Part shown: piece after piece, positions 1-64,000 of the stretch | How positions within the stretch are numbered: position 1 is the first letter of the stretch | How the letters are laid out: the number at the start of each line of letters is the position of its first letter | Origin: an uncultured SAR202 cluster bacterium | GTDB lineage: Bacteria; Chloroflexota; Dehalococcoidia; Lucifugimonadales; Lucifugimonadaceae | Direction: 5' to 3' | Length of the DNA stretch: 64,000 bases | Assembly (NCBI GenBank): GCA_902620405.1 | Contig: CACNIC010000001.1 | Span: forward strand, 62,001 to 126,000 | Translations under genes and position numbers: made by a program | Notes under the pieces: model-generated | Database searches by the model: none | What the model was told of the DNA's origin: nothing | What the model saw: the letters and a program-made list of their open reading frames with translations, nothing else

Positions 1-714
1 GATGGGATTGTCTCCCTCTTTTTCTTGTAAATGTATTGGCCTTTCAACATAATTTGCAGATACCCATTCAATTTCATCATTTGTCCAATATCTCATTAAA
101 TCAGTTTGGTGAATACCTGCTTCAACCATTGATGTGCCTGACCATTTTCTATCAGCTGTCCATATTCTATCTTGTGGGCCATCATTTTTATTTATAATAG
201 TGTGCTTTACTCCATGAGTTTCAACCGCACCACAATTAATCATCATAATAGAAGATACTTCTTTGTCAGATAAATAGGCCCTTACTTTTGAATACCATGT
301 ATCGTATTCCATTTGAAATCCACAAATAGAAGGAACATTATTTTTTTCAATTGCTTCTGCCATAGGAAATACTTCATCTAAAAATAAACTTTGAGGTTTT
401 TCAGCAAAAATTGCTATTCCTTTATCAGCAGCAAAAATTATTTCATTTTTATGCTGGTTTGGGGGTATTACAAACCAAATTGCATCGACATTAACAGAGT
501 CAACCATCTCATTAAATTTATTGAAATATTTAACTCCTTTTTCATCATAATTGGGAACATAAGATTTAATCTTCTCGTTATCTAAATTTTCTTTAAATGG
601 GTCAACTAAAGCTTGAATTGAAATTAATTCCTCATCTTTTAAATCTGATAAAGCTTGCAAATGCTGAAGACCTCTTTGCCCAACACCAACTAAAGCAATT
701 TTTAATTTTTTCAT
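1..714 (-). CDS. Gfo/Idh/MocA family oxidoreductase (C-terminus cut by window edge)
   Basis: An NAD(P)-dependent sugar or polyol oxidoreductase of the Gfo/Idh/MocA family. The N-terminus has the Rossmann nucleotide-binding pattern GVGQRG, and an EKP motif follows at about residue 105, as expected for this family. The frame is open to base 1, so 238 residues are visible and the C-terminal substrate domain is incomplete. The ATG at 714-712 overlaps the stop of the upstream gene as ATGA, so the two are translationally coupled. It is the fourth gene after eda, kdgK and a membrane protein, which suggests a sugar-acid substrate. The exact substrate cannot be read from the sequence. Confidence 0.85.
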   Translation of the reverse strand, partial: MKKLKIALVGVGQRGLQHLQALSDLKDEELISIQALVDPFKENLDNEKIKSYVPNYDEKGVKYFNKFNEMVDSVNVDAIWFVIPPNQHKNEIIFAADKGIAIFAEKPQSLFLDEVFPMAEAIEKNNVPSICGFQMEYDTWYSKVRAYLSDKEVSSIMMINCGAVETHGVKHTIINKNDGPQDRIWTADRKWSGTSMVEAGIHQTDLMRYWTNDEIEWVSANYVERPIHLQEKEGDNPI

Positions 715-1250
715 TTTTTAACCTCGGTTTGTTTAAATATATTTTTTCTAAAAATATACAACGGACCAAGAAATATCGCTAAAAAAATGATGCTGAATAA
801 ATAAAATGAAATTGAAAAGGGGCTTGTTTCCCTGTTTCTGTCTAATAAATTAATTTGAAAGTTTATAGACTCCTCTTTGCCATATGAATCAGTTATAAAC
901 ATGTCAAAATACCATAATCCACTTTTTTCTAAATCAAAAACACACTTATAAATTTTTGGTTTTTGATTTGAACTAAGAGCGTATGTTTGAAATTTTTCTT
1001 CATGGAGATTTGCAATTAAGAGTAATTTTATATTTTGTGGCGCTTCCTTAAATTCAATTTCTAAGTCAAGATACCCAACCTTAGGGTCGGAAGGAAAATA
1101 TATATTTACAGAATAATTTTCAGACTCTAAGTTTTCAATTATTGTTAAATGTCTATCCGCAAAAATAAAATTTATATTTGATAAAAAAAGTATAAGAGCT
1201 AATAAAAAACCAAAAAACTTATAATTATTTTTATCTTTGTACTCTCCCAC
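711..1250 (-). CDS. Small membrane-anchored protein with a beta-sandwich-like ectodomain
   Basis: I do not recognise a specific family. The 179-residue product has a hydrophobic N-terminal segment (about residues 12-31, signal or anchor). A roughly 110-residue extracytoplasmic region follows, with alternating hydrophobic strands and a LEKSGLWYFDMFI segment reminiscent of FixH/YtkA-like Ig-type domains. A second membrane helix lies near residues 148-168, followed by a short basic cytoplasmic tail. It overlaps kdgK by 20 bases and the oxidoreductase by ATGA, so it belongs to the same operon. No catalytic motif is visible. A role in sensing, or in assembly of a membrane complex, would be speculation. 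Confidence 0.7.
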   Translation of the reverse strand: MGEYKDKNNYKFFGFLLALILFLSNINFIFADRHLTIIENLESENYSVNIYFPSDPKVGYLDLEIEFKEAPQNIKLLLIANLHEEKFQTYALSSNQKPKIYKCVFDLEKSGLWYFDMFITDSYGKEESINFQINLLDRNRETSPFSISFYLFSIIFLAIFLGPLYIFRKNIFKQTEVKK

Positions 1251-2253
1251 TTGTGTCGCCTTTAACTATTGAATTTACTTCTGACAAAGTAACCAAATTT
1301 AAGTCACCATGAATTGTGTGAGCTAACGCTGATGAAGCAACAGCAAAATTAAGCGTATCTTCAGATGACATTCCCATAAGGTTTCCATATATTATTCCCG
1401 CGGAAAATGCATCACCTCCACCAACTCTATCTACCATATGAATTGAATATTTATTTCCAACATATATATTGCCATTATCAGAGTAAATTGCAGACCAATT
1501 ATTATCACTTGCAGAAATACTTTCTCTTAAAGTAATTCCAATTTTTTTAAATCCAAAATTATCTGAAAGTTTATTTAGCACATCTCTGTATGCATCTGGA
1601 TTAAGTTCGCCGGATGTAACATCTTGATTTTCAGCAGATACACCTAAACACTTTTCTGCATCTTCTTCATTTCCTATTGCAATATCCACATATTCCATTA
1701 ATGGCTTCATGGTTGCTTGTGCATCTTGAGGTGACCATAAATTTTTTCTGTAATTCATGTCTGCACTTACTGTTATGCCCATTTCTTTAGCAGCTTTAGC
1801 AGCCTCTAAAGTTACCTCAGCTGCGGACTTTGATAATGCTGGCGTAATACCTGTGAAATGAAACCAATCAATATCGCTAAATGCTTTTTGCCAATCAACA
1901 GTGTTAGTTTTGATATCACTTATTGAGCTTTTTGCCCTATCGTAAACAACTTTAGATGCTCGCATAGCTGCGCCATGTTCTAAAAAATATAAACCCAGTC
2001 TATCCCCCTGCCTCAATATTGATGTAGTATCAATTCCAAATCCCCTAATTCTATACAAAGCTGCATCACCAACTGCGTTGTCAGGAAGAGCAGTTATAAA
2101 CTTTGTTGGAACACCAAATTGAGAAAGAGAAACAGCCACATTATATTCACCTCCGCCGTAATCTGCATCAAAGTTTTTTGCTTGCAAAATTCTTTCTTTA
2201 TTAGGCGTTGCTAGCCTCATTAATATTTCTCCTAAAGTAGCTACTTTTTTCAT
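1231..2253 (-). CDS. kdgK: 2-keto-3-deoxygluconate kinase (PfkB family)
   Basis: Phosphorylates 2-keto-3-deoxygluconate (KDG) to KDPG using ATP. The 340-residue protein has the PfkB/ribokinase layout: an N-terminal GGGEYNVA substrate and lid region, and the C-terminal signature GGGDAFSAG containing the catalytic Asp. I place the start at the ATG at 2253-2251, because AAGGAG at 2264-2259 is correctly spaced from it. A TTG three bases upstream would be too close to that site. It sits just downstream of eda, which consumes its product, so the pair forms a KDG-to-pyruvate plus glyceraldehyde-3-phosphate module. A related 2-keto-3-deoxy sugar kinase is the main alternative. Confidence 0.88.
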   Translation of the reverse strand: MKKVATLGEILMRLATPNKERILQAKNFDADYGGGEYNVAVSLSQFGVPTKFITALPDNAVGDAALYRIRGFGIDTTSILRQGDRLGLYFLEHGAAMRASKVVYDRAKSSISDIKTNTVDWQKAFSDIDWFHFTGITPALSKSAAEVTLEAAKAAKEMGITVSADMNYRKNLWSPQDAQATMKPLMEYVDIAIGNEEDAEKCLGVSAENQDVTSGELNPDAYRDVLNKLSDNFGFKKIGITLRESISASDNNWSAIYSDNGNIYVGNKYSIHMVDRVGGGDAFSAGIIYGNLMGMSSEDTLNFAVASSALAHTIHGDLNLVTLSEVNSIVKGDTSGRVQR

Positions 2254-2258
2254 CAATT

Positions 2259-2264
2259 CTCCTT
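2259..2264 (-). promoter_or_regulatory. Shine-Dalgarno site of kdgK
   Basis: AAGGAG on the minus strand, five bases before the ATG at 2253. It overlaps the stop codon of eda and decides between the ATG and the TTG immediately before it. Confidence 0.7.
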
Positions 2265-2931
2265 ATTTGATTCTATTTATAGTCTCAACAAGTTTTTTGC
2301 ACTGAGATTCTAAAAGACTCCAGTCCTTGTTCTGAATAATTTCATTTGTAAATAACTTTGACCCCATTCCAACTGAAAAAACCCCAGAACTGAGCCAATT
2401 TTTTAGACCCTCTTCTTCCATATCAACACCCCCGGTTGGCATTATCCAGCTCCATGGCATTGGAGCTAAAACTGATTTTATAAAACTCGGGCCATCTACC
2501 GAATCTGCAGGAAAAACTTTTACTACATCGCAGCCAAGTTCCTCGGCTTTAGATATTTCAGAAGGTGTTAAACACCCTGGCATGTATGGAATTTTTTTTC
2601 TATTACAGGCGATGGCAACATTTTCATTTGTCAATGGTCCTACAATAAAATTTGACCCCGATGAGATATACATGTTTGCCATTGTTTCGTCAGATATTGA
2701 CCCTGCCCCTAAAATCATATCAGGAAGATTTTTTTGACAATATTTTTCTAGCTCATTAAATACTTCAAGAGCAAAATCTCCACGATTTGTAAACTCAAGA
2801 ATTTTAATTCCCCCTTTATGAAGTGACTTCATAACATTTATAGATGTATCCGCATCCGAATTATAAAAGACAGGAACCACTTTGTTTTCACTAATGTAAT
2901 TAAGAGTTTGTAACTTGTTAAATCTTGCCAT
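2263..2931 (-). CDS. eda: 2-keto-3-deoxy-6-phosphogluconate aldolase (KDPG/KHG aldolase)
   Basis: A class I aldolase cleaving KDPG to pyruvate and glyceraldehyde-3-phosphate. The 222 residues are a normal length for the family. The EFTNR segment supplies the Glu and Arg of the active site, and CDVVKVFPA carries the Schiff-base lysine. The late GGV and VGMGSKLF segments form the phosphate-binding end of the barrel. The start is supported by an AAGGAAG ribosome site just upstream. It is the first gene of the eda-kdgK operon and is divergent from an HpcH/HpaI aldolase. It could also act on 4-hydroxy-2-oxoglutarate, as Eda enzymes often do. Confidence 0.92.
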   Translation of the reverse strand: MARFNKLQTLNYISENKVVPVFYNSDADTSINVMKSLHKGGIKILEFTNRGDFALEVFNELEKYCQKNLPDMILGAGSISDETMANMYISSGSNFIVGPLTNENVAIACNRKKIPYMPGCLTPSEISKAEELGCDVVKVFPADSVDGPSFIKSVLAPMPWSWIMPTGGVDMEEEGLKNWLSSGVFSVGMGSKLFTNEIIQNKDWSLLESQCKKLVETINRIK

Positions 2932-3020
2932 AGCTTCCTTTTACTTACTTCTTAGAGTAATCTATATTTTCTAAATAAACTTGATACATAATACAACTAT
3001 TCAACAAAATAATTAATAAA

Positions 3021-3818
3021 ATGAAAAAAAATATTGCTAAAGAAAAAATAAAAAATGGAATTCCTTCAATTGGTACATGGGTTTCTAGCGGGAATCCTTT
3101 AGTTTGCGAAACTCTTGCTACAAGCGGAATAGATTGGATAAATATTGAATGCGAACATAGCTCAATTGATTTAGGAGAGTTAGTTCACTGTTTCAGAGCT
3201 GTAGAGCATTCAAATATTCCGGTATTTGTAAGAGTGGCTGGAAGCGACCCATTAATAATTAAGAGGGTTATAGACTCTGGTGCACTTGGAATAGTTGTGC
3301 CAGATGTAAAAAATGCTGAAGAAGCTAAGAGAGCAGTTGACGCATGCAGGTATCCTCCTGTTGGAACAAGAGGAATTGGTGCAACAAGACCTAATGCAAT
3401 ATATCCCGATTACATGGATCACGCCAATGAAGAAATATGTGTGGTTATAATGATTGAGGATATAAATGCTGTAAACCAAATTGATTCAATAATGGAAGTC
3501 GAGGGTGTTGACGTTGTATTTATTGGCCCAAATGATTTGGCAGCAACACTAGATGTTCCTTTGGGAATGAACAATCAGCACCCTAAGCACGTTGATGCTG
3601 TAAATAAAGTTCTTGAGGCTGGCAAAAGACATAATATTCCAACAGGCATACACTGCGGTTCACCAGAAGAAGTGATCGAACGGATTGAACAAGGGCATTT
3701 ATGGATGCCATTAATGTCTGAATTAGCATTGATGCGCACATCTTTTGCGTCTTCAATGAAACAAATAAAAGAAAATAGTAAATCCTCAAACTTAAAATCT
3801 GACGGAAAATTTTATTAA
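3021..3818 (+). CDS. HpcH/HpaI family class II aldolase
   Basis: A metal-dependent pyruvate aldolase of the HpcH/HpaI family (2-keto-3-deoxyglucarate or 2,4-dihydroxyhept-2-enedioate aldolase type). Visible active-site elements are the catalytic His in ECEHSSID, the Arg in VFVRVAG, the metal-binding Glu in VIMIEDI and the metal-binding Asp in FIGPNDLAA. The length of 265 residues is typical. It is transcribed divergently from eda-kdgK with an 89-base gap, and its stop shares TTAA with the convergent MidA-type gene. The context suggests cleavage of a 2-keto-3-deoxy sugar acid to pyruvate plus an aldehyde. The substrate is not determined. Confidence 0.88.
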   Translation: MKKNIAKEKIKNGIPSIGTWVSSGNPLVCETLATSGIDWINIECEHSSIDLGELVHCFRAVEHSNIPVFVRVAGSDPLIIKRVIDSGALGIVVPDVKNAEEAKRAVDACRYPPVGTRGIGATRPNAIYPDYMDHANEEICVVIMIEDINAVNQIDSIMEVEGVDVVFIGPNDLAATLDVPLGMNNQHPKHVDAVNKVLEAGKRHNIPTGIHCGSPEEVIERIEQGHLWMPLMSELALMRTSFASSMKQIKENSKSSNLKSDGKFY

Positions 3819-4831
3819 TTTTGAAGACACGTTGGTTGAAATTTTAGATCAGGCTTCTCATGAAAATAAACATTAAATCCTCCTAGCCCTTCAGGATTAA
3901 CTAAAGAAATCAAGCCCCTTTTTTCATTTTCAGGTGCTTCATCAAAAAGTTTTTTGAAACCATTTTTTATTAAAAATTTTTCTTGAGATGTGTTGCCTAT
4001 TTCAATGAATCCGCTCATAGACAAATATTTATTTAGAAGATTAAAATTTACATCACAAGTTATGTCTTTATTGCCAACATTTTCTAATATATTTTTATTC
4101 ATTGAGTGTTTAGAATAACAACGTACAAATCCATTTGGATTCTTGAAAAATAATTTGTTCCAATCATTAAAGCCATAATCAATTGTTATCATAATGCAAT
4201 TATTAAAAAATGATGATAATTTTGCACATATCAAATCAATATTTTCTATTATTTCTATTTTGGAACCATCAGGAATTTTTGAAATTATTTCTTTATTTAA
4301 AAAATTAAAGTTTTCGACTTTTTTATTTATTTCTGTAAGGTTATCCTCTTTAAATTCTATGAATAATTTTTTTATTTCACCTTCTAGTTTTATAAATCTA
4401 TTAAATGGTAAGGCGTCAAAAAATTCATTCGAAATTATACAGCCGTAGTTAGATTTGAAGTCAACATTCAATAAATCGTCTCCATAAATTCTATCAATAT
4501 TTAGATAAACAATAGAGTTAAAAAATTTCTTATTCCTTGATGCTGATTCTAATATATCCTTTTTTAACTTTCCTTCGTTACCACCTACTTCTACAATAAC
4601 GAACTGTCTCGGATTTTGATAATAATCCCAGACTTCTTGAAGTTGTTTACAGAATATTTTACCGAAAGACTCATGCGTTATAGGGCTAGTAATAAAATCT
4701 CTTGAAATACTTGAATTATTATAATAACCAAATTGTTTATCGTATAAACATGAATTGATAAAATGAGCGTAATCTACAATTTTTGAATCAGAAAAAATTT
4801 TATTTATTAATTCTTTATTTTCTGTTTTCAA
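3815..4831 (-). CDS. MidA/NDUFAF7-type SAM-dependent methyltransferase (DUF185)
   Basis: A class I methyltransferase of the MidA family; the mitochondrial member NDUFAF7 methylates an arginine of a complex I subunit. Family landmarks include the N-terminal region with FGYYNN and DFITSPITHESFG, the SAM-binding VEVGGNEGKL and the conserved SNEFFDALPFNRF. The SAM loop is unusual: the expected E-x-GPG-x-G reads EVGGNEG. The 338 residues are slightly short for the family. The gene overlaps citrate synthase by 17 bases and ends the long rpoB-to-MidA minus-strand run. The target protein is unknown, and no complex I gene is in the window. Confidence 0.8.
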   Translation of the reverse strand: MKTENKELINKIFSDSKIVDYAHFINSCLYDKQFGYYNNSSISRDFITSPITHESFGKIFCKQLQEVWDYYQNPRQFVIVEVGGNEGKLKKDILESASRNKKFFNSIVYLNIDRIYGDDLLNVDFKSNYGCIISNEFFDALPFNRFIKLEGEIKKLFIEFKEDNLTEINKKVENFNFLNKEIISKIPDGSKIEIIENIDLICAKLSSFFNNCIMITIDYGFNDWNKLFFKNPNGFVRCYSKHSMNKNILENVGNKDITCDVNFNLLNKYLSMSGFIEIGNTSQEKFLIKNGFKKLFDEAPENEKRGLISLVNPEGLGGFNVYFHEKPDLKFQPTCLQN

Positions 4832-5954
4832 TTGGAATATATTCCTGTTGATGTTCTCCTGTGTAGCTTAGTAGGGGTCTGAGTAAAATGTTATTTTTAT
4901 ACTGTTCTAAAACCTGAATAGTCCATCCTGGAATTCTGCCAACTGCAAAAATTGGAACAAATAAATCGGTTGGAATCCCTAGAAGATGATAAATAACTCC
5001 TGCGAAGAAATCTACATTAGCATGTATCCCTCTTCTTTGATAAGGCTTCATGGCATCCATTACCGCTACTAATATTTCATACCAACTCGGATCACCTTTT
5101 TCTTGGCTTAAAAACTTAACCCCTTCTTGCAATTGTGCTGCCCTTGGGTCTTCGGCTTTATAGACTCTATGGCCAAAACCCATAACTCTTTCACCTGATT
5201 TTTGAAGATTCTTTACATAATCTTTGGCATTTTCAGGTGAGCCTACCTCCTTAACCATTTTCATTACATTTTCTGCTGCACCTCCATGAGAAGGCCCCGA
5301 TAATACAGAAATTCCGGTTGTAATTGCACTATGCAGATCAGCTTGGGTGCCTGCGCAAACCCTTGCAGCAAAAGCAGATGCGTTTGATCCGTGATCAGCA
5401 TGAACAATAAAATCTTTATCCATTAATGATGCTGTGCTGTCACTAGGAATTTCTCCATCAAGCATATAAATAAAGTTTGCTGCATGTGATAATTCTTTGC
5501 TAGGTTCTATAGGGTCTTTCCCGCCCCTTATTGCATTATGTGCCATAACAATAGTTGGAACTTGCGATGTAAGCCTTATCCCTTTTCTCATTGTGGCATC
5601 GTAACTTTTATCTGAAGCTTCTTCATCAAAAGCTGAAAGTGCAGAAACAGCTGTTCTTAAAACATCCATTGGATGGGATTCTTTGATTGATCTAATAATA
5701 TCAATAATTTTTGAAGGTATTTCTCGGGACTCTTTTAGAGACTTATTAAATGCATCAAGCTCATTCTTTGTTGGCAATTTACCATAAAGTAGGAGATAAG
5801 AAACTTCTTCAAATGAGGATTTTTCTGAAAGGTCATGAATATTGTATCCCCTGTACTCTAAAACACCTTCTTTTCCATTTATATATGTTGTTTTGGTCCT
5901 ATCAAAATAAACATTGTTAAGTCCCCTATGTATTTTTATATCTTCATCGCTCAT
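4815..5954 (-). CDS. gltA: Citrate synthase
   Basis: Condenses acetyl-CoA with oxaloacetate at the entry of the TCA cycle. The 379 residues match the short bacterial type II-like citrate/methylcitrate synthases rather than the longer Gram-negative form. The active-site His residues lie in GPSHGGAAEN and GFGHRVYK, and the catalytic Asp is in HANVDFFAG. The C-terminal FAVGRIPGWTIQVLEQ is a strong family signature. It starts three bases after the thrS stop and overlaps the methyltransferase gene, consistent with one transcript. 2-Methylcitrate synthase activity cannot be excluded on sequence alone. Confidence 0.93.
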   Translation of the reverse strand: MSDEDIKIHRGLNNVYFDRTKTTYINGKEGVLEYRGYNIHDLSEKSSFEEVSYLLLYGKLPTKNELDAFNKSLKESREIPSKIIDIIRSIKESHPMDVLRTAVSALSAFDEEASDKSYDATMRKGIRLTSQVPTIVMAHNAIRGGKDPIEPSKELSHAANFIYMLDGEIPSDSTASLMDKDFIVHADHGSNASAFAARVCAGTQADLHSAITTGISVLSGPSHGGAAENVMKMVKEVGSPENAKDYVKNLQKSGERVMGFGHRVYKAEDPRAAQLQEGVKFLSQEKGDPSWYEILVAVMDAMKPYQRRGIHANVDFFAGVIYHLLGIPTDLFVPIFAVGRIPGWTIQVLEQYKNNILLRPLLSYTGEHQQEYIPIENRK

Positions 5955-5957
5955 AAT

Positions 5958-7712
5958 TTATATCTCCTCAAGAACAGCTTTAAGACCATCGTCATTATTA
6001 ATTTTTGAATTTTCTTCGAATACCTGTATTAGAGATTCATTTTTAATATCATTTAAATTTTTTCCATTTCTAAGTCTAATGGTTAATGAATTATTTTCAA
6101 CCTCTTTGTCACCAATAATTATCATTAGAGGAATCTTCATTTGTTGAGCTTTTCTGATCTTATTGTTAAACCTGTCATTTGAAAGATCCGCTTTTCCTCT
6201 AAGTCCTTTAGAAACTAATTTGTTTTCTATGTTTTTACAATGTTCAAAGTGATTTTCTGATACAGGAATAAGAGAAAACTGATCAGGTGATAACCAGAAA
6301 GGAAAAGATCCCCCAAAATGCTCAATCAATATTCCAAAAAATCTTTCCAATGATCCAAATATAGCCCTGTGTATAAGTACTACATTTTCTTTGTCGCCAT
6401 CTTTATTAATATAGTTAAGACCAAATTTTTCTGAAGCAAAGAAGTCCAGCTGTACAGTCCCCAATTGCCATTCTCTTTCTAAAGCGTCTGGTACAGTAAT
6501 ATCTATTTTAGGTCCATAAAAAGCCCCCTCTCCATCTTGAATAGAAAATTCCATGCCTGATTTTTCAAGTATGCTTTTCATAACTGATTCAGAATGATCC
6601 CACATATCATCGTTTCCGGTTCTATTTTCCGGCCTTAGGGAAAGATAAAAAGTGGGTTTTTCAAATCCAAAATCTTCATAAACTTCTTGTAGAAGATTTA
6701 AAAAACTTAATATCTCAGCTTCAATCTGATCTTTGGTACAAAAAATGTGTGAATCATCTTGAGAAAAAGATTTTACTCTAGTCAAGCCATGAGAGACCCC
6801 AGACCTTTCATTTCTGTGAAGTCTTCCAAAATCAGCATATCTTATAGGTAAATCTTTATATGAGTGTAACCTTGATCTAAATAAGAGATAATGAGAGGGG
6901 CAGTTCATGGGTTTAATTCCCATTTTATTTTCATCATTTTCTGTAAAAAACATATTTTCTTGAAAATGGCTTGAGTGTCCAGATAAATCCCATAGTTTTG
7001 AACTAAAAATCTGAGGTGTGATTACTTCTTGGTAGCCATACTTCTTATATTTCTCTCTCATATAATTTGTTAATTCGTTCATTATGAATGTTCCCTTAGG
7101 AAGAAAAAATGGCATTGCCGGTGAAAACTCATCAAAATAAAAAAGGTCTAAACTCACACCTAATTTTCTATGATCTCTTTTTGCAGCTAATTCTAATTTT
7201 TCTAAATACTTTTTTTGCTCTTCCTTTGATTCCCACGCAGTCCCATAGACTCTTTGAAGCATTTTATTTTTTTCATCACCTTTCCAATATGCACCAGCAA
7301 CATCTAATAATTTAAATGCTTTTATTTTATTCGTACTATCAACATGGCCTCCCTTGCATATATCTTCCCAACTTTCATGGCTCCAAATAGTTAATTTTTC
7401 ATTTTTCGGTATACCTTTAATTATTTCTAATTTGTATTCTTGCCCATAAAATCTTTTTATGGCATCATCTCTTGATACTACTTCTCCAGTAAATTTCCTT
7501 TTTGATTTGATGATTTTTTTCATCTCTCTTTCAATATCTTTAAAGTCATCTTTTGAGAGTTGTTTCGGACAGTCAAAGTCATAATAAAAGCCATCAGATG
7601 TAGGAGGCCCAATTCCAATTTTTGTTCCTGGAAAAATATTCATCACAGCTTCAGCCATGATGTGTGCAGCAGAGTGCCTTATATTAAATCTTAATTTTTC
7701 TAAATCTTCCAT
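5958..7712 (-). CDS. thrS: Threonyl-tRNA synthetase, without the N-terminal TGS domain
   Basis: Charges tRNA-Thr. The protein begins almost directly in the editing domain: HSAAH at residues 13-17 and the second editing motif CKGGH near residue 120. The class II catalytic core follows, with PMNCPSH (zinc Cys), motif 2 around HRNERSGVSHGLTR and motif 3 around HRAIFGSLERF. The anticodon-binding domain is at the end. At 584 residues it is about 55 shorter than the usual enzyme because the N-terminal TGS domain is absent. No start other than the ATG at 7712 preserves HSAAH. The ATG lies only three bases from the CCA end of the upstream tRNA-Val and has no ribosome site outside the tRNA. Confidence 0.95.
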   Translation of the reverse strand: MEDLEKLRFNIRHSAAHIMAEAVMNIFPGTKIGIGPPTSDGFYYDFDCPKQLSKDDFKDIEREMKKIIKSKRKFTGEVVSRDDAIKRFYGQEYKLEIIKGIPKNEKLTIWSHESWEDICKGGHVDSTNKIKAFKLLDVAGAYWKGDEKNKMLQRVYGTAWESKEEQKKYLEKLELAAKRDHRKLGVSLDLFYFDEFSPAMPFFLPKGTFIMNELTNYMREKYKKYGYQEVITPQIFSSKLWDLSGHSSHFQENMFFTENDENKMGIKPMNCPSHYLLFRSRLHSYKDLPIRYADFGRLHRNERSGVSHGLTRVKSFSQDDSHIFCTKDQIEAEILSFLNLLQEVYEDFGFEKPTFYLSLRPENRTGNDDMWDHSESVMKSILEKSGMEFSIQDGEGAFYGPKIDITVPDALEREWQLGTVQLDFFASEKFGLNYINKDGDKENVVLIHRAIFGSLERFFGILIEHFGGSFPFWLSPDQFSLIPVSENHFEHCKNIENKLVSKGLRGKADLSNDRFNNKIRKAQQMKIPLMIIIGDKEVENNSLTIRLRNGKNLNDIKNESLIQVFEENSKINNDDGLKAVLEEI

Positions 7713-7715
7713 ATT

Positions 7716-7792
7716 TGGTGGGCGATGAAGGATTCGAACCTACGACCTCAGCGATGTCAACGCTGCGCTCTAACCAACTGAGCTAATCGCCC
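7716..7792 (-). tRNA. tRNA-Val (anticodon GAC), CCA encoded
   Basis: A complete cloverleaf on the minus strand. The acceptor arm is GGGCGAT/ATCGCCC with discriminator A and a genome-encoded CCA at 7718-7716. The anticodon stem is CAGCG/CGCTG with the seven-base loop TTGACAT, giving anticodon GAC. GGTTCGAATCC forms the T arm. It lies nine bases after the rpoC stop and three bases before the thrS start, so it is probably excised from a protein-coding transcript. Confidence 0.95.
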
Positions 7793-7801
7793 ATAACTAA
7801 T

Positions 7802-10800
7802 TTAGTCTTGGTCTTCAGGTGTACTTTCTGAATCACTTTTTTCGTTTTCTTCAATATTAGCAGTTGGATCGTCATTTGATCCAATATTTTCTTCGCTAGA
7901 CTGAGAATCTCCTTCGCTGTCAAAGTTATCTAGATTGACTAATTTACCGAAACCAAGTTTTTCATACCCTTCTTCAGACTTATCAAGCCTTGCAGGAATT
8001 AATCTGCCAATAATCACATTTTCTTTTAAACCACGCAATTCATCAACAGATCCACCCACAGCAGCTTCGGTCAAAACTCTTGCAGTTTCCTGGAATGATG
8101 CTGCCGCCAAAAAGCTTTCAGTTTTCAAAGAAGACCTTGTCACTCCCAATAATACAGGGCTACAAGTTGGTGGATTTTTTCCTTCAGAAATAAGGTTTTC
8201 AACGACTTCTTCAAATTTAATTTTATCTTCAAGTTCGTTTGGTAGAAATTGACTATCTCCAGTTGTTTCAATTTTAACTTTCCTGAGCATTTGCCTAACA
8301 ATTAGCTCTATATGTTTATCATGAATAGACACACCCTGAGATCTATAAACAGATTGAACCTCATCAATCAAATATCTTTGACATGATTGATGGCCAAGAA
8401 TTCTTAAAATATCATGAGGGCTCTTAGGGCCTGCGGTCAATGCTTGACCAGCCTTTACTTCCTCTCCATCTCTTACAAGAATTTGAGAAGCAGCAGGGAT
8501 TAAATATTCCCTTTCATCCGTTTTTTCGTGAGAAATTGATACAGATGCCTTTTTTACTTTAGCAATTCCATGTATCTCAGCAGACAGTTTGTCATCTTTT
8601 GTAATGCTGTCCCCAACATCAACCCAGTCACCAGATTTTAGAACTGATGGAGAACCGTTAAGTTTGTAATCAGCTTCTTCTTTAATAACATTAGTCACTT
8701 TAATCGTTCTACCTTGTGGGCCAACAGTTAAAGTAGTTTTCCCTTTAATTTCAGATAAAATAGACACACCTTTAGGTGTCCTTGCTTCAAAAAGTTCCAC
8801 AACTCTAGGAAGACCACTTGTTATATCTAAACCAGCAACACCACCAGTATGAAAAGTCCTCATTGTTAATTGAGTGCCTGGTTCTCCAATAGATTGAGCA
8901 GCAATTATTCCAACTGCTTCTCCAAGTAAAACTGGCCTCCCAGATGCCATTGATACCCCATAGCTTTTTTGTGAAATCCCATATTTTGATTTGCAACCAA
9001 GAGGAGAATGAACCATTACTTCTTTTACACCTGAATCTTGAATCTTATTAGCTAATTCAAAGCTAATTAAAGTTTCAGTGTCAGCAAGAACTTCACCAGT
9101 TTTTGGATGCAATATATCTTCATAAGGATATCTACCAACAATTCTTTCCGAAATTCTAGCTTGAATGCTGTTTTCTTCAGAATCTGTTATTAAAAGCCCT
9201 TCGTCAGTTTTGTCATCTATTGATGAAACAATTAAGTCTTGTGCAACATCTGCCAAACGCCTAGTAAGGTAACCTGAGTCTGCAGTTCTTAGAGCCGTAT
9301 CAGCTAGTCCTTTCCTCGCTCCATGAGTAGATATGAAATATTCAAGTACCGACAATCCTTCTACAAAGCTTGACCTTATTGGTAGCTCAATAATCCTACC
9401 TTTTGGATCTGACATCAAGCCACGCATTCCTGCCATTTGTCTTATTTGTTCAATATTACCTTTTGCTCCGGATTCTGACATTGCGTATACACCACCAAAA
9501 TATGGCAATGTTTCTTTTACTGCTTGAGTTAATTTTTCATTCGTTTCAGTCCAAACATCAACTGTTTTTTGGTACCTCTCATTTTCATCATTTACTAGAC
9601 CGTCTTTAAATAGTTGTTCTAGCTTATCTATTTTAGTATCTGCATTTTTAAGCAAATTACTCTTAGATTTTGGAACAACAATATCTTTTATTGCAATAGT
9701 TGTTCCAGATTTAGTCGAATATTTGAATCCGAGCAATTTTAAATTATCCAATAATTTGGTTGTTGTTTCTGTGTTCTCATTTTCATGGCACTGAACAACA
9801 ATTTCTTGCAACCTTTTTTTGTTAATGGTCTCATTTATAAAATCAATTGAATCAGGAAGAATTTCGTTAAAAATTACCCTTCCAACTGAGGTAAAAAATG
9901 GATTTTTTCCATCACTTAAAGCAAGTATTTCTATTTTTTCTTTTAATTTTATTGTTCCAACTTCATATGAATATATTGCATCTTCAGTCGAACTAAATTT
10001 CTTTGCATTTTTGTCATCAACATCCTGATCTTCATCAAATTCTGTAAGATAGTAGTTACCTAAAACCAAGTCTAAAGTTGGAGCAACAATTGGTGTTCCA
10101 GATCCAGGACTTAACATGTTTTCTGAGCTTAACATTAAACTTCTGCACTCTTGAATTGCTTCTTGAGAAAGTGGAACATGCACTGCCATCTGGTCACCAT
10201 CAAAGTCGGCATTAAAAGCAGGGCAAACAAGAGGGTGCAATCTTATTGCACTACCTTCAACAAGTACTGGCTGAAATGCTTGTATTCCTAGCCTATGAAG
10301 TGTTGGAGCTCGGTTTAACAGAACTGGATGATCTTTTATAACTTCTTGTAGTATGTCCCAAACTTCTTCGTCACCCGATTCTGCTTTTCTCTTAGCACTC
10401 TTTATATTGTGAGCATAGCCTTGAATGACGAGGGCATTCATTACAAGAGGTTTAAATAATTCAAGTGCCATTTTTCTTGGCAGGCCGCATTCATTTAATT
10501 TTAAATCAGGGCCAACAACGATTACAGATCTACCACTATAATCTACTCTTTTTCCAAGTAGATTTTGTCTAAATCTTCCTTGCTTACCTCTAAGCAAATC
10601 AGTTAAAGATTTAAGAACGTGATTATGGCTACCCTGAATGGCTCTGCCTCTTCTGCCATTATCAACTAGAGCATCAACAGCTTCTTGCAACATTCTTTTT
10701 TCATTTCTTACTATTATCTCAGGTGCTTCAAGATCTAGCAGGTGTTTTAGTCTATTGTTTCTGTTAATTACTCTTCTATATAAGTCATTAAGGTCACTAG

Positions 10801-11677
10801 TTGCAAATCTCCCACCATCAAGTTGAACCATCGGATGCAAGTCTGGAGGCAACACAGGTAATACATCAAGTATCATCCATTCAGGCTTGTTTCCACTATT
10901 TCTAAAAGCTTCAACAACCCTTAGTCTTTTGAGGGACTTTTTTCGTTTTTGTCCCGAAGTAATTGCAATTTCTTCTTTTAAATCAGAGCTAATTGTATCG
11001 AGATCTAATTTTTTCAATAATTTTAATACCGCATCTGCACCCATCTCAGCTGCAAATACTGGACCAAATTTATCTTTAAAATCTCTGTACATAGATTCGT
11101 TTAGTAAATCACCAACTTTCAATGACTCTAATTCTTCTATCCTGTCTTCAACTTGAGTTTCTATGTCAGCTTCTTCAGAATCTTTATCTTCTTCAACTTT
11201 ATTTGATACAGCAAATTCTTTTAATGTTGTTATTGCTTCTTGTTTTTTCTCTTCATCAATATTAGTAACAATGTATTGTGAAAAATATAATATTCTTTCT
11301 AAGTTTCTTGGTGATATATCTAAAAGTACTCCAAGCCTTGATGGCGTTCCTTTAGAAAACCAAATATGAGCCACTGGAGCTGCCAGTGAAATATGGCCCA
11401 TCCTCTCTCTTCTTACCTTAGCTCGAGTAACTTCAACTCCGCACCTATCGCAAATTACACCTTTATATCTAATATTCTTATATTTTCCACAACCACAGTC
11501 CCAGTCCTTAATAGGACCAAAAATTCTTTCACAAAACAGTCCATCTTTCTCAGGCCTTAATGTCCTGTAATTAATGGTTTCTGGTTTAGTTACCTCTCCA
11601 TAGGACCACGCCCTTATTTGGTCAGGAGAAGCTAAGGATATTCTTATAGCATCAAAATCTGTAGAACTGGTGGTCAT
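7802..11677 (-). CDS. rpoC: DNA-directed RNA polymerase subunit beta'
   Basis: Largest catalytic subunit of RNA polymerase, 1291 residues. The N-terminal zinc-binding region contains CGCGKYKN and [23 protein letters not shown] is the catalytic Mg-binding loop. The bridge helix and trigger loop follow around SGAKGN and [20 protein letters not shown], and [19 protein letters not shown] lies towards the C-terminus. The last 45 or so residues are an Asp/Glu/Ser-rich tail beyond the conserved core. The start is set by AGGAGG at 11690-11685, seven bases upstream, and the ATG overlaps the rpoB stop as ATGA. Confidence 0.98.
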
Positions 11678-14600
11678 GATTCATCCTCCTCAGGTGTATC
11701 GTCTAATGTTTCTGCAATATTCTCTAGAGATTCTTCAATAATCTCATCAGAGCTATTATCTTGAGCAGATTCAGTTAATTGTTTAGCAAGATCTTCAATT
11801 GTTTCTTGCTCTGAATCAGGTAAAGTAATTTGAGATGTAAGATCATCAGGTAGTTCATAGCTTTCGAACTCCCCAGTATTTAAATCATCATCATTTTGGC
11901 CAAGATTTCCACTTACAGAATTTTCAGAAATTAATTCAATGGAAAGTCCTAATCCTTGAAGCTCTTTAAGAAGAACTTGGAAAGACTCAGGCATTCCAGG
12001 CTGAGTAACCTTTTCCCCTTTAACTATAGCTTCATAAGTTTTAACTCTTCCAACAACATCATCAGATTTAACGGTTAGCATTTCTCTTAAAGTGTGTGCT
12101 GCACTATAAGCTTCCAAAGCCCAGACCTCCATCTCACCAAATCTTTGTCCTCCAAATTGAGCTTTACCACCTAAAGGTTGCTGAGTTATTAAAGAATAAG
12201 GTCCTGTTGATCTGGCATGAATCTTGTCTTCAACTAAATGTATTAGTTTTAAAATATACATATTCCCAACAGTTACGGGTTGATCAAAAAATTCACCAGT
12301 TTTTCCATCTCTAAGAATTGTTTTTCCAAAAATAGGAGCAGACAAACCTTCCTTCACTTGAACATCAAGTGCACATTGCATTAAATCAGCATCCTTCATA
12401 TTTTTTGTTTCAATTCCGGCCTCATTTTTTAACCAAATGCTTAAGCAGGCTTTTGTAGCATAACCTTTATTACCAGAAGTATCTGAAAATACTTTTTCAG
12501 ACTTGAATCCATTAGACTTTAGCCAATTACTTACATTATCCCAGTCAATATTTTCGTCATCAAGATCTATTTTATTTGTTGATTCAGATTCTTGAACAAA
12601 CCAAGCCCTCGCAAGCATGTCTTCAACAGTCACAGTATCTGCACCTGAAAATACAGGTGTCCTTGCTTTAAAGCCTAAAAGATCAGCAGCTCTTCCAAGA
12701 TGTGTTTCAAGAATTTGACCTAAATTCATTCTTGAAGGAACACCAATTGGGTTTAAAATTATGTCTACTGGAGTACCATCTGGCAAACAAGGCATATCCT
12801 CTTCAGGGAGAATTTTTGAAATAACTCCTTTGTTTCCATGTCTTCCTGCCAACTTGTCGCCTTCAGTGATTTTCTTTTTTTCTGCTATCCACACCCTTAT
12901 TAAGTCTTGAACCCCAGCTGGAAGATTGATTCCACCTCGTTTTCTTGGTTTGAGATCTTTTCTAGATATTCTTCTAACATTAATTACTTTTCCGTATTGA
13001 CCATGCCTAACTCTTAGTGATGAATCCTTAACATCTCTTGCTTTCTCACCAAATATTGCCCTCAACAACTTCTCTTCGGATGTTAATTCAGTTTCACCTT
13101 TTGGAGTTATTTTACCTACCAATATATCTCCAGGTTTTACGCTTGCTCCAACTTGTATAATTCCTTCTTCGTCTAAATTAAGTAAAGTATCTTCACTTAC
13201 GTTAGGAATATCTCTAGTAATTTCTTCATTTCCTAATTTTGTTTCTCTTGCTTCAATTTCAAATTTTTCGATATGTATAGAAGTAAATTTGTCTTTCTTA
13301 ACTAAATTTTGATTAAGGATAATTGCATCTTCATAGTTGTATCCACCCCAACTCATAAATGCAACGGTTAAATTTTGCCCTAAAGCCAATTCGCCTCCAT
13401 CAGTAGATGAACTATCAGCAATTGGTTGCCCTATTTCAACTTTCTGACCTTTTGTAACAATTGGAATATGGTTGATACATGTGCCTTGGTTTGACCTCAT
13501 AAATCTTCTTAAATCATATGTATGAACTGCTTCTTCTTCATCAGTTATTTGAATTTCAGTGCTTGTTGAAGAACTTACAATACCATCATGCCTAGAAACC
13601 AAAACTTGCCCACTTTCTTGAGCAACTCTTTTCTCCATTCCTGTTCCTACTAAAGGGGATTCAGGCAATAATAATGGAACTGCTTGCCTTTGCATATTTG
13701 ATCCCATCAACGCTCTGTTTGCGTCATCATGCTCTAAAAAAGGAATTAAAGATGTCGATACACTAACAAGCTGAAGAGGAGAAACATCAAGGTGAGTTAG
13801 GTTTTGAGGTTGAATCTTTCTTACTGCTTCACCTTCTCTAACATCAACAGTTGCTGATAAAATTTGACCTTTGCTGTCAACTTCAGTTGTAGATTGGCCA
13901 ATAATCTTATCTTCTTCTTCATCTGCAGACATGAATTCCACGTCATGAGGCATTGTTGTTACATAAGGAGTTACCTTTATGTTAAATGCTTTTTTCTTAG
14001 ACAAATCATTAAAATGTTTTTCCGTAATTTCATCCCCTGTTTTGACTAAAATTTTGTTACCTATTTTTAAATCTTCATAAACATTTCTAGATATTATGTC
14101 TTTATCATCAGAGCTTATCTCGTTATAAACTTTTCTATACGGTGTTTCTATAAAACCGTAAGAATTTGTTTTACCGTAAACAGCAAGAGAACCTAATAAA
14201 CCGATGTTTGGACCTTCAGGGGTTTCAATGGGACAAATTCTTCCATAGTGGCTGTGGTGAACATCTCGAACATCAAATCCAGCCCTTTCCCTTGATAGCC
14301 CTCCTGGACCCAATGCTGAAAGCCTTCTTTTGTGTGTTAACTCTGATAATGGATTAGTCTGATCCATAAATTGAGAAAGTTGAGAGCCACCAAAAAACTC
14401 TCTTAGAGAAGCAACAATTGGCCTTATATTTACTAAAGCTGCAGGAGTTGTTACTTCCGGATCCATTTGAGTAGTCATTCTTTCTTTAATAACCCTTTCC
14501 ATCCTTAACAATCCAACCCTTATTTGATTTTGTATTAACTCTCCTACACCTCTTACTCTCCTATTTCCGAGATGATCAATATCATCTGCCTGAACAGCTT

Positions 14601-15549
14601 CATTATTGATCCCAATCAAATGTTTTAAAACTGCAACTATATCTTCATTTGTAATTATTTTTTCAGATAATGGTGTTTCGCTATTAAGTTTCTTGTTTAG
14701 TTTATACCTACCTACTCTACCTAAATCATATTTTCGAGGATTGAAAAATAAATCATTAACAAGATTATTAGCATTATTTATATTAGGAGGCTCGCCTGGC
14801 CTAATTCTCTTGTAAAATTCAATTAATGCTTGATCTCTAGTTTTTACAGCACTGTCTTTGTCAAGTGTAGTTTTGATAAATTGAAAATCTGTATTATCGA
14901 TATCTTTAAATGTATCTAAAATTTCTTGGTCTGACTCAATACCTAAACACCTTAAAAAAGTAGTAATTGGAGATTTTCTTTTTCTGTCTATTTTTACTGT
15001 TATTAAATTCCTATTTGATGTCTCAATTTCAATCCAAGCACCTCTGTAAGGAATTATTTTTGCATCGCATAATTTTCTACCTGAGGCAGGGTCAGAATTT
15101 GATTGAAAATAAGCACCAGGTGACCTAACTAACTGCGAAACTATAACTCTCTCGGCGCCGTTGATTATAAATGTTCCATATTTTGTCATTTTTGGAATGT
15201 CACCCATAAACAAAACTTGTTGCTTTACTTCTTGTGTCGAAAGTATTTTTAATTCAACAGTGACATAAAGTGGTGCTGAATATGTAACTTCTTCTTTTCT
15301 ACAATCTTCTTCAGATCTTATTGGCTCCCTTATTTCATGGTCAATAAATCTAACTTCAAATCTCTCACCGCTTGAATCATCAATTGGAGAAATTTCTTCA
15401 AACAGTTCTTTGATTCCATCGTTTAAAAGCCAATCATAGCTTTCTTTTTGTATGTGTACTAGATCAGGTGCAATAAAGTTAGTTTCACTGATGGAGCCAA
15501 AGTTTTTGATTGAACTCCTATTGCTATTGTTAGGGATGCTTAATACCAT
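11674..15549 (-). CDS. rpoB: DNA-directed RNA polymerase subunit beta
   Basis: Second-largest RNA polymerase subunit, 1291 residues. The rifampicin-binding cluster reads [16 protein letters not shown] followed by [13 protein letters not shown], with the Asp, His and Ser typical of sensitive enzymes. [13 protein letters not shown] and [13 protein letters not shown] are also present. A highly acidic C-terminal extension of roughly 70 residues follows the conserved C-terminal clamp region ([12 protein letters not shown]). AAAGGAGA at 15564-15557 is a good ribosome site. The gene is first after a promoter at 15746-15719 and a terminator-like leader hairpin. No rplL or rplJ precedes it. Confidence 0.98.
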
Positions 15550-15556
15550 TCAGAGT

Positions 15557-15564
15557 TCTCCTTT
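15557..15564 (-). promoter_or_regulatory. Shine-Dalgarno site of rpoB
   Basis: AAAGGAGA on the minus strand, seven bases before the rpoB ATG at 15549. It lies about 20 bases downstream of the leader hairpin, so hairpin formation would not hide it directly. Confidence 0.75.
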
Positions 15565-15585
15565 GTAATCTAAATTAAACGTAAA

Positions 15586-15608
15586 AAACCTCGATTAAAT
15601 CGAGGTTT
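15586..15608 (-). terminator. Terminator-like hairpin in the rpoBC leader (candidate attenuator)
   Basis: A perfect inverted repeat with 11-base arms (AAACCTCGATT and its complement) around one central base. On the minus strand it is followed directly by a run of T (15585-15583 and on). It has the form of an intrinsic terminator. No minus-strand gene lies upstream: it sits between the predicted rpoB promoter and the rpoB ribosome site, so it would terminate the rpoBC leader itself. An attenuator or an RNA-level control element is the likely reading. A + strand terminator is less likely, because no + strand gene ends nearby. Confidence 0.6.
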
Positions 15609-15718
15609 ATTTTAAGTTAATTTTTAAATCAAATATTTTTTTTGCAACTTCGTTTAATAATCCTTAGGTAAATTATTGGGAAAATACCAAAAATTTAAGA
15701 AAATTAAGTAACTTGATT

Positions 15719-15746
15719 ATTATCTACAGAAATTAAAAATTGTCAA
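15719..15746 (-). promoter_or_regulatory. Predicted rpoBC promoter
   Basis: Minus strand: a perfect -35 TTGACA at 15746-15741, a 16-base spacer, and -10 GATAAT at 15724-15719. It predicts a transcript start near 15712 and a leader of about 160 bases. The remaining non-coding DNA from 15565 to 15846 is AT-rich and shows no further gene. Confidence 0.6.
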
Positions 15747-15846
15747 TACTAAAATAACAATAATTGGGCACTAAAGTTATATTATTCTTAATAATTTAAA
15801 TATATATTAGTTGATTGAAAATTATTTTTTTGGGGAAGAAGGAAAT

Positions 15847-16068
15847 TTGATAACCGTTTTTACGCATCCAGAATGCGAATATTCTAAAATGTTGATTGAC
15901 GATTTAGTTGAATCAGGAGAGGACTTTCAAAACATTGACTTGCTGATTGATCCAGAATTTTGGAGCAGTGTCGAAAATGTTTGCAAAGGGAACAGAATGA
16001 CCCCAATCACTATCTACCAAGATGGATCGCATCTAGTTGGATACAATGGTGTTGCATCAAAATTTTAA
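15847..16068 (+). CDS. Small glutaredoxin-fold protein with a CxxS site
   Basis: A 73-residue thioredoxin-fold protein. The first strand ITVFTH is followed by PECEYSK (a CxxS, monothiol-type site), and MTPITIY supplies the cis-proline loop. GSHLVGYNG is the usual C-terminal GSH-site-like segment. I prefer the TTG at 15847: a purine-rich GGGGAAGAAGGA precedes it and the protein then begins directly at the first beta strand. A TTG at 15811 would add 12 residues unlike the family. The reading frame is intact and the cis-proline loop conserved, so it is probably real. The redox partner is unknown. Confidence 0.65.
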   Translation: MITVFTHPECEYSKMLIDDLVESGEDFQNIDLLIDPEFWSSVENVCKGNRMTPITIYQDGSHLVGYNGVASKF

Positions 16069-16074
16069 ATTTGC

Positions 16075-16104
16075 TTGACCTAACTTAAGTTTTAACAGTA
16101 TTAT
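16075..16104 (+). promoter_or_regulatory. Predicted promoter of tRNA-Asp
   Basis: -35 TTGACC at 16075-16080, an 18-base spacer, -10 TATTAT at 16099-16104. The predicted start is about 7-8 bases before the mature tRNA 5' end at 16119. Confidence 0.55.
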
Positions 16105-16118
16105 TTTCATGAATTAAT

Positions 16119-16195
16119 GGCCCCGTGGTGTAGTGGTTTAACACGCCTCCCTGTCAAGGAGGAGATCGGCAGTTCGAGTCTGCTCGGGGTCGCCA
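16119..16195 (+). tRNA. tRNA-Asp (anticodon GTC), CCA encoded
   Basis: A complete cloverleaf. The acceptor arm is GGCCCCG/CGGGGTC with one G-T wobble and the discriminator G expected for tRNA-Asp. The anticodon stem is CCTCC/GGAGG with loop CTGTCAA, giving anticodon GTC. CCA is encoded at 16193-16195. The stop codon of the convergent xylonate dehydratase begins at the very next base. Confidence 0.95.
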
Positions 16196-18145
16196 TCAAC
16201 GAGTGTTTTTATTTATTAGTTCAAAATCATAAACACATCCATTCCAAGCTCCACCACTTAAAGATTGCAAATGAGCCCATAATACTGTGTCTTCTGGAAG
16301 GCCGTCTTGAGGTTTTAGGTCACTTCGTAAGCCTCTTTTCTTTAACTGATCGTCACCCCAACTCACCCCTTTTTTTTGACCATTTTCTCCAATTAAATTT
16401 ATTGACCCCTCTAAATTTATGGTGTCTATATTAATTTCTATCAAATCATTTTCTTGAAGTTTTCCAATTGGCCCTCCATCTAATGCTTCTGGGCCAATAT
16501 GACCTATACATGCACCAGTTGAAACACCTGAAAATCTACCGTCAGTGATCAAGGCTACTTCTTTTCCGAAGCTTAAATATTTTAGTGCAATCGTTATTTG
16601 GGCAACCTCTTGCATTCCTGTTCCTTTTGGCCCTCCACAAACTACTACCATAATATCACCAGCCTTAATGCCATTAGCCCCATTATCTTTTACTGCTTTA
16701 ATTGCATCTGCCTCAGAAATAAAAATTCTTGCAGGCCCAATTTTTCTATATACTCCATCGTTGTCAATAACAGTTTTATCAATTGCAGTGCTCTTCACCA
16801 CAGATCCTTCCGGGGCAATATTTCCTTTTGGAAAAGTTACTGTGGAAGTCATATTTTTTCTCTTAGAATTTTTAAGAGAATTAACAACATCTTCTGGGTC
16901 AATATTTCTTGAATTTTTGAGTTGTTTTCTTACAAAGTCTCGTTTTTCAGATTGTTCCCACCAATCAAGGTTTTCCTTTAAAGTTAAGCCAGTTGAGGTG
17001 ACAACATCTAAATTAAGTAGCCCTTCATTTCTAAGTTTTAACATTACTTCTGGAACACCGCCAGCTGAAAAAAATACAGAAGTTGGAAAACCTTTTGGTC
17101 CATTTGGCAATACATCCACCAACCTAGGAGTTAATTTATTTATTTTTATCCAATCTTCGACTTTCATTATTTTTTCTTTAACAGCATGGGCAACGGCAGG
17201 CAAATGAAGAATTAAATTTGTAGAACCTCCGCATGCAGCATGAACGATCATTGCATTTTCAAATGCTTTTGAAGTTAATATTTCTTTAGTTTTTATATTT
17301 TTATCAATTAAGTTTTTAAGCGCTATTGCTGATCTTCTGCCTGTATCAATCCATAAATTAGTTCCTGAAGGCGTAAGTGCTGCATGAGGCAATGTCATCC
17401 CTAATGATTCAGCTATAACTTGACTTGTTCCTGCAGTTCCTAGGAATTGGCAGCCACCTCCTGGTGATGCACATGATTTGCACCCCATATCTTGGGCGTA
17501 TTCTAGTGTAACTTCATTTTGCGCAAATCTTGAACCAATTGATTGTATCTTTGCGGTGTCTTCACCATTTTCCACGGCTAAAGTTACTCCGCCAGGCATG
17601 ATTATTGTTGGCTTATTAGGAGTTCCCGCCAAAGCCATCATCATTGCTGGCAAACCTTTATCGCAAGTGGCAATGCCCAAAACTCCTTTAGTTGTAGGTA
17701 TTGATCTGCTCAATCTTCTCATCACAATTGCTGCATCATTCCTGTACGGCAAGCTATCCATCATCCCTGAGGTTCCTTGACTTCTACCGTCACAGGGATC
17801 AGAACAGTAAGCCGTATAAGGAACTCCGTCCATTTCTTGAATTTGTTCAGCAGCAGTTTTAATCAACATCCCCAGTTCAAAATGCCCTGTATGATGGCCT
17901 AATGCAATTGGCGTTCCATCATCTGATCTCATTCCTCCCATGGTACTTAAGATCATATATTGAGTGCCCCATAACTTTTTAGGATCCCAGCCCATACCTA
18001 CATTTTGACTTTGAGCAAAAATGTTTCCACTTGGCTCATTGATAAGCATTTTTGCGGAGAATTCAATTTTTCCAGCAGGCCCTTCAGCATGAGTTTCAAA
18101 GTCCCACGAATCAGGCGCAACTCTTTTATTTCCTAAGACATCCAT
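16196..18145 (-). CDS. YjhG/YagF-type D-xylonate dehydratase (IlvD/Edd family)
   Basis: An iron-sulfur dehydratase converting an aldonic acid, probably D-xylonate, to the 2-keto-3-deoxy acid. The 649 residues are far longer than IlvD (about 560) and match the YjhG/YagF subgroup along the whole length: THAEGPAG and MLINEPSG near the start, then NPSP-type cluster segments SDPCDGRSQGT, ATCDKGLPA and GCKSCASPGGGCQFLGTAG holding the Fe-S cysteines, and late SGVSTGACIGH. It is the last gene of an amidohydrolase-SDR-dehydratase operon, with a four-base gap to the SDR. The stop TGA directly abuts the CCA of tRNA-Asp. Another pentonate or hexonate could be the real substrate. Confidence 0.85.
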   Translation of the reverse strand: MDVLGNKRVAPDSWDFETHAEGPAGKIEFSAKMLINEPSGNIFAQSQNVGMGWDPKKLWGTQYMILSTMGGMRSDDGTPIALGHHTGHFELGMLIKTAAEQIQEMDGVPYTAYCSDPCDGRSQGTSGMMDSLPYRNDAAIVMRRLSRSIPTTKGVLGIATCDKGLPAMMMALAGTPNKPTIIMPGGVTLAVENGEDTAKIQSIGSRFAQNEVTLEYAQDMGCKSCASPGGGCQFLGTAGTSQVIAESLGMTLPHAALTPSGTNLWIDTGRRSAIALKNLIDKNIKTKEILTSKAFENAMIVHAACGGSTNLILHLPAVAHAVKEKIMKVEDWIKINKLTPRLVDVLPNGPKGFPTSVFFSAGGVPEVMLKLRNEGLLNLDVVTSTGLTLKENLDWWEQSEKRDFVRKQLKNSRNIDPEDVVNSLKNSKRKNMTSTVTFPKGNIAPEGSVVKSTAIDKTVIDNDGVYRKIGPARIFISEADAIKAVKDNGANGIKAGDIMVVVCGGPKGTGMQEVAQITIALKYLSFGKEVALITDGRFSGVSTGACIGHIGPEALDGGPIGKLQENDLIEINIDTINLEGSINLIGENGQKKGVSWGDDQLKKRGLRSDLKPQDGLPEDTVLWAHLQSLSGGAWNGCVYDFELINKNTR

Positions 18146-18149
18146 TTAC

Positions 18150-18761
18150 CTATCTTATCAATTTCTGAAATTCTTGCTTAAATTTTAATAAAGAGATTTC
18201 TTCATTTTTTGAAGGCAGTACTTTGCCTGGTTTAAATTCTTTAATTGATATTTTTTCGTTATCAAAATTCATATTTTTTGAATATTCTGAAAGCAGTAAT
18301 TTAGATTTGTTGTATGAATTGTAACCATCTTCAGATAAATTTTTATCAGTAATATTTATTACAAATCTATTTTTTGAATCAGAATTGATTAAGCAAGATA
18401 TTAAGGTAACAGGATTTCGAAAATGAATATTTAAATTTTCGTTTAAAAAATTAGCATTTAAACTTTTTCCATCTTTTTCAAAGAAAGAAGCATTGTTAAC
18501 AAGACCTTTTATTTTATATTTATAGAATATATTTTTACTAAAATAACTAACCGAATATAGGCTTGATAAATCAATTTTAATTTTAATAATAGAGATTTTA
18601 GGAAATCTATTTTTAATATCTTCAGAAATTATTTTTATTTTTTTATCAGAATTAAAATAGTGAAGGATTATGTTTTCGCCCATTTCAGCAAAAACTTCAC
18701 AAATAGTTTTTCCTAATTTTCCTGTTGATCCTGTAATAAAAATATATTCTTTATTTTTCAA
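18150..18761 (-). CDS. Short SDR-family oxidoreductase, pteridine-reductase-like
   Basis: An NADP-type short-chain dehydrogenase/reductase of only 203 residues (typical 240-260). The cofactor loop reads TGSTGKLG, which follows the TGx3[RK]xG pattern of PTR1/FolM pteridine reductases rather than classical TGx3GxG. LVNNASFFE and the YNSYNKSK active site (Tyr and Lys) also resemble that group. It overlaps the amidohydrolase by ATGA and precedes the xylonate dehydratase by four bases. Context would suggest a sugar dehydrogenase and motif style a pteridine reductase. I cannot decide between them. Confidence 0.72.
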   Translation of the reverse strand: MKNKEYIFITGSTGKLGKTICEVFAEMGENIILHYFNSDKKIKIISEDIKNRFPKISIIKIKIDLSSLYSVSYFSKNIFYKYKIKGLVNNASFFEKDGKSLNANFLNENLNIHFRNPVTLISCLINSDSKNRFVINITDKNLSEDGYNSYNKSKLLLSEYSKNMNFDNEKISIKEFKPGKVLPSKNEEISLLKFKQEFQKLIR

Positions 18762-19582
18762 TTTAATCCTAATAAAAATTTAGCATTTGAGGATGTTAAC
18801 TTCTGGATATTATCAGTCCCAATATTTTTTATTTCACTCAAAACTCTTGATGGGTTAAGGATAGGAAAATCACTACCGAATAATATTTTTTCTGCCCCAA
18901 TTATTTTTATTGAAACCTCAAATATATCTTTATTATATAGATAACTAGTTGCTGCAGTATCATAGTAAACATTTTGTGATAATTCTTTAACTTCTTTCAT
19001 TAATTCATAAAAAAATAATCCTCCTCCCCAATGAGATAAAATAATTTTATTTTCAGGAAAAAGCTTTATAAATTCATACATTTTGCTGAGTTCGACATTT
19101 CCTTTTCCAGGATAGATATGCCCAACTGGCTCAGAACAATGTATTGAAATTGGTAAATTTGAATTTAAGGCTATTTGCATTGTATCTTTCCAAATTTCAT
19201 AATCAGTCATTTCTAATTTTTGAACAGACGGATGAATTTCACCAATTCCCTTTGCTCCAAGAGATATACACCTTTCTAACTCATCGTTACTTTTTTTTCC
19301 AAATCTGGGATTTATTGAACAAAAGGGGATTAGTTGATTATTATTTTTAGAGCAATCCAAATTATAATCATTGCTCATTTTTAAAACCTCAAAATTTGTC
19401 CACCCATAACCCAAAATTACAGATTTAGAAATATTATGTTTAGACATATTTTCTAAAAGTTTAGAAAAATCTGAAGTTTTTTTACTTTTATCAAACATTT
19501 CCTTAAAAACTTCATCGTTTCCAAAGCTTTTAATTATGTTTTCAACCTGGTTTGGTAATATATGTGTATGAAAATCAATCAT
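18758..19582 (-). CDS. Amidohydrolase_2 (PF04909) family metal-dependent hydrolase
   Basis: A TIM-barrel metal hydrolase of 274 residues. The N-terminal DFHTH metal motif, SIHCSEP, ILSHWGGG and the late LFGSDFPIL with its catalytic Asp are all in the expected order. The family includes decarboxylases and sugar lactonases (fuconolactonase type). It is the first gene of an operon with an SDR and xylonate dehydratase, so a lactonase making the free sugar acid is a reasonable inference, though not shown. The start codon is 19 bases from the divergent DUF362 start. TAATAT at 19595-19590 lies seven bases upstream. Confidence 0.8.
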   Translation of the reverse strand: MIDFHTHILPNQVENIIKSFGNDEVFKEMFDKSKKTSDFSKLLENMSKHNISKSVILGYGWTNFEVLKMSNDYNLDCSKNNNQLIPFCSINPRFGKKSNDELERCISLGAKGIGEIHPSVQKLEMTDYEIWKDTMQIALNSNLPISIHCSEPVGHIYPGKGNVELSKMYEFIKLFPENKIILSHWGGGLFFYELMKEVKELSQNVYYDTAATSYLYNKDIFEVSIKIIGAEKILFGSDFPILNPSRVLSEIKNIGTDNIQKLTSSNAKFLLGLN

Positions 19583-19601
19583 AAAATAGATATTACTAGA
19601 T

Positions 19602-20690
19602 ATGAATAAATTTAATAATGGCGTTGTTTATGTAAAAAAAATAAGCCCTGAAACAATATTAGAGGATTATTCATGGCTAATAGATAAGGCCAAACTAAAT
19701 GATAATTTTGAAAAAGATATCACAACTTTTCTTAAAGTAAATATTTCTTGGGACAGATATTATCCTGGTTGCTCCTCTGCGCCATGGCAAATAGAAGGGG
19801 TTGCGGATAAATTATTGAAGCTAGGTTATAAAAATTTAATTGCAGCTCATAACGGAACTGTTGTTGTAGACCCTGAAAGAGGTAGGATTGAAAATAAACA
19901 TAAGGCTGTTGAGGATAAATACAATATTCCACATGTGCTTGTTGATTCTCCAGAAACTGAGGCAGTTGCATATCAACCTAAAAGTAGACTTTTAGTTTTA
20001 GATAAAATATTTCCTGACGGAATAATGATTCCAAAAGTATTTTATGGAAGCAATGTTATCCACCTCCCAACAATGAAAACTCATGTTTTTACTACCATGA
20101 CAGGTGCATTGAAAAATGCTTTTGGGGGATTATTAAATCAAAACAGGCACTGGACTCATTCGGATATACATGAGACCTTAGTTGATTTATTAAAAATACA
20201 ACACGATATCCATGATAATATTTTTGCTATTTCAGATGGTGCTTTTTCTGGGGATGGTCCTGGTCCAAGGGCAATGAGAATAAATGAAAAGAATATTATT
20301 GTTGGGGGCTATGACCAAGTAGCAGTGGATGCAGTTGTTTCAAAACTTATGGGATTTGATCCACTAAAAATAAAAAAACTAAAGATTGCGGAAGAGTTTT
20401 CATTAGGCGTGGCAAACCCTAAAAACATAAAAATTGTTGGCGAAGATATATCAAAAATAAATTGGAATTATTCATCTAATGAAAATACTTTTGCTAGCAA
20501 AGGGCAAAAATTTATTTATTGGGGGCCTTTAAAGCCGTTAGAAAAAATATTGTTAAGAAGTAAAATTTCACCTTGGGCTTTTTTTGCCTCTGATTTATAT
20601 CATAATAAATATTGGTTAAGGTTCATTGGAAAAAAAAGAATTAAAAAGGCGATGAAAACAAGGTGGGGGAAATTTTTCCAAAAATATTAA
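19602..20690 (+). CDS. DUF362 family protein
   Basis: A 362-residue soluble protein of the DUF362 family, whose function is not established. Recognisable parts are KVNISWDRYYPGCSS near the start, the central HLPTMKTHVFTTMTGALKNAFGG with the conserved K-T-H, and ISDGAFSGDGPGPR followed by VAVDAVVSKLMGFDP. There is no attached ferredoxin domain, unlike some family members. It diverges from the amidohydrolase operon with 19 bases between the start codons. Its stop shares TTAA with proA on the other strand. Confidence 0.8.
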   Translation: MNKFNNGVVYVKKISPETILEDYSWLIDKAKLNDNFEKDITTFLKVNISWDRYYPGCSSAPWQIEGVADKLLKLGYKNLIAAHNGTVVVDPERGRIENKHKAVEDKYNIPHVLVDSPETEAVAYQPKSRLLVLDKIFPDGIMIPKVFYGSNVIHLPTMKTHVFTTMTGALKNAFGGLLNQNRHWTHSDIHETLVDLLKIQHDIHDNIFAISDGAFSGDGPGPRAMRINEKNIIVGGYDQVAVDAVVSKLMGFDPLKIKKLKIAEEFSLGVANPKNIKIVGEDISKINWNYSSNENTFASKGQKFIYWGPLKPLEKILLRSKISPWAFFASDLYHNKYWLRFIGKKRIKKAMKTRWGKFFQKY

Positions 20691-21940
20691 TCTCTTATGT
20701 GCCCTTTCCCTTTAATTAGCCACTTATAAGTAGTTATCTCTTCTAATCCTAACGGGCCCCTTGGAGAGACTTTAGTTGTACTTATTGCTATTTCAGAACC
20801 TAAGCCAATTTCTCCACCATCATTAAACCTTGTTGAGGCATTAACAGTAACCGCTGAAGAGTTAACTCTTTGCACAAATGTATTTATATTTTTATTAATA
20901 TTTGAAATTATTCCATCTGTGTGACCAAAGCTATATTCATCAATATGATTTATAGCATCATCAACAGACTTAACGCTTTTAATAGAAACAATCAAATCTA
21001 AAAACTCTTTACCCCAATCTTCATCATTAGCTTTTCTAATTAACCTTGTTGAGTTAGCATTTTTTATTGATTTAAAAAGTTTTGAATCCAATCTTGCCTG
21101 GACACCATTTTTATTTAATTCTGAAATTATTTTTGGTAGCAAATTATTTAATTGTTTTTCATGAATCAATATTGTGTCTAGTGCATTGCAAACGCTAGGA
21201 GCTTGAAGCTTAGCATTAATTATAATTGGTAAAACGTTTTCATAATCTAATTTTTCATCAATATATAAATGGCACACTCCAATTCCACCAAATATTGCTC
21301 TCATTTTGGCATTTTTTGAAACATTTTCAACAAGCTTTTTTCCTCCTCTTGGTATTACTAAATCAATATATTTGTCAAGAGAAAGCAATTCATTAATATA
21401 TTTTCTGTTTGGATCTTTTATATATTGAATACAATTTTTGCTGACACCATTTTGTTCTAATGTTTTTTGTATTATATTTATTAGGATCGAATTAGTATTT
21501 AATGATTCCTTGCCTCCTCTCAAAATTGCAACATTTCCTGATTTAATGCACAGGGAAGTTATATCGATAGTTACATTTGGACGACTTTCATAAATTGCAC
21601 AAATTACTCCTATCGGAGTTACTTTCTTAATTATTTTTAATCCATCTTTTCTAATATATTCTTCAGAACCACTAAGAGGGTCATTTAATTTTTTAACATT
21701 TTTAATAGACTTGATTATATTTTTTAGTTTTTGGTCATTTATAATTAGCCTATCTTTAAGCTCTTTAGAAAGAGTTTTATTTTTATTTAAATCTCTTTTA
21801 TTAGAACTAAATATTTCCTCTTTTCTTTCATCTAAATTTTTTGATAAATCTTCAAGAATTTTATTTCTTTTTGAATTTGAAAGACCAGCTAAGTCACCAG
21901 CAGATTTTTTTGCAGATTTACATATTTTTATTAAGTGCAT
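20687..21940 (-). CDS. proA: Glutamate-5-semialdehyde dehydrogenase (gamma-glutamyl phosphate reductase)
   Basis: Second step of proline synthesis: reduces gamma-glutamyl phosphate to glutamate-5-semialdehyde with NADPH. The 417-residue ALDH-fold protein has SKRNKILEDLSKNL at the N-terminus, IYESRPNVTIDI, LRGGKES and the catalytic Cys in APSVCNALDT. The late GPLGLEEITTYKW is the classic ProA ending. It follows proB with a two-base gap, forming the usual proBA operon, and ends head-on at the DUF362 gene. Confidence 0.96.
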   Translation of the reverse strand: MHLIKICKSAKKSAGDLAGLSNSKRNKILEDLSKNLDERKEEIFSSNKRDLNKNKTLSKELKDRLIINDQKLKNIIKSIKNVKKLNDPLSGSEEYIRKDGLKIIKKVTPIGVICAIYESRPNVTIDITSLCIKSGNVAILRGGKESLNTNSILINIIQKTLEQNGVSKNCIQYIKDPNRKYINELLSLDKYIDLVIPRGGKKLVENVSKNAKMRAIFGGIGVCHLYIDEKLDYENVLPIIINAKLQAPSVCNALDTILIHEKQLNNLLPKIISELNKNGVQARLDSKLFKSIKNANSTRLIRKANDEDWGKEFLDLIVSIKSVKSVDDAINHIDEYSFGHTDGIISNINKNINTFVQRVNSSAVTVNASTRFNDGGEIGLGSEIAISTTKVSPRGPLGLEEITTYKWLIKGKGHIRD

Positions 21941-21942
21941 AA

Positions 21943-23061
21943 TTAATTATTCTCTAAAAAAACAAAATTGTTTCTATGTATTATTTCATCTCCATGGTTT
22001 ACTAACAAAATATTTTTTAGTTCCTTAGAGTCTTTTCCAACCAGTCTATATAAATCCTCAGAATCATAATTTGATATACCAAAGCCAATTTGATATTCCT
22101 TAAGATTTTCAACAACAACAATATCGCCCCGTTTAAATGTACCTACTAATTTATTAATGCCTACCGAAAGTAAGCTTGCCCCATTATTTATCAGGGCGTT
22201 TGATGCCCCATCGTCTACTACTATAGTTCCTTTACTTTCAGATAACCCTGTAATTAACCATCTTTTTTTTGCTTCTTTTTTTTGGTTACTTGGAATAAAT
22301 TTAGTACCAATTTCTTCAGAATTAATTATTCTAAAAATAGTATTATCAAATTCTACATTTGAAATAGAGCATCTGATCCCTGACTCCATGCAAATTTTAG
22401 CAGCCTCGATTTTACTTTTCATTCCACCAGACCCAATATTGTCTCCTGGAGAAGAAGCATATGAAGCAATTTCATTATCTATCTTTTCAACTTTTTTTAT
22501 AATTTTTGAATTTGTATTTTTATTAGGGTCAGATGTATAAAGACCCTTAGTTTTACCAAACAAAATTAATTGGTCAGCATCAATAGCATTTGCGACAATA
22601 GCTGCTAACCTGTCATTATCTCCATAAAATTTTCCTTCAATTTCCATTGTAGAAACAACATCATTTTCATTTATAATTGGTATTACATTGTATGAATATA
22701 GTTCTTCAAGGGCGTTTCTAATATTTAGGTAGGCTAATCTTGAATTAAAATTATCTCTTCCTGCCAATACTTGAGCACACTCTATATTGTGCAAGTTAAA
22801 AAACGATTTATATTTATTCATTAAATAAACTTGTCCAATCGATGAAAGAGCTTGCTTACTTGAAGTTGTCCCATCTTGACTCTTTTGTATAGTGATATGT
22901 TTTTTTGCAAGGGCAACAGCACCAGAAGAAACAATAGTGAATGAGAAACCTTTTGACTTAAGGCTTACAATTTCATTCAGAATATTACTAAGATAATTTG
23001 AATTACCTTCCTCATCATCTAATATAATCTGAGAACCAATTTTTATTACAATTCTTTTCAT
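21943..23061 (-). CDS. proB: Glutamate 5-kinase with PUA domain
   Basis: Phosphorylates glutamate as the first step of proline synthesis. The N-terminal amino acid kinase domain shows VIKIGSQI, VSSGAVALAKK, the NENDVVST loop and the GSGGMKSKIEAA motif. A C-terminal PUA domain (about residues 270-360, with DDGASNALINNGASLL) completes the full-length form at 372 residues. It is the first gene of proBA. A palindromic GATTATAATC lies 10 bases upstream of the ATG, so the leader is predicted to be only a few bases long. Confidence 0.96.
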   Translation of the reverse strand: MKRIVIKIGSQIILDDEEGNSNYLSNILNEIVSLKSKGFSFTIVSSGAVALAKKHITIQKSQDGTTSSKQALSSIGQVYLMNKYKSFFNLHNIECAQVLAGRDNFNSRLAYLNIRNALEELYSYNVIPIINENDVVSTMEIEGKFYGDNDRLAAIVANAIDADQLILFGKTKGLYTSDPNKNTNSKIIKKVEKIDNEIASYASSPGDNIGSGGMKSKIEAAKICMESGIRCSISNVEFDNTIFRIINSEEIGTKFIPSNQKKEAKKRWLITGLSESKGTIVVDDGASNALINNGASLLSVGINKLVGTFKRGDIVVVENLKEYQIGFGISNYDSEDLYRLVGKDSKELKNILLVNHGDEIIHRNNFVFLENN

Positions 23062-23070
23062 TTTATTTTT

Positions 23071-23080
23071 GATTATAATC
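23071..23080. promoter_or_regulatory. Palindromic -10 element shared by proB and mfd
   Basis: GATTATAATC is a perfect palindrome, so it presents TATAAT on both strands. It could serve divergent transcription of proBA (minus) and mfd (plus). I see no convincing -35 on either side. Confidence 0.45.
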
Positions 23081-23125
23081 TAGAGTATATTTATAAGTTG
23101 TGATAAGTCCAAGCTGATAAAAAAA

Positions 23126-26100
23126 TTGAGTTCAAAGATATTAACAAAAAAAAATTTAATAGATAATATTTTATCTTCCTTAAATATTGATTTTCAAAAA
23201 AGTAAGTTATCAAATCTAATTAAATTAGATGGCAAAAAAACAATTTATACATCAACCGAATCTACTCCATTTTTATTAAGCCTGATTGGGAATCAAATAA
23301 ATGATCAAGTTTTTGTGGTTGTTGAAAATAATGAAATTGCAAAAAAAATATTTCAAGATTGTCAAAGTTTTTTAGGGGCAGGATACCCCATTTTTTATAT
23401 TCCTGAAATCGAGACACACCCTATGAGTGGACTTGAAAAAAACTCAATTTCTTTAGCAGAAAGGAATGATGCATTATCAAGAGTAATTGAATTAAATGGG
23501 AAGTCTTCATTAATATTCCTTTCAGCTTTTTCACTAGCTCAAAAAATACCAGAAAAAAAATACTTTTATAATAGTCTTTTTGATTTGAAAGTAGGTCAAA
23601 ATTTAGAAATAAGTAAGTTAATAAATGAATTGATTAAGTACGGATACAAAAGAACTCATACAGTTGAAAGTTTAGGTGAATTTTCAGTTAGAGGAAGTTT
23701 AATTGATATTTTTTCTGCAGGCCAAGAATTGCCAATAAGAGTCGATTTTTATGAAGATTTTATTGATGATATAAGAGTGTTTGACCCAGTTACACAAAGA
23801 ACTGTTGGCAGGAAAAATAATTTAATTATTAGAGCAATTGATTATCAGAATATAAATAATATTTCAGAAGGGAGTGTTAGTGATTTAATTGAAAGCTCTG
23901 CATGTTTTGTGCAGATTAACCCAAAGTCTTCATGGCATTTAGTTAATCAGTACAAACTAAGATACACCAAAAAAAACATAGATGATTTTTTATTTGATTT
24001 GGAAGAAATTGATAGAAAACTAAAAAAATTTAAAAATAAAATTTATTTTGAAAATTTAAAAATTGAAAATAAATTGCCAAGCAATTATATAGATATAAAA
24101 AAAATAGACCTGCCAAAAATTAATATTTCACCAACGAATCCAATTAAAAGTAGTGTTGAAAGCATTAAGGAATTATCAAAAAAGTTTTTACTTTCTGTAT
24201 CATCAACAACAAATGAAAGGCTCAAAAAAGAGATAGTAGGCAATGAAAATGTTTTATTTAATAATGAAAATTTAAATTACTCATTCGCTCTAAAAATTTT
24301 TGATAATAATTTTTTATTCCTGGGTGACAAAGAGTTGTTTGGATATAATTTTAGAAGCCGAAAATCAGTAAATAGATCACAAAGTTTAAATAATGAGAAA
24401 ATTTTTGAAATAAATTCATTTGTCGTTCATGAGGATCACGGAGTAGCAAAATTTAAAGGGATCACTAAACTTATTAATCATTTTGATAAAGAATATTTAG
24501 AACTGGAATTTGCTGAAAAGGATAAACTCTTTGTGCCTGCTGAACAGATTTCTAAAATTGATATTTATAAAGGTGGAGAAAACAATTTACCGACACTTCA
24601 TAGGCTCCACGGAAAAGAATGGGAAAGACAAAAAAATAAGGCAAAAAAATCTACAGAAATATTGGCATCTGAATTACTTTTTACTCATTCTAAAAGAGTT
24701 AATACGGGCGGCTTTTCTCACAAAAAAAATAATGATTGGCAGATAACACTAGAAAGAAGTTTTCCTTATAAGGAAACTGGTGATCAGGAAAAATCCATTA
24801 AAGAGATTTATGCCGATATGGAAAAAAGTACACCAATGGATAGATTGCTTTGCGGAGATGTTGGTTTTGGAAAAACAGAACTAGCAATAAGAGCAAGTTT
24901 TAAGGCAATTCAAAGCGGGAAACAAGTGGCAATATTAGTTCCAACAACAATTTTAGCTGAACAACATTTTGAAACTTTTAAATCAAGACTTAACCAATTT
25001 CCAGTAAACATTGGATGTTTAAACAGGCTAAGAGGAAACAAAAAAATTAATGAAACAAAAAAATTATTGAAGTCAGGTAAATTGGATATCTGTATAGGTA
25101 CGCATAAGATGCTTCAAGATAGCCTGGAATTTAAAGATCTAGGCTTATTTGTAATTGATGAAGAACATAAGTTTGGAGTAAAACAAAAAGAAATTTTAAA
25201 AAAATATCGATTGAATGTAGACATTCTCTCTCTAAGTGCCACTCCTATACCAAGGACAATGAATTTAGCATTATCAGGGGTAAAAGATTTGAGCTCTCTA
25301 GAAATACCTCCTTTTGATAGAAGGGCAGTAAAAACGTATGTAATTGAAGAAGATGAAAAATTATTTAGAGAGATAATTCTTAGAGAAAAAGATAGAAATG
25401 GTCAAGTTTTTATTGTGTATAACAGAGTAAAAAAAATCAAAAAAATCGAAAATTTTTTTAAAAATATTGTTCCTGAAGTTTCATGTAGATTTGCTCATGG
25501 GAGAATGGATCCAAAAAAATTAGCTGATGTCATAAATAAATTTTCTAATAAAGAAATAGATGTATTGATTTCAACAACAATTATCGAATCTGGGTTAGAT
25601 ATGCCTGATGCAAATACAGTTATTATTATGAATCCTCAGCAGATGGGTCTTGCCCAGTTGTATCAATTAAGAGGAAGAGTCGGAAGGTCAGAAACTCAAG
25701 CTTATGCTTATTTGGTTGTCCCGAAAGATTCAGCACTAAATACCGAAACTGAAAAAAGGTTAGACGCAATGACAAGGTATCAGTATTTAGGCGCAGGAAA
25801 AGACATCGCTCTTAGAGATATGGAAATAAGAGGTGTTGGAAATATATTAGGGAAAGAGCAAAGTGGAAATGTAAATTCAATTGGATTAAATTTATTTATG
25901 AAATTCCTTAAAAATGCAGTAGATAAAAAAAGAAATTTTAAAGAAGTAGATGAGGTTGAGTTGCCAGTTTTTGAATTAGATGAAAACATGGGAATTCCAG
26001 AAAGTTTTATTCCAGACATCGAGACAAGGTTGCAAATTTATCAGGAAATGTCACTTGTATATCAAATAAGCAATTTAGAAGATTTAAAAGAAATTTATGA

Positions 26101-26392
26101 AGATAGATTTGGGGGACTTCCAGAACCTTTTCTAAATTTATTCAAATACCAACAAATAAAAATATTGGCTTACAAGATAGGTGTTAAAAATTTAAACCTT
26201 AACGAAAAAAATTGTGTGATTAAATTTGATTTTGAAGTCTTTGGGCTAACAAACTTAATTAAAAAACTAACTAAATACGATTTAAAAATTAATGGAAACA
26301 ATATTAGAATTTTTGGTGGTATAAATATCGAAGAATTGTATGATTTTCTCACTAGAATTTTTGAATTAAAATCCAATCTAATTACAAATTAA
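23126..26392 (+). CDS. mfd: Transcription-repair coupling factor Mfd
   Basis: Removes RNA polymerase stalled at lesions and recruits excision repair. At 1088 residues it has the full domain order. The N-terminal UvrB-homology region contains YIPEIETHPMSGLEKNS. The RNA-polymerase-interacting CarD-like domain starts at FVVHEDHGVAKFKGI. The RecG-like helicase has CGDVGFGKTE (Walker A), IDEEHKFGV, LSATPIPRTMNLAL and LRGRVGRSE. A C-terminal TRCF domain follows. The only in-frame start that fits is TTG at 23126; a stop lies upstream at 23081. There is no obvious ribosome site. Confidence 0.97.
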   Translation: MSSKILTKKNLIDNILSSLNIDFQKSKLSNLIKLDGKKTIYTSTESTPFLLSLIGNQINDQVFVVVENNEIAKKIFQDCQSFLGAGYPIFYIPEIETHPMSGLEKNSISLAERNDALSRVIELNGKSSLIFLSAFSLAQKIPEKKYFYNSLFDLKVGQNLEISKLINELIKYGYKRTHTVESLGEFSVRGSLIDIFSAGQELPIRVDFYEDFIDDIRVFDPVTQRTVGRKNNLIIRAIDYQNINNISEGSVSDLIESSACFVQINPKSSWHLVNQYKLRYTKKNIDDFLFDLEEIDRKLKKFKNKIYFENLKIENKLPSNYIDIKKIDLPKINISPTNPIKSSVESIKELSKKFLLSVSSTTNERLKKEIVGNENVLFNNENLNYSFALKIFDNNFLFLGDKELFGYNFRSRKSVNRSQSLNNEKIFEINSFVVHEDHGVAKFKGITKLINHFDKEYLELEFAEKDKLFVPAEQISKIDIYKGGENNLPTLHRLHGKEWERQKNKAKKSTEILASELLFTHSKRVNTGGFSHKKNNDWQITLERSFPYKETGDQEKSIKEIYADMEKSTPMDRLLCGDVGFGKTELAIRASFKAIQSGKQVAILVPTTILAEQHFETFKSRLNQFPVNIGCLNRLRGNKKINETKKLLKSGKLDICIGTHKMLQDSLEFKDLGLFVIDEEHKFGVKQKEILKKYRLNVDILSLSATPIPRTMNLALSGVKDLSSLEIPPFDRRAVKTYVIEEDEKLFREIILREKDRNGQVFIVYNRVKKIKKIENFFKNIVPEVSCRFAHGRMDPKKLADVINKFSNKEIDVLISTTIIESGLDMPDANTVIIMNPQQMGLAQLYQLRGRVGRSETQAYAYLVVPKDSALNTETEKRLDAMTRYQYLGAGKDIALRDMEIRGVGNILGKEQSGNVNSIGLNLFMKFLKNAVDKKRNFKEVDEVELPVFELDENMGIPESFIPDIETRLQIYQEMSLVYQISNLEDLKEIYEDRFGGLPEPFLNLFKYQQIKILAYKIGVKNLNLNEKNCVIKFDFEVFGLTNLIKKLTKYDLKINGNNIRIFGGINIEELYDFLTRIFELKSNLITN

Positions 26393-27089
26393 TTACGTCA
26401 ATCAATTCATTTAAATTATTGATGACTACACAATCTTTATATTCTGAGTATAAATTCTCTCTATCAATCAATATAGGTTTAATATTTGCATTTTGAGCAC
26501 CTATTATATCTGTATCAATTTGATCTCCAACAAATACACAGCTTTGAGCATTTATTTTCATAATTTTTAAACAATGATCAAAAATTTTTTTTGAAGGTTT
26601 TGATGCACCAGCATCTTTTGAGGTAATTACATGGTCTATTAAATTAGGTAAATTTAATGATTTTGATAAAGAGTTTCCATCTGAGTCAAAATTTGTAATT
26701 ATCCCTGTTGAAAAATTTCTATTCTTTAACTTACTTAAAATACTTTCAGCATCATCAAAAAGCTTTAAAGAGCTTTTGGTATTTTTTACAAAATTCCATA
26801 AGATAGATGACTCTTTATCAGTAATTTTATGGCCAGCATAATTAAATAGAGTTCTTTCGTAATCAGAATAAAATAAGTCTTTTTCCTTTTCTTTCATCAA
26901 GTGCATAGAGTTTTTAGATGTTTCTTTTGCAAACCATATATCTGCTTTATTAAGGGCCTCAATAATTACTTCTTTTGAAATATTTAATCCGATTTGTTTT
27001 GCTGCATTTATTTGAGTCGTTTCTCTCTCTGGATCAAATCTATATAAGGTGTTAAACATATCAAAAATTATGTGCGTAACTTTACTCAT
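26382..27089 (-). CDS. HAD-superfamily hydrolase
   Basis: A 235-residue haloacid-dehalogenase-like hydrolase. Motif I is FDMFNTLY: the nucleophile Asp is present, but the position two residues later is Phe rather than Asp, as in haloacid dehalogenases and some YjjG-type phosphatases. Motif II is IITNFDSDG, the motif III lysine is in GASKPSKKIF, and motif IV is VGDQIDTDIIGA. It overlaps the DUF2298 gene by ATGA, and its 3' end overlaps mfd by 11 bases on the opposite strand. The substrate is unknown. Confidence 0.85.
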   Translation of the reverse strand: MSKVTHIIFDMFNTLYRFDPERETTQINAAKQIGLNISKEVIIEALNKADIWFAKETSKNSMHLMKEKEKDLFYSDYERTLFNYAGHKITDKESSILWNFVKNTKSSLKLFDDAESILSKLKNRNFSTGIITNFDSDGNSLSKSLNLPNLIDHVITSKDAGASKPSKKIFDHCLKIMKINAQSCVFVGDQIDTDIIGAQNANIKPILIDRENLYSEYKDCVVINNLNELIDVINL

Positions 27090-30000
27090 TTAATCGCCTT
27101 GAAAATTGTTGTTTGGTCGTTTTTATAGATTTCCTTAAATACATTATCGAATGTTTCTATTTTATTTATACCAGATGATGGGTATTTATTTCTTTCAAGG
27201 CTTCCAATAACAACTAAATCAATATTATATTTTTCAATAATTTCAACCTTTCTTTTTAAGTTATCTGTAGAATAAAATTCGTCAATATCATTTATCCTAT
27301 TGTTGATCAATGATCTGTCATAACCTCTCTGCTGAACTTGATGCCAATCCCAACCAATGACAGTTGGAAGACCAGTATAAATTGAATATCTTGAAGCCCA
27401 AGAATACAAAGGTCCATTTCCTTCAACAATTGTTGATACATCAGCAACATTTTCTTTAATCCATTTTATTGCATCATAATCATAGGACAGATCAATTTCT
27501 CCATTAGGCCCACTGTAAATATTTTCTTCTAAAAATTTAGATCCGTTTAAAGTAATGTCTGTTTTGCTAAACCTGTCATTTAATCTGTCATATGTGCCAA
27601 AAATTGGATAAATAATTCCTGAAATTAACAATATTGATAAAAGAGGGAAGAATAAAATTTTCCTAAATTTGACGCTATTATATTTATAAGCCATAAAAAG
27701 GAGATAACAAGAAGAAATTGATATCAATATCCATATTTGTAAATGAAATTTAAAAAAAGTATTCATCCTTCCAATGTCATTTTCAATTTTAAAATTTTCA
27801 ACAAATATAATGAAAAATATACCTGCAATTAAAATACTAAAAAATGAATTTTTGTAATTATCTTTTTTTAAATTTTTTATGAATTCTTTTCTAAGGCTAG
27901 AGATAAAAAATATTAATATAATTAATATGAAAATTAAGTAAATTTCAATGAAGTCATAAAATCTCGTAGAAAACTCAGAAATTTCAAAACTTGAAACAGG
28001 AGAAATAAAATTAATATGAAAAGGTAAGAAAAATAAATAGCTAAAAAATATAATCATTGAGGAATAAATTATTGATTTTATTATCGGTAATTCACTAAAT
28101 TGTTTAAAAAATAGAAATGTAAATATATTAAGTAAAATAAATATTACAGGAACTGTCCAAGTGTTAGTTGCCCATAATGCTCCAAATAATAATGAAATTA
28201 TTAACCCAGAAGAAATTAAAAATTTAGTTAAATTTAAACCATTAACTTTATTTTTAAATATTACTACTAACAAATTTATGAAAAGTATAAATATTGGAAT
28301 AGAAATCATATGAGGATGTAAGTCAGAAAAAAGAAATGAAAAAAATGGAAATTCGCTAATTTCATAGCCAATTGATTCTGCAGGAAAAACCCTAGACGGA
28401 CTCCAGAAATCAATATTAAAAAACTCAGTGTAATTTGAGTTAATAATTTTATTTTTTATCTGCATTAAAGGTTGCATATTGCCCATTAAAAGAACCATAA
28501 ATATTAACAAAAATGAAAATTTTCTATTTTTTTTAAATATGATTTCAGAGAAAGCAAAAAGGGTAGTTACTGATAGAGCAAATACAGTACATACCGCCAA
28601 GTTAAAACCAATAAAAGTATTGATTTGGCTAAGCGCAATTAAATTACTAAAAATCCATAAACCATAATAATAATAATTCATTGATGCACCTGAAAACCAG
28701 GGGTCAAAAGGTGGAAAATTCTTTGAATTTAACAGGGCTGATAAATACGATATTTCCATAGGCTTTTCACCACCTCTAAATGGATGCCATAAGTCTGGAT
28801 TAAAAGATCTTATTATTGCAAATGTCAAAAATGAAAATAAGAAAATAAATTCAAATTTTAGTATTTCTTTAAAATTATTTCTTAAAAAACTTATAAATTT
28901 TTCTTGATTTCTAAAGAATATTATCCCTGAAGCAAGCAGCGGAAATATTAATGATAAATATATGCCTAATAATGTAAATTCAAATAAATTAATTGAAACT
29001 AAAATCCATGTAAAATATGTAGAAAATAAAATAGAAATTATTTTAATATGCCCATTAAAATTAAAATTAATTGATCCAAAAAATTTCCATAAAATAGGTA
29101 AATAAATTAAAGAAATTATGTTTAATATAAATAGCCACAATATTGTTGAAATTATTGAATTACTATTTTGAAAAATACCTTTATATAAAGTATTTTGTTC
29201 TACATTAACTGTTCTTACGAAAGCAGTGCTTTCATGTTCAATTTGCATAATTTCATCAAAAATTTCTTGAGAAGTTAAATTTTTCGAATTTTTAAAAATA
29301 AATATTTCTGGACGATCATAAACATTAAAACTTTCGTCAGTCCATCCCAAGTTAATATTAAATTTAGATTTATTTTCTTTTTCAAAATTTAAATTTTTAA
29401 CCCTATTAAAAGGGTCAGAAAAATAAGTAACTCCTAAAAATTCTAGATCTTTAGATTGATTTTTTAATAATTCAAAACCAAGACTGCCGTCAAAAAGTTT
29501 GTAATAATAATTTGTAGAAAGCGGGTATCTTTCATCTAATCTAGGTATGGTTCCAAAAAGCCTTTTACTTGAAATGAACATACCATCGCTGTTTGATAAA
29601 GTAGTCGATATTTTTTGTATTTTAGATGTTGAGTCATAATCATATAATGGAATTTCTTTGATAATAAAGTTATTTTTAAAAGGTAATGACTCATCCCAAT
29701 GTTCTTTAACCAGCATGCTTCCACTAATGAAATTATTATCAATATATTTTGCAGCAATATTTGCATTATGTTCTGAGCTACCAATCAATATGTAGCTCAT
29801 AAAATAATGAAGAATCCCGATAAGAAATAATGAGAATATAAATAAGGAAATTTTTTTAAACTTTAAGTAATAATTTTCAAATAGGGACATTAAAGTATAA
29901 GAATTAAAAATTAATATTATTGGAATTAGAGGGAAAAGGTACCTTATAAACTTTGTATGTATGAATCCATAAAATAAAAAGTAAGATGCTACCCAAGAAA

Positions 30001-30949
30001 GAAAAATGTACCAAATATAATTGGAATTTTTATTAAATTTTATTGAAACATACAATAATGAAAAAACTGAGAAAATTCCAAGAAAAGGACCCAATGAAAC
30101 TTTGATTAGTTGGGAAATATGATAAATGTAGGGAGTAGTATTTTCATACTGGCGAGTATAAGAAAAATCAATTATCCCTCTTGCCATTTCCGATTGTATT
30201 CTTGATGAATTAATAAAATCATTTAAATTTATAATTGAGTAGGGATTTAATATCGAGAAAGATATTATTGATACAAATATTACTATCAAAATAGAATAGA
30301 AAAATGAAGGCAGGTTATAAATTTTTCTGTTTTGAAAATTTATTTTTACGTTAGTAGAAAAAAATAGTGTCATCAGTATAGGGATACCTATAATAAAGAT
30401 ACTAATCTTAATAGCAAACCCAATTCCAATCGCCAAAGAAAGATAAATTAAATTTTTGTAATTAAATTTATTTATTAAGTTTGAACAAAGTAAAAATATT
30501 AATGCAATTGATGTATTTAAAAATGTGTCAACAGTGAAAAAATGTGAAAGCTGAATAGCTAAAATACATGTAGAATAAAAAATGCTAGAAATTATACCTG
30601 TTAGCTTTGTGTGAAATCTCCTTCCTAGTTCGCCAATAATAAAAATGGTGACTGAATCAAAAAAAGAACTTAAAATTCTTCCAGGAAATCTTAAATTTTT
30701 TAATTCTTCTATTCCAAAAGAGAATAATTCGAGTAGGTAAAGCGGAAGGGTTCCATAATTGTACCAACCGGGGTCTAGGTTATTAAATGATAGCTTTTGA
30801 GAAATCATAAGCAATTGTCTTTCATCTGGATGAAATAAGTTACCTTGATCCCAATTTAAACCTAAAACTCTAAGCAAAAATCCAATGGCCGAAATTACAA
30901 GTAGTGCCAAGTAAAAATTATTTGAATGTTTTAAACTTTTTAAATTCAT
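27086..30949 (-). CDS. Large polytopic membrane protein: GT-C-like N-half plus DUF2298 (Chlor_Arch_YYY) C-half
   Basis: A 1287-residue protein that is mostly membrane helices. The N-terminal half resembles PMT/ArnT-like GT-C glycosyltransferases: an early loop LNWDQGNLFHPDER with acidic residues near residues 31-43, then many helices and a large extracytoplasmic part. The C-terminal half carries the DUF2298 landmarks FPPFDPWFSG and MNYYYYG near residue 756, and FSDLHPHM. A soluble end contains GWDWHQVQQRG. DUF2298 is reported from Chloroflexi and archaea, so this is the main taxonomic marker here. Transfer of a lipid-linked sugar to a surface polymer is inferred. Its start is 16 bases from the divergent M16 gene. 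Confidence 0.85.
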   Translation of the reverse strand: MNLKSLKHSNNFYLALLVISAIGFLLRVLGLNWDQGNLFHPDERQLLMISQKLSFNNLDPGWYNYGTLPLYLLELFSFGIEELKNLRFPGRILSSFFDSVTIFIIGELGRRFHTKLTGIISSIFYSTCILAIQLSHFFTVDTFLNTSIALIFLLCSNLINKFNYKNLIYLSLAIGIGFAIKISIFIIGIPILMTLFFSTNVKINFQNRKIYNLPSFFYSILIVIFVSIISFSILNPYSIINLNDFINSSRIQSEMARGIIDFSYTRQYENTTPYIYHISQLIKVSLGPFLGIFSVFSLLYVSIKFNKNSNYIWYIFLSWVASYFLFYGFIHTKFIRYLFPLIPIILIFNSYTLMSLFENYYLKFKKISLFIFSLFLIGILHYFMSYILIGSSEHNANIAAKYIDNNFISGSMLVKEHWDESLPFKNNFIIKEIPLYDYDSTSKIQKISTTLSNSDGMFISSKRLFGTIPRLDERYPLSTNYYYKLFDGSLGFELLKNQSKDLEFLGVTYFSDPFNRVKNLNFEKENKSKFNINLGWTDESFNVYDRPEIFIFKNSKNLTSQEIFDEIMQIEHESTAFVRTVNVEQNTLYKGIFQNSNSIISTILWLFILNIISLIYLPILWKFFGSINFNFNGHIKIISILFSTYFTWILVSINLFEFTLLGIYLSLIFPLLASGIIFFRNQEKFISFLRNNFKEILKFEFIFLFSFLTFAIIRSFNPDLWHPFRGGEKPMEISYLSALLNSKNFPPFDPWFSGASMNYYYYGLWIFSNLIALSQINTFIGFNLAVCTVFALSVTTLFAFSEIIFKKNRKFSFLLIFMVLLMGNMQPLMQIKNKIINSNYTEFFNIDFWSPSRVFPAESIGYEISEFPFFSFLFSDLHPHMISIPIFILFINLLVVIFKNKVNGLNLTKFLISSGLIISLLFGALWATNTWTVPVIFILLNIFTFLFFKQFSELPIIKSIIYSSMIIFFSYLFFLPFHINFISPVSSFEISEFSTRFYDFIEIYLIFILIILIFFISSLRKEFIKNLKKDNYKNSFFSILIAGIFFIIFVENFKIENDIGRMNTFFKFHLQIWILISISSCYLLFMAYKYNSVKFRKILFFPLLSILLISGIIYPIFGTYDRLNDRFSKTDITLNGSKFLEENIYSGPNGEIDLSYDYDAIKWIKENVADVSTIVEGNGPLYSWASRYSIYTGLPTVIGWDWHQVQQRGYDRSLINNRINDIDEFYSTDNLKRKVEIIEKYNIDLVVIGSLERNKYPSSGINKIETFDNVFKEIYKNDQTTIFKAIK

Positions 30950-30965
30950 GGTTTAATTATTGATC

Positions 30966-32237
30966 ATGAACAATTTCAATACAATAACTTTGGATAATGG
31001 CGTAAAAATTGTCACCGTTCCTATGGATAATACTAATGCGTCAACTGTTTTATTGCTTTTTGGGGCTGGATCAAGGTATGAAACACCAAATATTGCAGGT
31101 TCATCTCATCTATTTGAGCACTTACTATTCAAAGGTACAAAGAAAAGAAAAACCCCTAAAGAAATTGCTGAAGTAGTTGAGTCAAAAGGGGGAATACTGA
31201 ACGCTTACACAGATAAAGAGTCAACTGGTTATTGGTGTAAAGTTCCTTCTACATCTTACAAAGAAGGAATTGAAGTGCTAATTGATATGGCAAAACAACC
31301 TTTAATAAGAGATGAAGATTTATCTATGGAAAAAAATGTTGTTTATGAAGAAATAAAGGCATATTTAGATTCGACAAGTAGCAGGGCTTCAAATAAGGCA
31401 GATGAAAATCTATGGCCTGATCAGCCTATGGGTGTAGATATTGCAGGGTCCATCGAGACAGTTGAAGCAACTTCAAGAGAAGATTTGATGGATTATTTGA
31501 GTAAGCAATATACATCTTCAAATACTGTTTTAGTTGTTACAGGAAATATTGATGAAAAAATAGTTGTTGATATTGCAAAAAAATCTTTCGAAGGTTTTAG
31601 AGAAGGTGACCCTTTGGGTTTTAAAAAATCAACATACAATTCTACTGGGGCATTAACTGTATTGGATAAAATGGAGACTAATCAAACTCATTTAACATTG
31701 GCATTTAAAAATTATTCTATGAAAGATCTTTCAAGGCACTCCTCTTCTATATTGTCAGTTATTTTAGGTGGCGGTATGACAAGTCGACTATTTGAACAAG
31801 TAAGAGAAAAAAGAGGATTAGCATACTCAGTAAGTTCAAATTCACATTTTTATTCTGATTGTGGAGTTTTTTATATTGATGCTGGAGTTGCACCGGAAAA
31901 TACAGAACAGACTTTTGAAGTAATAATTGAGGAGTTAAATAATTTAAGAAAAAATTTAAACTCTGACGAAATATCTTCTTCAAAAGAACTAATTAAAGGC
32001 AGATTGATGATGAGGTATGAAGATTCAAGGGCAGTCGCAATGAACTATGGAACACAAGAGTTGTTGAATAAAAAAATCATTTCTATTGATGATAATTTAA
32101 AATCATTAGATAAAGTAGAGTTTGACGAGATTATAGAGGCATTTGATTATATTTTTAACAATGAAACTATGATTGTTTCTGCTGCTGGATCAACAGATAA
32201 AATACCTGATTTAACAAAAAATAAAGATTTTTTCTAA
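30966..32237 (+). CDS. M16 family zinc metallopeptidase
   Basis: A processing-peptidase-like protease of about 423 residues. The inverted zinc motif reads HLFEH near residues 48-52 and the third zinc ligand is in VVYEEIKAYLD, so it should be catalytically active. The C-terminal half has the substrate-binding R and Y residues in VREKRGLAYSVSS. I use the ATG at 30966; a TTG six bases earlier would add two residues. No second M16 gene is adjacent, so it probably forms homodimers. It is divergent from the DUF2298 gene with a 16-base gap. Confidence 0.9.
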   Translation: MNNFNTITLDNGVKIVTVPMDNTNASTVLLLFGAGSRYETPNIAGSSHLFEHLLFKGTKKRKTPKEIAEVVESKGGILNAYTDKESTGYWCKVPSTSYKEGIEVLIDMAKQPLIRDEDLSMEKNVVYEEIKAYLDSTSSRASNKADENLWPDQPMGVDIAGSIETVEATSREDLMDYLSKQYTSSNTVLVVTGNIDEKIVVDIAKKSFEGFREGDPLGFKKSTYNSTGALTVLDKMETNQTHLTLAFKNYSMKDLSRHSSSILSVILGGGMTSRLFEQVREKRGLAYSVSSNSHFYSDCGVFYIDAGVAPENTEQTFEVIIEELNNLRKNLNSDEISSSKELIKGRLMMRYEDSRAVAMNYGTQELLNKKIISIDDNLKSLDKVEFDEIIEAFDYIFNNETMIVSAAGSTDKIPDLTKNKDFF

Positions 32238-32279
32238 AAATAGCTATCAAATTTATTGAAAACAGAATCCTGCATAAGG

Positions 32280-32285
32280 TAATTT
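32280..32285 (+). promoter_or_regulatory. Candidate -10 (TAATTT) six bases before the Xre gene
   Basis: TANNNT hexamer ending six bases before the ATG at 32292. It predicts transcription starting at the start codon. On its own it is weak in AT-rich DNA; it matters as part of a pattern seen at several operon-first genes. Confidence 0.3.
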
Positions 32286-32291
32286 AATTTC

Positions 32292-32660
32292 ATGCTTAAA
32301 GATAGTATAAAAAATCAAAAAAATTTTTGGGATGCAAATTCTATTAAAAGTTTAAGAAAAACATTAAAAATGTCGCAAAGCGATTTTTCTAAAAAACTTG
32401 GTATCAGGCAACAAACTGTGAGTGAGTGGGAGACAGGGGCTTATTTACCTAGAGGAGGTTCTCTAACACTTTTAAATATGATTGCAGAAAATATTTCCAA
32501 TGTATTTGAGAAAGAAAACAGTTCTGTTGAATTAGAAAAAGTCAAAAATATTGAATCGACAGACCTGCAGAATAAAGAAACTAAGCCTACTAAGAAATTA
32601 AGTCATATTTATTATGCAAACGTTTCAAGTTCAAATACGGGTCAAATGTTACCAATATAA
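32292..32660 (+). CDS. Xre-family helix-turn-helix regulator
   Basis: A 122-residue protein with one HTH_3/Xre domain at about residues 17-72. The helices fall on LRKTLKMSQSDFSKKLG and the recognition segment IRQQTVSEWETG, followed by PRGGSLTLLNMIAE. The C-terminal 50 residues are polar, carry no recognised effector domain and end in SSSNTGQMLPI. Its 3' end overlaps orn by 19 bases on the opposite strand. Target genes are unknown. Confidence 0.8.
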   Translation: MLKDSIKNQKNFWDANSIKSLRKTLKMSQSDFSKKLGIRQQTVSEWETGAYLPRGGSLTLLNMIAENISNVFEKENSSVELEKVKNIESTDLQNKETKPTKKLSHIYYANVSSSNTGQMLPI

Positions 32661-33217
32661 TCAGGATTTGAAAAAAAATGCTCTCTGAGCCATATTAATT
32701 CATCTATGCTCTCGGTTATATCTTCCATTGCAAGGTGCGTTTTACTTTTTTCAGGAAATTTAACATCTGGATACCATCTTTGTACTAGTTCTTTAATAGA
32801 TGAAACATCAATCATTCTGTAAAAAAGATATTTTTCTAGTAAAGGCATCTCTTTTTTTAAAAATTTTCTATCAACCCATATTGAATTCCCACATAAAATC
32901 CCTTTATTTGGCTTAATTCTTTCCGATATAAATTCAAGAACCAAGTCTTGGGCCTTAGCGATAGTGCATTCTGACCCCTTTGATCTTTCTAAAAGACCGG
33001 ATTTTGTGTGCTGATTTAATGACCATGGCTCAATTTTAGATAACTCTTTTTCTGACCTTTTGATTGCTAGTCCAAGTTTCGAGTCAGGAAATTTGTCCAC
33101 AATATTTAATTTCTCATCAGTAATAATAATTGCAACTTCCAAAATAACATGCTCATCACCAAGTCCAGTCATTTCCAAGTCTAGCCAAATTAAATTATTG
33201 TTATTATCTTCAATCAT
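32642..33217 (-). CDS. orn: Oligoribonuclease
   Basis: A DEDD-family 3'-5' exoribonuclease that degrades 2-5 base RNAs at the end of mRNA decay. It carries the Exo I motif LDLEMTGL, the Exo II region CGNSIWVDRKFL and the Exo III motif HLAMEDI of the DEDDh type. I start it at the ATG at 33217, giving 191 residues, close to the family length. The open frame runs further to 33337, but that extension lies inside xth and resembles nothing. TATAAT at 33229-33224 ends six bases before this ATG and supports the choice. Confidence 0.94.
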   Translation of the reverse strand: MIEDNNNNLIWLDLEMTGLGDEHVILEVAIIITDEKLNIVDKFPDSKLGLAIKRSEKELSKIEPWSLNQHTKSGLLERSKGSECTIAKAQDLVLEFISERIKPNKGILCGNSIWVDRKFLKKEMPLLEKYLFYRMIDVSSIKELVQRWYPDVKFPEKSKTHLAMEDITESIDELIWLREHFFSNPDYIGNI

Positions 33218-33223
33218 GTAATA

Positions 33224-33229
33224 ATTATA
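33224..33229 (-). promoter_or_regulatory. -10 element (TATAAT) six bases before orn
   Basis: Perfect TATAAT on the minus strand, separated by six bases from the orn ATG at 33217. Transcription would begin at or next to the start codon, predicting a leaderless orn mRNA. Confidence 0.55.
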
Positions 33230-33248
33230 GTATATCGATTTAATCGCA

Positions 33249-34031
33249 ATGAAAATTATATCTTGGAATGTAAACGGAATAAGGGCTTGTTTAAATAAAG
33301 GGTTTGAAGATTTTATATATTCTAATGACCCTGACATAGTTTGTATTCAAGAAACAAAGGCAAATGAAGATCAGGTTGATCTAAATCTTCCTGAATATAA
33401 ACAATATTGGAATAGCGCAGAACGAAAAGGATATTCAGGTACTTTAATACTATCAAAAAAAAATATCGAAAATATTAATTATGGAATTGGGATTGATAAG
33501 CATGATAAAGAGGGCAGGGTGATTACTGCTGAACTTGAAAATTCATATTTAGTAAATGTTTATGTTCCTAATTCTGGTTCAGACAGAAAAAATCCTCTAA
33601 GCCGGCTTTCTTATAGGACAGAAGAGTGGGACGTTGATTTTTTAAATTACTTGAAAATTCTTTCAAAAAATAAACCAGTTATCGCATGTGGAGATTTTAA
33701 TGTTGCTCATAATGAAATTGATTTAGCCAACCCTAAATCAAATAAAGGCAATGCGGGGTTTACTGATGAAGAAAGGGAAAGTTTTAATAGATTTATGGAA
33801 TCAGGACTTTGTGATGTTTTTCGCGAAAAAGATAAGCATAACACTCATTACACATGGTGGAGCTATATGGGCAATGCCTATGCAAACAATACTGGATGGA
33901 GGATAGATTACTTTATTGCCTCAAGATCATTATTGCCTCTTATTAGCAATGAAAAAGTTCTAATTAAACCCCCAGATGACGTTGGGCAAAGAAAATCTGA
34001 CCATTCTCCAATAAAAATTGAAATAGAATAA
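33249..34031 (+). CDS. xth: Exodeoxyribonuclease III / AP endonuclease
   Basis: Base-excision repair enzyme of the exonuclease III family, 260 residues. Landmarks are ISWNVNGIRA at the N-terminus, the metal-binding Glu in CIQETKA, the VYVPNSG segment, CGDFNVAH, GWRIDYFIAS and the C-terminal catalytic KSDHSPI. It diverges from orn with 31 bases between the start codons. TTTAAT lies four bases before the ATG and TATAGT further upstream at 33226-33231. Confidence 0.96.
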   Translation: MKIISWNVNGIRACLNKGFEDFIYSNDPDIVCIQETKANEDQVDLNLPEYKQYWNSAERKGYSGTLILSKKNIENINYGIGIDKHDKEGRVITAELENSYLVNVYVPNSGSDRKNPLSRLSYRTEEWDVDFLNYLKILSKNKPVIACGDFNVAHNEIDLANPKSNKGNAGFTDEERESFNRFMESGLCDVFREKDKHNTHYTWWSYMGNAYANNTGWRIDYFIASRSLLPLISNEKVLIKPPDDVGQRKSDHSPIKIEIE

Positions 34032-34033
34032 TT

Positions 34034-35122
34034 TTAAATACGACTCACTTCTTCCAATAAAACTTTTGCTGCTTTTTTGGGGTCAAACCTATCTATAGAT
34101 TTTTGATAATTTAATGTAAATTTATTTTTTAGTTTTTCATTATCAATAAGTTCCAAAATTTTATTTGCAATATCTTCTGGGTCTCCTGTTTTTGCAAGTA
34201 ACCCTGTCTCTCCATTAAGTAAAACTTCAGAAGTTCCTCCTGGGCAATTTGTAGCTACAATAGGCATTTTCATTGCCTGTGCTTCTATCAAAATATTCGG
34301 CATACCTTCATAAATTGAAGTCAACAACAATATGTCGCAATGTTTTAAATACTTGTAAGGATTCTCATCAAAATTTATATGTTTTATTTTTGATTTAATA
34401 TCAGTAGGGCATTTTAATAACTTTTCTTTCTCACTACCATCTCCAATTATGAGTAATTTTGAATCATGGTAATTGTTAAGGATTTCAAAACTTTTAAGCA
34501 ATGTATCTATATCTTTTTGAGGCTCCAGTCTGCCAACATAAGCTAACAAAGGAACATTTGCTTTAGTGATCCATTCATCACGAACTTTTTCTTTTGATAA
34601 TTTATTTATATTTTCAATAAAAGATGCATTAAGTATTTTTTTTATCTTATTTTTTAAGTTAAAATTTTTTTTCAAATCATTACAAACTTCATCAGAATTG
34701 CCATAAATCAAATCAGCCTTTTTATATAAAAATTTAACAAGAGAACTAATAATTAATCTTTTAAAAAAATTAAGTTTTTTTAATTCAGAACTTAAATGGT
34801 TCCTCTCAGAAATAATTATTTTAGCCTTATTTTTAGAAAATTTACTTGAAATTACTGCAATTATGTTAGCGTAATATTGGGCAGATATTATTAAATCAGG
34901 GCTCTCATTATTAAACGTTTTTGATAGTTTGTTTATTGAAAAAGCTGTTCTTTTAGAGTTTAATTTTATAAATTTTAAATCTTCATTGTACGTACTTTTA
35001 ATATCATTTAAAGATACAAATTTAACATTATGACCTCTGTATTCAAATTCTTTAGAAAGATTAATAAAGCTTCTTTCGACCCCTCCTAGGCCCATGTGTG
35101 GAATAAATATTAATATTTTCAT
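34034..35122 (-). CDS. GT4-type (GT-B fold) glycosyltransferase
   Basis: A 362-residue retaining glycosyltransferase. The N-terminal MGLGGVERSFINL is the glycine-rich acceptor loop typical of group 1/4 enzymes. The donor site shows LAYVGRLEPQKDID and the E-x7-E motif in EGMPNILIEA, followed by CPGGTSEVL. It lies one base after a small glutaredoxin gene and is probably co-transcribed with it. It may build a glycolipid or surface polysaccharide, and the acceptor and sugar are unknown. Confidence 0.9.
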   Translation of the reverse strand: MKILIFIPHMGLGGVERSFINLSKEFEYRGHNVKFVSLNDIKSTYNEDLKFIKLNSKRTAFSINKLSKTFNNESPDLIISAQYYANIIAVISSKFSKNKAKIIISERNHLSSELKKLNFFKRLIISSLVKFLYKKADLIYGNSDEVCNDLKKNFNLKNKIKKILNASFIENINKLSKEKVRDEWITKANVPLLAYVGRLEPQKDIDTLLKSFEILNNYHDSKLLIIGDGSEKEKLLKCPTDIKSKIKHINFDENPYKYLKHCDILLLTSIYEGMPNILIEAQAMKMPIVATNCPGGTSEVLLNGETGLLAKTGDPEDIANKILELIDNEKLKNKFTLNYQKSIDRFDPKKAAKVLLEEVSRI

Positions 35123-35123
35123 A

Positions 35124-35393
35124 TTAGTAACTAAGTTTTTTTATTGAAATTGAAAGTTCTGCGTCTGTAGGTTCAGAAAGAATAATTTTTTCTGAATGAT
35201 TTTCTATAATTATTGTTGGAACCGTTTGCCTTCCATTATTTAAGCTTTCAACAGTATCCTTGAATTGTGGATTTTCAATAATATTGATTTCCTCAAAAGG
35301 TATTTCGTTCTTTTCAAGAAAGTTTTTACTTCTGATACAATCAGAACATAAATTCCTTGAATACATTACTATTTTTGGATAGGTTGATTTCAT
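35124..35393 (-). CDS. Glutaredoxin-like protein (CxxC)
   Basis: An 89-residue thioredoxin-fold protein with the dithiol site LCSDCIRSK near residues 15-23 and the cis-proline loop QTVPTII. The short length and site resemble NrdH/mycoredoxin-like glutaredoxins rather than classical CPYC enzymes. TATAAT at 35406-35401 lies seven bases before the ATG, so the gene likely has its own promoter 27 bases after dnaE. The downstream glycosyltransferase starts after one base. Confidence 0.85.
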   Translation of the reverse strand: MKSTYPKIVMYSRNLCSDCIRSKNFLEKNEIPFEEINIIENPQFKDTVESLNNGRQTVPTIIIENHSEKIILSEPTDAELSISIKKLSY

Positions 35394-35400
35394 TTTTTAG

Positions 35401-35406
35401 ATTATA
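35401..35406 (-). promoter_or_regulatory. -10 element (TATAAT) seven bases before the glutaredoxin gene
   Basis: Perfect TATAAT on the minus strand, seven bases before the ATG at 35393. It predicts a leaderless transcript. Confidence 0.5.
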
Positions 35407-35420
35407 TTATAGAAATTATT

Positions 35421-38400
35421 TTAAGTAATAATTATATTGTGGTTACCAATAATTAAATCTAACCTTGATTTTAAATCCTCTGAGTAATTTATAGATAAAG
35501 GAAGTTCTAATTCAATGCTATTTTCATCATAAAATATCTCAATTGATACATTGCTGCTTTCCTTATCATTCTTATTTTCTAATAAGAGTTTGATTACATC
35601 TTCAAACTTGTATTTGTCTTCAATTTTATTTTCGGAACCAATAAATTCAATTTTAAATTGTTTATCATTTATTTTTTGATCTTCTGAAATTTTAATTGGA
35701 TCAACCTTTACAAAGCTATCGTTATTGTTAGCTTCTTCAAATGCAGGAATATCTGCTAAGTCATCTTTTTGATCCGTGGAATTGATGCTTGGCAAAGGTT
35801 GTTCATTAGAAACAAATTCTTCTAAGTCATGATTTTCAAATTCAAGCTTTTTTCCGTTTTCAAAAATCATATTTATTGATCCGTTTCTGAGATTTGTTTT
35901 TACATCTAACTCCAAATATGATCCTGTTTCCCATAAATGTTGTGAAGTCTCTAATTTATCAGGCCATATAACTAACTCAATTGAGTTGTCCAATAAACCA
36001 AACTCACAAATAATAAATTGTTCTTTTTTTCTTGTTGTTCTCTTTGTTATTGAAAGAACCTGACCTATGGCTTTAGTAGATTCGTATGATTTTTTTGAAT
36101 TTATTTGGCCCAAAAAAACAGCATGAGTATTTGAGTAAGATTCAATTTTTTTATTTATCGGATTATCACTTAAGGCAGTACCCATTAAGTCTCTTTCCCA
36201 AAACATCCTTTCTTTGTAATCTACTTCAGATTCAATTAAATCTAGATTTATAGGCACTTTAACTTCATCCCCCAGCAGATCGAACATATTTGACTGCCCA
36301 CTTGATTCTAATTGATTTCTTTTTGAGATTTCTTGAACGATCTTATCAAGCGATGGTAATAATTTTTCTCTAGACTCTATATCATCAAATGCCCCAACCT
36401 TTATTAATGGTTCTAATGAACCCTTTGTAATTGGGTTTTTAGAAATCCTTGAAATAAAATCCTCTAAACTTCTATATTCGCCATTTTTATTTCTTTCATC
36501 AACTAAAATTTTCATTGAATTTGAACTTATATTCTTAATGGTACCTAGTCCATAACTGATATATTTTTTACCAGATTCGTCAAGATAAGGATCAAAATCA
36601 ACTTCACTTTTATTTATATTCGGTCTTGTAATAAATATGTCCATCGAGCTACATTCTGTAATTAGACTAGAAATTTTCTCTTTATCATCTGCTGAATTTT
36701 TCATAAGTATCGACATAAATATTTCAGGATAATTTGCTTTGAAATATGCTGTCCAATATCCTATCATCGCATAACTTACACTGTGTGCCTTATTAAATGC
36801 ATATCCAGCAAATGGCTCAATCAGTTCAAAAACTTTTTCTCCTAATTGTTTATCAAACCCATTATCAATTGTTCCTTGCAAGAATTTATCTTTTTCTTCA
36901 AGCATAACTTCTGGAATTTTTTTACCCATTGCTTTTCTAAACCTGTCTGCATCACCAAGGGAGTAACCTGCGATAGACTGAGCTATAAGTAAAACCTGAT
37001 CTTGGTAAACAATTATTCCATAAGTTTCTTTCAAAATATCTTCTAAAGATGGGTGTGGGTATTTAATTGGTATCCTTCCGTGTTTTGAGTCAATGAATGT
37101 TGAAATGTGTTCCATTGGCCCTGGCCTATATAATGCAATCATCGCAGAAACATCATTTACTGATGTCGGTTTCAACTCTTTTATATATCTTTTCATTCCA
37201 GAACTTTCAAGCTGAAACACGCCAGAAGTTTTTGCATGACTTAATAATTCAAAGGTTTTAGCATCATCTTTTGGAATTGTATCCAAGTCGATAAATTCTC
37301 CAGTTTTTTTCTGAATCATCTTAATTGTTTGGTCAATAATTGTAAGGTTTGATAATCCTAAGAAATCCATTTTTAATAATCCAAGATCAGCTAGAGCAAA
37401 CATTTCATATTGAGTTAAAGGAGGTGCATCGTCATCACTTACTGGAGGTCGCTGTATAGGCACTGATTTATCTAAAGGGTCTTTTGAAATTATTACTCCA
37501 GCTGCATGAGTTTGGATATTCCTAACAGAACCTTCAATTTTCATAGCTCCTTCAAAAAGATTCCTTACATCTTCATTTGAATCATATTCTTTTCTAAGTT
37601 CAGGACTTAAATTCAATGCTTTCTCAAGGGTCATGTCTGATGTAGGATTTAAAGGATCTCTATTTGGAACTAATTTGGCAACTTTATCAACAAATGCTAG
37701 AGGGAGATTCATTACTCTACCAGCATCTCTCAATGATCCTTTGGCTTTTATTTTGCTGAATGCAATTATTTGAGCTATATGATCATAGCCATACTTTTCG
37801 GTACAATATTCTAATACTTCTTTTCTCCTGTCATCTTGGAAATCAATATCAATATCAGGCATTTCCTTTCTTTCAATATTTAGAAATCTTTCAAAAACCA
37901 AAGCATTTTTTACAGGATCAATTTTTGTAATATTGAGACAGTACAATACTAAACTTGCTGTAGCACTTCCTCTTAAAGTGGTTAGTATTTTTTTATTGTT
38001 AACAAATTTGAATATATCCCACACAACTAGAAAATAATCAGCAAAATCAGTTTCCTGAATAACAGATAATTCATAATTTAGTCTGTCAGTGATTTCTTCA
38101 CTAGGCTCTGGAAATTTCTTATTTAAACCTTCTTCGCATAACTCTTTTAAATATGAAAAGGAATCTTTATTTTCTGGAGTTTTAAACTCAGGAATCATAG
38201 TTTTAGAGAAGTCTATTTCAATGTTACATTTGTCTGCAATCTCTAGCGTATTATCACAAGCTTCAGGGACATCTTTAAATTTCTCTCTCATTTCTTCTGG
38301 GCTCGCAATATAATAACTATTGTCTTCTAAAATGTCTGATCTTGGATTTGAACTTCCTGATCTAACATTTTTTAATAATATCTCTTTTTCATAGTCATCC

Positions 38401-39035
38401 TTTGTTTCATAATGATTATCATTTGTGGCGACAATTTTTACATTCAATTGCTTGTAGTTATTTATAATCCACTGATTAACTTTCTCTTGATTATCTACAT
38501 GCTCATGCCTCATTATTTCGAGGTAATAATCATCCCCAAAAACTTCTTTGTACCAAACAATAGTATCCATAATAGATTTTTCATCACCCGAAGCAATTTT
38601 TTTAAAAAGCTCTGCGGATGGACACCCAGATAAAACAATGAGGCCTTCAGAATGCTCTTTAAGGATTTCTTTATCAATTCTTGGCCTGTAATAAAACCCT
38701 TCTAAATTACCTCTTGAGACCAACTTTATTAAGTTTGAATAACCAAGGTTGTTTTTTGCAATAACTGTTAAGTGGTCATAAGAATAACTAGGGTCTTTAT
38801 CAAATCTGCTTTTAGGAGCAATATAAAATTCACAACCAATTATTGGTTTTATGTTTTTAGTTTTGCAGGCATTGTAAAAATCTACAGCGCCATACATATT
38901 ACCGTGATCTGTCAATGCAATTGCTGGCATCTCTAAGTTACTACAAATAGATGCCATTGAATCAAGAAGGGAGCTTCCATCAATGAAGCTGAACTCTGAA
39001 TGATTATGTAAATGAACGAAGGATTTTTCAGTCAT
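35421..39035 (-). CDS. dnaE: DNA polymerase III subunit alpha
   Basis: Replicative polymerase catalytic subunit, DnaE1 type, about 1204 residues. It begins in the PHP domain (FVHLHNHSEFSFIDG, ALTDHGNMYGA). The polymerase acidic residues are in PDIDIDFQDDRR, and GVFQLESSGMKRY, ALYRPGPM and GYAFNKAHSVSYA also fit. An OB-fold segment and a polar C-terminal tail follow. I prefer the ATG at 39035, which places HLHNHSE at residue 7. TATATT at 39049-39044 precedes it. A TTG at 39059 would add eight residues with no support. Confidence 0.97.
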   Translation of the reverse strand: MTEKSFVHLHNHSEFSFIDGSSLLDSMASICSNLEMPAIALTDHGNMYGAVDFYNACKTKNIKPIIGCEFYIAPKSRFDKDPSYSYDHLTVIAKNNLGYSNLIKLVSRGNLEGFYYRPRIDKEILKEHSEGLIVLSGCPSAELFKKIASGDEKSIMDTIVWYKEVFGDDYYLEIMRHEHVDNQEKVNQWIINNYKQLNVKIVATNDNHYETKDDYEKEILLKNVRSGSSNPRSDILEDNSYYIASPEEMREKFKDVPEACDNTLEIADKCNIEIDFSKTMIPEFKTPENKDSFSYLKELCEEGLNKKFPEPSEEITDRLNYELSVIQETDFADYFLVVWDIFKFVNNKKILTTLRGSATASLVLYCLNITKIDPVKNALVFERFLNIERKEMPDIDIDFQDDRRKEVLEYCTEKYGYDHIAQIIAFSKIKAKGSLRDAGRVMNLPLAFVDKVAKLVPNRDPLNPTSDMTLEKALNLSPELRKEYDSNEDVRNLFEGAMKIEGSVRNIQTHAAGVIISKDPLDKSVPIQRPPVSDDDAPPLTQYEMFALADLGLLKMDFLGLSNLTIIDQTIKMIQKKTGEFIDLDTIPKDDAKTFELLSHAKTSGVFQLESSGMKRYIKELKPTSVNDVSAMIALYRPGPMEHISTFIDSKHGRIPIKYPHPSLEDILKETYGIIVYQDQVLLIAQSIAGYSLGDADRFRKAMGKKIPEVMLEEKDKFLQGTIDNGFDKQLGEKVFELIEPFAGYAFNKAHSVSYAMIGYWTAYFKANYPEIFMSILMKNSADDKEKISSLITECSSMDIFITRPNINKSEVDFDPYLDESGKKYISYGLGTIKNISSNSMKILVDERNKNGEYRSLEDFISRISKNPITKGSLEPLIKVGAFDDIESREKLLPSLDKIVQEISKRNQLESSGQSNMFDLLGDEVKVPINLDLIESEVDYKERMFWERDLMGTALSDNPINKKIESYSNTHAVFLGQINSKKSYESTKAIGQVLSITKRTTRKKEQFIICEFGLLDNSIELVIWPDKLETSQHLWETGSYLELDVKTNLRNGSINMIFENGKKLEFENHDLEEFVSNEQPLPSINSTDQKDDLADIPAFEEANNNDSFVKVDPIKISEDQKINDKQFKIEFIGSENKIEDKYKFEDVIKLLLENKNDKESSNVSIEIFYDENSIELELPLSINYSEDLKSRLDLIIGNHNIIIT

Positions 39036-39075
39036 GATTTCAGAATATAATCTGACCAAAAATTAGTCTACTTAT

Positions 39076-40326
39076 TTATGAAAATTTCGATAATATGATG
39101 CATGAATTGTGTCCGCCAAAACCGAAACTATTTGATAATGCATAATTTATTTCATAATCAGTAGATTTGTTTGGATTGTAATCTAAGTCACATTCTGGGT
39201 CAGGAGTATTATAGTTAATTGTTCCATGAATTCTTTGTTCCGAAATAGATTTTGCACAAGCTATTGCTTCCATAGCACCTGCAGCACCAGAAGAATGCCC
39301 AATAATAGATTTGGTGGAATTAATTTTTAAATTATATGCGTGATCATTAAATACATTTTTAATAGCCAGTGTTTCAGCCTTATCATTGGCTGGAGTTGAT
39401 GTTCCGTGGGCATTAATATAATTTATTTCTTTAAAATTTATATTTGCTTTTGAAAGAGCTTTACTCATTGCATTTGTCGCACCTTTGCCTTCAGGTTGAG
39501 GTTGAACTAAGTGATATGCATCTGAGGTACATGAATATCCAACAATTTCAGCAATTGGTTCTTTTCCTCTATTAATAGCATTTTCTAATTTTTCTAATAC
39601 TAGTACAGCACTTCCTTCAGAAGGAACAAAGCCATCTCTATTTTTATCAAATGGTTTACTTGCGGTTTTTGGGTCCTCATTATTTGATGTGAGAGCGTGC
39701 ATATTACAAAACCCACCTAAAGTTGTCTCACAAAAAGGTGCTTCAGATCCACCAGCAATCATGATGTCGGCGTCACCTCTTAGAATAACCTCATAAGCTT
39801 CTCCAATTGCTTGAGTACCAGCAGCACAAGCTGTTGAAACAGCATTTGAATATCCTTCTAAATTAAATATCCTGCTTACACTTGAAGCAGCCATGTTTGG
39901 CAGCATTTTTGGAACATATATTGGACTAATAGTATTTCTATTTTTATCCTGCATTTGAAGAGTTTCTTTTTCTGTTTCAGGTATTGTGCCCCCTGAACCA
40001 CTTCCAATTAAGGCGCCCATGCTTAATCTGTCTGTGTTAGATAAATCTAATTCTGCACCGGATATGGCTTCCATTGATGCAGCAACAGCAAACTGAGAGT
40101 TTTTAGCAAGCCTTTTTGATTCTTTTTTGTCCATATAATTTAGAGGATCAAAATTTTTTATTTCGCCTCCAATTTTACAAGAATAGTTGTCAGTATTTAG
40201 TTGCTTTAAATAATCAATTCCAGACTTTCCATTTAAGAGAGAATCCCAAAATTCATTAACTGTGTTGCCAACACAAGAAATAACTCCCATCCCCGTAATT
40301 ACTACTCTTTTTTTATTATCAGTCAT
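39076..40326 (-). CDS. fabF: Beta-ketoacyl-ACP synthase II
   Basis: Elongating condensing enzyme of type II fatty-acid synthesis, 416 residues. The catalytic Cys lies in VSTACAAGTQAIG. The two active-site His residues are in NAHGTSTPANDKAE and IGHSSGAAGAMEA. The C-terminal NSFGFGGHN is also diagnostic. It overlaps folC by eight bases in a cinA-adh-folC-fabF run. No other fab gene or acyl carrier protein is in the window. Confidence 0.95.
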   Translation of the reverse strand: MTDNKKRVVITGMGVISCVGNTVNEFWDSLLNGKSGIDYLKQLNTDNYSCKIGGEIKNFDPLNYMDKKESKRLAKNSQFAVAASMEAISGAELDLSNTDRLSMGALIGSGSGGTIPETEKETLQMQDKNRNTISPIYVPKMLPNMAASSVSRIFNLEGYSNAVSTACAAGTQAIGEAYEVILRGDADIMIAGGSEAPFCETTLGGFCNMHALTSNNEDPKTASKPFDKNRDGFVPSEGSAVLVLEKLENAINRGKEPIAEIVGYSCTSDAYHLVQPQPEGKGATNAMSKALSKANINFKEINYINAHGTSTPANDKAETLAIKNVFNDHAYNLKINSTKSIIGHSSGAAGAMEAIACAKSISEQRIHGTINYNTPDPECDLDYNPNKSTDYEINYALSNSFGFGGHNSCIILSKFS

Positions 40327-41632
40327 TATTAATTAGCTCACTTATCTCTGCAGCAATAAATATTGAGCCTGCAGTAATAATAGTTTCATTAATCTTTGAT
40401 TCTTCTAAGGAAATATTTAAAGCCTCTTTAGAATTTTTTGATTTAATATAGTCAATTCTATTATATTTGAGTTTTTTTTCTATGTTTTCTATATTTTCTG
40501 ACTTAGGATGACTTGATTGAGATAATATTGTTCTGCATTTAAATTTTTTGATTAAATTGATAACTGGTTTAATATCATGGTTCTTATTTGAACCAAATAT
40601 AAAAGTAAAATTTTTATTTAGAAATTCTTCAATTGATAATTCAAGCTTATTAAATCCACTTTCGTTATGTGCACCGTCAATAAAAAAAATTCTGCCTTTA
40701 AATTTTTTCATATTTCCTCTACATGGCCATACATTATTTCTTATTCCTTTTTCAATTTGAAATTTTGTTATTTCAAACCTATCAATATGATTCAACGTAT
40801 TAATTGTTAAAGCCACATTATCTATGTAATGCCTTCCAACTGAATTTGAAGAAACATTATACTCATTCCCGCCTATCTCAATTAAAGTATTTAACTTTAA
40901 GTCTTTTATTGAAGGTTTTGATTTTAAAGAATAATTTAGCACAATTAATTTTGATTTTTTTTCAGATGATTTTTTATTAATTATTTCTAAAGCTTCTTTT
41001 ATCTGCTTTGAAGTTATAACAGTTGAATTTTCTTTAATAATTCCAGCTTTATTTTCGGAGATTGATTTTATAGTGTCACCTAATACATTTTGATGGTCAT
41101 AACCAATTGGGGTAATAACTTGAATGTCAGATTTTACAACATTAGTAGTATCGTATGTTCCCCCGATGCCAGTTTCAATTACATTTATGTCGACTTTATT
41201 TTTTTTAAAATAAATAAAGCTCATTGCAGTCAAAACTTCAAAAAATGAAAAGGTTTTTCCAGAAATTTTTTCATATTCAAGTATCCTTTTTTCAATAAAG
41301 TTATATATTTTTGAAAAATCTTTTTTAGAAATATCTTTGTTATTAATTTTTATTCTTTCGGTATATTGGTATAAATGAGGTGAAGAATATAATCCAACTT
41401 TATATTTTAGTGACAATATTGATGATAATAATGAAGAAACACTACCTTTTCCATTTGTTCCAGCAATATGAATAGTTAGTGCATTTGATTTATTTGGAGA
41501 CCCAAGAAGATCCATTAATTTCAAGCTTCTATCTATTTTGAAAAAATCAAATTCATTATCCTCTTTTTTTTCAAAATTAAATCTTTTTTCAAGATTATTT
41601 ATAGTCTTTTGGTAATCAAAATCTAAATTCAT
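40319..41632 (-). CDS. folC: Folylpolyglutamate synthase / dihydrofolate synthase
   Basis: Mur-ligase-fold enzyme adding glutamate to folates, 437 residues. The P-loop is IAGTNGKGSVSS, with GLYSSPHLYQYTERI and NVIETGIGGTYDTTN following in normal order. The C-terminal domain includes FIDGAHNESGF. It overlaps adh by one base and fabF by eight. Whether it also makes dihydrofolate from dihydropteroate cannot be told from sequence. Confidence 0.94.
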   Translation of the reverse strand: MNLDFDYQKTINNLEKRFNFEKKEDNEFDFFKIDRSLKLMDLLGSPNKSNALTIHIAGTNGKGSVSSLLSSILSLKYKVGLYSSPHLYQYTERIKINNKDISKKDFSKIYNFIEKRILEYEKISGKTFSFFEVLTAMSFIYFKKNKVDINVIETGIGGTYDTTNVVKSDIQVITPIGYDHQNVLGDTIKSISENKAGIIKENSTVITSKQIKEALEIINKKSSEKKSKLIVLNYSLKSKPSIKDLKLNTLIEIGGNEYNVSSNSVGRHYIDNVALTINTLNHIDRFEITKFQIEKGIRNNVWPCRGNMKKFKGRIFFIDGAHNESGFNKLELSIEEFLNKNFTFIFGSNKNHDIKPVINLIKKFKCRTILSQSSHPKSENIENIEKKLKYNRIDYIKSKNSKEALNISLEESKINETIITAGSIFIAAEISELINND

Positions 41633-42690
41633 TAGAATTTGATAATCGATCTTCCTGTTATTTCACCACTTTCTAATTTGTGGCATGCTTCATTAATTTC
41701 TGACAAATTAAATGATTTACTAATCATTTTATTTATTGGAAATTCACCTTTTTTATACATCTCTAAAAAGTAAATAAAATCTTTTTCCGGGTAAGTCGCT
41801 CCTAAGCTACCTTTAAATGTTTTTTGTGTTAATAAAATCTGGTTTGCATCTAAAGTTATTTCAGGGGATTCAGGTATACCAATTAATATTGATGTGCCAC
41901 CAGTGTTATCTGCGCCAGATCCTCCTTGTTTTACAGCTTCAAAAATTTGATTCATTGTAATTTTTTTTCCAATAGCATCAAATGCATAATCCACTCCGCC
42001 ATTAGTGAGATCAAAGATTTCATTTATTGGGTTATTTTCTAATGAATTGATAGTATGAGTTGCACCAAATTGTTTTGAAAATTCTAATTTGTCTTTATCT
42101 ATATCTATAGCAATTATTTTTGAAGCCTTTAATAAAGAAGCCATTTTTACGGCAGCTAGACCGATCCCACCAACACCAAAAATAGCTACAGTTTCTCCAG
42201 GTTTCACTCTTGCAGTATTTTTTACGGCACCAGCACCAGTTAGAATTGAACATCCAACAATACAAGATTCTGGGGAGGCATATTTTTTTGGTATTTTAAC
42301 AACATACTCATCTTCGCTCATTATTATTTCTGACCAAGTAAATGTAATCCTACAGTTTAATTTTTTTTCCTGATAACTTACGCCCTTTAAGTCTGGAAGG
42401 TATCTTCCTTTAATTGGATTCCTTCTAACCCAAGTAGCAATAACATGATCACCTTCTTGAACGTAATTACAGTCGGGCCCGGTTTTCAATACCACACCTG
42501 TTGCTTCATGCCCTAGCAAAAAAGGTTTAGGTAGGTTTTTATCGTGCATTTGATGTAGCTGAGAATGGCATATTCCACTGGAAATAAGTTTTATCATTAC
42601 TTGGCTTCCTACTGGATCAGCAATATCTATTTCGTCTACAATAAGTTCTGGTTTATTTCCTAATTGAATTGCTGAAAGTGATTTCATCAT
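41632..42690 (-). CDS. Zinc-type alcohol dehydrogenase lacking the structural zinc site
   Basis: A medium-chain dehydrogenase of 352 residues. The catalytic zinc ligands are visible in SGICHSQLHQ (Cys), LLGHEATG (His) and the Cys of VGCSILTGAGAV. The cofactor loop is GVGGIGLAAVKMA. The four-cysteine structural zinc lobe usually near residues 95-115 is replaced by RRNPIKGRYLPDLKG with no cysteines. Substrate range is unknown. It overlaps cinA by ATGA. Two consecutive ATG codons occur at the start, and I use the first. Confidence 0.88.
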   Translation of the reverse strand: MMKSLSAIQLGNKPELIVDEIDIADPVGSQVMIKLISSGICHSQLHQMHDKNLPKPFLLGHEATGVVLKTGPDCNYVQEGDHVIATWVRRNPIKGRYLPDLKGVSYQEKKLNCRITFTWSEIIMSEDEYVVKIPKKYASPESCIVGCSILTGAGAVKNTARVKPGETVAIFGVGGIGLAAVKMASLLKASKIIAIDIDKDKLEFSKQFGATHTINSLENNPINEIFDLTNGGVDYAFDAIGKKITMNQIFEAVKQGGSGADNTGGTSILIGIPESPEITLDANQILLTQKTFKGSLGATYPEKDFIYFLEMYKKGEFPINKMISKSFNLSEINEACHKLESGEITGRSIIKF

Positions 42691-43907
42691 TTTAAAAAAT
42701 TTCTAATTAAGCTTAATGAACTCATTATAGCCCTTCTTTTGTCTGGAATACCAATCCCTGCAGAACGAACATGCTTTGTTTTATTGCTAGTACCATCAAA
42801 AATTGCGAAATAACTTTCTCCTTGTCCTAAGTTTTGAACATTTTCATCTCCATTTGTTATTCCATAGTACGCAAAACCAATGTCAGAAGACGAAAGTGTT
42901 TTTATAAATTTTGCAAGTTCGAGACATACTTCTTCTGGTGATTTATCAACAATATTTAAATCATATTTTTTTAAAAATTTATGAATATTTTTATCTCCGG
43001 AAGTTAATCCAATATTAAAATTATTTTTTGCAAAATCTTTAATTGAGTTAGAAATCACCCCACTTGAAATATTTTCAAATACTGAAATCGTTTGGTTATT
43101 TTGAATTAATAATTCTGCAACTACTTTTTCTAAGGTGTCCTCGTCTTCTCCAAAAATATTTTCACCTAACAATTTTTCAATTTCTTTTTTAACAGGCGAT
43201 ATTAATTTTGTTGCTTCTTGTTTACTTTTTGCCTTCGCAGCAATTCTGACATCAACTTGACCAGGGTGAGCAAGCACTCCGACAGTTGGGTTTTTTGATG
43301 TTTCCATTATTTTTCCAATAAGATCATCAACATTGCTTTCTCCAAGATCAATTGTTTTAAGGACTTTATAGTGAATAATTTCCTCAAGATTATATTTTTT
43401 TACCAAATAAGGAATAATTTCATTATCAATTAACCATTTCATTTCAAAAGGAACTCCAGGCAGTGAAATTATACATTTGTTATCTTTTTCAACAATAAAT
43501 GATGGGGCAGTTCCATTAGGATTTTTAACTATGATTGAGCCTTCTGGGAAATGTGCTTGTCTATCATTATTTTTAGTTGGTATCATCCCTCTTTTTCGGA
43601 ATCTATTATTTATGTGATCAAGTGATTCTTGGTCGGGAACCAATTTTTTTCCAACAACTTTTGCAACAATGTCTCTAGTAATATCGTCTTTTGTTGGCCC
43701 TATTCCTCCACACGTGATTACAATATCTGCCCTAGACAATGACTTTGACAATATATAATCCATTCTTTCAGGATTGTCTCCAACTATTGTTTTATAAAAT
43801 AAATTAATTCCGTTCTCAGCAAGCCTTTTTGAGATCCATGCAGAATTTGAATCAACAATTTGACCTAATAACAATTCAGAACCTATAGCTACAATTTCAG
43901 CATTCAT
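42687..43907 (-). CDS. cinA: CinA family protein (MoCF-like domain plus degenerate NMN-amidase domain)
   Basis: Competence/damage-inducible protein CinA family, 406 residues. The N-terminal molybdopterin-binding-like domain is well conserved: IGSELLLGQIVDSNS, CGGIGPTKDDITR, LPGVPFEMKW. The C-terminal domain corresponds to PncC nicotinamide-nucleotide amidase but is degenerate: the ESCTGG site reads ENISSG and the SGIAGP segment reads YGITNG, so amidase activity is doubtful. TATAAT at 43919-43914 ends six bases before the ATG. The gene diverges from the Cys4-HTH gene, with the twin GAAC-N4-GTTC operators between them. Confidence 0.92.
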   Translation of the reverse strand: MNAEIVAIGSELLLGQIVDSNSAWISKRLAENGINLFYKTIVGDNPERMDYILSKSLSRADIVITCGGIGPTKDDITRDIVAKVVGKKLVPDQESLDHINNRFRKRGMIPTKNNDRQAHFPEGSIIVKNPNGTAPSFIVEKDNKCIISLPGVPFEMKWLIDNEIIPYLVKKYNLEEIIHYKVLKTIDLGESNVDDLIGKIMETSKNPTVGVLAHPGQVDVRIAAKAKSKQEATKLISPVKKEIEKLLGENIFGEDEDTLEKVVAELLIQNNQTISVFENISSGVISNSIKDFAKNNFNIGLTSGDKNIHKFLKKYDLNIVDKSPEEVCLELAKFIKTLSSSDIGFAYYGITNGDENVQNLGQGESYFAIFDGTSNKTKHVRSAGIGIPDKRRAIMSSLSLIRNFLK

Positions 43908-43913
43908 ACCACA

Positions 43914-43919
43914 ATTATA
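43914..43919 (-). promoter_or_regulatory. -10 element (TATAAT) six bases before cinA
   Basis: Perfect TATAAT on the minus strand, six bases from the cinA ATG at 43907. It predicts a leaderless cinA transcript. The operators at 43952-43988 lie upstream of this promoter. Confidence 0.55.
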
Positions 43920-43942
43920 ATTTTTCTTTTAAAAAAAGGTAG

Positions 43943-43972
43943 TTGACATTAAGAACATATGTTCTATATTAT
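43943..43972 (+). promoter_or_regulatory. Promoter of the Cys4-HTH gene
   Basis: Perfect -35 TTGACA at 43943-43948, an 18-base spacer and -10 TATTAT at 43967-43972. The spacer is largely occupied by one GAAC-N4-GTTC palindrome, and a second begins right after the -10. Binding at either should block RNA polymerase. Confidence 0.65.
43952..43965. promoter_or_regulatory. Operator 1, LexA-like palindrome in the promoter spacer
   Basis: AGAACATATGTTCT is a perfect 14-base palindrome matching the GAAC-N4-GTTC core of Gram-positive-type LexA operators. It sits between -35 and -10. The bound protein is not proven. Confidence 0.6.
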
Positions 43973-43988
43973 TAGAACAAAAGTTCTA
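43973..43988. promoter_or_regulatory. Operator 2, LexA-like palindrome over the transcription start
   Basis: TAGAACAAAAGTTCTA has six-base inverted arms around AAAA and the same GAAC-N4-GTTC core as operator 1. The centres are 22 bases apart, about two helical turns, so dimers would lie on the same face of the DNA. Confidence 0.6.
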
Positions 43989-43996
43989 TTAATATT

Positions 43997-44326
43997 ATGT
44001 TAAGTAAATTAAATTTAAATAATGACGAAGTAAATTTTAAAGATTCTGGGTGCAGATTCAGTTCATCATGTTTGAATTGTCCGATTCAAATATGTATTTA
44101 TGACGACCCTTCATTTGTACGTAATTTAGAAAAAAATAATAGAGATGAGAACATTATTGAAGACAGGTCAAATGGACTGTCAAATCAACAGATAGCCAAA
44201 AAATATAATGTAAGCATAAGGACTGTGCATAGGTCATTAAAAAAAATAAAGCCAAATAAAAATGTGAATTTAAATATTAAGAATAATATTTATAAAAAAT
44301 TTGAAATTTATTCATCAAGGTCATGA
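43997..44326 (+). CDS. Small Cys4 plus helix-turn-helix protein
   Basis: I do not recognise a named family. The 109-residue protein has four cysteines spaced C-x5-C-x2-C-x4-C (residues 19, 25, 28, 33) in GCRFSSSCLNCPIQIC, followed by a charged linker. A helix-turn-helix follows at about residues 61-83: LSNQQIAKKYNVSIRTVHRSL. The tail is basic and Asn/Lys-rich. The cysteines could hold zinc or an iron-sulfur cluster, making it a possible redox- or damage-responsive regulator. A strong promoter with two overlapping LexA-like operators precedes it, so autoregulation or SOS control are both possible. Its end overlaps phoU by 19 bases on the other strand. Confidence 0.75.
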   Translation: MLSKLNLNNDEVNFKDSGCRFSSSCLNCPIQICIYDDPSFVRNLEKNNRDENIIEDRSNGLSNQQIAKKYNVSIRTVHRSLKKIKPNKNVNLNIKNNIYKKFEIYSSRS

Positions 44327-45006
44327 TCAATCAATGATGATGAATCTCCAGTTAAAACATACAGAGTTCTTTCCGCAATATTTGTAGACCTGTCAGAAAT
44401 CCTTTCTAAGTTATGAGCAACCCATATTATGTAAGTGCCCTGTTTAACAATTTTTGAATTTTTTGACATCCTTTTGATTAGATCTTGTTGAACTTGGGTA
44501 TTGAGGTTATCAATTTCATCATCTCTAGAAAATATTTCTCTTGAGGTCTCTACTGCCCCATCAGCTTCTTTCTCATTCAAATATGACTTCATACTCATTT
44601 TAAGCATTTCTTTTGCTACATTTTCCATCTTAGGGATTTTTTCGAATTTGGTAATAAAAGGCTCTTTTCCAATCTTGGTATTTATTCTTGAAATACCTCT
44701 TAAATAATCACCAATTCTTTCTAGTTCTTGAGCAACAAATATATGAGAAGTTAATTTCCTGATATCAGTAGCAACTGGAGTTTGGTTTCTAATAACATTT
44801 ATCGCTAAATTTTCGATGTCACTTGATAATTCATTTATTTTTTTATCTTCCTCAATAATTTTTTTTGATAAAGATAAATCTTTTTCGTAAAAAGCATCCA
44901 TACTTTCCATGAAAGCTGTATTTACTAATCTATATAAAACATTAATTTTGGTTTCTACATCCAGTAATTCAAGATCTAGTGATTTTCTACCTCTGTAATC
45001 ATCCAT
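44308..45006 (-). CDS. phoU: Phosphate-signalling protein PhoU
   Basis: Links the Pst phosphate transporter to the phosphate-responsive kinase. The 232 residues form two similar three-helix bundles, each with the metal-contacting E-x2-R-[IV]-x-D/E motif: AQELERIGDYLRGI in the first half and AHNLERISDRSTNIAE in the second. It follows pstB after 15 bases. No PhoR/PhoB pair is in the window. Confidence 0.93.
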   Translation of the reverse strand: MDDYRGRKSLDLELLDVETKINVLYRLVNTAFMESMDAFYEKDLSLSKKIIEEDKKINELSSDIENLAINVIRNQTPVATDIRKLTSHIFVAQELERIGDYLRGISRINTKIGKEPFITKFEKIPKMENVAKEMLKMSMKSYLNEKEADGAVETSREIFSRDDEIDNLNTQVQQDLIKRMSKNSKIVKQGTYIIWVAHNLERISDRSTNIAERTLYVLTGDSSSLIDHDLDE

Positions 45007-45021
45007 ATTTTATGAACCTTT

Positions 45022-45879
45022 TTAACCAATTCTACCTGTAACGTAGTTTTCAGTTCTCTTATCAATAGGATTTCCAAAAATTTGATCAACTTCTCCGTAT
45101 TCTATTAACTCACCAATTCTTTCTTCTCCAGCCATCATACATGCAGCATAATTGGAAACTCTAATTGCTTGTTGCATATTGTGAGTAACAATTAAGATCG
45201 TCATGGACTTAGATAAACCCTTTATTAATTCTTCAATCCTATCTGTTGATATTGGGTCTAGGGCTGAGCAAGGCTCATCCATCAAAATTACTTCAGGGTT
45301 TACTGCTAATGATCTTGCGATACAGAGTCTTTGTTGCTGACCACCTGATAGGCCATAGGCATTTTCATTAAGCCTATCTTTGACTTCTTTCCATAGATCA
45401 GCCTTTTTGAGAGATGACTCAACTATTTCATCTAGATTTTCTTTAAATCCATTAACTTTTGGCCCAAATGCAACATTCTCATATATTGATTTAGGGAACG
45501 GATTAGGTTTTTGAAAAACCATTCCAATTCTGTACCTGATTTCAGCAGGATCTAGTTCATATATATCTTGTGAGTTATATGTTATGGTGCCATCAATTTT
45601 AGCTATTCTAATAGTGTCATTCATTCTATTAAAACAGCGTATGAGAGTACTTTTTCCGCACCCTGAAGGACCAATAAGAGAAACTACATTATTTTTAGGA
45701 ACCTGAATACTAACATTCTTTACTGCTAGTACATTTCCGTAGTGAACATTTAAGTTTTTTGCTTCAAGGACTGGATTTTTAAATGATAGAATATTGCTAT
45801 CATCACTTTTAATATTTGTAGTTTTTTTTGAAGATTTACTAGAAATAATTTGGTTTTTTTTCTTTGTTTTTTCAATCAT
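45022..45879 (-). CDS. pstB: Phosphate ABC transporter ATP-binding protein
   Basis: ATPase of the high-affinity phosphate importer, 285 residues. Walker A is GPSGCGKST, the signature is LSGGQQQRL and Walker B is [21 protein letters not shown] and [18 protein letters not shown] are PstB-specific. About 35 Lys/Ser-rich residues precede the domain and are unusual for the family. The substrate-binding protein and permeases (pstS, pstC, pstA) are not adjacent: the neighbour upstream is divergent rlmN. TATAAT lies four bases before the ATG (45889-45884). Confidence 0.93.
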
Positions 45880-45941
45880 TTTAATTATAAAGTTTTATAA
45901 TAGAATATAATCGAATGTTAACAGACTTTAAAATTATGTAA

Positions 45942-47024
45942 ATGACAAATTCTATTTTTGAAAAAAATAAAGAAGACCTTAAAAAATTTATTTTAGATAA
46001 AGGAGAAAAACCATATAGAGCTGATCAAATATGGAGATCAATGTATGTTGATCTTTATGACAATTTTAATGATATTTCAACAATACCTTGCAAATTAAAA
46101 AAGTCCTTAAAAAATGAACTTGAATTTAGTCCTTTAAAGTTAGTTGTGAAAAAAAAATCTAAAGATAAAAGTACAGATAAATATCTTTGGAGGCTTCATG
46201 ACAATAAGTTAATTGAAACAGTACTTATGAGATACGATGAAGATGGACATAGAAGAAAAAGAAGAACAGTTTGTATTTCATCTCAAGTTGGATGCGCCCT
46301 TGATTGTAAATTCTGTGCAACCGGACAACAAGGTTTTTCTAGGCAACTAACTATTGGAGAAATAGTTTCTCAGGTTGTTAAAGTAAAAAAAGAATTACTA
46401 AAAGAAGATCCAAAAATTATTAAAGATCAGAATAATTTAAATATTGTTTTTATGGGAATGGGTGAGCCGCTAGCAAATTATTCAAGAGTTATTGAGTCAA
46501 TAAAAATTTTAAATGATCAAAAAGGTTTAAATATAGGAGCAAGAAATATAACAGTTTCTACTGTAGGCCTCTTGCCAAGAATCCAAGAATTAGCTGAAGA
46601 AAAAATACAGGTAAATTTAGCAGTATCAATTCATGCTCCAGATAATAAAACTAGATCAGAAACAGTTCCAATTAACAAAAAGTATCCATTAGAGGACTTG
46701 ATAGAAACTTGCAAGGATTATATTAGCAAAACTAATAGAAAAATTTTTTTTGAATATGTATTATTAAGTGGACAGAATGACTCAGAAGAGCATGCAAATA
46801 AATTAGGAAAACTATTAAGACCGCTCCTTTGTCATTTAAATCTTATTCCAGTAAATCCAACATTTAAATCAAATTTTGAAAGGTCAGGATCTGAAAATAT
46901 TGATAAGTTTAGAAAAATAATTAGCAATTTTGGTGTACCATCAACAATACGAATGGAAAAAGGAATAGACATAAACGCTGGTTGTGGACAACTAAAATCA
47001 GAATTCATTCATTTAGAGGATTAA
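45942..47024 (+). CDS. rlmN: 23S rRNA (adenine2503-C2)-methyltransferase, dual-specificity RlmN
   Basis: A radical SAM enzyme methylating A2503 of 23S rRNA, and A37 of some tRNAs. The 360 residues contain the radical SAM motif CALDCKFCATG (CxxxCxxC), GMGEPL, and the C-terminal catalytic Cys in DINAGCGQL, so both methyl-transfer cysteines are present. TAAAAT at 45929-45934 lies seven bases before the ATG. The stop codon is followed immediately by the ATG of the next gene. Confidence 0.96.
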   Translation: MTNSIFEKNKEDLKKFILDKGEKPYRADQIWRSMYVDLYDNFNDISTIPCKLKKSLKNELEFSPLKLVVKKKSKDKSTDKYLWRLHDNKLIETVLMRYDEDGHRRKRRTVCISSQVGCALDCKFCATGQQGFSRQLTIGEIVSQVVKVKKELLKEDPKIIKDQNNLNIVFMGMGEPLANYSRVIESIKILNDQKGLNIGARNITVSTVGLLPRIQELAEEKIQVNLAVSIHAPDNKTRSETVPINKKYPLEDLIETCKDYISKTNRKIFFEYVLLSGQNDSEEHANKLGKLLRPLLCHLNLIPVNPTFKSNFERSGSENIDKFRKIISNFGVPSTIRMEKGIDINAGCGQLKSEFIHLED

Positions 47025-48137
47025 ATGCAGACACCTGATATTTATAAAAACTTAAATATAAAAACTGTTATTAACGGTAAAAGCTGGGTTACAAATCTTG
47101 GTGGAAGCTTGATGAAGCCTGAAGTTTTAGATGCAATGAGCCAATCTTCGAGTGCATTCATAAATTATGAAGAATTACACAAGAAATGTTCTGACCAAAT
47201 AGCAAAATTATGCCAGGCCGAAAGTGCTTTAATAACCTCGGGCTGTGCTTCAGCAATTGTATTAATGTCTGCATCAGTAATTTGCAAAAAAGATATATCT
47301 GCAATTGATAAAATACCCAACCAAAAAGAAAAATTTCAAATCCTGATAAGCAAGCACCATAGAAATCATTACGATACATCTTTTGAAGCAACTGGAGCAA
47401 AATTAATTGAGTATGAGGACCCAATTGATCTATCAAAAAAAATAAATAAGTATACAGTTGCAATTGCATATGTTGAGGCAACTTTTCTTGAAAAAAAAGT
47501 TGATTTTAACGAAGTTGTTGAGGTTGCAGATCTTAATGAAATTCCAGTAATTGTTGATGCTTCAGCAAAATTACCACCTATAGAAAATTTATATAAATTT
47601 ACCAAGGCAGGCGCATCACTTGTTTCTTTTAGTGGAGGAAAAGGAGTTCGGGGTCCACAAAATACTGGCTTTATGATTGGAAAAAAAGAATATATTGATT
47701 TAGCTAGAAAAAACTTAATTTGCTTTGATGATGTAAAGGCAAAGATTGGTCGCCCAATGAAAGTATCTAAGGAATGCATTGTTGGGCTTGTAACAGCATT
47801 AAAAATATTTCTGGACACCGACCAAGCTGCTGTTTGGGCAGAATGGAAAAGAAAAGCAAATTACATCATGATGCAATTAGGTCAAATTGATGGCATTAAG
47901 ATTGTCGTTGAAGACGAAAGTACAATTAGAGAGGGGCCTCAAGTTATTTTTTATTTCTCTGAGGACTGGAAAGGCATGCCTCCAGATGAATTAAAAAAAA
48001 ACCTGGAAAGTGGCAACCCAAGTATTTATTTAGGTGACGGAGGATATGGCGCTGATATAAATATTTCAATGGTAAATATCAGAGATGGTGAAGAAAAAAT
48101 AATTTTAGAAAAATTAAAAGAATTGCTAATTATTTAA
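47025..48137 (+). CDS. SelA/DgaE-like PLP-dependent enzyme
   Basis: A fold-type I PLP enzyme of the SelA-like family, 370 residues. It begins TVINGKSWVTNLGGSLM, has SALITSGCASAIVLMSA and the carboxylate-binding VDASAKLPP, and the PLP lysine in SFSGGKGVRGPQNTG. The family includes selenocysteine synthase and D-glucosaminate-6-phosphate ammonia-lyase (DgaE), which makes 2-keto-3-deoxygluconate-6-phosphate. No selenocysteine genes are seen and several KDG-pathway genes are in the window, so a DgaE-like or other sugar-amine role seems more likely. It starts directly after the rlmN stop. Confidence 0.78.
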   Translation: MQTPDIYKNLNIKTVINGKSWVTNLGGSLMKPEVLDAMSQSSSAFINYEELHKKCSDQIAKLCQAESALITSGCASAIVLMSASVICKKDISAIDKIPNQKEKFQILISKHHRNHYDTSFEATGAKLIEYEDPIDLSKKINKYTVAIAYVEATFLEKKVDFNEVVEVADLNEIPVIVDASAKLPPIENLYKFTKAGASLVSFSGGKGVRGPQNTGFMIGKKEYIDLARKNLICFDDVKAKIGRPMKVSKECIVGLVTALKIFLDTDQAAVWAEWKRKANYIMMQLGQIDGIKIVVEDESTIREGPQVIFYFSEDWKGMPPDELKKNLESGNPSIYLGDGGYGADINISMVNIRDGEEKIILEKLKELLII

Positions 48138-50415
48138 AACTGACTACAGTAACTCCTTTCCTTTCATTATGAGTTGAAAATTTTTCTACAAATTTTGTAT
48201 CTTTTAATATTCTGTGTACTTCATTTTCAATACTTCTTGATCCGATACCATGATATATTTGGCAACTTTTCTCATTATTCAAAAGCGAATTATCTAGAAA
48301 TTTTTCTAGAATGTCTTTAACCTCAATTACAGAAAATCCTCTTAAATCAAGCTCATAATTTGAAGTGTCCATATCAGTTTTAAATGAAGAGACTCCTTTA
48401 TCATTATAATTTTCAACAACAGATACAACTTTACTTAATGGGAGCTCCATAATACTACTTCCAATTTGAAATAATCCTTTAGTCTTTGATTTAATTTGAA
48501 TTAACTTTGCAATTTTTGAAATATCCTCAATTTGCATAAAATCGCCAACTTTGTATTCATATTCTTTTACGTTGGTTTCATTAAACTTAAAATTAGTTTC
48601 AATTTTTTTAATTTTTTTCTTTGCTTCCTTTATCTCGTTTGATGTTTTGACTGACTGCTTTATTGTTTTGATTTCTTTTTTAAATTTTTCAAGCTCTTTT
48701 TTCTGTTCAAACAAGTATTGACCTAAAATGTCTTGTTTATCTGAATCTAATTTTTTAATTTTTTCTTGAAGAATATTTTCTTTCTTTACAAATAAAGATT
48801 CTTTTTTATTTAAATCAATTCTAATTTTACCTAGATCTTTTCTTTGAACATTTAATTCATTGATTAATGATTTATATTTCAAATAATCATCACTAAGATT
48901 TTTTTTAGCATTTGAAATTATTTCTTCAGGAAGACCTAAATTTTTTGAGGTTTCTATTGCAAAGCTATTACTTTCAATTCCTTCATTAAGTTTGTAAGTA
49001 GGAATATTGTTAGTTAAATCAAAATTAACACTATAATTTTCACACCAATCTTTTCTACTACCATACTCAACTAAACCTTTAATATGAGTTGTAATTATAG
49101 TTTTGCATTTTTTATTATTTAAGTAATCAATAATTGCACATGCTAGCGCCAACCCTTCATCAGGATCTGTTGAAGAAACAATCTCATCAATTAAAATTAT
49201 TGAATCTTTTTTACAGTTATCAAGTGTAAAAATTATATTTGAAATATGTGATGAAAAAGATGACTCAGATTTATCAATATCTTGTTCGTCACCAATATGA
49301 ACATAATAATCTTTAAATACAGGAATTTTTGAGTCTGGTGAGCATGGTAAAAGTATTCCTGATTGTGACATCAATGAGATAATCCCTACAGTCTTAAGTG
49401 CCACAGTCTTTCCTCCTGCGTTTGGGCCACTAATAATAATGGAAGTTTTTTTATCAGTGATCTCAATATCTATTGGAACAGCGTTATTGCCAAGCAAAGG
49501 ATGCCTGCAATTAATTAGTTTGAGAATATTCTCTCCCTTTTCTTTTAAATTAATTGATCCATTAATTGACTTAGAATATTTTGCTTTTGCAAAAATTAAA
49601 TCAATATTAGTGGATGTATCAATATTCTGCTTAATGCTATTTTGTAAATCGAAAATAGAATTGCTGATTTCTTTTAATATTTTGACCTCTTCCTCTCTTA
49701 TTTGATTTTGATAATCATTCCATTGATTGCAAATATCTATAGTAGATAATGGCTCAATGTAAGATGTGCTATAAGAAGAAGATGAGCCGTGCAAAATCCC
49801 TTTAAATTTATTCTTGTACTCAGATTTTAGCTCTAATGCTAATCTTCCAGATATATATCTTATAGAATCTGATTGAAAATAATTTGAATAATTCTTATTC
49901 TTAAGTATCTTATTCAATTCTTTATTAAGAGACTCATATGAATTTAGTGATTTTTTTCTTAATTTTTTAAGTTTTTGTGAGGCTGATGACTTAATTTCTA
50001 TATTTTCATTTATAGATAAGTCTATAATTTCAATAAGATCATTTAATTCATGAATTTCATCGATATATTTAATTAAGGAGTTGCTTTTTTTTAAACTTTT
50101 AAATAAATTTTTTATTTTTTTACATTCTTTCAAAAAAATATTTAATTGATATATATCATTAATTTTTAATATCTCATTATCTAAAACTTCTTTAGTAAAA
50201 ATATCAGATTCATTGATCGCACTAAATGAAAAGTTATCACCTTGCTCAAGAACTTTTTTGGCGTCATTTGTAAGATTTTGCATAAAATTTATTTCATCTA
50301 AATCTTTCGAGGGGCTGATATTTAAAGCCAATTTTTTTGATAAAAAAAACGTACAGCTACTGCTTATAGAATTTAATATATTTTTAAATTCAAGTTTTTC
50401 TATATAATTATTCAT
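48130..50415 (-). CDS. mutS2: Endonuclease MutS2
   Basis: A MutS2-family ATPase, 761 residues, associated with recombination control and collided-ribosome rescue. There is no mismatch-recognition domain, as expected. The ATPase has IISGPNAGGKTVALKTVG (Walker A) and IILIDEIVSSTDPDEG. A long Lys/Glu-rich coiled coil spans roughly residues 520-610. The C-terminal Smr domain shows ELDLRGFSVIEVKDIL and HGIGSRSIENEVH, a variant of the usual HGKGTG. TAAAAT at 50427-50422 lies six bases before the ATG. Its 3' end overlaps the SelA-like gene by eight bases. Confidence 0.94.
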   Translation of the reverse strand: MNNYIEKLEFKNILNSISSSCTFFLSKKLALNISPSKDLDEINFMQNLTNDAKKVLEQGDNFSFSAINESDIFTKEVLDNEILKINDIYQLNIFLKECKKIKNLFKSLKKSNSLIKYIDEIHELNDLIEIIDLSINENIEIKSSASQKLKKLRKKSLNSYESLNKELNKILKNKNYSNYFQSDSIRYISGRLALELKSEYKNKFKGILHGSSSSYSTSYIEPLSTIDICNQWNDYQNQIREEEVKILKEISNSIFDLQNSIKQNIDTSTNIDLIFAKAKYSKSINGSINLKEKGENILKLINCRHPLLGNNAVPIDIEITDKKTSIIISGPNAGGKTVALKTVGIISLMSQSGILLPCSPDSKIPVFKDYYVHIGDEQDIDKSESSFSSHISNIIFTLDNCKKDSIILIDEIVSSTDPDEGLALACAIIDYLNNKKCKTIITTHIKGLVEYGSRKDWCENYSVNFDLTNNIPTYKLNEGIESNSFAIETSKNLGLPEEIISNAKKNLSDDYLKYKSLINELNVQRKDLGKIRIDLNKKESLFVKKENILQEKIKKLDSDKQDILGQYLFEQKKELEKFKKEIKTIKQSVKTSNEIKEAKKKIKKIETNFKFNETNVKEYEYKVGDFMQIEDISKIAKLIQIKSKTKGLFQIGSSIMELPLSKVVSVVENYNDKGVSSFKTDMDTSNYELDLRGFSVIEVKDILEKFLDNSLLNNEKSCQIYHGIGSRSIENEVHRILKDTKFVEKFSTHNERKGVTVVSFK

Positions 50416-50421
50416 TATCTT

Positions 50422-50427
50422 ATTTTA
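50422..50427 (-). promoter_or_regulatory. Candidate -10 (TAAAAT) six bases before mutS2
   Basis: TAAAAT on the minus strand, six bases from the ATG at 50415. It predicts a leaderless mutS2 mRNA; only 26 bases separate mutS2 from the divergent TPR gene. Confidence 0.45.
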
Positions 50428-50441
50428 ATACTTAATTTGTT

Positions 50442-50858
50442 ATGAGTCAGGAACTTTGGAAAAGTTATTTTAATACAGGCCTTGAAAGTGCGAAAGCAGG
50501 TATGGTCGAAACAGCCATTGATTATTTTGAGTGGTCAGCCAAATTAAAACAAGATAATCAAGAAATTTTCTATAATCTCGGAGTTTCATATATGACTATC
50601 GGGAAGATGACTGATGCAATTAGTGCCTTTACAAAATCTTTAAAAATAGATGACACAAATTCTGATGCATATGCAAATAGAGCTATTTGCTTTTCATATA
50701 TTGATGAAAATAAAAAATCAAAGAAAGATGTTAAAGAAGCTGTTAAGAGAGGCGCAATTGAGGAAGGCCTAAAGCAGGCAATAAGGCTTGTGGAAGAAAA
50801 GAAAGCTAAAGAATTAAAATTACTTACAATTAAAAAAAAGTCTAAGAAAAATAATTAA
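50442..50858 (+). CDS. Small TPR-repeat protein
   Basis: A 138-residue soluble protein made of about three tetratricopeptide repeats: AGMVETAIDYFEWSAKLKQD, EIFYNLGVSYMTIGKMTDA and SDAYANRAICFSYIDENKK. A Lys-rich C-terminal tail follows. It is likely a protein-protein interaction module with no catalytic motif. It is divergent from mutS2, and its stop shares TTAA with the MerR-like gene on the other strand. Confidence 0.82.
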   Translation: MSQELWKSYFNTGLESAKAGMVETAIDYFEWSAKLKQDNQEIFYNLGVSYMTIGKMTDAISAFTKSLKIDDTNSDAYANRAICFSYIDENKKSKKDVKEAVKRGAIEEGLKQAIRLVEEKKAKELKLLTIKKKSKKNN

Positions 50859-51460
50859 TCAAGAAGTTTATTTAGTTCTTTAATTCTAATAATGTCTCTT
50901 ACTTTTTCAAAATTATTTCTAATTGATTTGATAGTATCTTTTTCTAAATTAGAAAAATTAATATGTTCGAGAAGAAATATAGCTTCTGCTTTTGATAGTT
51001 CCATATATTCAGAATGCCTTATTAAGTATTCTTCCGGCATACCTAAATTTGTTAGTTTATATAAATTTGTTAGAAGTTGAATGTCTAATATATCAAATAT
51101 AAATATGTTTTTATTCTTTTTTTGGGGCGTTAATATTTTTTTCTTAATCAATTCCTTGATCCAATTTTCATCTATAGAATATTTTTTTGATAATTCATTT
51201 AATGTTCCAGAAAAAGATTCAAATTTAGATGCACCTTCTTTTTTATTAAAATTATTTTTAATTAGCTTGATTGGGAGCCCTTGAGCTTTTAAATTTTTAA
51301 TCTCAATTAATTCATCAATAGTCTTTTCAGAAAATAATGCTCTAGTTTTAGAGGTCTTTTTTGGTGGGGTAATTACCTTGCTTCTTACATAATAGTTAAT
51401 GGCAGAACTAGAAATTCCTGTTCTTGATGATACTTCGCTTATTGAGAATTTAAAATCCAT
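50855..51460 (-). CDS. MerR-family regulator with two MerR-like DNA-binding segments
   Basis: A 201-residue putative regulator. Residues 1-65 form a typical MerR winged helix: SISEVSSRTGISSSAINYYVRSKVITPP, with the wing ending FSEKTIDELIEIKNL. A second, weaker MerR-like unit follows at about 85-150: LSKKYSIDENWIKELIKKKILTP, IFDILDIQLLTNLYKL. The C-terminal helices lack cysteines or a known ligand domain. It lies 23 bases before the ABC permease end on the same strand but downstream of that operon's genes on the map, so its targets are unclear. Confidence 0.8.
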   Translation of the reverse strand: MDFKFSISEVSSRTGISSSAINYYVRSKVITPPKKTSKTRALFSEKTIDELIEIKNLKAQGLPIKLIKNNFNKKEGASKFESFSGTLNELSKKYSIDENWIKELIKKKILTPQKKNKNIFIFDILDIQLLTNLYKLTNLGMPEEYLIRHSEYMELSKAEAIFLLEHINFSNLEKDTIKSIRNNFEKVRDIIRIKELNKLLD

Positions 51461-51483
51461 ATAAAAAATAATTTATATTAATT

Positions 51484-52521
51484 TTATTCCCATTTGAAAG
51501 ATATTGCACATATAAAGAAAGATACTGCAAGCCACGCAAATGTTATTCCTAGTTGTGGAATTGTAGTAAATGTTGAATTTCCATAAAGAGCAGATAGCCT
51601 AATTCCCTCAGCGAGATGGGTTAAAGGTAACAAGTTACTTATGTAACTGATAATTGTTGGTAAAAAGTCTATTGGAAAGAAAACGCCTGACAAAAAAAGC
51701 ATTGGGAATGTAACAAGATTTGCTAAGGCTGGTGCGCTATCTTCATTTGGCGCTAAACTTGATATAGCTAAACCAATTGCCAAAAATAATATTCCACCTA
51801 AGAATGATAAGAAAAGTATATTTAACCATGCAAGGATACTGCCTTGACCAACAGATACCCCCAAAACAAATACTCCCATTAATAAAAGAATAAAAGTTTG
51901 CAGGATAATTATTGATACCCTAGATATAAGATGACCAACTATAAAATGAGACGGAGATATTGGTGCTGCTTTTAATCTTTTTAGTACGCCTTGATTTTTA
52001 TAACTCAAAAGCGTAAAAACAACTGAAAAAATTCCATTTTGCATTATTGCCATTGCTGCTATTCCCGGGACAATGAAACCTTTGTACCCTTGATAATTCA
52101 TATCTGCAATTTCTGAAGTCACATAACTTACTGGATCAGCATCTTGATTAATTATCTTGAAAACAAAGTTCTCAACAACTTCTTTTTCAGCTAAATCACC
52201 TTCTCTAGTTGTAACAATAATCTCAGAATCAGGATTTAAAGTTATCAAAGCTGAAAGAGTACCTTTCTCTAATGCTTCTAAAGCATTATCTTTTGATTGA
52301 TATTCTCTGATAGTAATACTTTTAGAAGATTTTAATTCATCAATAGTTTCATTTTCTGTTGTAGAAAATAAACCTACATTAGGTGCACTATATCCAATAA
52401 ATCCAGCATTACCTAAAACAAGCATTGTGACAACAGGAAAAAATAATGACCAAAATATTGAACTTTTTCTTCGAAAGAACATTTTACTTGCTGCTATTGT
52501 AAAACTTAAATATATTTTCAT
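51484..52521 (-). CDS. ABC-2 type transporter permease
   Basis: A 345-residue membrane protein of the ABC-2/DrrB-like exporter class. One N-terminal membrane segment (about residues 20-42) is followed by an extracytoplasmic domain of about 110 residues. Five further helices follow from about residue 150, including GFIVPGIAAMAIMQNG and LANLVTFPMLFLSGVFFPIDFLP, which are typical of this class. It overlaps its ATPase gene by one base. The exported compound is unknown: drug, lipid or glycoconjugate are all possible. Confidence 0.88.
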   Translation of the reverse strand: MKIYLSFTIAASKMFFRRKSSIFWSLFFPVVTMLVLGNAGFIGYSAPNVGLFSTTENETIDELKSSKSITIREYQSKDNALEALEKGTLSALITLNPDSEIIVTTREGDLAEKEVVENFVFKIINQDADPVSYVTSEIADMNYQGYKGFIVPGIAAMAIMQNGIFSVVFTLLSYKNQGVLKRLKAAPISPSHFIVGHLISRVSIIILQTFILLLMGVFVLGVSVGQGSILAWLNILFLSFLGGILFLAIGLAISSLAPNEDSAPALANLVTFPMLFLSGVFFPIDFLPTIISYISNLLPLTHLAEGIRLSALYGNSTFTTIPQLGITFAWLAVSFFICAISFKWE

Positions 52522-53276
52522 TAGTCTTCTCGTAAACTTTTTCCAGTCAAGCTTATAAACACATCTTCTAAAGTTGCATCTTTAATTTTTTTCTGAGACT
52601 TGAACCCTGACTTTGTTAATTCATCTATTAAGTTTGACGGTGAATCAATTTTAATTATCTTACCCTCATCAATTATCGCTACTCTATCACATAATTCTTC
52701 TGCCTCTTCCATGTAGTGAGTGGTAAGCATTATAGTTTTTCCTTCTTTTTGAAAAGATTTTATTAAATCCCATAAATTTCTTCTGGCCTGTGGGTCAAGA
52801 CCAGTTGTAGGTTCATCAAAAAATAATACTCTTGGACTATTAACAAGAGCTACGGCAATTGAAAGCCTTTGTTTTTGGCCACCGGATAAGGTTTTGAAGT
52901 ACGAACCTCTTTTCTTTTTTAAATCTACTCTTTCTAAAATTAAATCTGGATTTATAGAACTTGAATATAATGTTGCAAACAATTCAATAATTTCATATAA
53001 ACTAAGTTGTTCAAAAAAATTCACTGACTGAAGTTGTACACCTATCATTTTTTTTACATTCTTAGAATCTTTTACAACATCTAAATTCGCTATTGTTGCT
53101 GTCCCTGAAGAGGGCTCAATAAGGCCTTCTAAAATTTCAACAGTTGTTGTTTTGCCAGCCCCATTTGGCCCAAGTAAACCAAAAACCTCACCCTCGTTAA
53201 CATTAAAATCTATTCCTCTAACAGCTTCAAAGTCATCATAATTTTTTTTCAAATTCATTACCTTAATCATTTCCAT
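52521..53276 (-). CDS. ABC transporter ATP-binding protein (exporter)
   Basis: A 251-residue ATPase of the DrrA-like/ABC-2 group. Walker A is GPNGAGKTTTVEIL, the signature is LSGGQKQRLSIA, Walker B is VLFFDEPTTGLDP and the switch His is in TTHYMEEAEELC. It is first of the pair with the permease. TAAACT at 53288-53283 ends six bases before the ATG, and no clear ribosome site is visible. It is 41 bases downstream of the MMPL gene, so the three could share a transcript. Confidence 0.92.
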   Translation of the reverse strand: MEMIKVMNLKKNYDDFEAVRGIDFNVNEGEVFGLLGPNGAGKTTTVEILEGLIEPSSGTATIANLDVVKDSKNVKKMIGVQLQSVNFFEQLSLYEIIELFATLYSSSINPDLILERVDLKKKRGSYFKTLSGGQKQRLSIAVALVNSPRVLFFDEPTTGLDPQARRNLWDLIKSFQKEGKTIMLTTHYMEEAEELCDRVAIIDEGKIIKIDSPSNLIDELTKSGFKSQKKIKDATLEDVFISLTGKSLRED

Positions 53277-53317
53277 CTTTGAAGTTTAGCTTGGATATCA
53301 GTTTTTGTAATTAAAAA

Positions 53318-56083
53318 TTATTTTTTTGAGAACAGATAAAGAAGTGATGGCAATGTTAGCAATGATGACAACAAGGCAAGGCAAATCATTATTGCTGTTA
53401 AAATTCCAAATGTAGAAAATAATGGCATAGGAGCGAAGCCCATAATTGCAAATCCGATAACACTTGAAATTGCTGATCCTAATAATGCAACACCTGTGCC
53501 GCTAATTGAATTACTTAAAGCGTCATATTTGCTAGGCTGTTTAGATAACTCTTCTCTAAATCTCATTGTCATGTGTATAGCAAAATCAACACCGACTCCC
53601 AAGGATATTGCTCCAATTGTTGCTGTTACATAATTCAAACTGAAATCAAATAAATACATTATTCCGTAGAGCCAAACTACAACTAATGCTATTGGAATTA
53701 CAGTTAATATCGCATACCTAAATGATCTTAAAGTGAAAAGAATTATAGAAAATGATGCTATAAATGCATACGGAATTGAGCGCCTCATTGAGTCGGTGGT
53801 TGCATTTAACTGATCGCTCCTACTAAATGGTGATCCAGTTATTCCAACAGTAACCCCATCTTCTTCAAAATTATATCTATTAACTAATTTAGTAATTTCA
53901 TTTCTAACTTTAGATACATCATCCTCCGTTCTTGTTCCACTTAAAAAGACCATTAAAATAGAGGTAAAGTCATTGCCTAATTCTTGGTTATACCAAAAAT
54001 ATCTTTGAAACCATAATGGGTCGAAAGAATATTCACCATCTGAACTAATTCCATTTTCAATACCATACTTTATAATTGTTTCAATCTGATTTTGATTATC
54101 AGGAATAAAGTCATTGTTATTATCTGTAATTAACAAATTGTAATTGTCATTAATGTCCTTAATAACCTTTTCATTACTAAGTATAAGATTTGATATTTTT
54201 GATAAATTTAATGTTCCGCTTTGATTAAGGCTTCCATCTTGGTTAACTCCGACAAACTCTACTTTTGACATTTCACCCAAGAAATCTTCAAATTTATCAA
54301 TGAAATCAGGTCTTGTTATTTCACCTTCAAAAATTAATTGAGCTGGTTCACCTCTAAGGCCAGGAGTATATTCTTCAAACCTATCTAATGCAATAACAAA
54401 GTTAGAATCATTATCGAAAAAGTCTTTTACATCAAATTCTGATTTTAAATTAATCGCACCTATCCCTGCTGATATTGTTATAGCAATAGATAGAGGAATT
54501 ACAATATAGTATTTTTTGGCAACAGATGTCACTATTTTTGAGAAGATTACCTCATAGGATGTTTGACCTTTTATACTTTCTTTTGATTGTTTAATATTTG
54601 ATTTTGAATTTAGATAAATTGGCAACATTAAGTTTAAAAGTAGTATAAATATGCAAGTAGCAAATCCAATGATTAAGCCAGCAAAATCATTTAATAAAGT
54701 AGATCCTAAAATTACAACAAAAATTACACCAAAGCCACATGTAGCTGGAGTAGTTATAAAATTTATAATTCTTATAAAATTTTCGAAATTTGACCTATTA
54801 TTCTTAATTTTTGGGAGTACTAATGAATAAGATAGTGGTACCAAAATGCCTAAGACAATATAGGATAATAGTGTTGCTAATGTTGCAGCAAGCCCGAAGT
54901 AAAATACGCTCTCAACACCAGCAAAAGCATTTGCTAAAAATGCAGAGCTATCTGTCAGTAAAGCAAGTGTTAAAGCACCAACAACACCTGACATCCCGAC
55001 AATAAAATAATTTTTGTGGCCTTTTGATCTTTCTTCCTGCATTCTTTTGAGCGCGTGTATTGAAAAATCTACTCCAAGTGAGACCATTGCAATTGGTACA
55101 ATTAAGTCAGTTATTAATCCACCTTTAAATCCAAAAACAAATGACATTCCTTTCAGCCAAATCATTAATGATATTAGTCCCACACCAACAAGTACCATCG
55201 CCACATAGGACCTTAAAAATATTCCGCAAACCGCTATTGCTGCAATTACTGTGAATGTAACAAATTGCCCTGCTATACTTCCTTGTTCTTCAGCAACTAA
55301 ATTAACATCAGTAGCAATGCCTAAAGCTTCAAATGAAGGAGATGATTCGTTCATTATTTTTTCTAAATTTCTGGCATACCTTTCTTTGTTAATTGTTGTT
55401 TCATCTCCACCTAATTCAATTGCGAAATTACCTCCACCCATTTTCTCATTGTCAGATAAAACATCAACAAATATTGCAGGCGATTTCCAATAATTTATTT
55501 CAATATTTTTAACAGTTCTTTTTTCATATCCAGCAGGTTTTGAAAGAATTGAAAATGGATTTTCAACTAAACCGGTTTCAAAAATTTGATGAATCGCTAT
55601 CTTTACGTCATCTTCATCTGCATCATAAATACCATTTGGAAAATTTGGATTTATCTTTAAAAAATTATCAACTAAATTGGCGATAGAATACACGCCTATG
55701 AAAGATATTTTAGTTACCTCATCATACCCAGTCCATAAAAAATTATTCTTCTCAAGAGACCCAACAGCTAATTCCATTTTACTGTCTAAATTAATTATTT
55801 TATTTTGTCTTTCAAGCAAATCCTCTAAACTTTCTTTGTCAATCATGTCGCCATCGTCAGCTTTTATAACAAAAGAAACAAATTGAACCGCTTCTACAAA
55901 TTTCTCGTTTATCCTTTGCTGTACTTCATAAGCTTCTTTTTTAGGGTCTAATGATGCATCCCCAGGATCTTCAAAAAATAAAGGAGTAAAACAAACTGCC
56001 AAGGTTAAAATAGCAAATGCAAACAAAACCTTATATGAATTGCTTTGAATGAAATCAAGAATATTATCTTTTAAGTTATCCAT
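53318..56083 (-). CDS. MMPL/RND-superfamily transporter (HAE3-like)
   Basis: A 921-residue inner-membrane transporter with the duplicated RND layout. Each half has one helix, a large periplasmic loop and a block of five helices with a sterol-sensing-like fold. The conserved pairs GVDFSIHALKRMQEE (first half) and GVDFAIHMTMRFREE (second half) mark helices 4 and 10. MmpL and HAE3 proteins move lipids, hopanoids or hydrophobic compounds. There is no membrane-fusion partner nearby, as expected for this class. An AGAAAG purine patch precedes the ATG. Confidence 0.88.
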   Translation of the reverse strand: MDNLKDNILDFIQSNSYKVLFAFAILTLAVCFTPLFFEDPGDASLDPKKEAYEVQQRINEKFVEAVQFVSFVIKADDGDMIDKESLEDLLERQNKIINLDSKMELAVGSLEKNNFLWTGYDEVTKISFIGVYSIANLVDNFLKINPNFPNGIYDADEDDVKIAIHQIFETGLVENPFSILSKPAGYEKRTVKNIEINYWKSPAIFVDVLSDNEKMGGGNFAIELGGDETTINKERYARNLEKIMNESSPSFEALGIATDVNLVAEEQGSIAGQFVTFTVIAAIAVCGIFLRSYVAMVLVGVGLISLMIWLKGMSFVFGFKGGLITDLIVPIAMVSLGVDFSIHALKRMQEERSKGHKNYFIVGMSGVVGALTLALLTDSSAFLANAFAGVESVFYFGLAATLATLLSYIVLGILVPLSYSLVLPKIKNNRSNFENFIRIINFITTPATCGFGVIFVVILGSTLLNDFAGLIIGFATCIFILLLNLMLPIYLNSKSNIKQSKESIKGQTSYEVIFSKIVTSVAKKYYIVIPLSIAITISAGIGAINLKSEFDVKDFFDNDSNFVIALDRFEEYTPGLRGEPAQLIFEGEITRPDFIDKFEDFLGEMSKVEFVGVNQDGSLNQSGTLNLSKISNLILSNEKVIKDINDNYNLLITDNNNDFIPDNQNQIETIIKYGIENGISSDGEYSFDPLWFQRYFWYNQELGNDFTSILMVFLSGTRTEDDVSKVRNEITKLVNRYNFEEDGVTVGITGSPFSRSDQLNATTDSMRRSIPYAFIASFSIILFTLRSFRYAILTVIPIALVVVWLYGIMYLFDFSLNYVTATIGAISLGVGVDFAIHMTMRFREELSKQPSKYDALSNSISGTGVALLGSAISSVIGFAIMGFAPMPLFSTFGILTAIMICLALLSSLLTLPSLLYLFSKK

Positions 56084-56132
56084 AAATAGACTTTCTCATA
56101 TTGACAGAAATTTATATTTCACAAATGTAAAT

Positions 56133-58568
56133 TTACCTTACAACAAAGTTTACTAACTTATCCTTAACATAAATTTTTTTAATTATCTCTTTGCCTGTTA
56201 AGTTTTCTTGTACTTTTTCATTATTTGAGGCCATTTCAAATATTTCTTCTTCGGATTTTGTTCCTTCAATATCAAATTGAGATCTTACTTTCCCATTTAC
56301 TTGAACAACTATAGTTTTTGTGTCAGTGGAAATTAATTGATCATCCCATGAAGGAAATTCTTGATTGTGGACGCTGAATTCCTGCCCATTTAATCCCCAT
56401 AGTTCTTCAGTTATATGAGGTGCCATTGGTGATAACAATTTGATTAAAATTATTATAGATTCTTTCCATAAGTCATTGTTGCATCCCGCGTTCCAAATTT
56501 TGCTTAAACTATTTGTATATTCCATCAATGTAGATATTGACGTGTTAAATTTAAATCTTTCAAAATCTTCACTTACTTTTTTTACTGTTGAATTAATTAA
56601 AATTTCAAAATCTTTATTATTCTCATCATTTGATATTAATTCATCTGTATCTCTTGTTGATATGTCCCATACTCTGTTCAACCATCTCGTGATTCCATTA
56701 AATGCATCATCGCTCCAGTCACCTCCTTGATCCCAAGGCCCTAGAAACATTAGATACAATCTAACCGCGTCAGCTCCAAATTCTTTAACTAAAGGATCTG
56801 GAGCAAGAGGGTTGGATCTTTTTGATATTTTTTGATGATCTTTAAGCAATACACCTTGGTTATAAAGATTTTGGTAAGGTTCATCAAAATCAACAAAGCC
56901 AAGGTCTCTTAAAACTTTATTAAAAAATCTAGCATATAGTAAGTGCATCACAGCATGTTCAGCACCACCAGTATATTGATGAACAGGTAGCCAATTTTTT
57001 AGTCTTTCTTTGTTAAAAGGGTCCACCTTACTTGATTCATCAGAGGCAAATCTTAAGTGATACCAAGATGAATCTACGAAAGTGTCCATTGTGTCAGTCT
57101 CTCTTCTAAGTTTTCCATATTTAGGATGGTCAAACCAGAGGAACTCTTCATCTAGTGTAAGAGGGGATTGGCCAGTAGGCATAAATTCTTTAGCTTCAGG
57201 TAAAACAACTGGTAATTCATTAATATCTACTGGAATTATATTTTCATTTTCATCATAAAAAATAGGAATAGGAGTGCCCCAATACCTTTGTCTTGAAATT
57301 AGCCAATCTCTTAGGTGGTATGTAACGGTTCCCTTCCCAAATCTATTTTTTTCCATGAAATCTGTAATAGATTTTTTTGCTTTTTCACTATCAAGACCAT
57401 CAAAATTTTGTGAGTTTACTAAAATTCCATATGATTCATTTGCTTTTTTTAGGTCATTTGTAATTTTGCCATCTTTTGAAATTACAACATCAACCGGAAG
57501 TTCGTATTTTTTTGCAAATTCGTAATCTCTCTGATCGTGAGCAGGTACCCCCATAACAGCACCTGTTCCATATGTTCCCAGTACATAATCACCAATAAAA
57601 ATTGGTATTTTTTTATTATTCATTGGGTTGATTGCATAACCTCCTGTAAATTGACCAGTTTTTTCTCTTTCAGTTGAAGTTCTTTCTATTTCAGAAGATT
57701 TTGCAGAATTTTTAATATAATTCTTTACCTTTTCCTTATGCTCTTCTGTTGTCACTTCATTTATCAAATCATGTTCCGGAGCAAGAACTATAAAGGTCAC
57801 ACCAAATATTGTGTCGACACGAGTTGTAAAAGTTGAAATAATTTTATTGCCTTTTTGAAGTTTAAAATCTACATCTGTTCCTAATGATTTACCAATCCAA
57901 TTTCTTTGCATATGTTTAATTTTTTCTGGCCAACCTAAATCATCCATTTCTAGTAATTCTTCTGCATAATCTGTGATCTTGAAATACCATTGGGGCATCA
58001 TTTTTCTAACAACATCTGCTCCAGACCTTTCAGATTTACCTTCAACAACCTGCTCGTTTGCTAATGTTGTTTGGTCAATAGGGTCCCACCAGACAGCTCC
58101 ATTTTTTCTATATGCAATCCCTTTTTCATACATTTTTAAAAAGAAAAATTGATTCCACTTGTAATATTCCGGTGTGCAGGTAATTAACTCTCTAGTCCAG
58201 TCATACGAATTACCCATTAAATTAAACTGTCCTCTCATATTGTCAATATTGTCGAATGTCCATTTCATTGGGTTTATATTTCTTGAAATTGCAGCATTTT
58301 CTGCAGGTAAACCAAAAGCATCAAAACCTTGAGTATGAAGAACATTGAAACCTTTCATTTTTTTAAAACGAGAATAGCTGTCTGCAGGAGTAAAAGCGTA
58401 CCAATGCCCAATATGTAAATCTCCAGAAGGATAAGGAAACATTGTTAGAGAAAAATAATTTTTCTTATCTTTTGAATCTAAGTCAACAGTATAAATTTTT
58501 GAATCCTTCCATTTTTTTTGCCACTTTGGCTCAATAAGTGAAGGATTATAAGGTATCCGGTTTTTCAT
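56133..58568 (-). CDS. leuS: Leucyl-tRNA synthetase
   Basis: Charges tRNA-Leu, 811 residues. The class I HIGH motif reads PSGDLHIGHWYAF. The CP1 editing domain is present (FTTRVDTIFGVTF, GTGAVMGVPAHDQRDYEF). The KMSKS motif is changed to KISKRS, keeping the second lysine. FVDSSWYHLRF and GGAEHAVMHLLYARF are normal. The C-terminal domain is retained (VVQVNGKVRSQ). It starts three bases after the ManD-like gene stop, an unusual partner. Confidence 0.97.
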   Translation of the reverse strand: MKNRIPYNPSLIEPKWQKKWKDSKIYTVDLDSKDKKNYFSLTMFPYPSGDLHIGHWYAFTPADSYSRFKKMKGFNVLHTQGFDAFGLPAENAAISRNINPMKWTFDNIDNMRGQFNLMGNSYDWTRELITCTPEYYKWNQFFFLKMYEKGIAYRKNGAVWWDPIDQTTLANEQVVEGKSERSGADVVRKMMPQWYFKITDYAEELLEMDDLGWPEKIKHMQRNWIGKSLGTDVDFKLQKGNKIISTFTTRVDTIFGVTFIVLAPEHDLINEVTTEEHKEKVKNYIKNSAKSSEIERTSTEREKTGQFTGGYAINPMNNKKIPIFIGDYVLGTYGTGAVMGVPAHDQRDYEFAKKYELPVDVVISKDGKITNDLKKANESYGILVNSQNFDGLDSEKAKKSITDFMEKNRFGKGTVTYHLRDWLISRQRYWGTPIPIFYDENENIIPVDINELPVVLPEAKEFMPTGQSPLTLDEEFLWFDHPKYGKLRRETDTMDTFVDSSWYHLRFASDESSKVDPFNKERLKNWLPVHQYTGGAEHAVMHLLYARFFNKVLRDLGFVDFDEPYQNLYNQGVLLKDHQKISKRSNPLAPDPLVKEFGADAVRLYLMFLGPWDQGGDWSDDAFNGITRWLNRVWDISTRDTDELISNDENNKDFEILINSTVKKVSEDFERFKFNTSISTLMEYTNSLSKIWNAGCNNDLWKESIIILIKLLSPMAPHITEELWGLNGQEFSVHNQEFPSWDDQLISTDTKTIVVQVNGKVRSQFDIEGTKSEEEIFEMASNNEKVQENLTGKEIIKKIYVKDKLVNFVVR

Positions 58569-58571
58569 AAT

Positions 58572-59975
58572 TTAAGGTTTCACAACTCCACCATCAGCTC
58601 TTCTAACTGTGTCCCACGCACCTCCCCATACTCTTTCTCTGAAAGGAAATTTTTTTGCTAATTTTTCATTAATATCGATACCAAGGCCAGGTTTTCCATT
58701 TGACCACATCATTCCATCTCTTAGTTCTGGACAGCCAGGAAAAACTTCCTTTGTGTTTTCATCGAATAAGGCTGCTTCTTGGATGCCAAAATTTTGACAA
58801 TTTAAATTAAGTGCAAGATTAGCTGCATGACCTACTGGCGAAGTGTCACCTGGGCCATGCCACGCAGTTTTAATCCCCATTAACTCACCAAAAGCAGCAA
58901 TTTTTCTTGCTGGAGTTAATCCTCCTATATCTGAAATATGAATCCTTATAAAATCAATCAATTTATTTTTCATCATAGGAATCACATCATTTGGAGAAAC
59001 GTACAACTCACCCATAGCTATTGGGGTTGCGCATTGCTGCCTTACCATTTCAAAATAATGCTGGTCTTCAGGGCTAAATAAATCTTCGAGAAAAAAAAGT
59101 CTATATTTTTCAACTTGTTTAGCAAACCATACACCTTGTATTGGGCTTATTCTTTCATGGACATCGTGAAGTATTTCAACTCCATAACCAAACCTATTTC
59201 TAATATATTCAAATAATGATATTGCTGAAGTCATATACGGAACTGGTTCAAATATTCCTCCTGGATGTGCAGATAATCTCGATTTTCCATAAAGCTTACC
59301 TTCACTTGATTTTCCATATCTATTGGATTCCAATGCACTAACTCCATACCTATCTGAATTGGTAATTTTTTCAGCATCAGATCGCTCACTTACCCAACTT
59401 GATACCCAGCTAGTTGCTGCAATAGGCCCTTTTGAAACATCTCTATTTTGAGCTGTTTCTTCACCTGTTTTGGCGCTTTTATTTCCATATGTTGCATAGC
59501 CAGGGGTTGCTACTTGAACCCTGATATGATGAAAGCCTTGTTCCATATATTTTTGCATTACATCACCAACTTCTTCGTTTGAATCTCCTGATGCATGCAC
59601 ATATACTGGAGCAGCTTCTCTTGACCTCCCTCCTAATAGATCATACACAGGCATATTTGCCAATTTTCCTTTGATATCCCATAACGCTTGGTCAATACCT
59701 GATAATGCATTATTTAAAACAGGGCCATTTCTCCAATAAGAAGAAACATAAGACGACGCCCAAATATCTTCGATATCATTAACATTTTTTCCTTCAATAA
59801 AAGGTGCTAAATAATCTTCAATTGCAGCTTTAACAGGCGTAGGCCTTTGAGTGAATGTTGCACACCCAACCCCATATAGCCCTGGTTGATTTGTATCAAT
59901 TTTTACTATTACTAACCTTATATTGTCGGGTTCAGTGAAAATAACTTTTACATTTTTAACTTTTACATCATTCAT
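58572..59975 (-). CDS. ManD/RspA-like enolase-superfamily dehydratase with a loop insertion
   Basis: A mandelate-racemase-group enolase-superfamily enzyme of the D-mannonate/D-gluconate dehydratase (RspA) family, which yields 2-keto-3-deoxygluconate. Family marks: YWRNGPVLNNALSGIDQALWD, metal ligands in ILHDVHER, FFLEDLF and IAMGELY, the catalytic-region His in AWHGPGDTSPVG, and NFGIQEAA. At 467 residues it exceeds the usual 400 or so. The extra 55-60 residues sit at about 160-232, the mobile loop near the active site, with repeated RYG/LYG units. It overlaps the FKBP gene by eight bases. Substrate is uncertain. Confidence 0.85.
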   Translation of the reverse strand: MNDVKVKNVKVIFTEPDNIRLVIVKIDTNQPGLYGVGCATFTQRPTPVKAAIEDYLAPFIEGKNVNDIEDIWASSYVSSYWRNGPVLNNALSGIDQALWDIKGKLANMPVYDLLGGRSREAAPVYVHASGDSNEEVGDVMQKYMEQGFHHIRVQVATPGYATYGNKSAKTGEETAQNRDVSKGPIAATSWVSSWVSERSDAEKITNSDRYGVSALESNRYGKSSEGKLYGKSRLSAHPGGIFEPVPYMTSAISLFEYIRNRFGYGVEILHDVHERISPIQGVWFAKQVEKYRLFFLEDLFSPEDQHYFEMVRQQCATPIAMGELYVSPNDVIPMMKNKLIDFIRIHISDIGGLTPARKIAAFGELMGIKTAWHGPGDTSPVGHAANLALNLNCQNFGIQEAALFDENTKEVFPGCPELRDGMMWSNGKPGLGIDINEKLAKKFPFRERVWGGAWDTVRRADGGVVKP

Positions 59976-60507
59976 TGTTTACTAGCCTTATTATTTTATT
60001 TAGTTTAATTTCAAAAATTAGCGTTGATTTTTCTGGAATTACTCCTGGTATTCCTTCCTCACCGTATGCAAATTCATATCCAATATTTAATCTTCTCACT
60101 TCACCTTCTTTCATTCCAATTAATCCATCGTCCCATCCTTTAATAACTTGGCCCATACCAATCCTGAATTTAGCAGATGAACCTCTAGGATAAGTGCTAT
60201 CAAATATGCATCCATCTGGTAACCAACCGGTATAATCTACATCCACTTTGTCATTAATTTCAACTTTTTTTTCACCATTTCCATCATTAATTATTGTCAT
60301 CTTTAAACTATCGTTTAAAGTTATATAATTGAAAGAGCTTTCATCTCCAAATTGGGGGGCGTCTGTAGGGTAAAATTCATTTTTACAATCTACTGGGATT
60401 GGGGTAGGTGTCATGACTTTTATTACTGTGTCTTCAGGAACTTGGGCCCCTGACCTACAAGAAATTAAAAATAACAACAACAATAATATTGGAATATAAT
60501 TTTTCAT
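59968..60507 (-). CDS. FKBP-type peptidyl-prolyl isomerase lipoprotein
   Basis: A 179-residue extracytoplasmic protein. The N-terminal hydrophobic segment ends in a lipobox, LFLISC, with the lipidated Cys at residue 17. A linker of about 60 residues precedes a C-terminal FKBP domain: DKVDVDYTGWLPDG, FDSTYPRGSSAKFRIG, VIKGWDDGLIGMKEGEVRRL and GIPGVIPEKSTLIFEI. It should catalyse proline isomerisation in proteins outside the membrane. It overlaps its neighbours by four and eight bases, in an otherwise metabolic operon. Confidence 0.9.
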   Translation of the reverse strand: MKNYIPILLLLLFLISCRSGAQVPEDTVIKVMTPTPIPVDCKNEFYPTDAPQFGDESSFNYITLNDSLKMTIINDGNGEKKVEINDKVDVDYTGWLPDGCIFDSTYPRGSSAKFRIGMGQVIKGWDDGLIGMKEGEVRRLNIGYEFAYGEEGIPGVIPEKSTLIFEIKLNKIIRLVNNE

Positions 60508-61256
60508 TTTGAGTAAACTTTTTTCGCTGCTGAAATTACACCATCATTTATAAATGGCCCAATATTTACACATATGCAATTTACGCCAATATCTATAAAC
60601 TTATCTAATGCTGACATTGTAGTTAATGTCCCTGCTGTCCTACCCGATGACACTATTCTCTTTAGTGTATTTTCTATTGTGTCCTGAACGTCTTTGTGGT
60701 CACTTTTTCCAATATAACCCATTGTTGCAGCTAAATCATTTGGTGCGACAAAGAAAACATCTATTTCATCCACCTCGAGAATTTCATCTAAGTTTTGGAC
60801 TGCAATAATATCTTCAATTAGAACTATTATTAAAGATTTATCGTTAGATTCTTGGTGATAATTATCTACCCCATAACCCTGCCTGCTTGTTGATAATCCC
60901 CTATTACCAATTGGAGCAAATTTTGCAGCATCAACCACTCTTCTTGCTTCTTCAGCAGAATTAATATGAGGCACACATATTCCTTGACTTCCTCTATCTA
61001 AAGTTCTGTAAATTACACCAGGTTCATTTTGATGAACTCTTGTTATAGAAGTTTTTCCCCACAAATCACAAGCTCTAGTAATATCAGATATATCAGCAAA
61101 ATCTACAGGTCCATGTTCAGCTTCAAGCCAAATTCCATCAAAATCAAGTGGCCCTAATTGGTCAACTTGATCAGGATTTGCCACCCCCATTAAGGTTAAA
61201 GTTCTTTGGCCATTCAATAACTTTTCTTTGATTATATTTTTTCTCATTTCAGCCAT
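60504..61256 (-). CDS. HpcH/HpaI family class II aldolase (second copy)
   Basis: A 250-residue metal-dependent pyruvate aldolase. The catalytic His is in LEAEHGPVDF, the Arg in TSITRVHQNE, metal ligands are the Glu in VLIEDII and the Asp in FVAPNDLAATM, and SAEEARRVVDAAKFAPIGNRG is strongly conserved. It is clearly divergent from the copy at 3021-3818, so it probably has a different substrate. GAGAGGA at 61270-61264 is a good ribosome site seven bases upstream. It is the first gene of the aldolase-FKBP-ManD-leuS run. Confidence 0.87.
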   Translation of the reverse strand: MAEMRKNIIKEKLLNGQRTLTLMGVANPDQVDQLGPLDFDGIWLEAEHGPVDFADISDITRACDLWGKTSITRVHQNEPGVIYRTLDRGSQGICVPHINSAEEARRVVDAAKFAPIGNRGLSTSRQGYGVDNYHQESNDKSLIIVLIEDIIAVQNLDEILEVDEIDVFFVAPNDLAATMGYIGKSDHKDVQDTIENTLKRIVSSGRTAGTLTTMSALDKFIDIGVNCICVNIGPFINDGVISAAKKVYSK

Positions 61257-61263
61257 ATCTTTA

Positions 61264-61270
61264 TCCTCTC
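61264..61270 (-). promoter_or_regulatory. Shine-Dalgarno site of the second aldolase
   Basis: GAGAGGA on the minus strand, seven bases before the ATG at 61256. It fixes this start over a second in-frame ATG three codons later. Confidence 0.65.
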
Positions 61271-61305
61271 AGTTTCGTAATATGATTATTTAAATTAAAA
61301 TTATC

Positions 61306-61311
61306 TATAGT
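61306..61311 (+). promoter_or_regulatory. Candidate -10 (TATAGT) before thiD
   Basis: TATAGT ends six bases before GTG 61318 and twelve before ATG 61324. Transcription would begin at about the GTG, giving a leader of zero to six bases. No -35 is evident. Confidence 0.4.
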
Positions 61312-61323
61312 TTAATTGTGATC

Positions 61324-62139
61324 ATGGAACATTTCAAAAATAAAGTATTAACAATAGCAGGTTCTGATTCTGGAGCTGGAGCTGGAATTCAAGCTGATTT
61401 AAAAACTTTCGCTGCTATAGGTGTTTATGGAGCATCTGTTTTAACTGCTGTAACTGCTCAAAATAGTATTGGTGTCCAAGATGTAAGAATAATGGACGAA
61501 GACATTATAAATTCTCAAATCGATTCGGTTTTATCGGATATTGGGGCATCCGCCGTAAAGACCGGAATGCTTGCTAACAGCAATATTATTAAACTGGTTT
61601 CCAAAAAAATTAAAGAGTATAAGATACAAAATTTAATAGTTGATCCAGTAATGGTTTCTGAAAGTGGAGATGCACTTTTGGAAGAAGATGCAGTATCTTC
61701 TTACGTTCAAGACATAATACCGATATCAGTTCTAGTTACTCCTAATATTTTAGAAGCTGAAAAAATTTCAAAAATAAATATTTCGTCAGAACATGATGTA
61801 GAAAAAGCTGGAAAAAAAATTCTTGATCTTGGCGCCAAAAATGTATTAATCAAGGGTGGTCATTTTAAAGGTAATTTTTCAGTCGATTTCCTTTTTAGAA
61901 ATGGAACAAAGATAATAAAATTCAAAAAAGATAGAGTTAACACTCAAAATACACATGGCACTGGATGCACTTTATCTGCTGCTATCGCTGCATATATGGC
62001 CAAGGGAGAATCTCTAGAATTTTCAATAAGAAAATCAAAAGAATTTTTAACAAATGGTCTTAAAAATTCATATAGTGTTGGTGAAGGTCCTGGTCCAGTA
62101 AACCATTTTTTCAACTTCAAAAATCATAATGAGATTTAA
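61324..62139 (+). CDS. thiD: Hydroxymethylpyrimidine/phosphomethylpyrimidine kinase
   Basis: Phosphorylates HMP and HMP-P for thiamine synthesis or salvage, about 271 residues. It carries LTIAGSDSGAGAGIQADLK at the N-terminus, VKTGMLAN, DPVMVSESGD, the PN-I-EAE segment TPNILEAEKI, and the C-terminal NTHGTGCTLSAAIAAY with the catalytic Cys/Asp region. The start could be ATG 61324 or GTG 61318. No other thi gene is adjacent, and no full TPP riboswitch precedes it. It overlaps the esterase by 11 bases. Confidence 0.93.
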   Translation: MEHFKNKVLTIAGSDSGAGAGIQADLKTFAAIGVYGASVLTAVTAQNSIGVQDVRIMDEDIINSQIDSVLSDIGASAVKTGMLANSNIIKLVSKKIKEYKIQNLIVDPVMVSESGDALLEEDAVSSYVQDIIPISVLVTPNILEAEKISKINISSEHDVEKAGKKILDLGAKNVLIKGGHFKGNFSVDFLFRNGTKIIKFKKDRVNTQNTHGTGCTLSAAIAAYMAKGESLEFSIRKSKEFLTNGLKNSYSVGEGPGPVNHFFNFKNHNEI

Positions 62140-62770
62140 AGAAAAAAAGTCCACTAAATTAAGTTACCTTATTAGAATTCCAGATAATATTGATGATCTA
62201 AAAAATGTAAATATTATTTTTTTTATGCATGGTTATGGGGACAGCATGAAAGGAATATCTCAAATAGGAAATTTATTAAATCCTGAAAACATACATGTTT
62301 TTTTTAATGCCCCATTTAAGATGGATGTAGGTTTTGGCACAGAAGGCTTTAGATGGTTTGAGTTTCCATCTAATGAAGATGAGTTTAAGTTTTCTCAGCA
62401 GGCAATAAGCCAAACAATATCTGAAATTTTAAATGATATTAAATTCAATATTAAAGGGATTTTTATTGGAGGATTTTCTCAAGGAGGCATGATGACTCTG
62501 CACAATAACTATAATGAAAAAGTAGATGGCCTTATAATTCTTGGTTCACAATTACTTTACGAAAATAAAGAATTTAATTTAAATATGAAAACAAAAATTT
62601 TTATGTCTCACGGAACATACGATCAGGTAATCCCTATTATGGGTTCAACTCAGACTCTAAATTTTTTAAGGAAAAAAGGTTTTAGCGTAGATTACAAAGA
62701 ATACCCTATAGGACACGAAATTAGTTTGGATCAAATTAACGAATTAAATAATTGGATTGATAAAATTTAA
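62129..62770 (+). CDS. Alpha/beta-hydrolase, phospholipase/carboxylesterase family
   Basis: A 213-residue carboxylesterase of the Abhydrolase_2 (acyl-protein thioesterase-like) family. The oxyanion HGYGD lies near residue 34, the nucleophile Ser is in GGFSQGGMM, the Asp in HGTYDQVIP and the His in YPIGHEIS, giving a complete triad. It is cytoplasmic with no signal peptide. It overlaps thiD by 11 bases, so the two are co-transcribed. The natural substrate is unknown. Confidence 0.87.
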   Translation: MRFKEKKSTKLSYLIRIPDNIDDLKNVNIIFFMHGYGDSMKGISQIGNLLNPENIHVFFNAPFKMDVGFGTEGFRWFEFPSNEDEFKFSQQAISQTISEILNDIKFNIKGIFIGGFSQGGMMTLHNNYNEKVDGLIILGSQLLYENKEFNLNMKTKIFMSHGTYDQVIPIMGSTQTLNFLRKKGFSVDYKEYPIGHEISLDQINELNNWIDKI

Positions 62771-62771
62771 A

Positions 62772-63974
62772 TTATTGCATTCCGCAAATATTTGAATTAA
62801 TTAAAAATTTTATTTCATCAGATGGGTATCCTAATTCTTTAAGTATCTTTTTTGAATGCTCACCGTAAAGTGGTGCAGGCGTTTTTATTTCACCTGGGGT
62901 TTTACTTAATTTAACTGCCACGCCAATGTTTCTGCTATTTTTTTGTTTTGGATGATCTAATTTTACATCCATATTTCTGTGCCTTACCTGCTCATCATTC
63001 CAAACCTCTTCCATATTGTATATGGGTCCGCTAGGAATACTATTCTCAATCAATATACTAATCCATTCTTTGCTAGACTTTGTAATAAATATTTCTTCAA
63101 GAATTTTTTCCAGTTTAACTTTATTTAATTGTCTATTCTTAGAATCTGAAAAATCAGGATCATCATTTAATTTTTCCATTCCTAATACTTTTATCAGTCT
63201 CTCCCAATTTGATTGATTTGCAGCACCAATATTGATATATCCGTCCTTTGTTTTAAAAGCTTGATAAGGAGCAGTTAATCTGTGAGCAGATCCATCAGGA
63301 GTAGAAATTTTACCGGTAGTAAAATAAATACTGCTTTCATACATAGTGTAAGCTAAAGCAGATTCCAGTAAAGAAACTTCTAAATATTGCCCTTCATTTT
63401 TCTTTAATCTGTGTATGTATGCAGATAAGATTCCCTGCATTGCAAACATTCCTGTATTTAAGTCAGCTATTGGAACACCAACCTTTACAGGAGGAGAATC
63501 TGGATGCCCAGTTATACTCATAAGACCACTCATTCCTTGAGCAATTAAATCGAAACCACCTCTTTTTGCATATGGTCCATCTGTGCCAAAGCCTGTAATT
63601 GAACAATATATAATTTTTGAATTTATTTTTTTGGTATCCTTATACCCAAAACCTAACTTATCCATTGTGCCGACCCTTGAGTTTTCAATCAAAACATCTG
63701 CATTTTTAATAAGTTTTCTTAAAATCTTCTTTCCTTGTTCTTCTTTGATGTCAAGAGAAATGCTTTCTTTATTTCTATTTAATTGTACAAATGCAGAAGA
63801 GTCCTTTCCTATAAATGGAGGCCCCCATGTTCTTACATCGTCGCCACCATTTGGTTTTTCAACTTTAATAACCCTTGCTCCGTGGTCAGCTAATAACATT
63901 GAACAAAATGGCCCAGCAAGAATTTGACTACAATCAATTACTGTTATTCCTTCCAAGGATTGATTAGATGGCAT
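62772..63974 (-). CDS. CaiB/BaiF family (class III) CoA transferase
   Basis: A 400-residue family III CoA transferase moving CoA between carboxylic acids. The N-terminal SQILAGPFCSMLLADHGARVIKVE is diagnostic. The catalytic Asp is in VPIADLNTGMFA, preceded by GFDLIAQGMSGLMS. The C-terminal domain has PIYNMEEVW and APLYGEHS. Possible substrates include oxalate, carnitine, mesaconate and aromatic acids; none can be picked. AAGGA is seen upstream near 63985. The start codon is 26 bases from the window end. Confidence 0.92.
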   Translation of the reverse strand: MPSNQSLEGITVIDCSQILAGPFCSMLLADHGARVIKVEKPNGGDDVRTWGPPFIGKDSSAFVQLNRNKESISLDIKEEQGKKILRKLIKNADVLIENSRVGTMDKLGFGYKDTKKINSKIIYCSITGFGTDGPYAKRGGFDLIAQGMSGLMSITGHPDSPPVKVGVPIADLNTGMFAMQGILSAYIHRLKKNEGQYLEVSLLESALAYTMYESSIYFTTGKISTPDGSAHRLTAPYQAFKTKDGYINIGAANQSNWERLIKVLGMEKLNDDPDFSDSKNRQLNKVKLEKILEEIFITKSSKEWISILIENSIPSGPIYNMEEVWNDEQVRHRNMDVKLDHPKQKNSRNIGVAVKLSKTPGEIKTPAPLYGEHSKKILKELGYPSDEIKFLINSNICGMQ

Positions 63975-64000
63975 TGTTTAAATATCCTTAAGTTATATTT

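Follow-up and report, generated by a model that had tools for sequence, protein, structure and literature searches.

LexA-type twin operators on a phage-derived Cys4-HTH gene of SAR202 bacteria, a probable damage-controlled remnant of a packaging cassette

Two copies of the palindrome GAAC-N4-GTTC lie in the promoter of a small gene in the window, our term for the whole 64,000-nucleotide stretch of SAR202 DNA that was analysed. The product of this gene, here called the Cys4-HTH protein, combines four cysteines with a helix-turn-helix (HTH). We consider it probable that the twin operators are of the LexA type and damage-controlled, and that the gene on which they sit is the last surviving one of a phage-derived packaging cassette. 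The window belongs to genome G000, a SAR202/Dehalococcoidia MAG of 0.97 Mb that is 70% complete, and contains the following features at this locus.

43943..43948, + strand: -35 hexamer TTGACA, read from the sequence; relatives have the same TTGAC(A/T) ahead of the first box
43952..43965, + strand: operator 1, a 14-bp palindrome, AGAACATATGTTCT, in the -35/-10 spacer; kept in relatives
43953-43964, + strand: core of operator 1, GAACATATGTTC, GAAC-N4-GTTC, read from the sequence
43967..43972, + strand: -10 hexamer TATTAT, read from the sequence; the spacer to the -35 is 18 bp
43973..43988, + strand: operator 2, a 16-bp palindrome, TAGAACAAAAGTTCTA, over the expected transcription start; kept in relatives
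43975-43986, + strand: core of operator 2, GAACAAAAGTTC, GAAC-N4-GTTC, directly after the -10
43997..44326, + strand: Cys4-HTH gene, 109 aa, with a C-x5-C-x2-C-x4-C module followed by the HTH; phage-derived family
42687..43907, - strand: cinA, the divergent neighbour, with domains PF00994, CinA_KH and CinA
44308..45006, - strand: phoU, the convergent neighbour, outside the unit; it marks the syntenic position and is adjoined by pstB

A preliminary description of this DNA had reported two GAAC-N4-GTTC palindromes on either side of the -10 in a TTGACA-18-TATTAT promoter, with their centres 22 bp apart, and this is borne out by the sequence as well as by shuffling. The start codon of the Cys4-HTH gene, an ATG at 43997, follows 10 bases past the core of operator 2. 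The exact motif is found twice in the window, both times here, against an expectation of 0.41, and at least two copies appeared in 8 of 100 shuffles; a close pair, present once in the window, arose in none of 100 shuffles of it. The genome of the window holds seven exact sites, compared with ten for the reversed control; four of the seven lie inside coding genes, two are the twin pair and one is located between fmt and dnaA. Thus, single sites are not enriched, either in the window as judged by shuffles or in its genome as judged by the reversed control, and what is significant is the twin pair together with its conservation. As expected of LexA operators, the sites cover promoter elements (the -35/-10 spacer and the start), and relatives have the same layout.

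The preliminary description had also proposed to check whether related genomes keep the palindromes, and they do. Twin GAAC-N4-GTTC boxes were identified in 41 of 197 relatives, at about one per genome, compared with 2 for the reversed pattern, and their carriers all belong to one family, with a single exception. At 52 loci from named genomes, which overlap partly with the genomes of the other counts, the upstream sequences (66 kb) contain 86 boxes, and the downstream sequences (155 kb) contain none; at least one box is present at 45 of these loci, and a pair at 36. The distance between the centres varies by genus, being 18, 19, 20, 21, 22 or 30 bp, and genus g5 has one box. Fixed helical phasing of two dimers was rejected because the centre spacing, ranging from 18 to 30 bp, differs between genera; a position on the same DNA face, which had been suggested from the window, is therefore not a constraint on these sites, some genera being single-boxed. 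The supposed link to cinA did not hold up either. The same boxes are paired in other genera with a lipoprotein-like gene, tsaD or an alcohol dehydrogenase gene, and since the boxes persist in several genera while the divergent gene changes, cinA was dropped as an SOS partner.

GAAC-N4-GTTC is the LexA motif of Bacillus subtilis and Gram-positive bacteria, and LexA control of the imuA-imuB-dnaE2 cassette is persistent wherever this cassette occurs (PMC3323433, PMC4234289). Relatives of the window genome have this box at their SOS genes. Within the window's family, the lexA promoters of genera g2, g3, g4, g5, g7, g9, g11 and g12 carry a GAACATTAGTGC-type box and recA promoters carry GAAC-N4-GTGC (for example GAACAAATGTGC and GAACAGATGTGC), while in other families of the order lexA itself is preceded by GAACN4GTTC. 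In family f1, the last four bases are GTGC in the boxes at lexA and recA and GTTC in the twin boxes. A symmetric TAGAAC-N4-GTTCTA lies ahead of imuB-type operons (PF00817) in three genera, represented by G020 ('Candidatus Lucifugimonas marina' JH1073, CP046147, 3,094,136 bp), G011 and G035. Genus g10 adds a case of joint change: the recognition helix of its LexA reads SSASNVNYHV where others have SSTSVV(D/S)YNL, and the boxes of its lexA promoter, CGACAAATGTGCGAT, and of the promoter of gene X (described below) and the Cys4-HTH gene, TGACAAATGTTCGAT, have changed together. Because the same box is located at recA, lexA and imuB-type promoters of sister genera, and because of the joint change in g10, LexA is the likely binder of the twin operators. 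In the literature that we searched, we found no report of a LexA regulon of SAR202.

Two further boxes were noticed. In Ca. Lucifugimonas marina (G020), TAGAACATTTGTTCTA at 1809 of locus L277 precedes a 70-aa zinc-ribbon gene and a gene for a 491-aa AAA/Terminase_6C protein, a second case of a terminase-like gene behind a box of the SOS type. In G035, TAGCACGTTTGTTCTA at 1590 of locus L284 precedes a gene that by eye resembles MmcB-type repair nucleases and has no Pfam match.

The situation in the window's own genus, g1, is different. The LexA protein of the window genome (C3:73814) has its AG cleavage site, SGDSM and TLKR intact. The GAACN4GTKC box is absent from both the lexA and the recA promoter of this genome, was found ahead of lexA at none of the g1 loci (L098-L104), and is missing from recA in most of g1 (L146, L148-L154), the basal G006 having at most a weak AAACAAGTGTGC. 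Furthermore, the LexA recognition helix in g1 reads SSKSVV as opposed to SSTSVV, a T-to-K change, and inspection by eye revealed no new palindrome common to g1 lexA and recA. Judged from these sequences, the SOS circuit in most of g1 seems to have been rewired. TAGAACN4GTKCTA is nearly unique to the Cys4-HTH promoter in this genus. Another strong palindrome, GAATATTGTACGATATTC or GAATAATGTACAATATTC, is carried by umuDC promoters (L348 and L349 of g1; L347 of g8); a GAAC box at the g1 umuDC promoters was considered and rejected, the palindrome there being a different one. In addition, eight g1 genomes contain a single GAAC-N4-GTTC in the divergent fmt/dnaA intergenic region, about 20-35 bp before fmt. 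In G000 it is located at C1:48473-48484 (L001, L202), outside the window, and it is also present at L194, L196-L198, L200, L201 and L203; the box is absent from this region in four other genera. The protein that binds the box, whichever it is, may have the fmt/dnaA site as a second target.

These results divide two points of the preliminary description. With regard to the motif of the genome's own LexA, sister genera have GAAC-type boxes at their SOS genes but the lexA and recA promoters of the window genome do not; likewise, the proposed damage-controlled switch gains support from the SOS boxes of sister genera and from the joint change in g10, and loses some from the boxless lexA and recA of the genome itself. 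In our view, LexA control is likely the right reading for the family and a probable one for the window genome. In that case LexA would repress the promoter, with operator 1 in the -35/-10 spacer and operator 2 over the start, and RNA polymerase would be blocked by the bound repressor because the operators cover both. Damage would cause RecA-activated self-cleavage of LexA and release the promoter, and the Cys4-HTH protein, formerly a partner of the packaging motor, would be produced after damage. We infer that this protein still binds DNA, and its likeliest present role in SAR202, which seems to lack both motor and capsid, is that of a DNA-binding regulator.

Other explanations of the twin boxes have to be weighed. 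That they are functionless palindromes, arisen by chance in AT-rich DNA, would agree with the lack of enrichment of single sites in the window and genome; however, shuffles never yield the pair, and the boxes are kept across genera that differ in central bases and GC content. This conservation refutes a chance origin, to which we attach next to no probability. A more serious rival, although on balance an unlikely one, is autoregulation: the Cys4-HTH protein would occupy the palindromes as a dimer and thereby repress the promoter of its own gene, its four cysteines (metal or Fe-S) acting as a sensor. The protein has an HTH, and g1 keeps the twin boxes, now nearly unique to this promoter. Autoregulation is possible because the lexA and recA genes of g1 have lost the box and the recognition helix of their LexA has changed, and in a variant of this idea the ancestral binder was LexA, which may have been replaced in g1 by the Cys4-HTH protein. 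On the other hand, the box is also present ahead of recA, lexA, imuB and TerS, all unlinked to the Cys4-HTH gene, Cys4-HTH genes without a box exist (second copies in G019 and G028, and phage versions), and the box of g10 has shifted jointly with that of lexA.

A further candidate, which we regard as improbable, is another repressor of genus g1 that binds both the twin sites and the fmt/dnaA site. The fmt/dnaA GAACN4GTTC, kept in eight g1 genomes and not in four other genera, is what speaks for it, and as an unusual LexA target this box was also counted against LexA. Yet no candidate gene for such a repressor was found, and the box is older than the genus and equals the SOS box of the family. 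LexA control is thus the explanation that we prefer.

The four cysteines of the Cys4-HTH protein are invariant in the family, and both the C-x5-C-x2-C-x4-C module and the S-x-R-T-x-x-R positions of the HTH hardly vary across the family and relatives; a homologue is present in 42 of 60 relatives. Pfam and NCBIfam gave generic HTH matches only. The AlphaFold2 model is of moderate confidence (pLDDT 71), with the HTH part above 90 and the cysteine part weaker, and a PDB fold search with this model produced no match below E 0.001. A search of a phage-sequence collection with a Cys4-HTH protein gave no match, and IMG/VR yielded 8 loci. L184 (G028) and L185 (G019) each hold another, divergent Cys4-HTH paralogue that has no box.

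The Cys4-HTH protein derives from phages. Its gene is located, in other Dehalococcoidia, between TerL and the portal of a TerS-TerL-Cys4-portal-capsid cassette, and other families have an intact TerL of 460-509 aa next to this gene and to an SPP1-type portal. The terminase assignment is based on Terminase_6N/6C (weak), on PHROG terminase matches and on a Bacillus phage terminase at 1e-44. The major capsid protein matches phrog_212 at 1e-77, and further members are TerS (phrog_1889), the portal, a scaffold-like coiled coil and an SU10-type adaptor; terminase, portal and major capsid genes are clustered at L387, L388 and L395. Hence, what had been described as a stand-alone uncharacterised regulator descends from a phage head-packaging module.

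Most genera of the window's family have the boxes followed by a gene X (170-280 aa) and then the Cys4-HTH gene. X aligns to the N-terminal half of TerL (tblastn down to 5e-24, 24-34% identity), has neither a Walker A motif nor the nuclease half, and has no match in Pfam or NCBIfam. No TerL match was found in the window genome, which is 70% complete. The terminase is truncated in the window's SAR202 family and gone in the window's genus. The order of decay in SAR202 would be that TerL lost its Walker A motif and nuclease half, that TerL then disappeared, and that the LexA-boxed Cys4-HTH gene remained.

Across the class, 155 of 294 genomes have TerL, mostly as a single copy, and the TerL tree tracks host families (5 changes versus 9.3 when shuffled, with none of 200 shuffles as low). 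Of 30 class-wide cassette loci, 22 have LexA-type boxes ahead of TerL; these loci have 23 boxes in 44 kb upstream versus 4 in 79 kb downstream, the corresponding counts for a control motif being 0 and 1. Among relatives on phage contigs, a box was found in 9 of the 63 with enough upstream sequence and a Cys4 gene in 9 of 80. Because both are rare there, a box and a Cys4 gene seem to characterise the form of the cassette that is chromosomal and host-controlled. At L387, cellular genes flank the cassette, as judged by eye. In different families, a YqeY-like or HIT-like gene is found close to the cassette (L385 and L387; L389 and L393), which hints at an old common chromosomal position.

Compared over hundreds of relatives, the sequences suggest that the class kept a DNA-packaging cassette of viral origin and put it under the control of the damage response, and that the Cys4-HTH gene is what the window genome still has of it. 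A wider and more tentative proposal, to which we give slightly less than even chances, is that Dehalococcoidia, from organohalide-respirer-like members to SAR202, inherited an SOS-controlled, damage-induced GTA-like head cassette of a new lineage, which decayed stepwise in SAR202 to a LexA-boxed Cys4-HTH regulator, perhaps with a new job. The parts of the cassette in this proposal are a TM protein, TerS, TerL, Cys4-HTH, portal, scaffold, capsid and adaptor, and some of its bearers appear to be Dehalococcoides-like. The literature searched contained no report of a gene transfer agent in Dehalococcoidia.

SAR202 is an abundant clade of the ocean, and light inhibits or kills its cultured members (PMC10444878). 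For this clade the boxes provide an outline of an SOS regulon, which is tied to a phage-derived packaging cassette kept class-wide. If the cassette makes particles, it would constitute a damage-induced route of gene transfer in Dehalococcoidia.

Compared with known systems, the window operators share their core and their placement over the promoter with the LexA operators of B. subtilis and other Gram-positive bacteria, and sister genera have the same box at recA, lexA and imuB-type genes. They differ in that the window has tandem boxes on a phage-derived gene and boxless lexA and recA genes of its own. The Dehalococcoidia cassette resembles gene transfer agents (RcGTA and the Caulobacter GTA) and domesticated prophage head modules in its compact chromosomal terminase-portal-capsid arrangement, its family-wise inheritance and its putative link to stress control, which for alphaproteobacteria is described in the literature (PMC6473078, PMC9632790). 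It differs from them in belonging to another phylum, in having Cys4-HTH between TerL and the portal, and in its LexA-type boxes. The window keeps the Cys4-HTH gene only; in sequenced phages, the Dehalococcoidia TerL is matched at low identity only. Finally, the Cys4-HTH protein resembles phage terminase small subunits and small phage HTH proteins in its position beside TerL and the portal, its HTH, its small size and its weak PHROG matches. However, because the cassette has a separate, PHROG-supported TerS gene, the Cys4-HTH protein is an additional component of the cassette.
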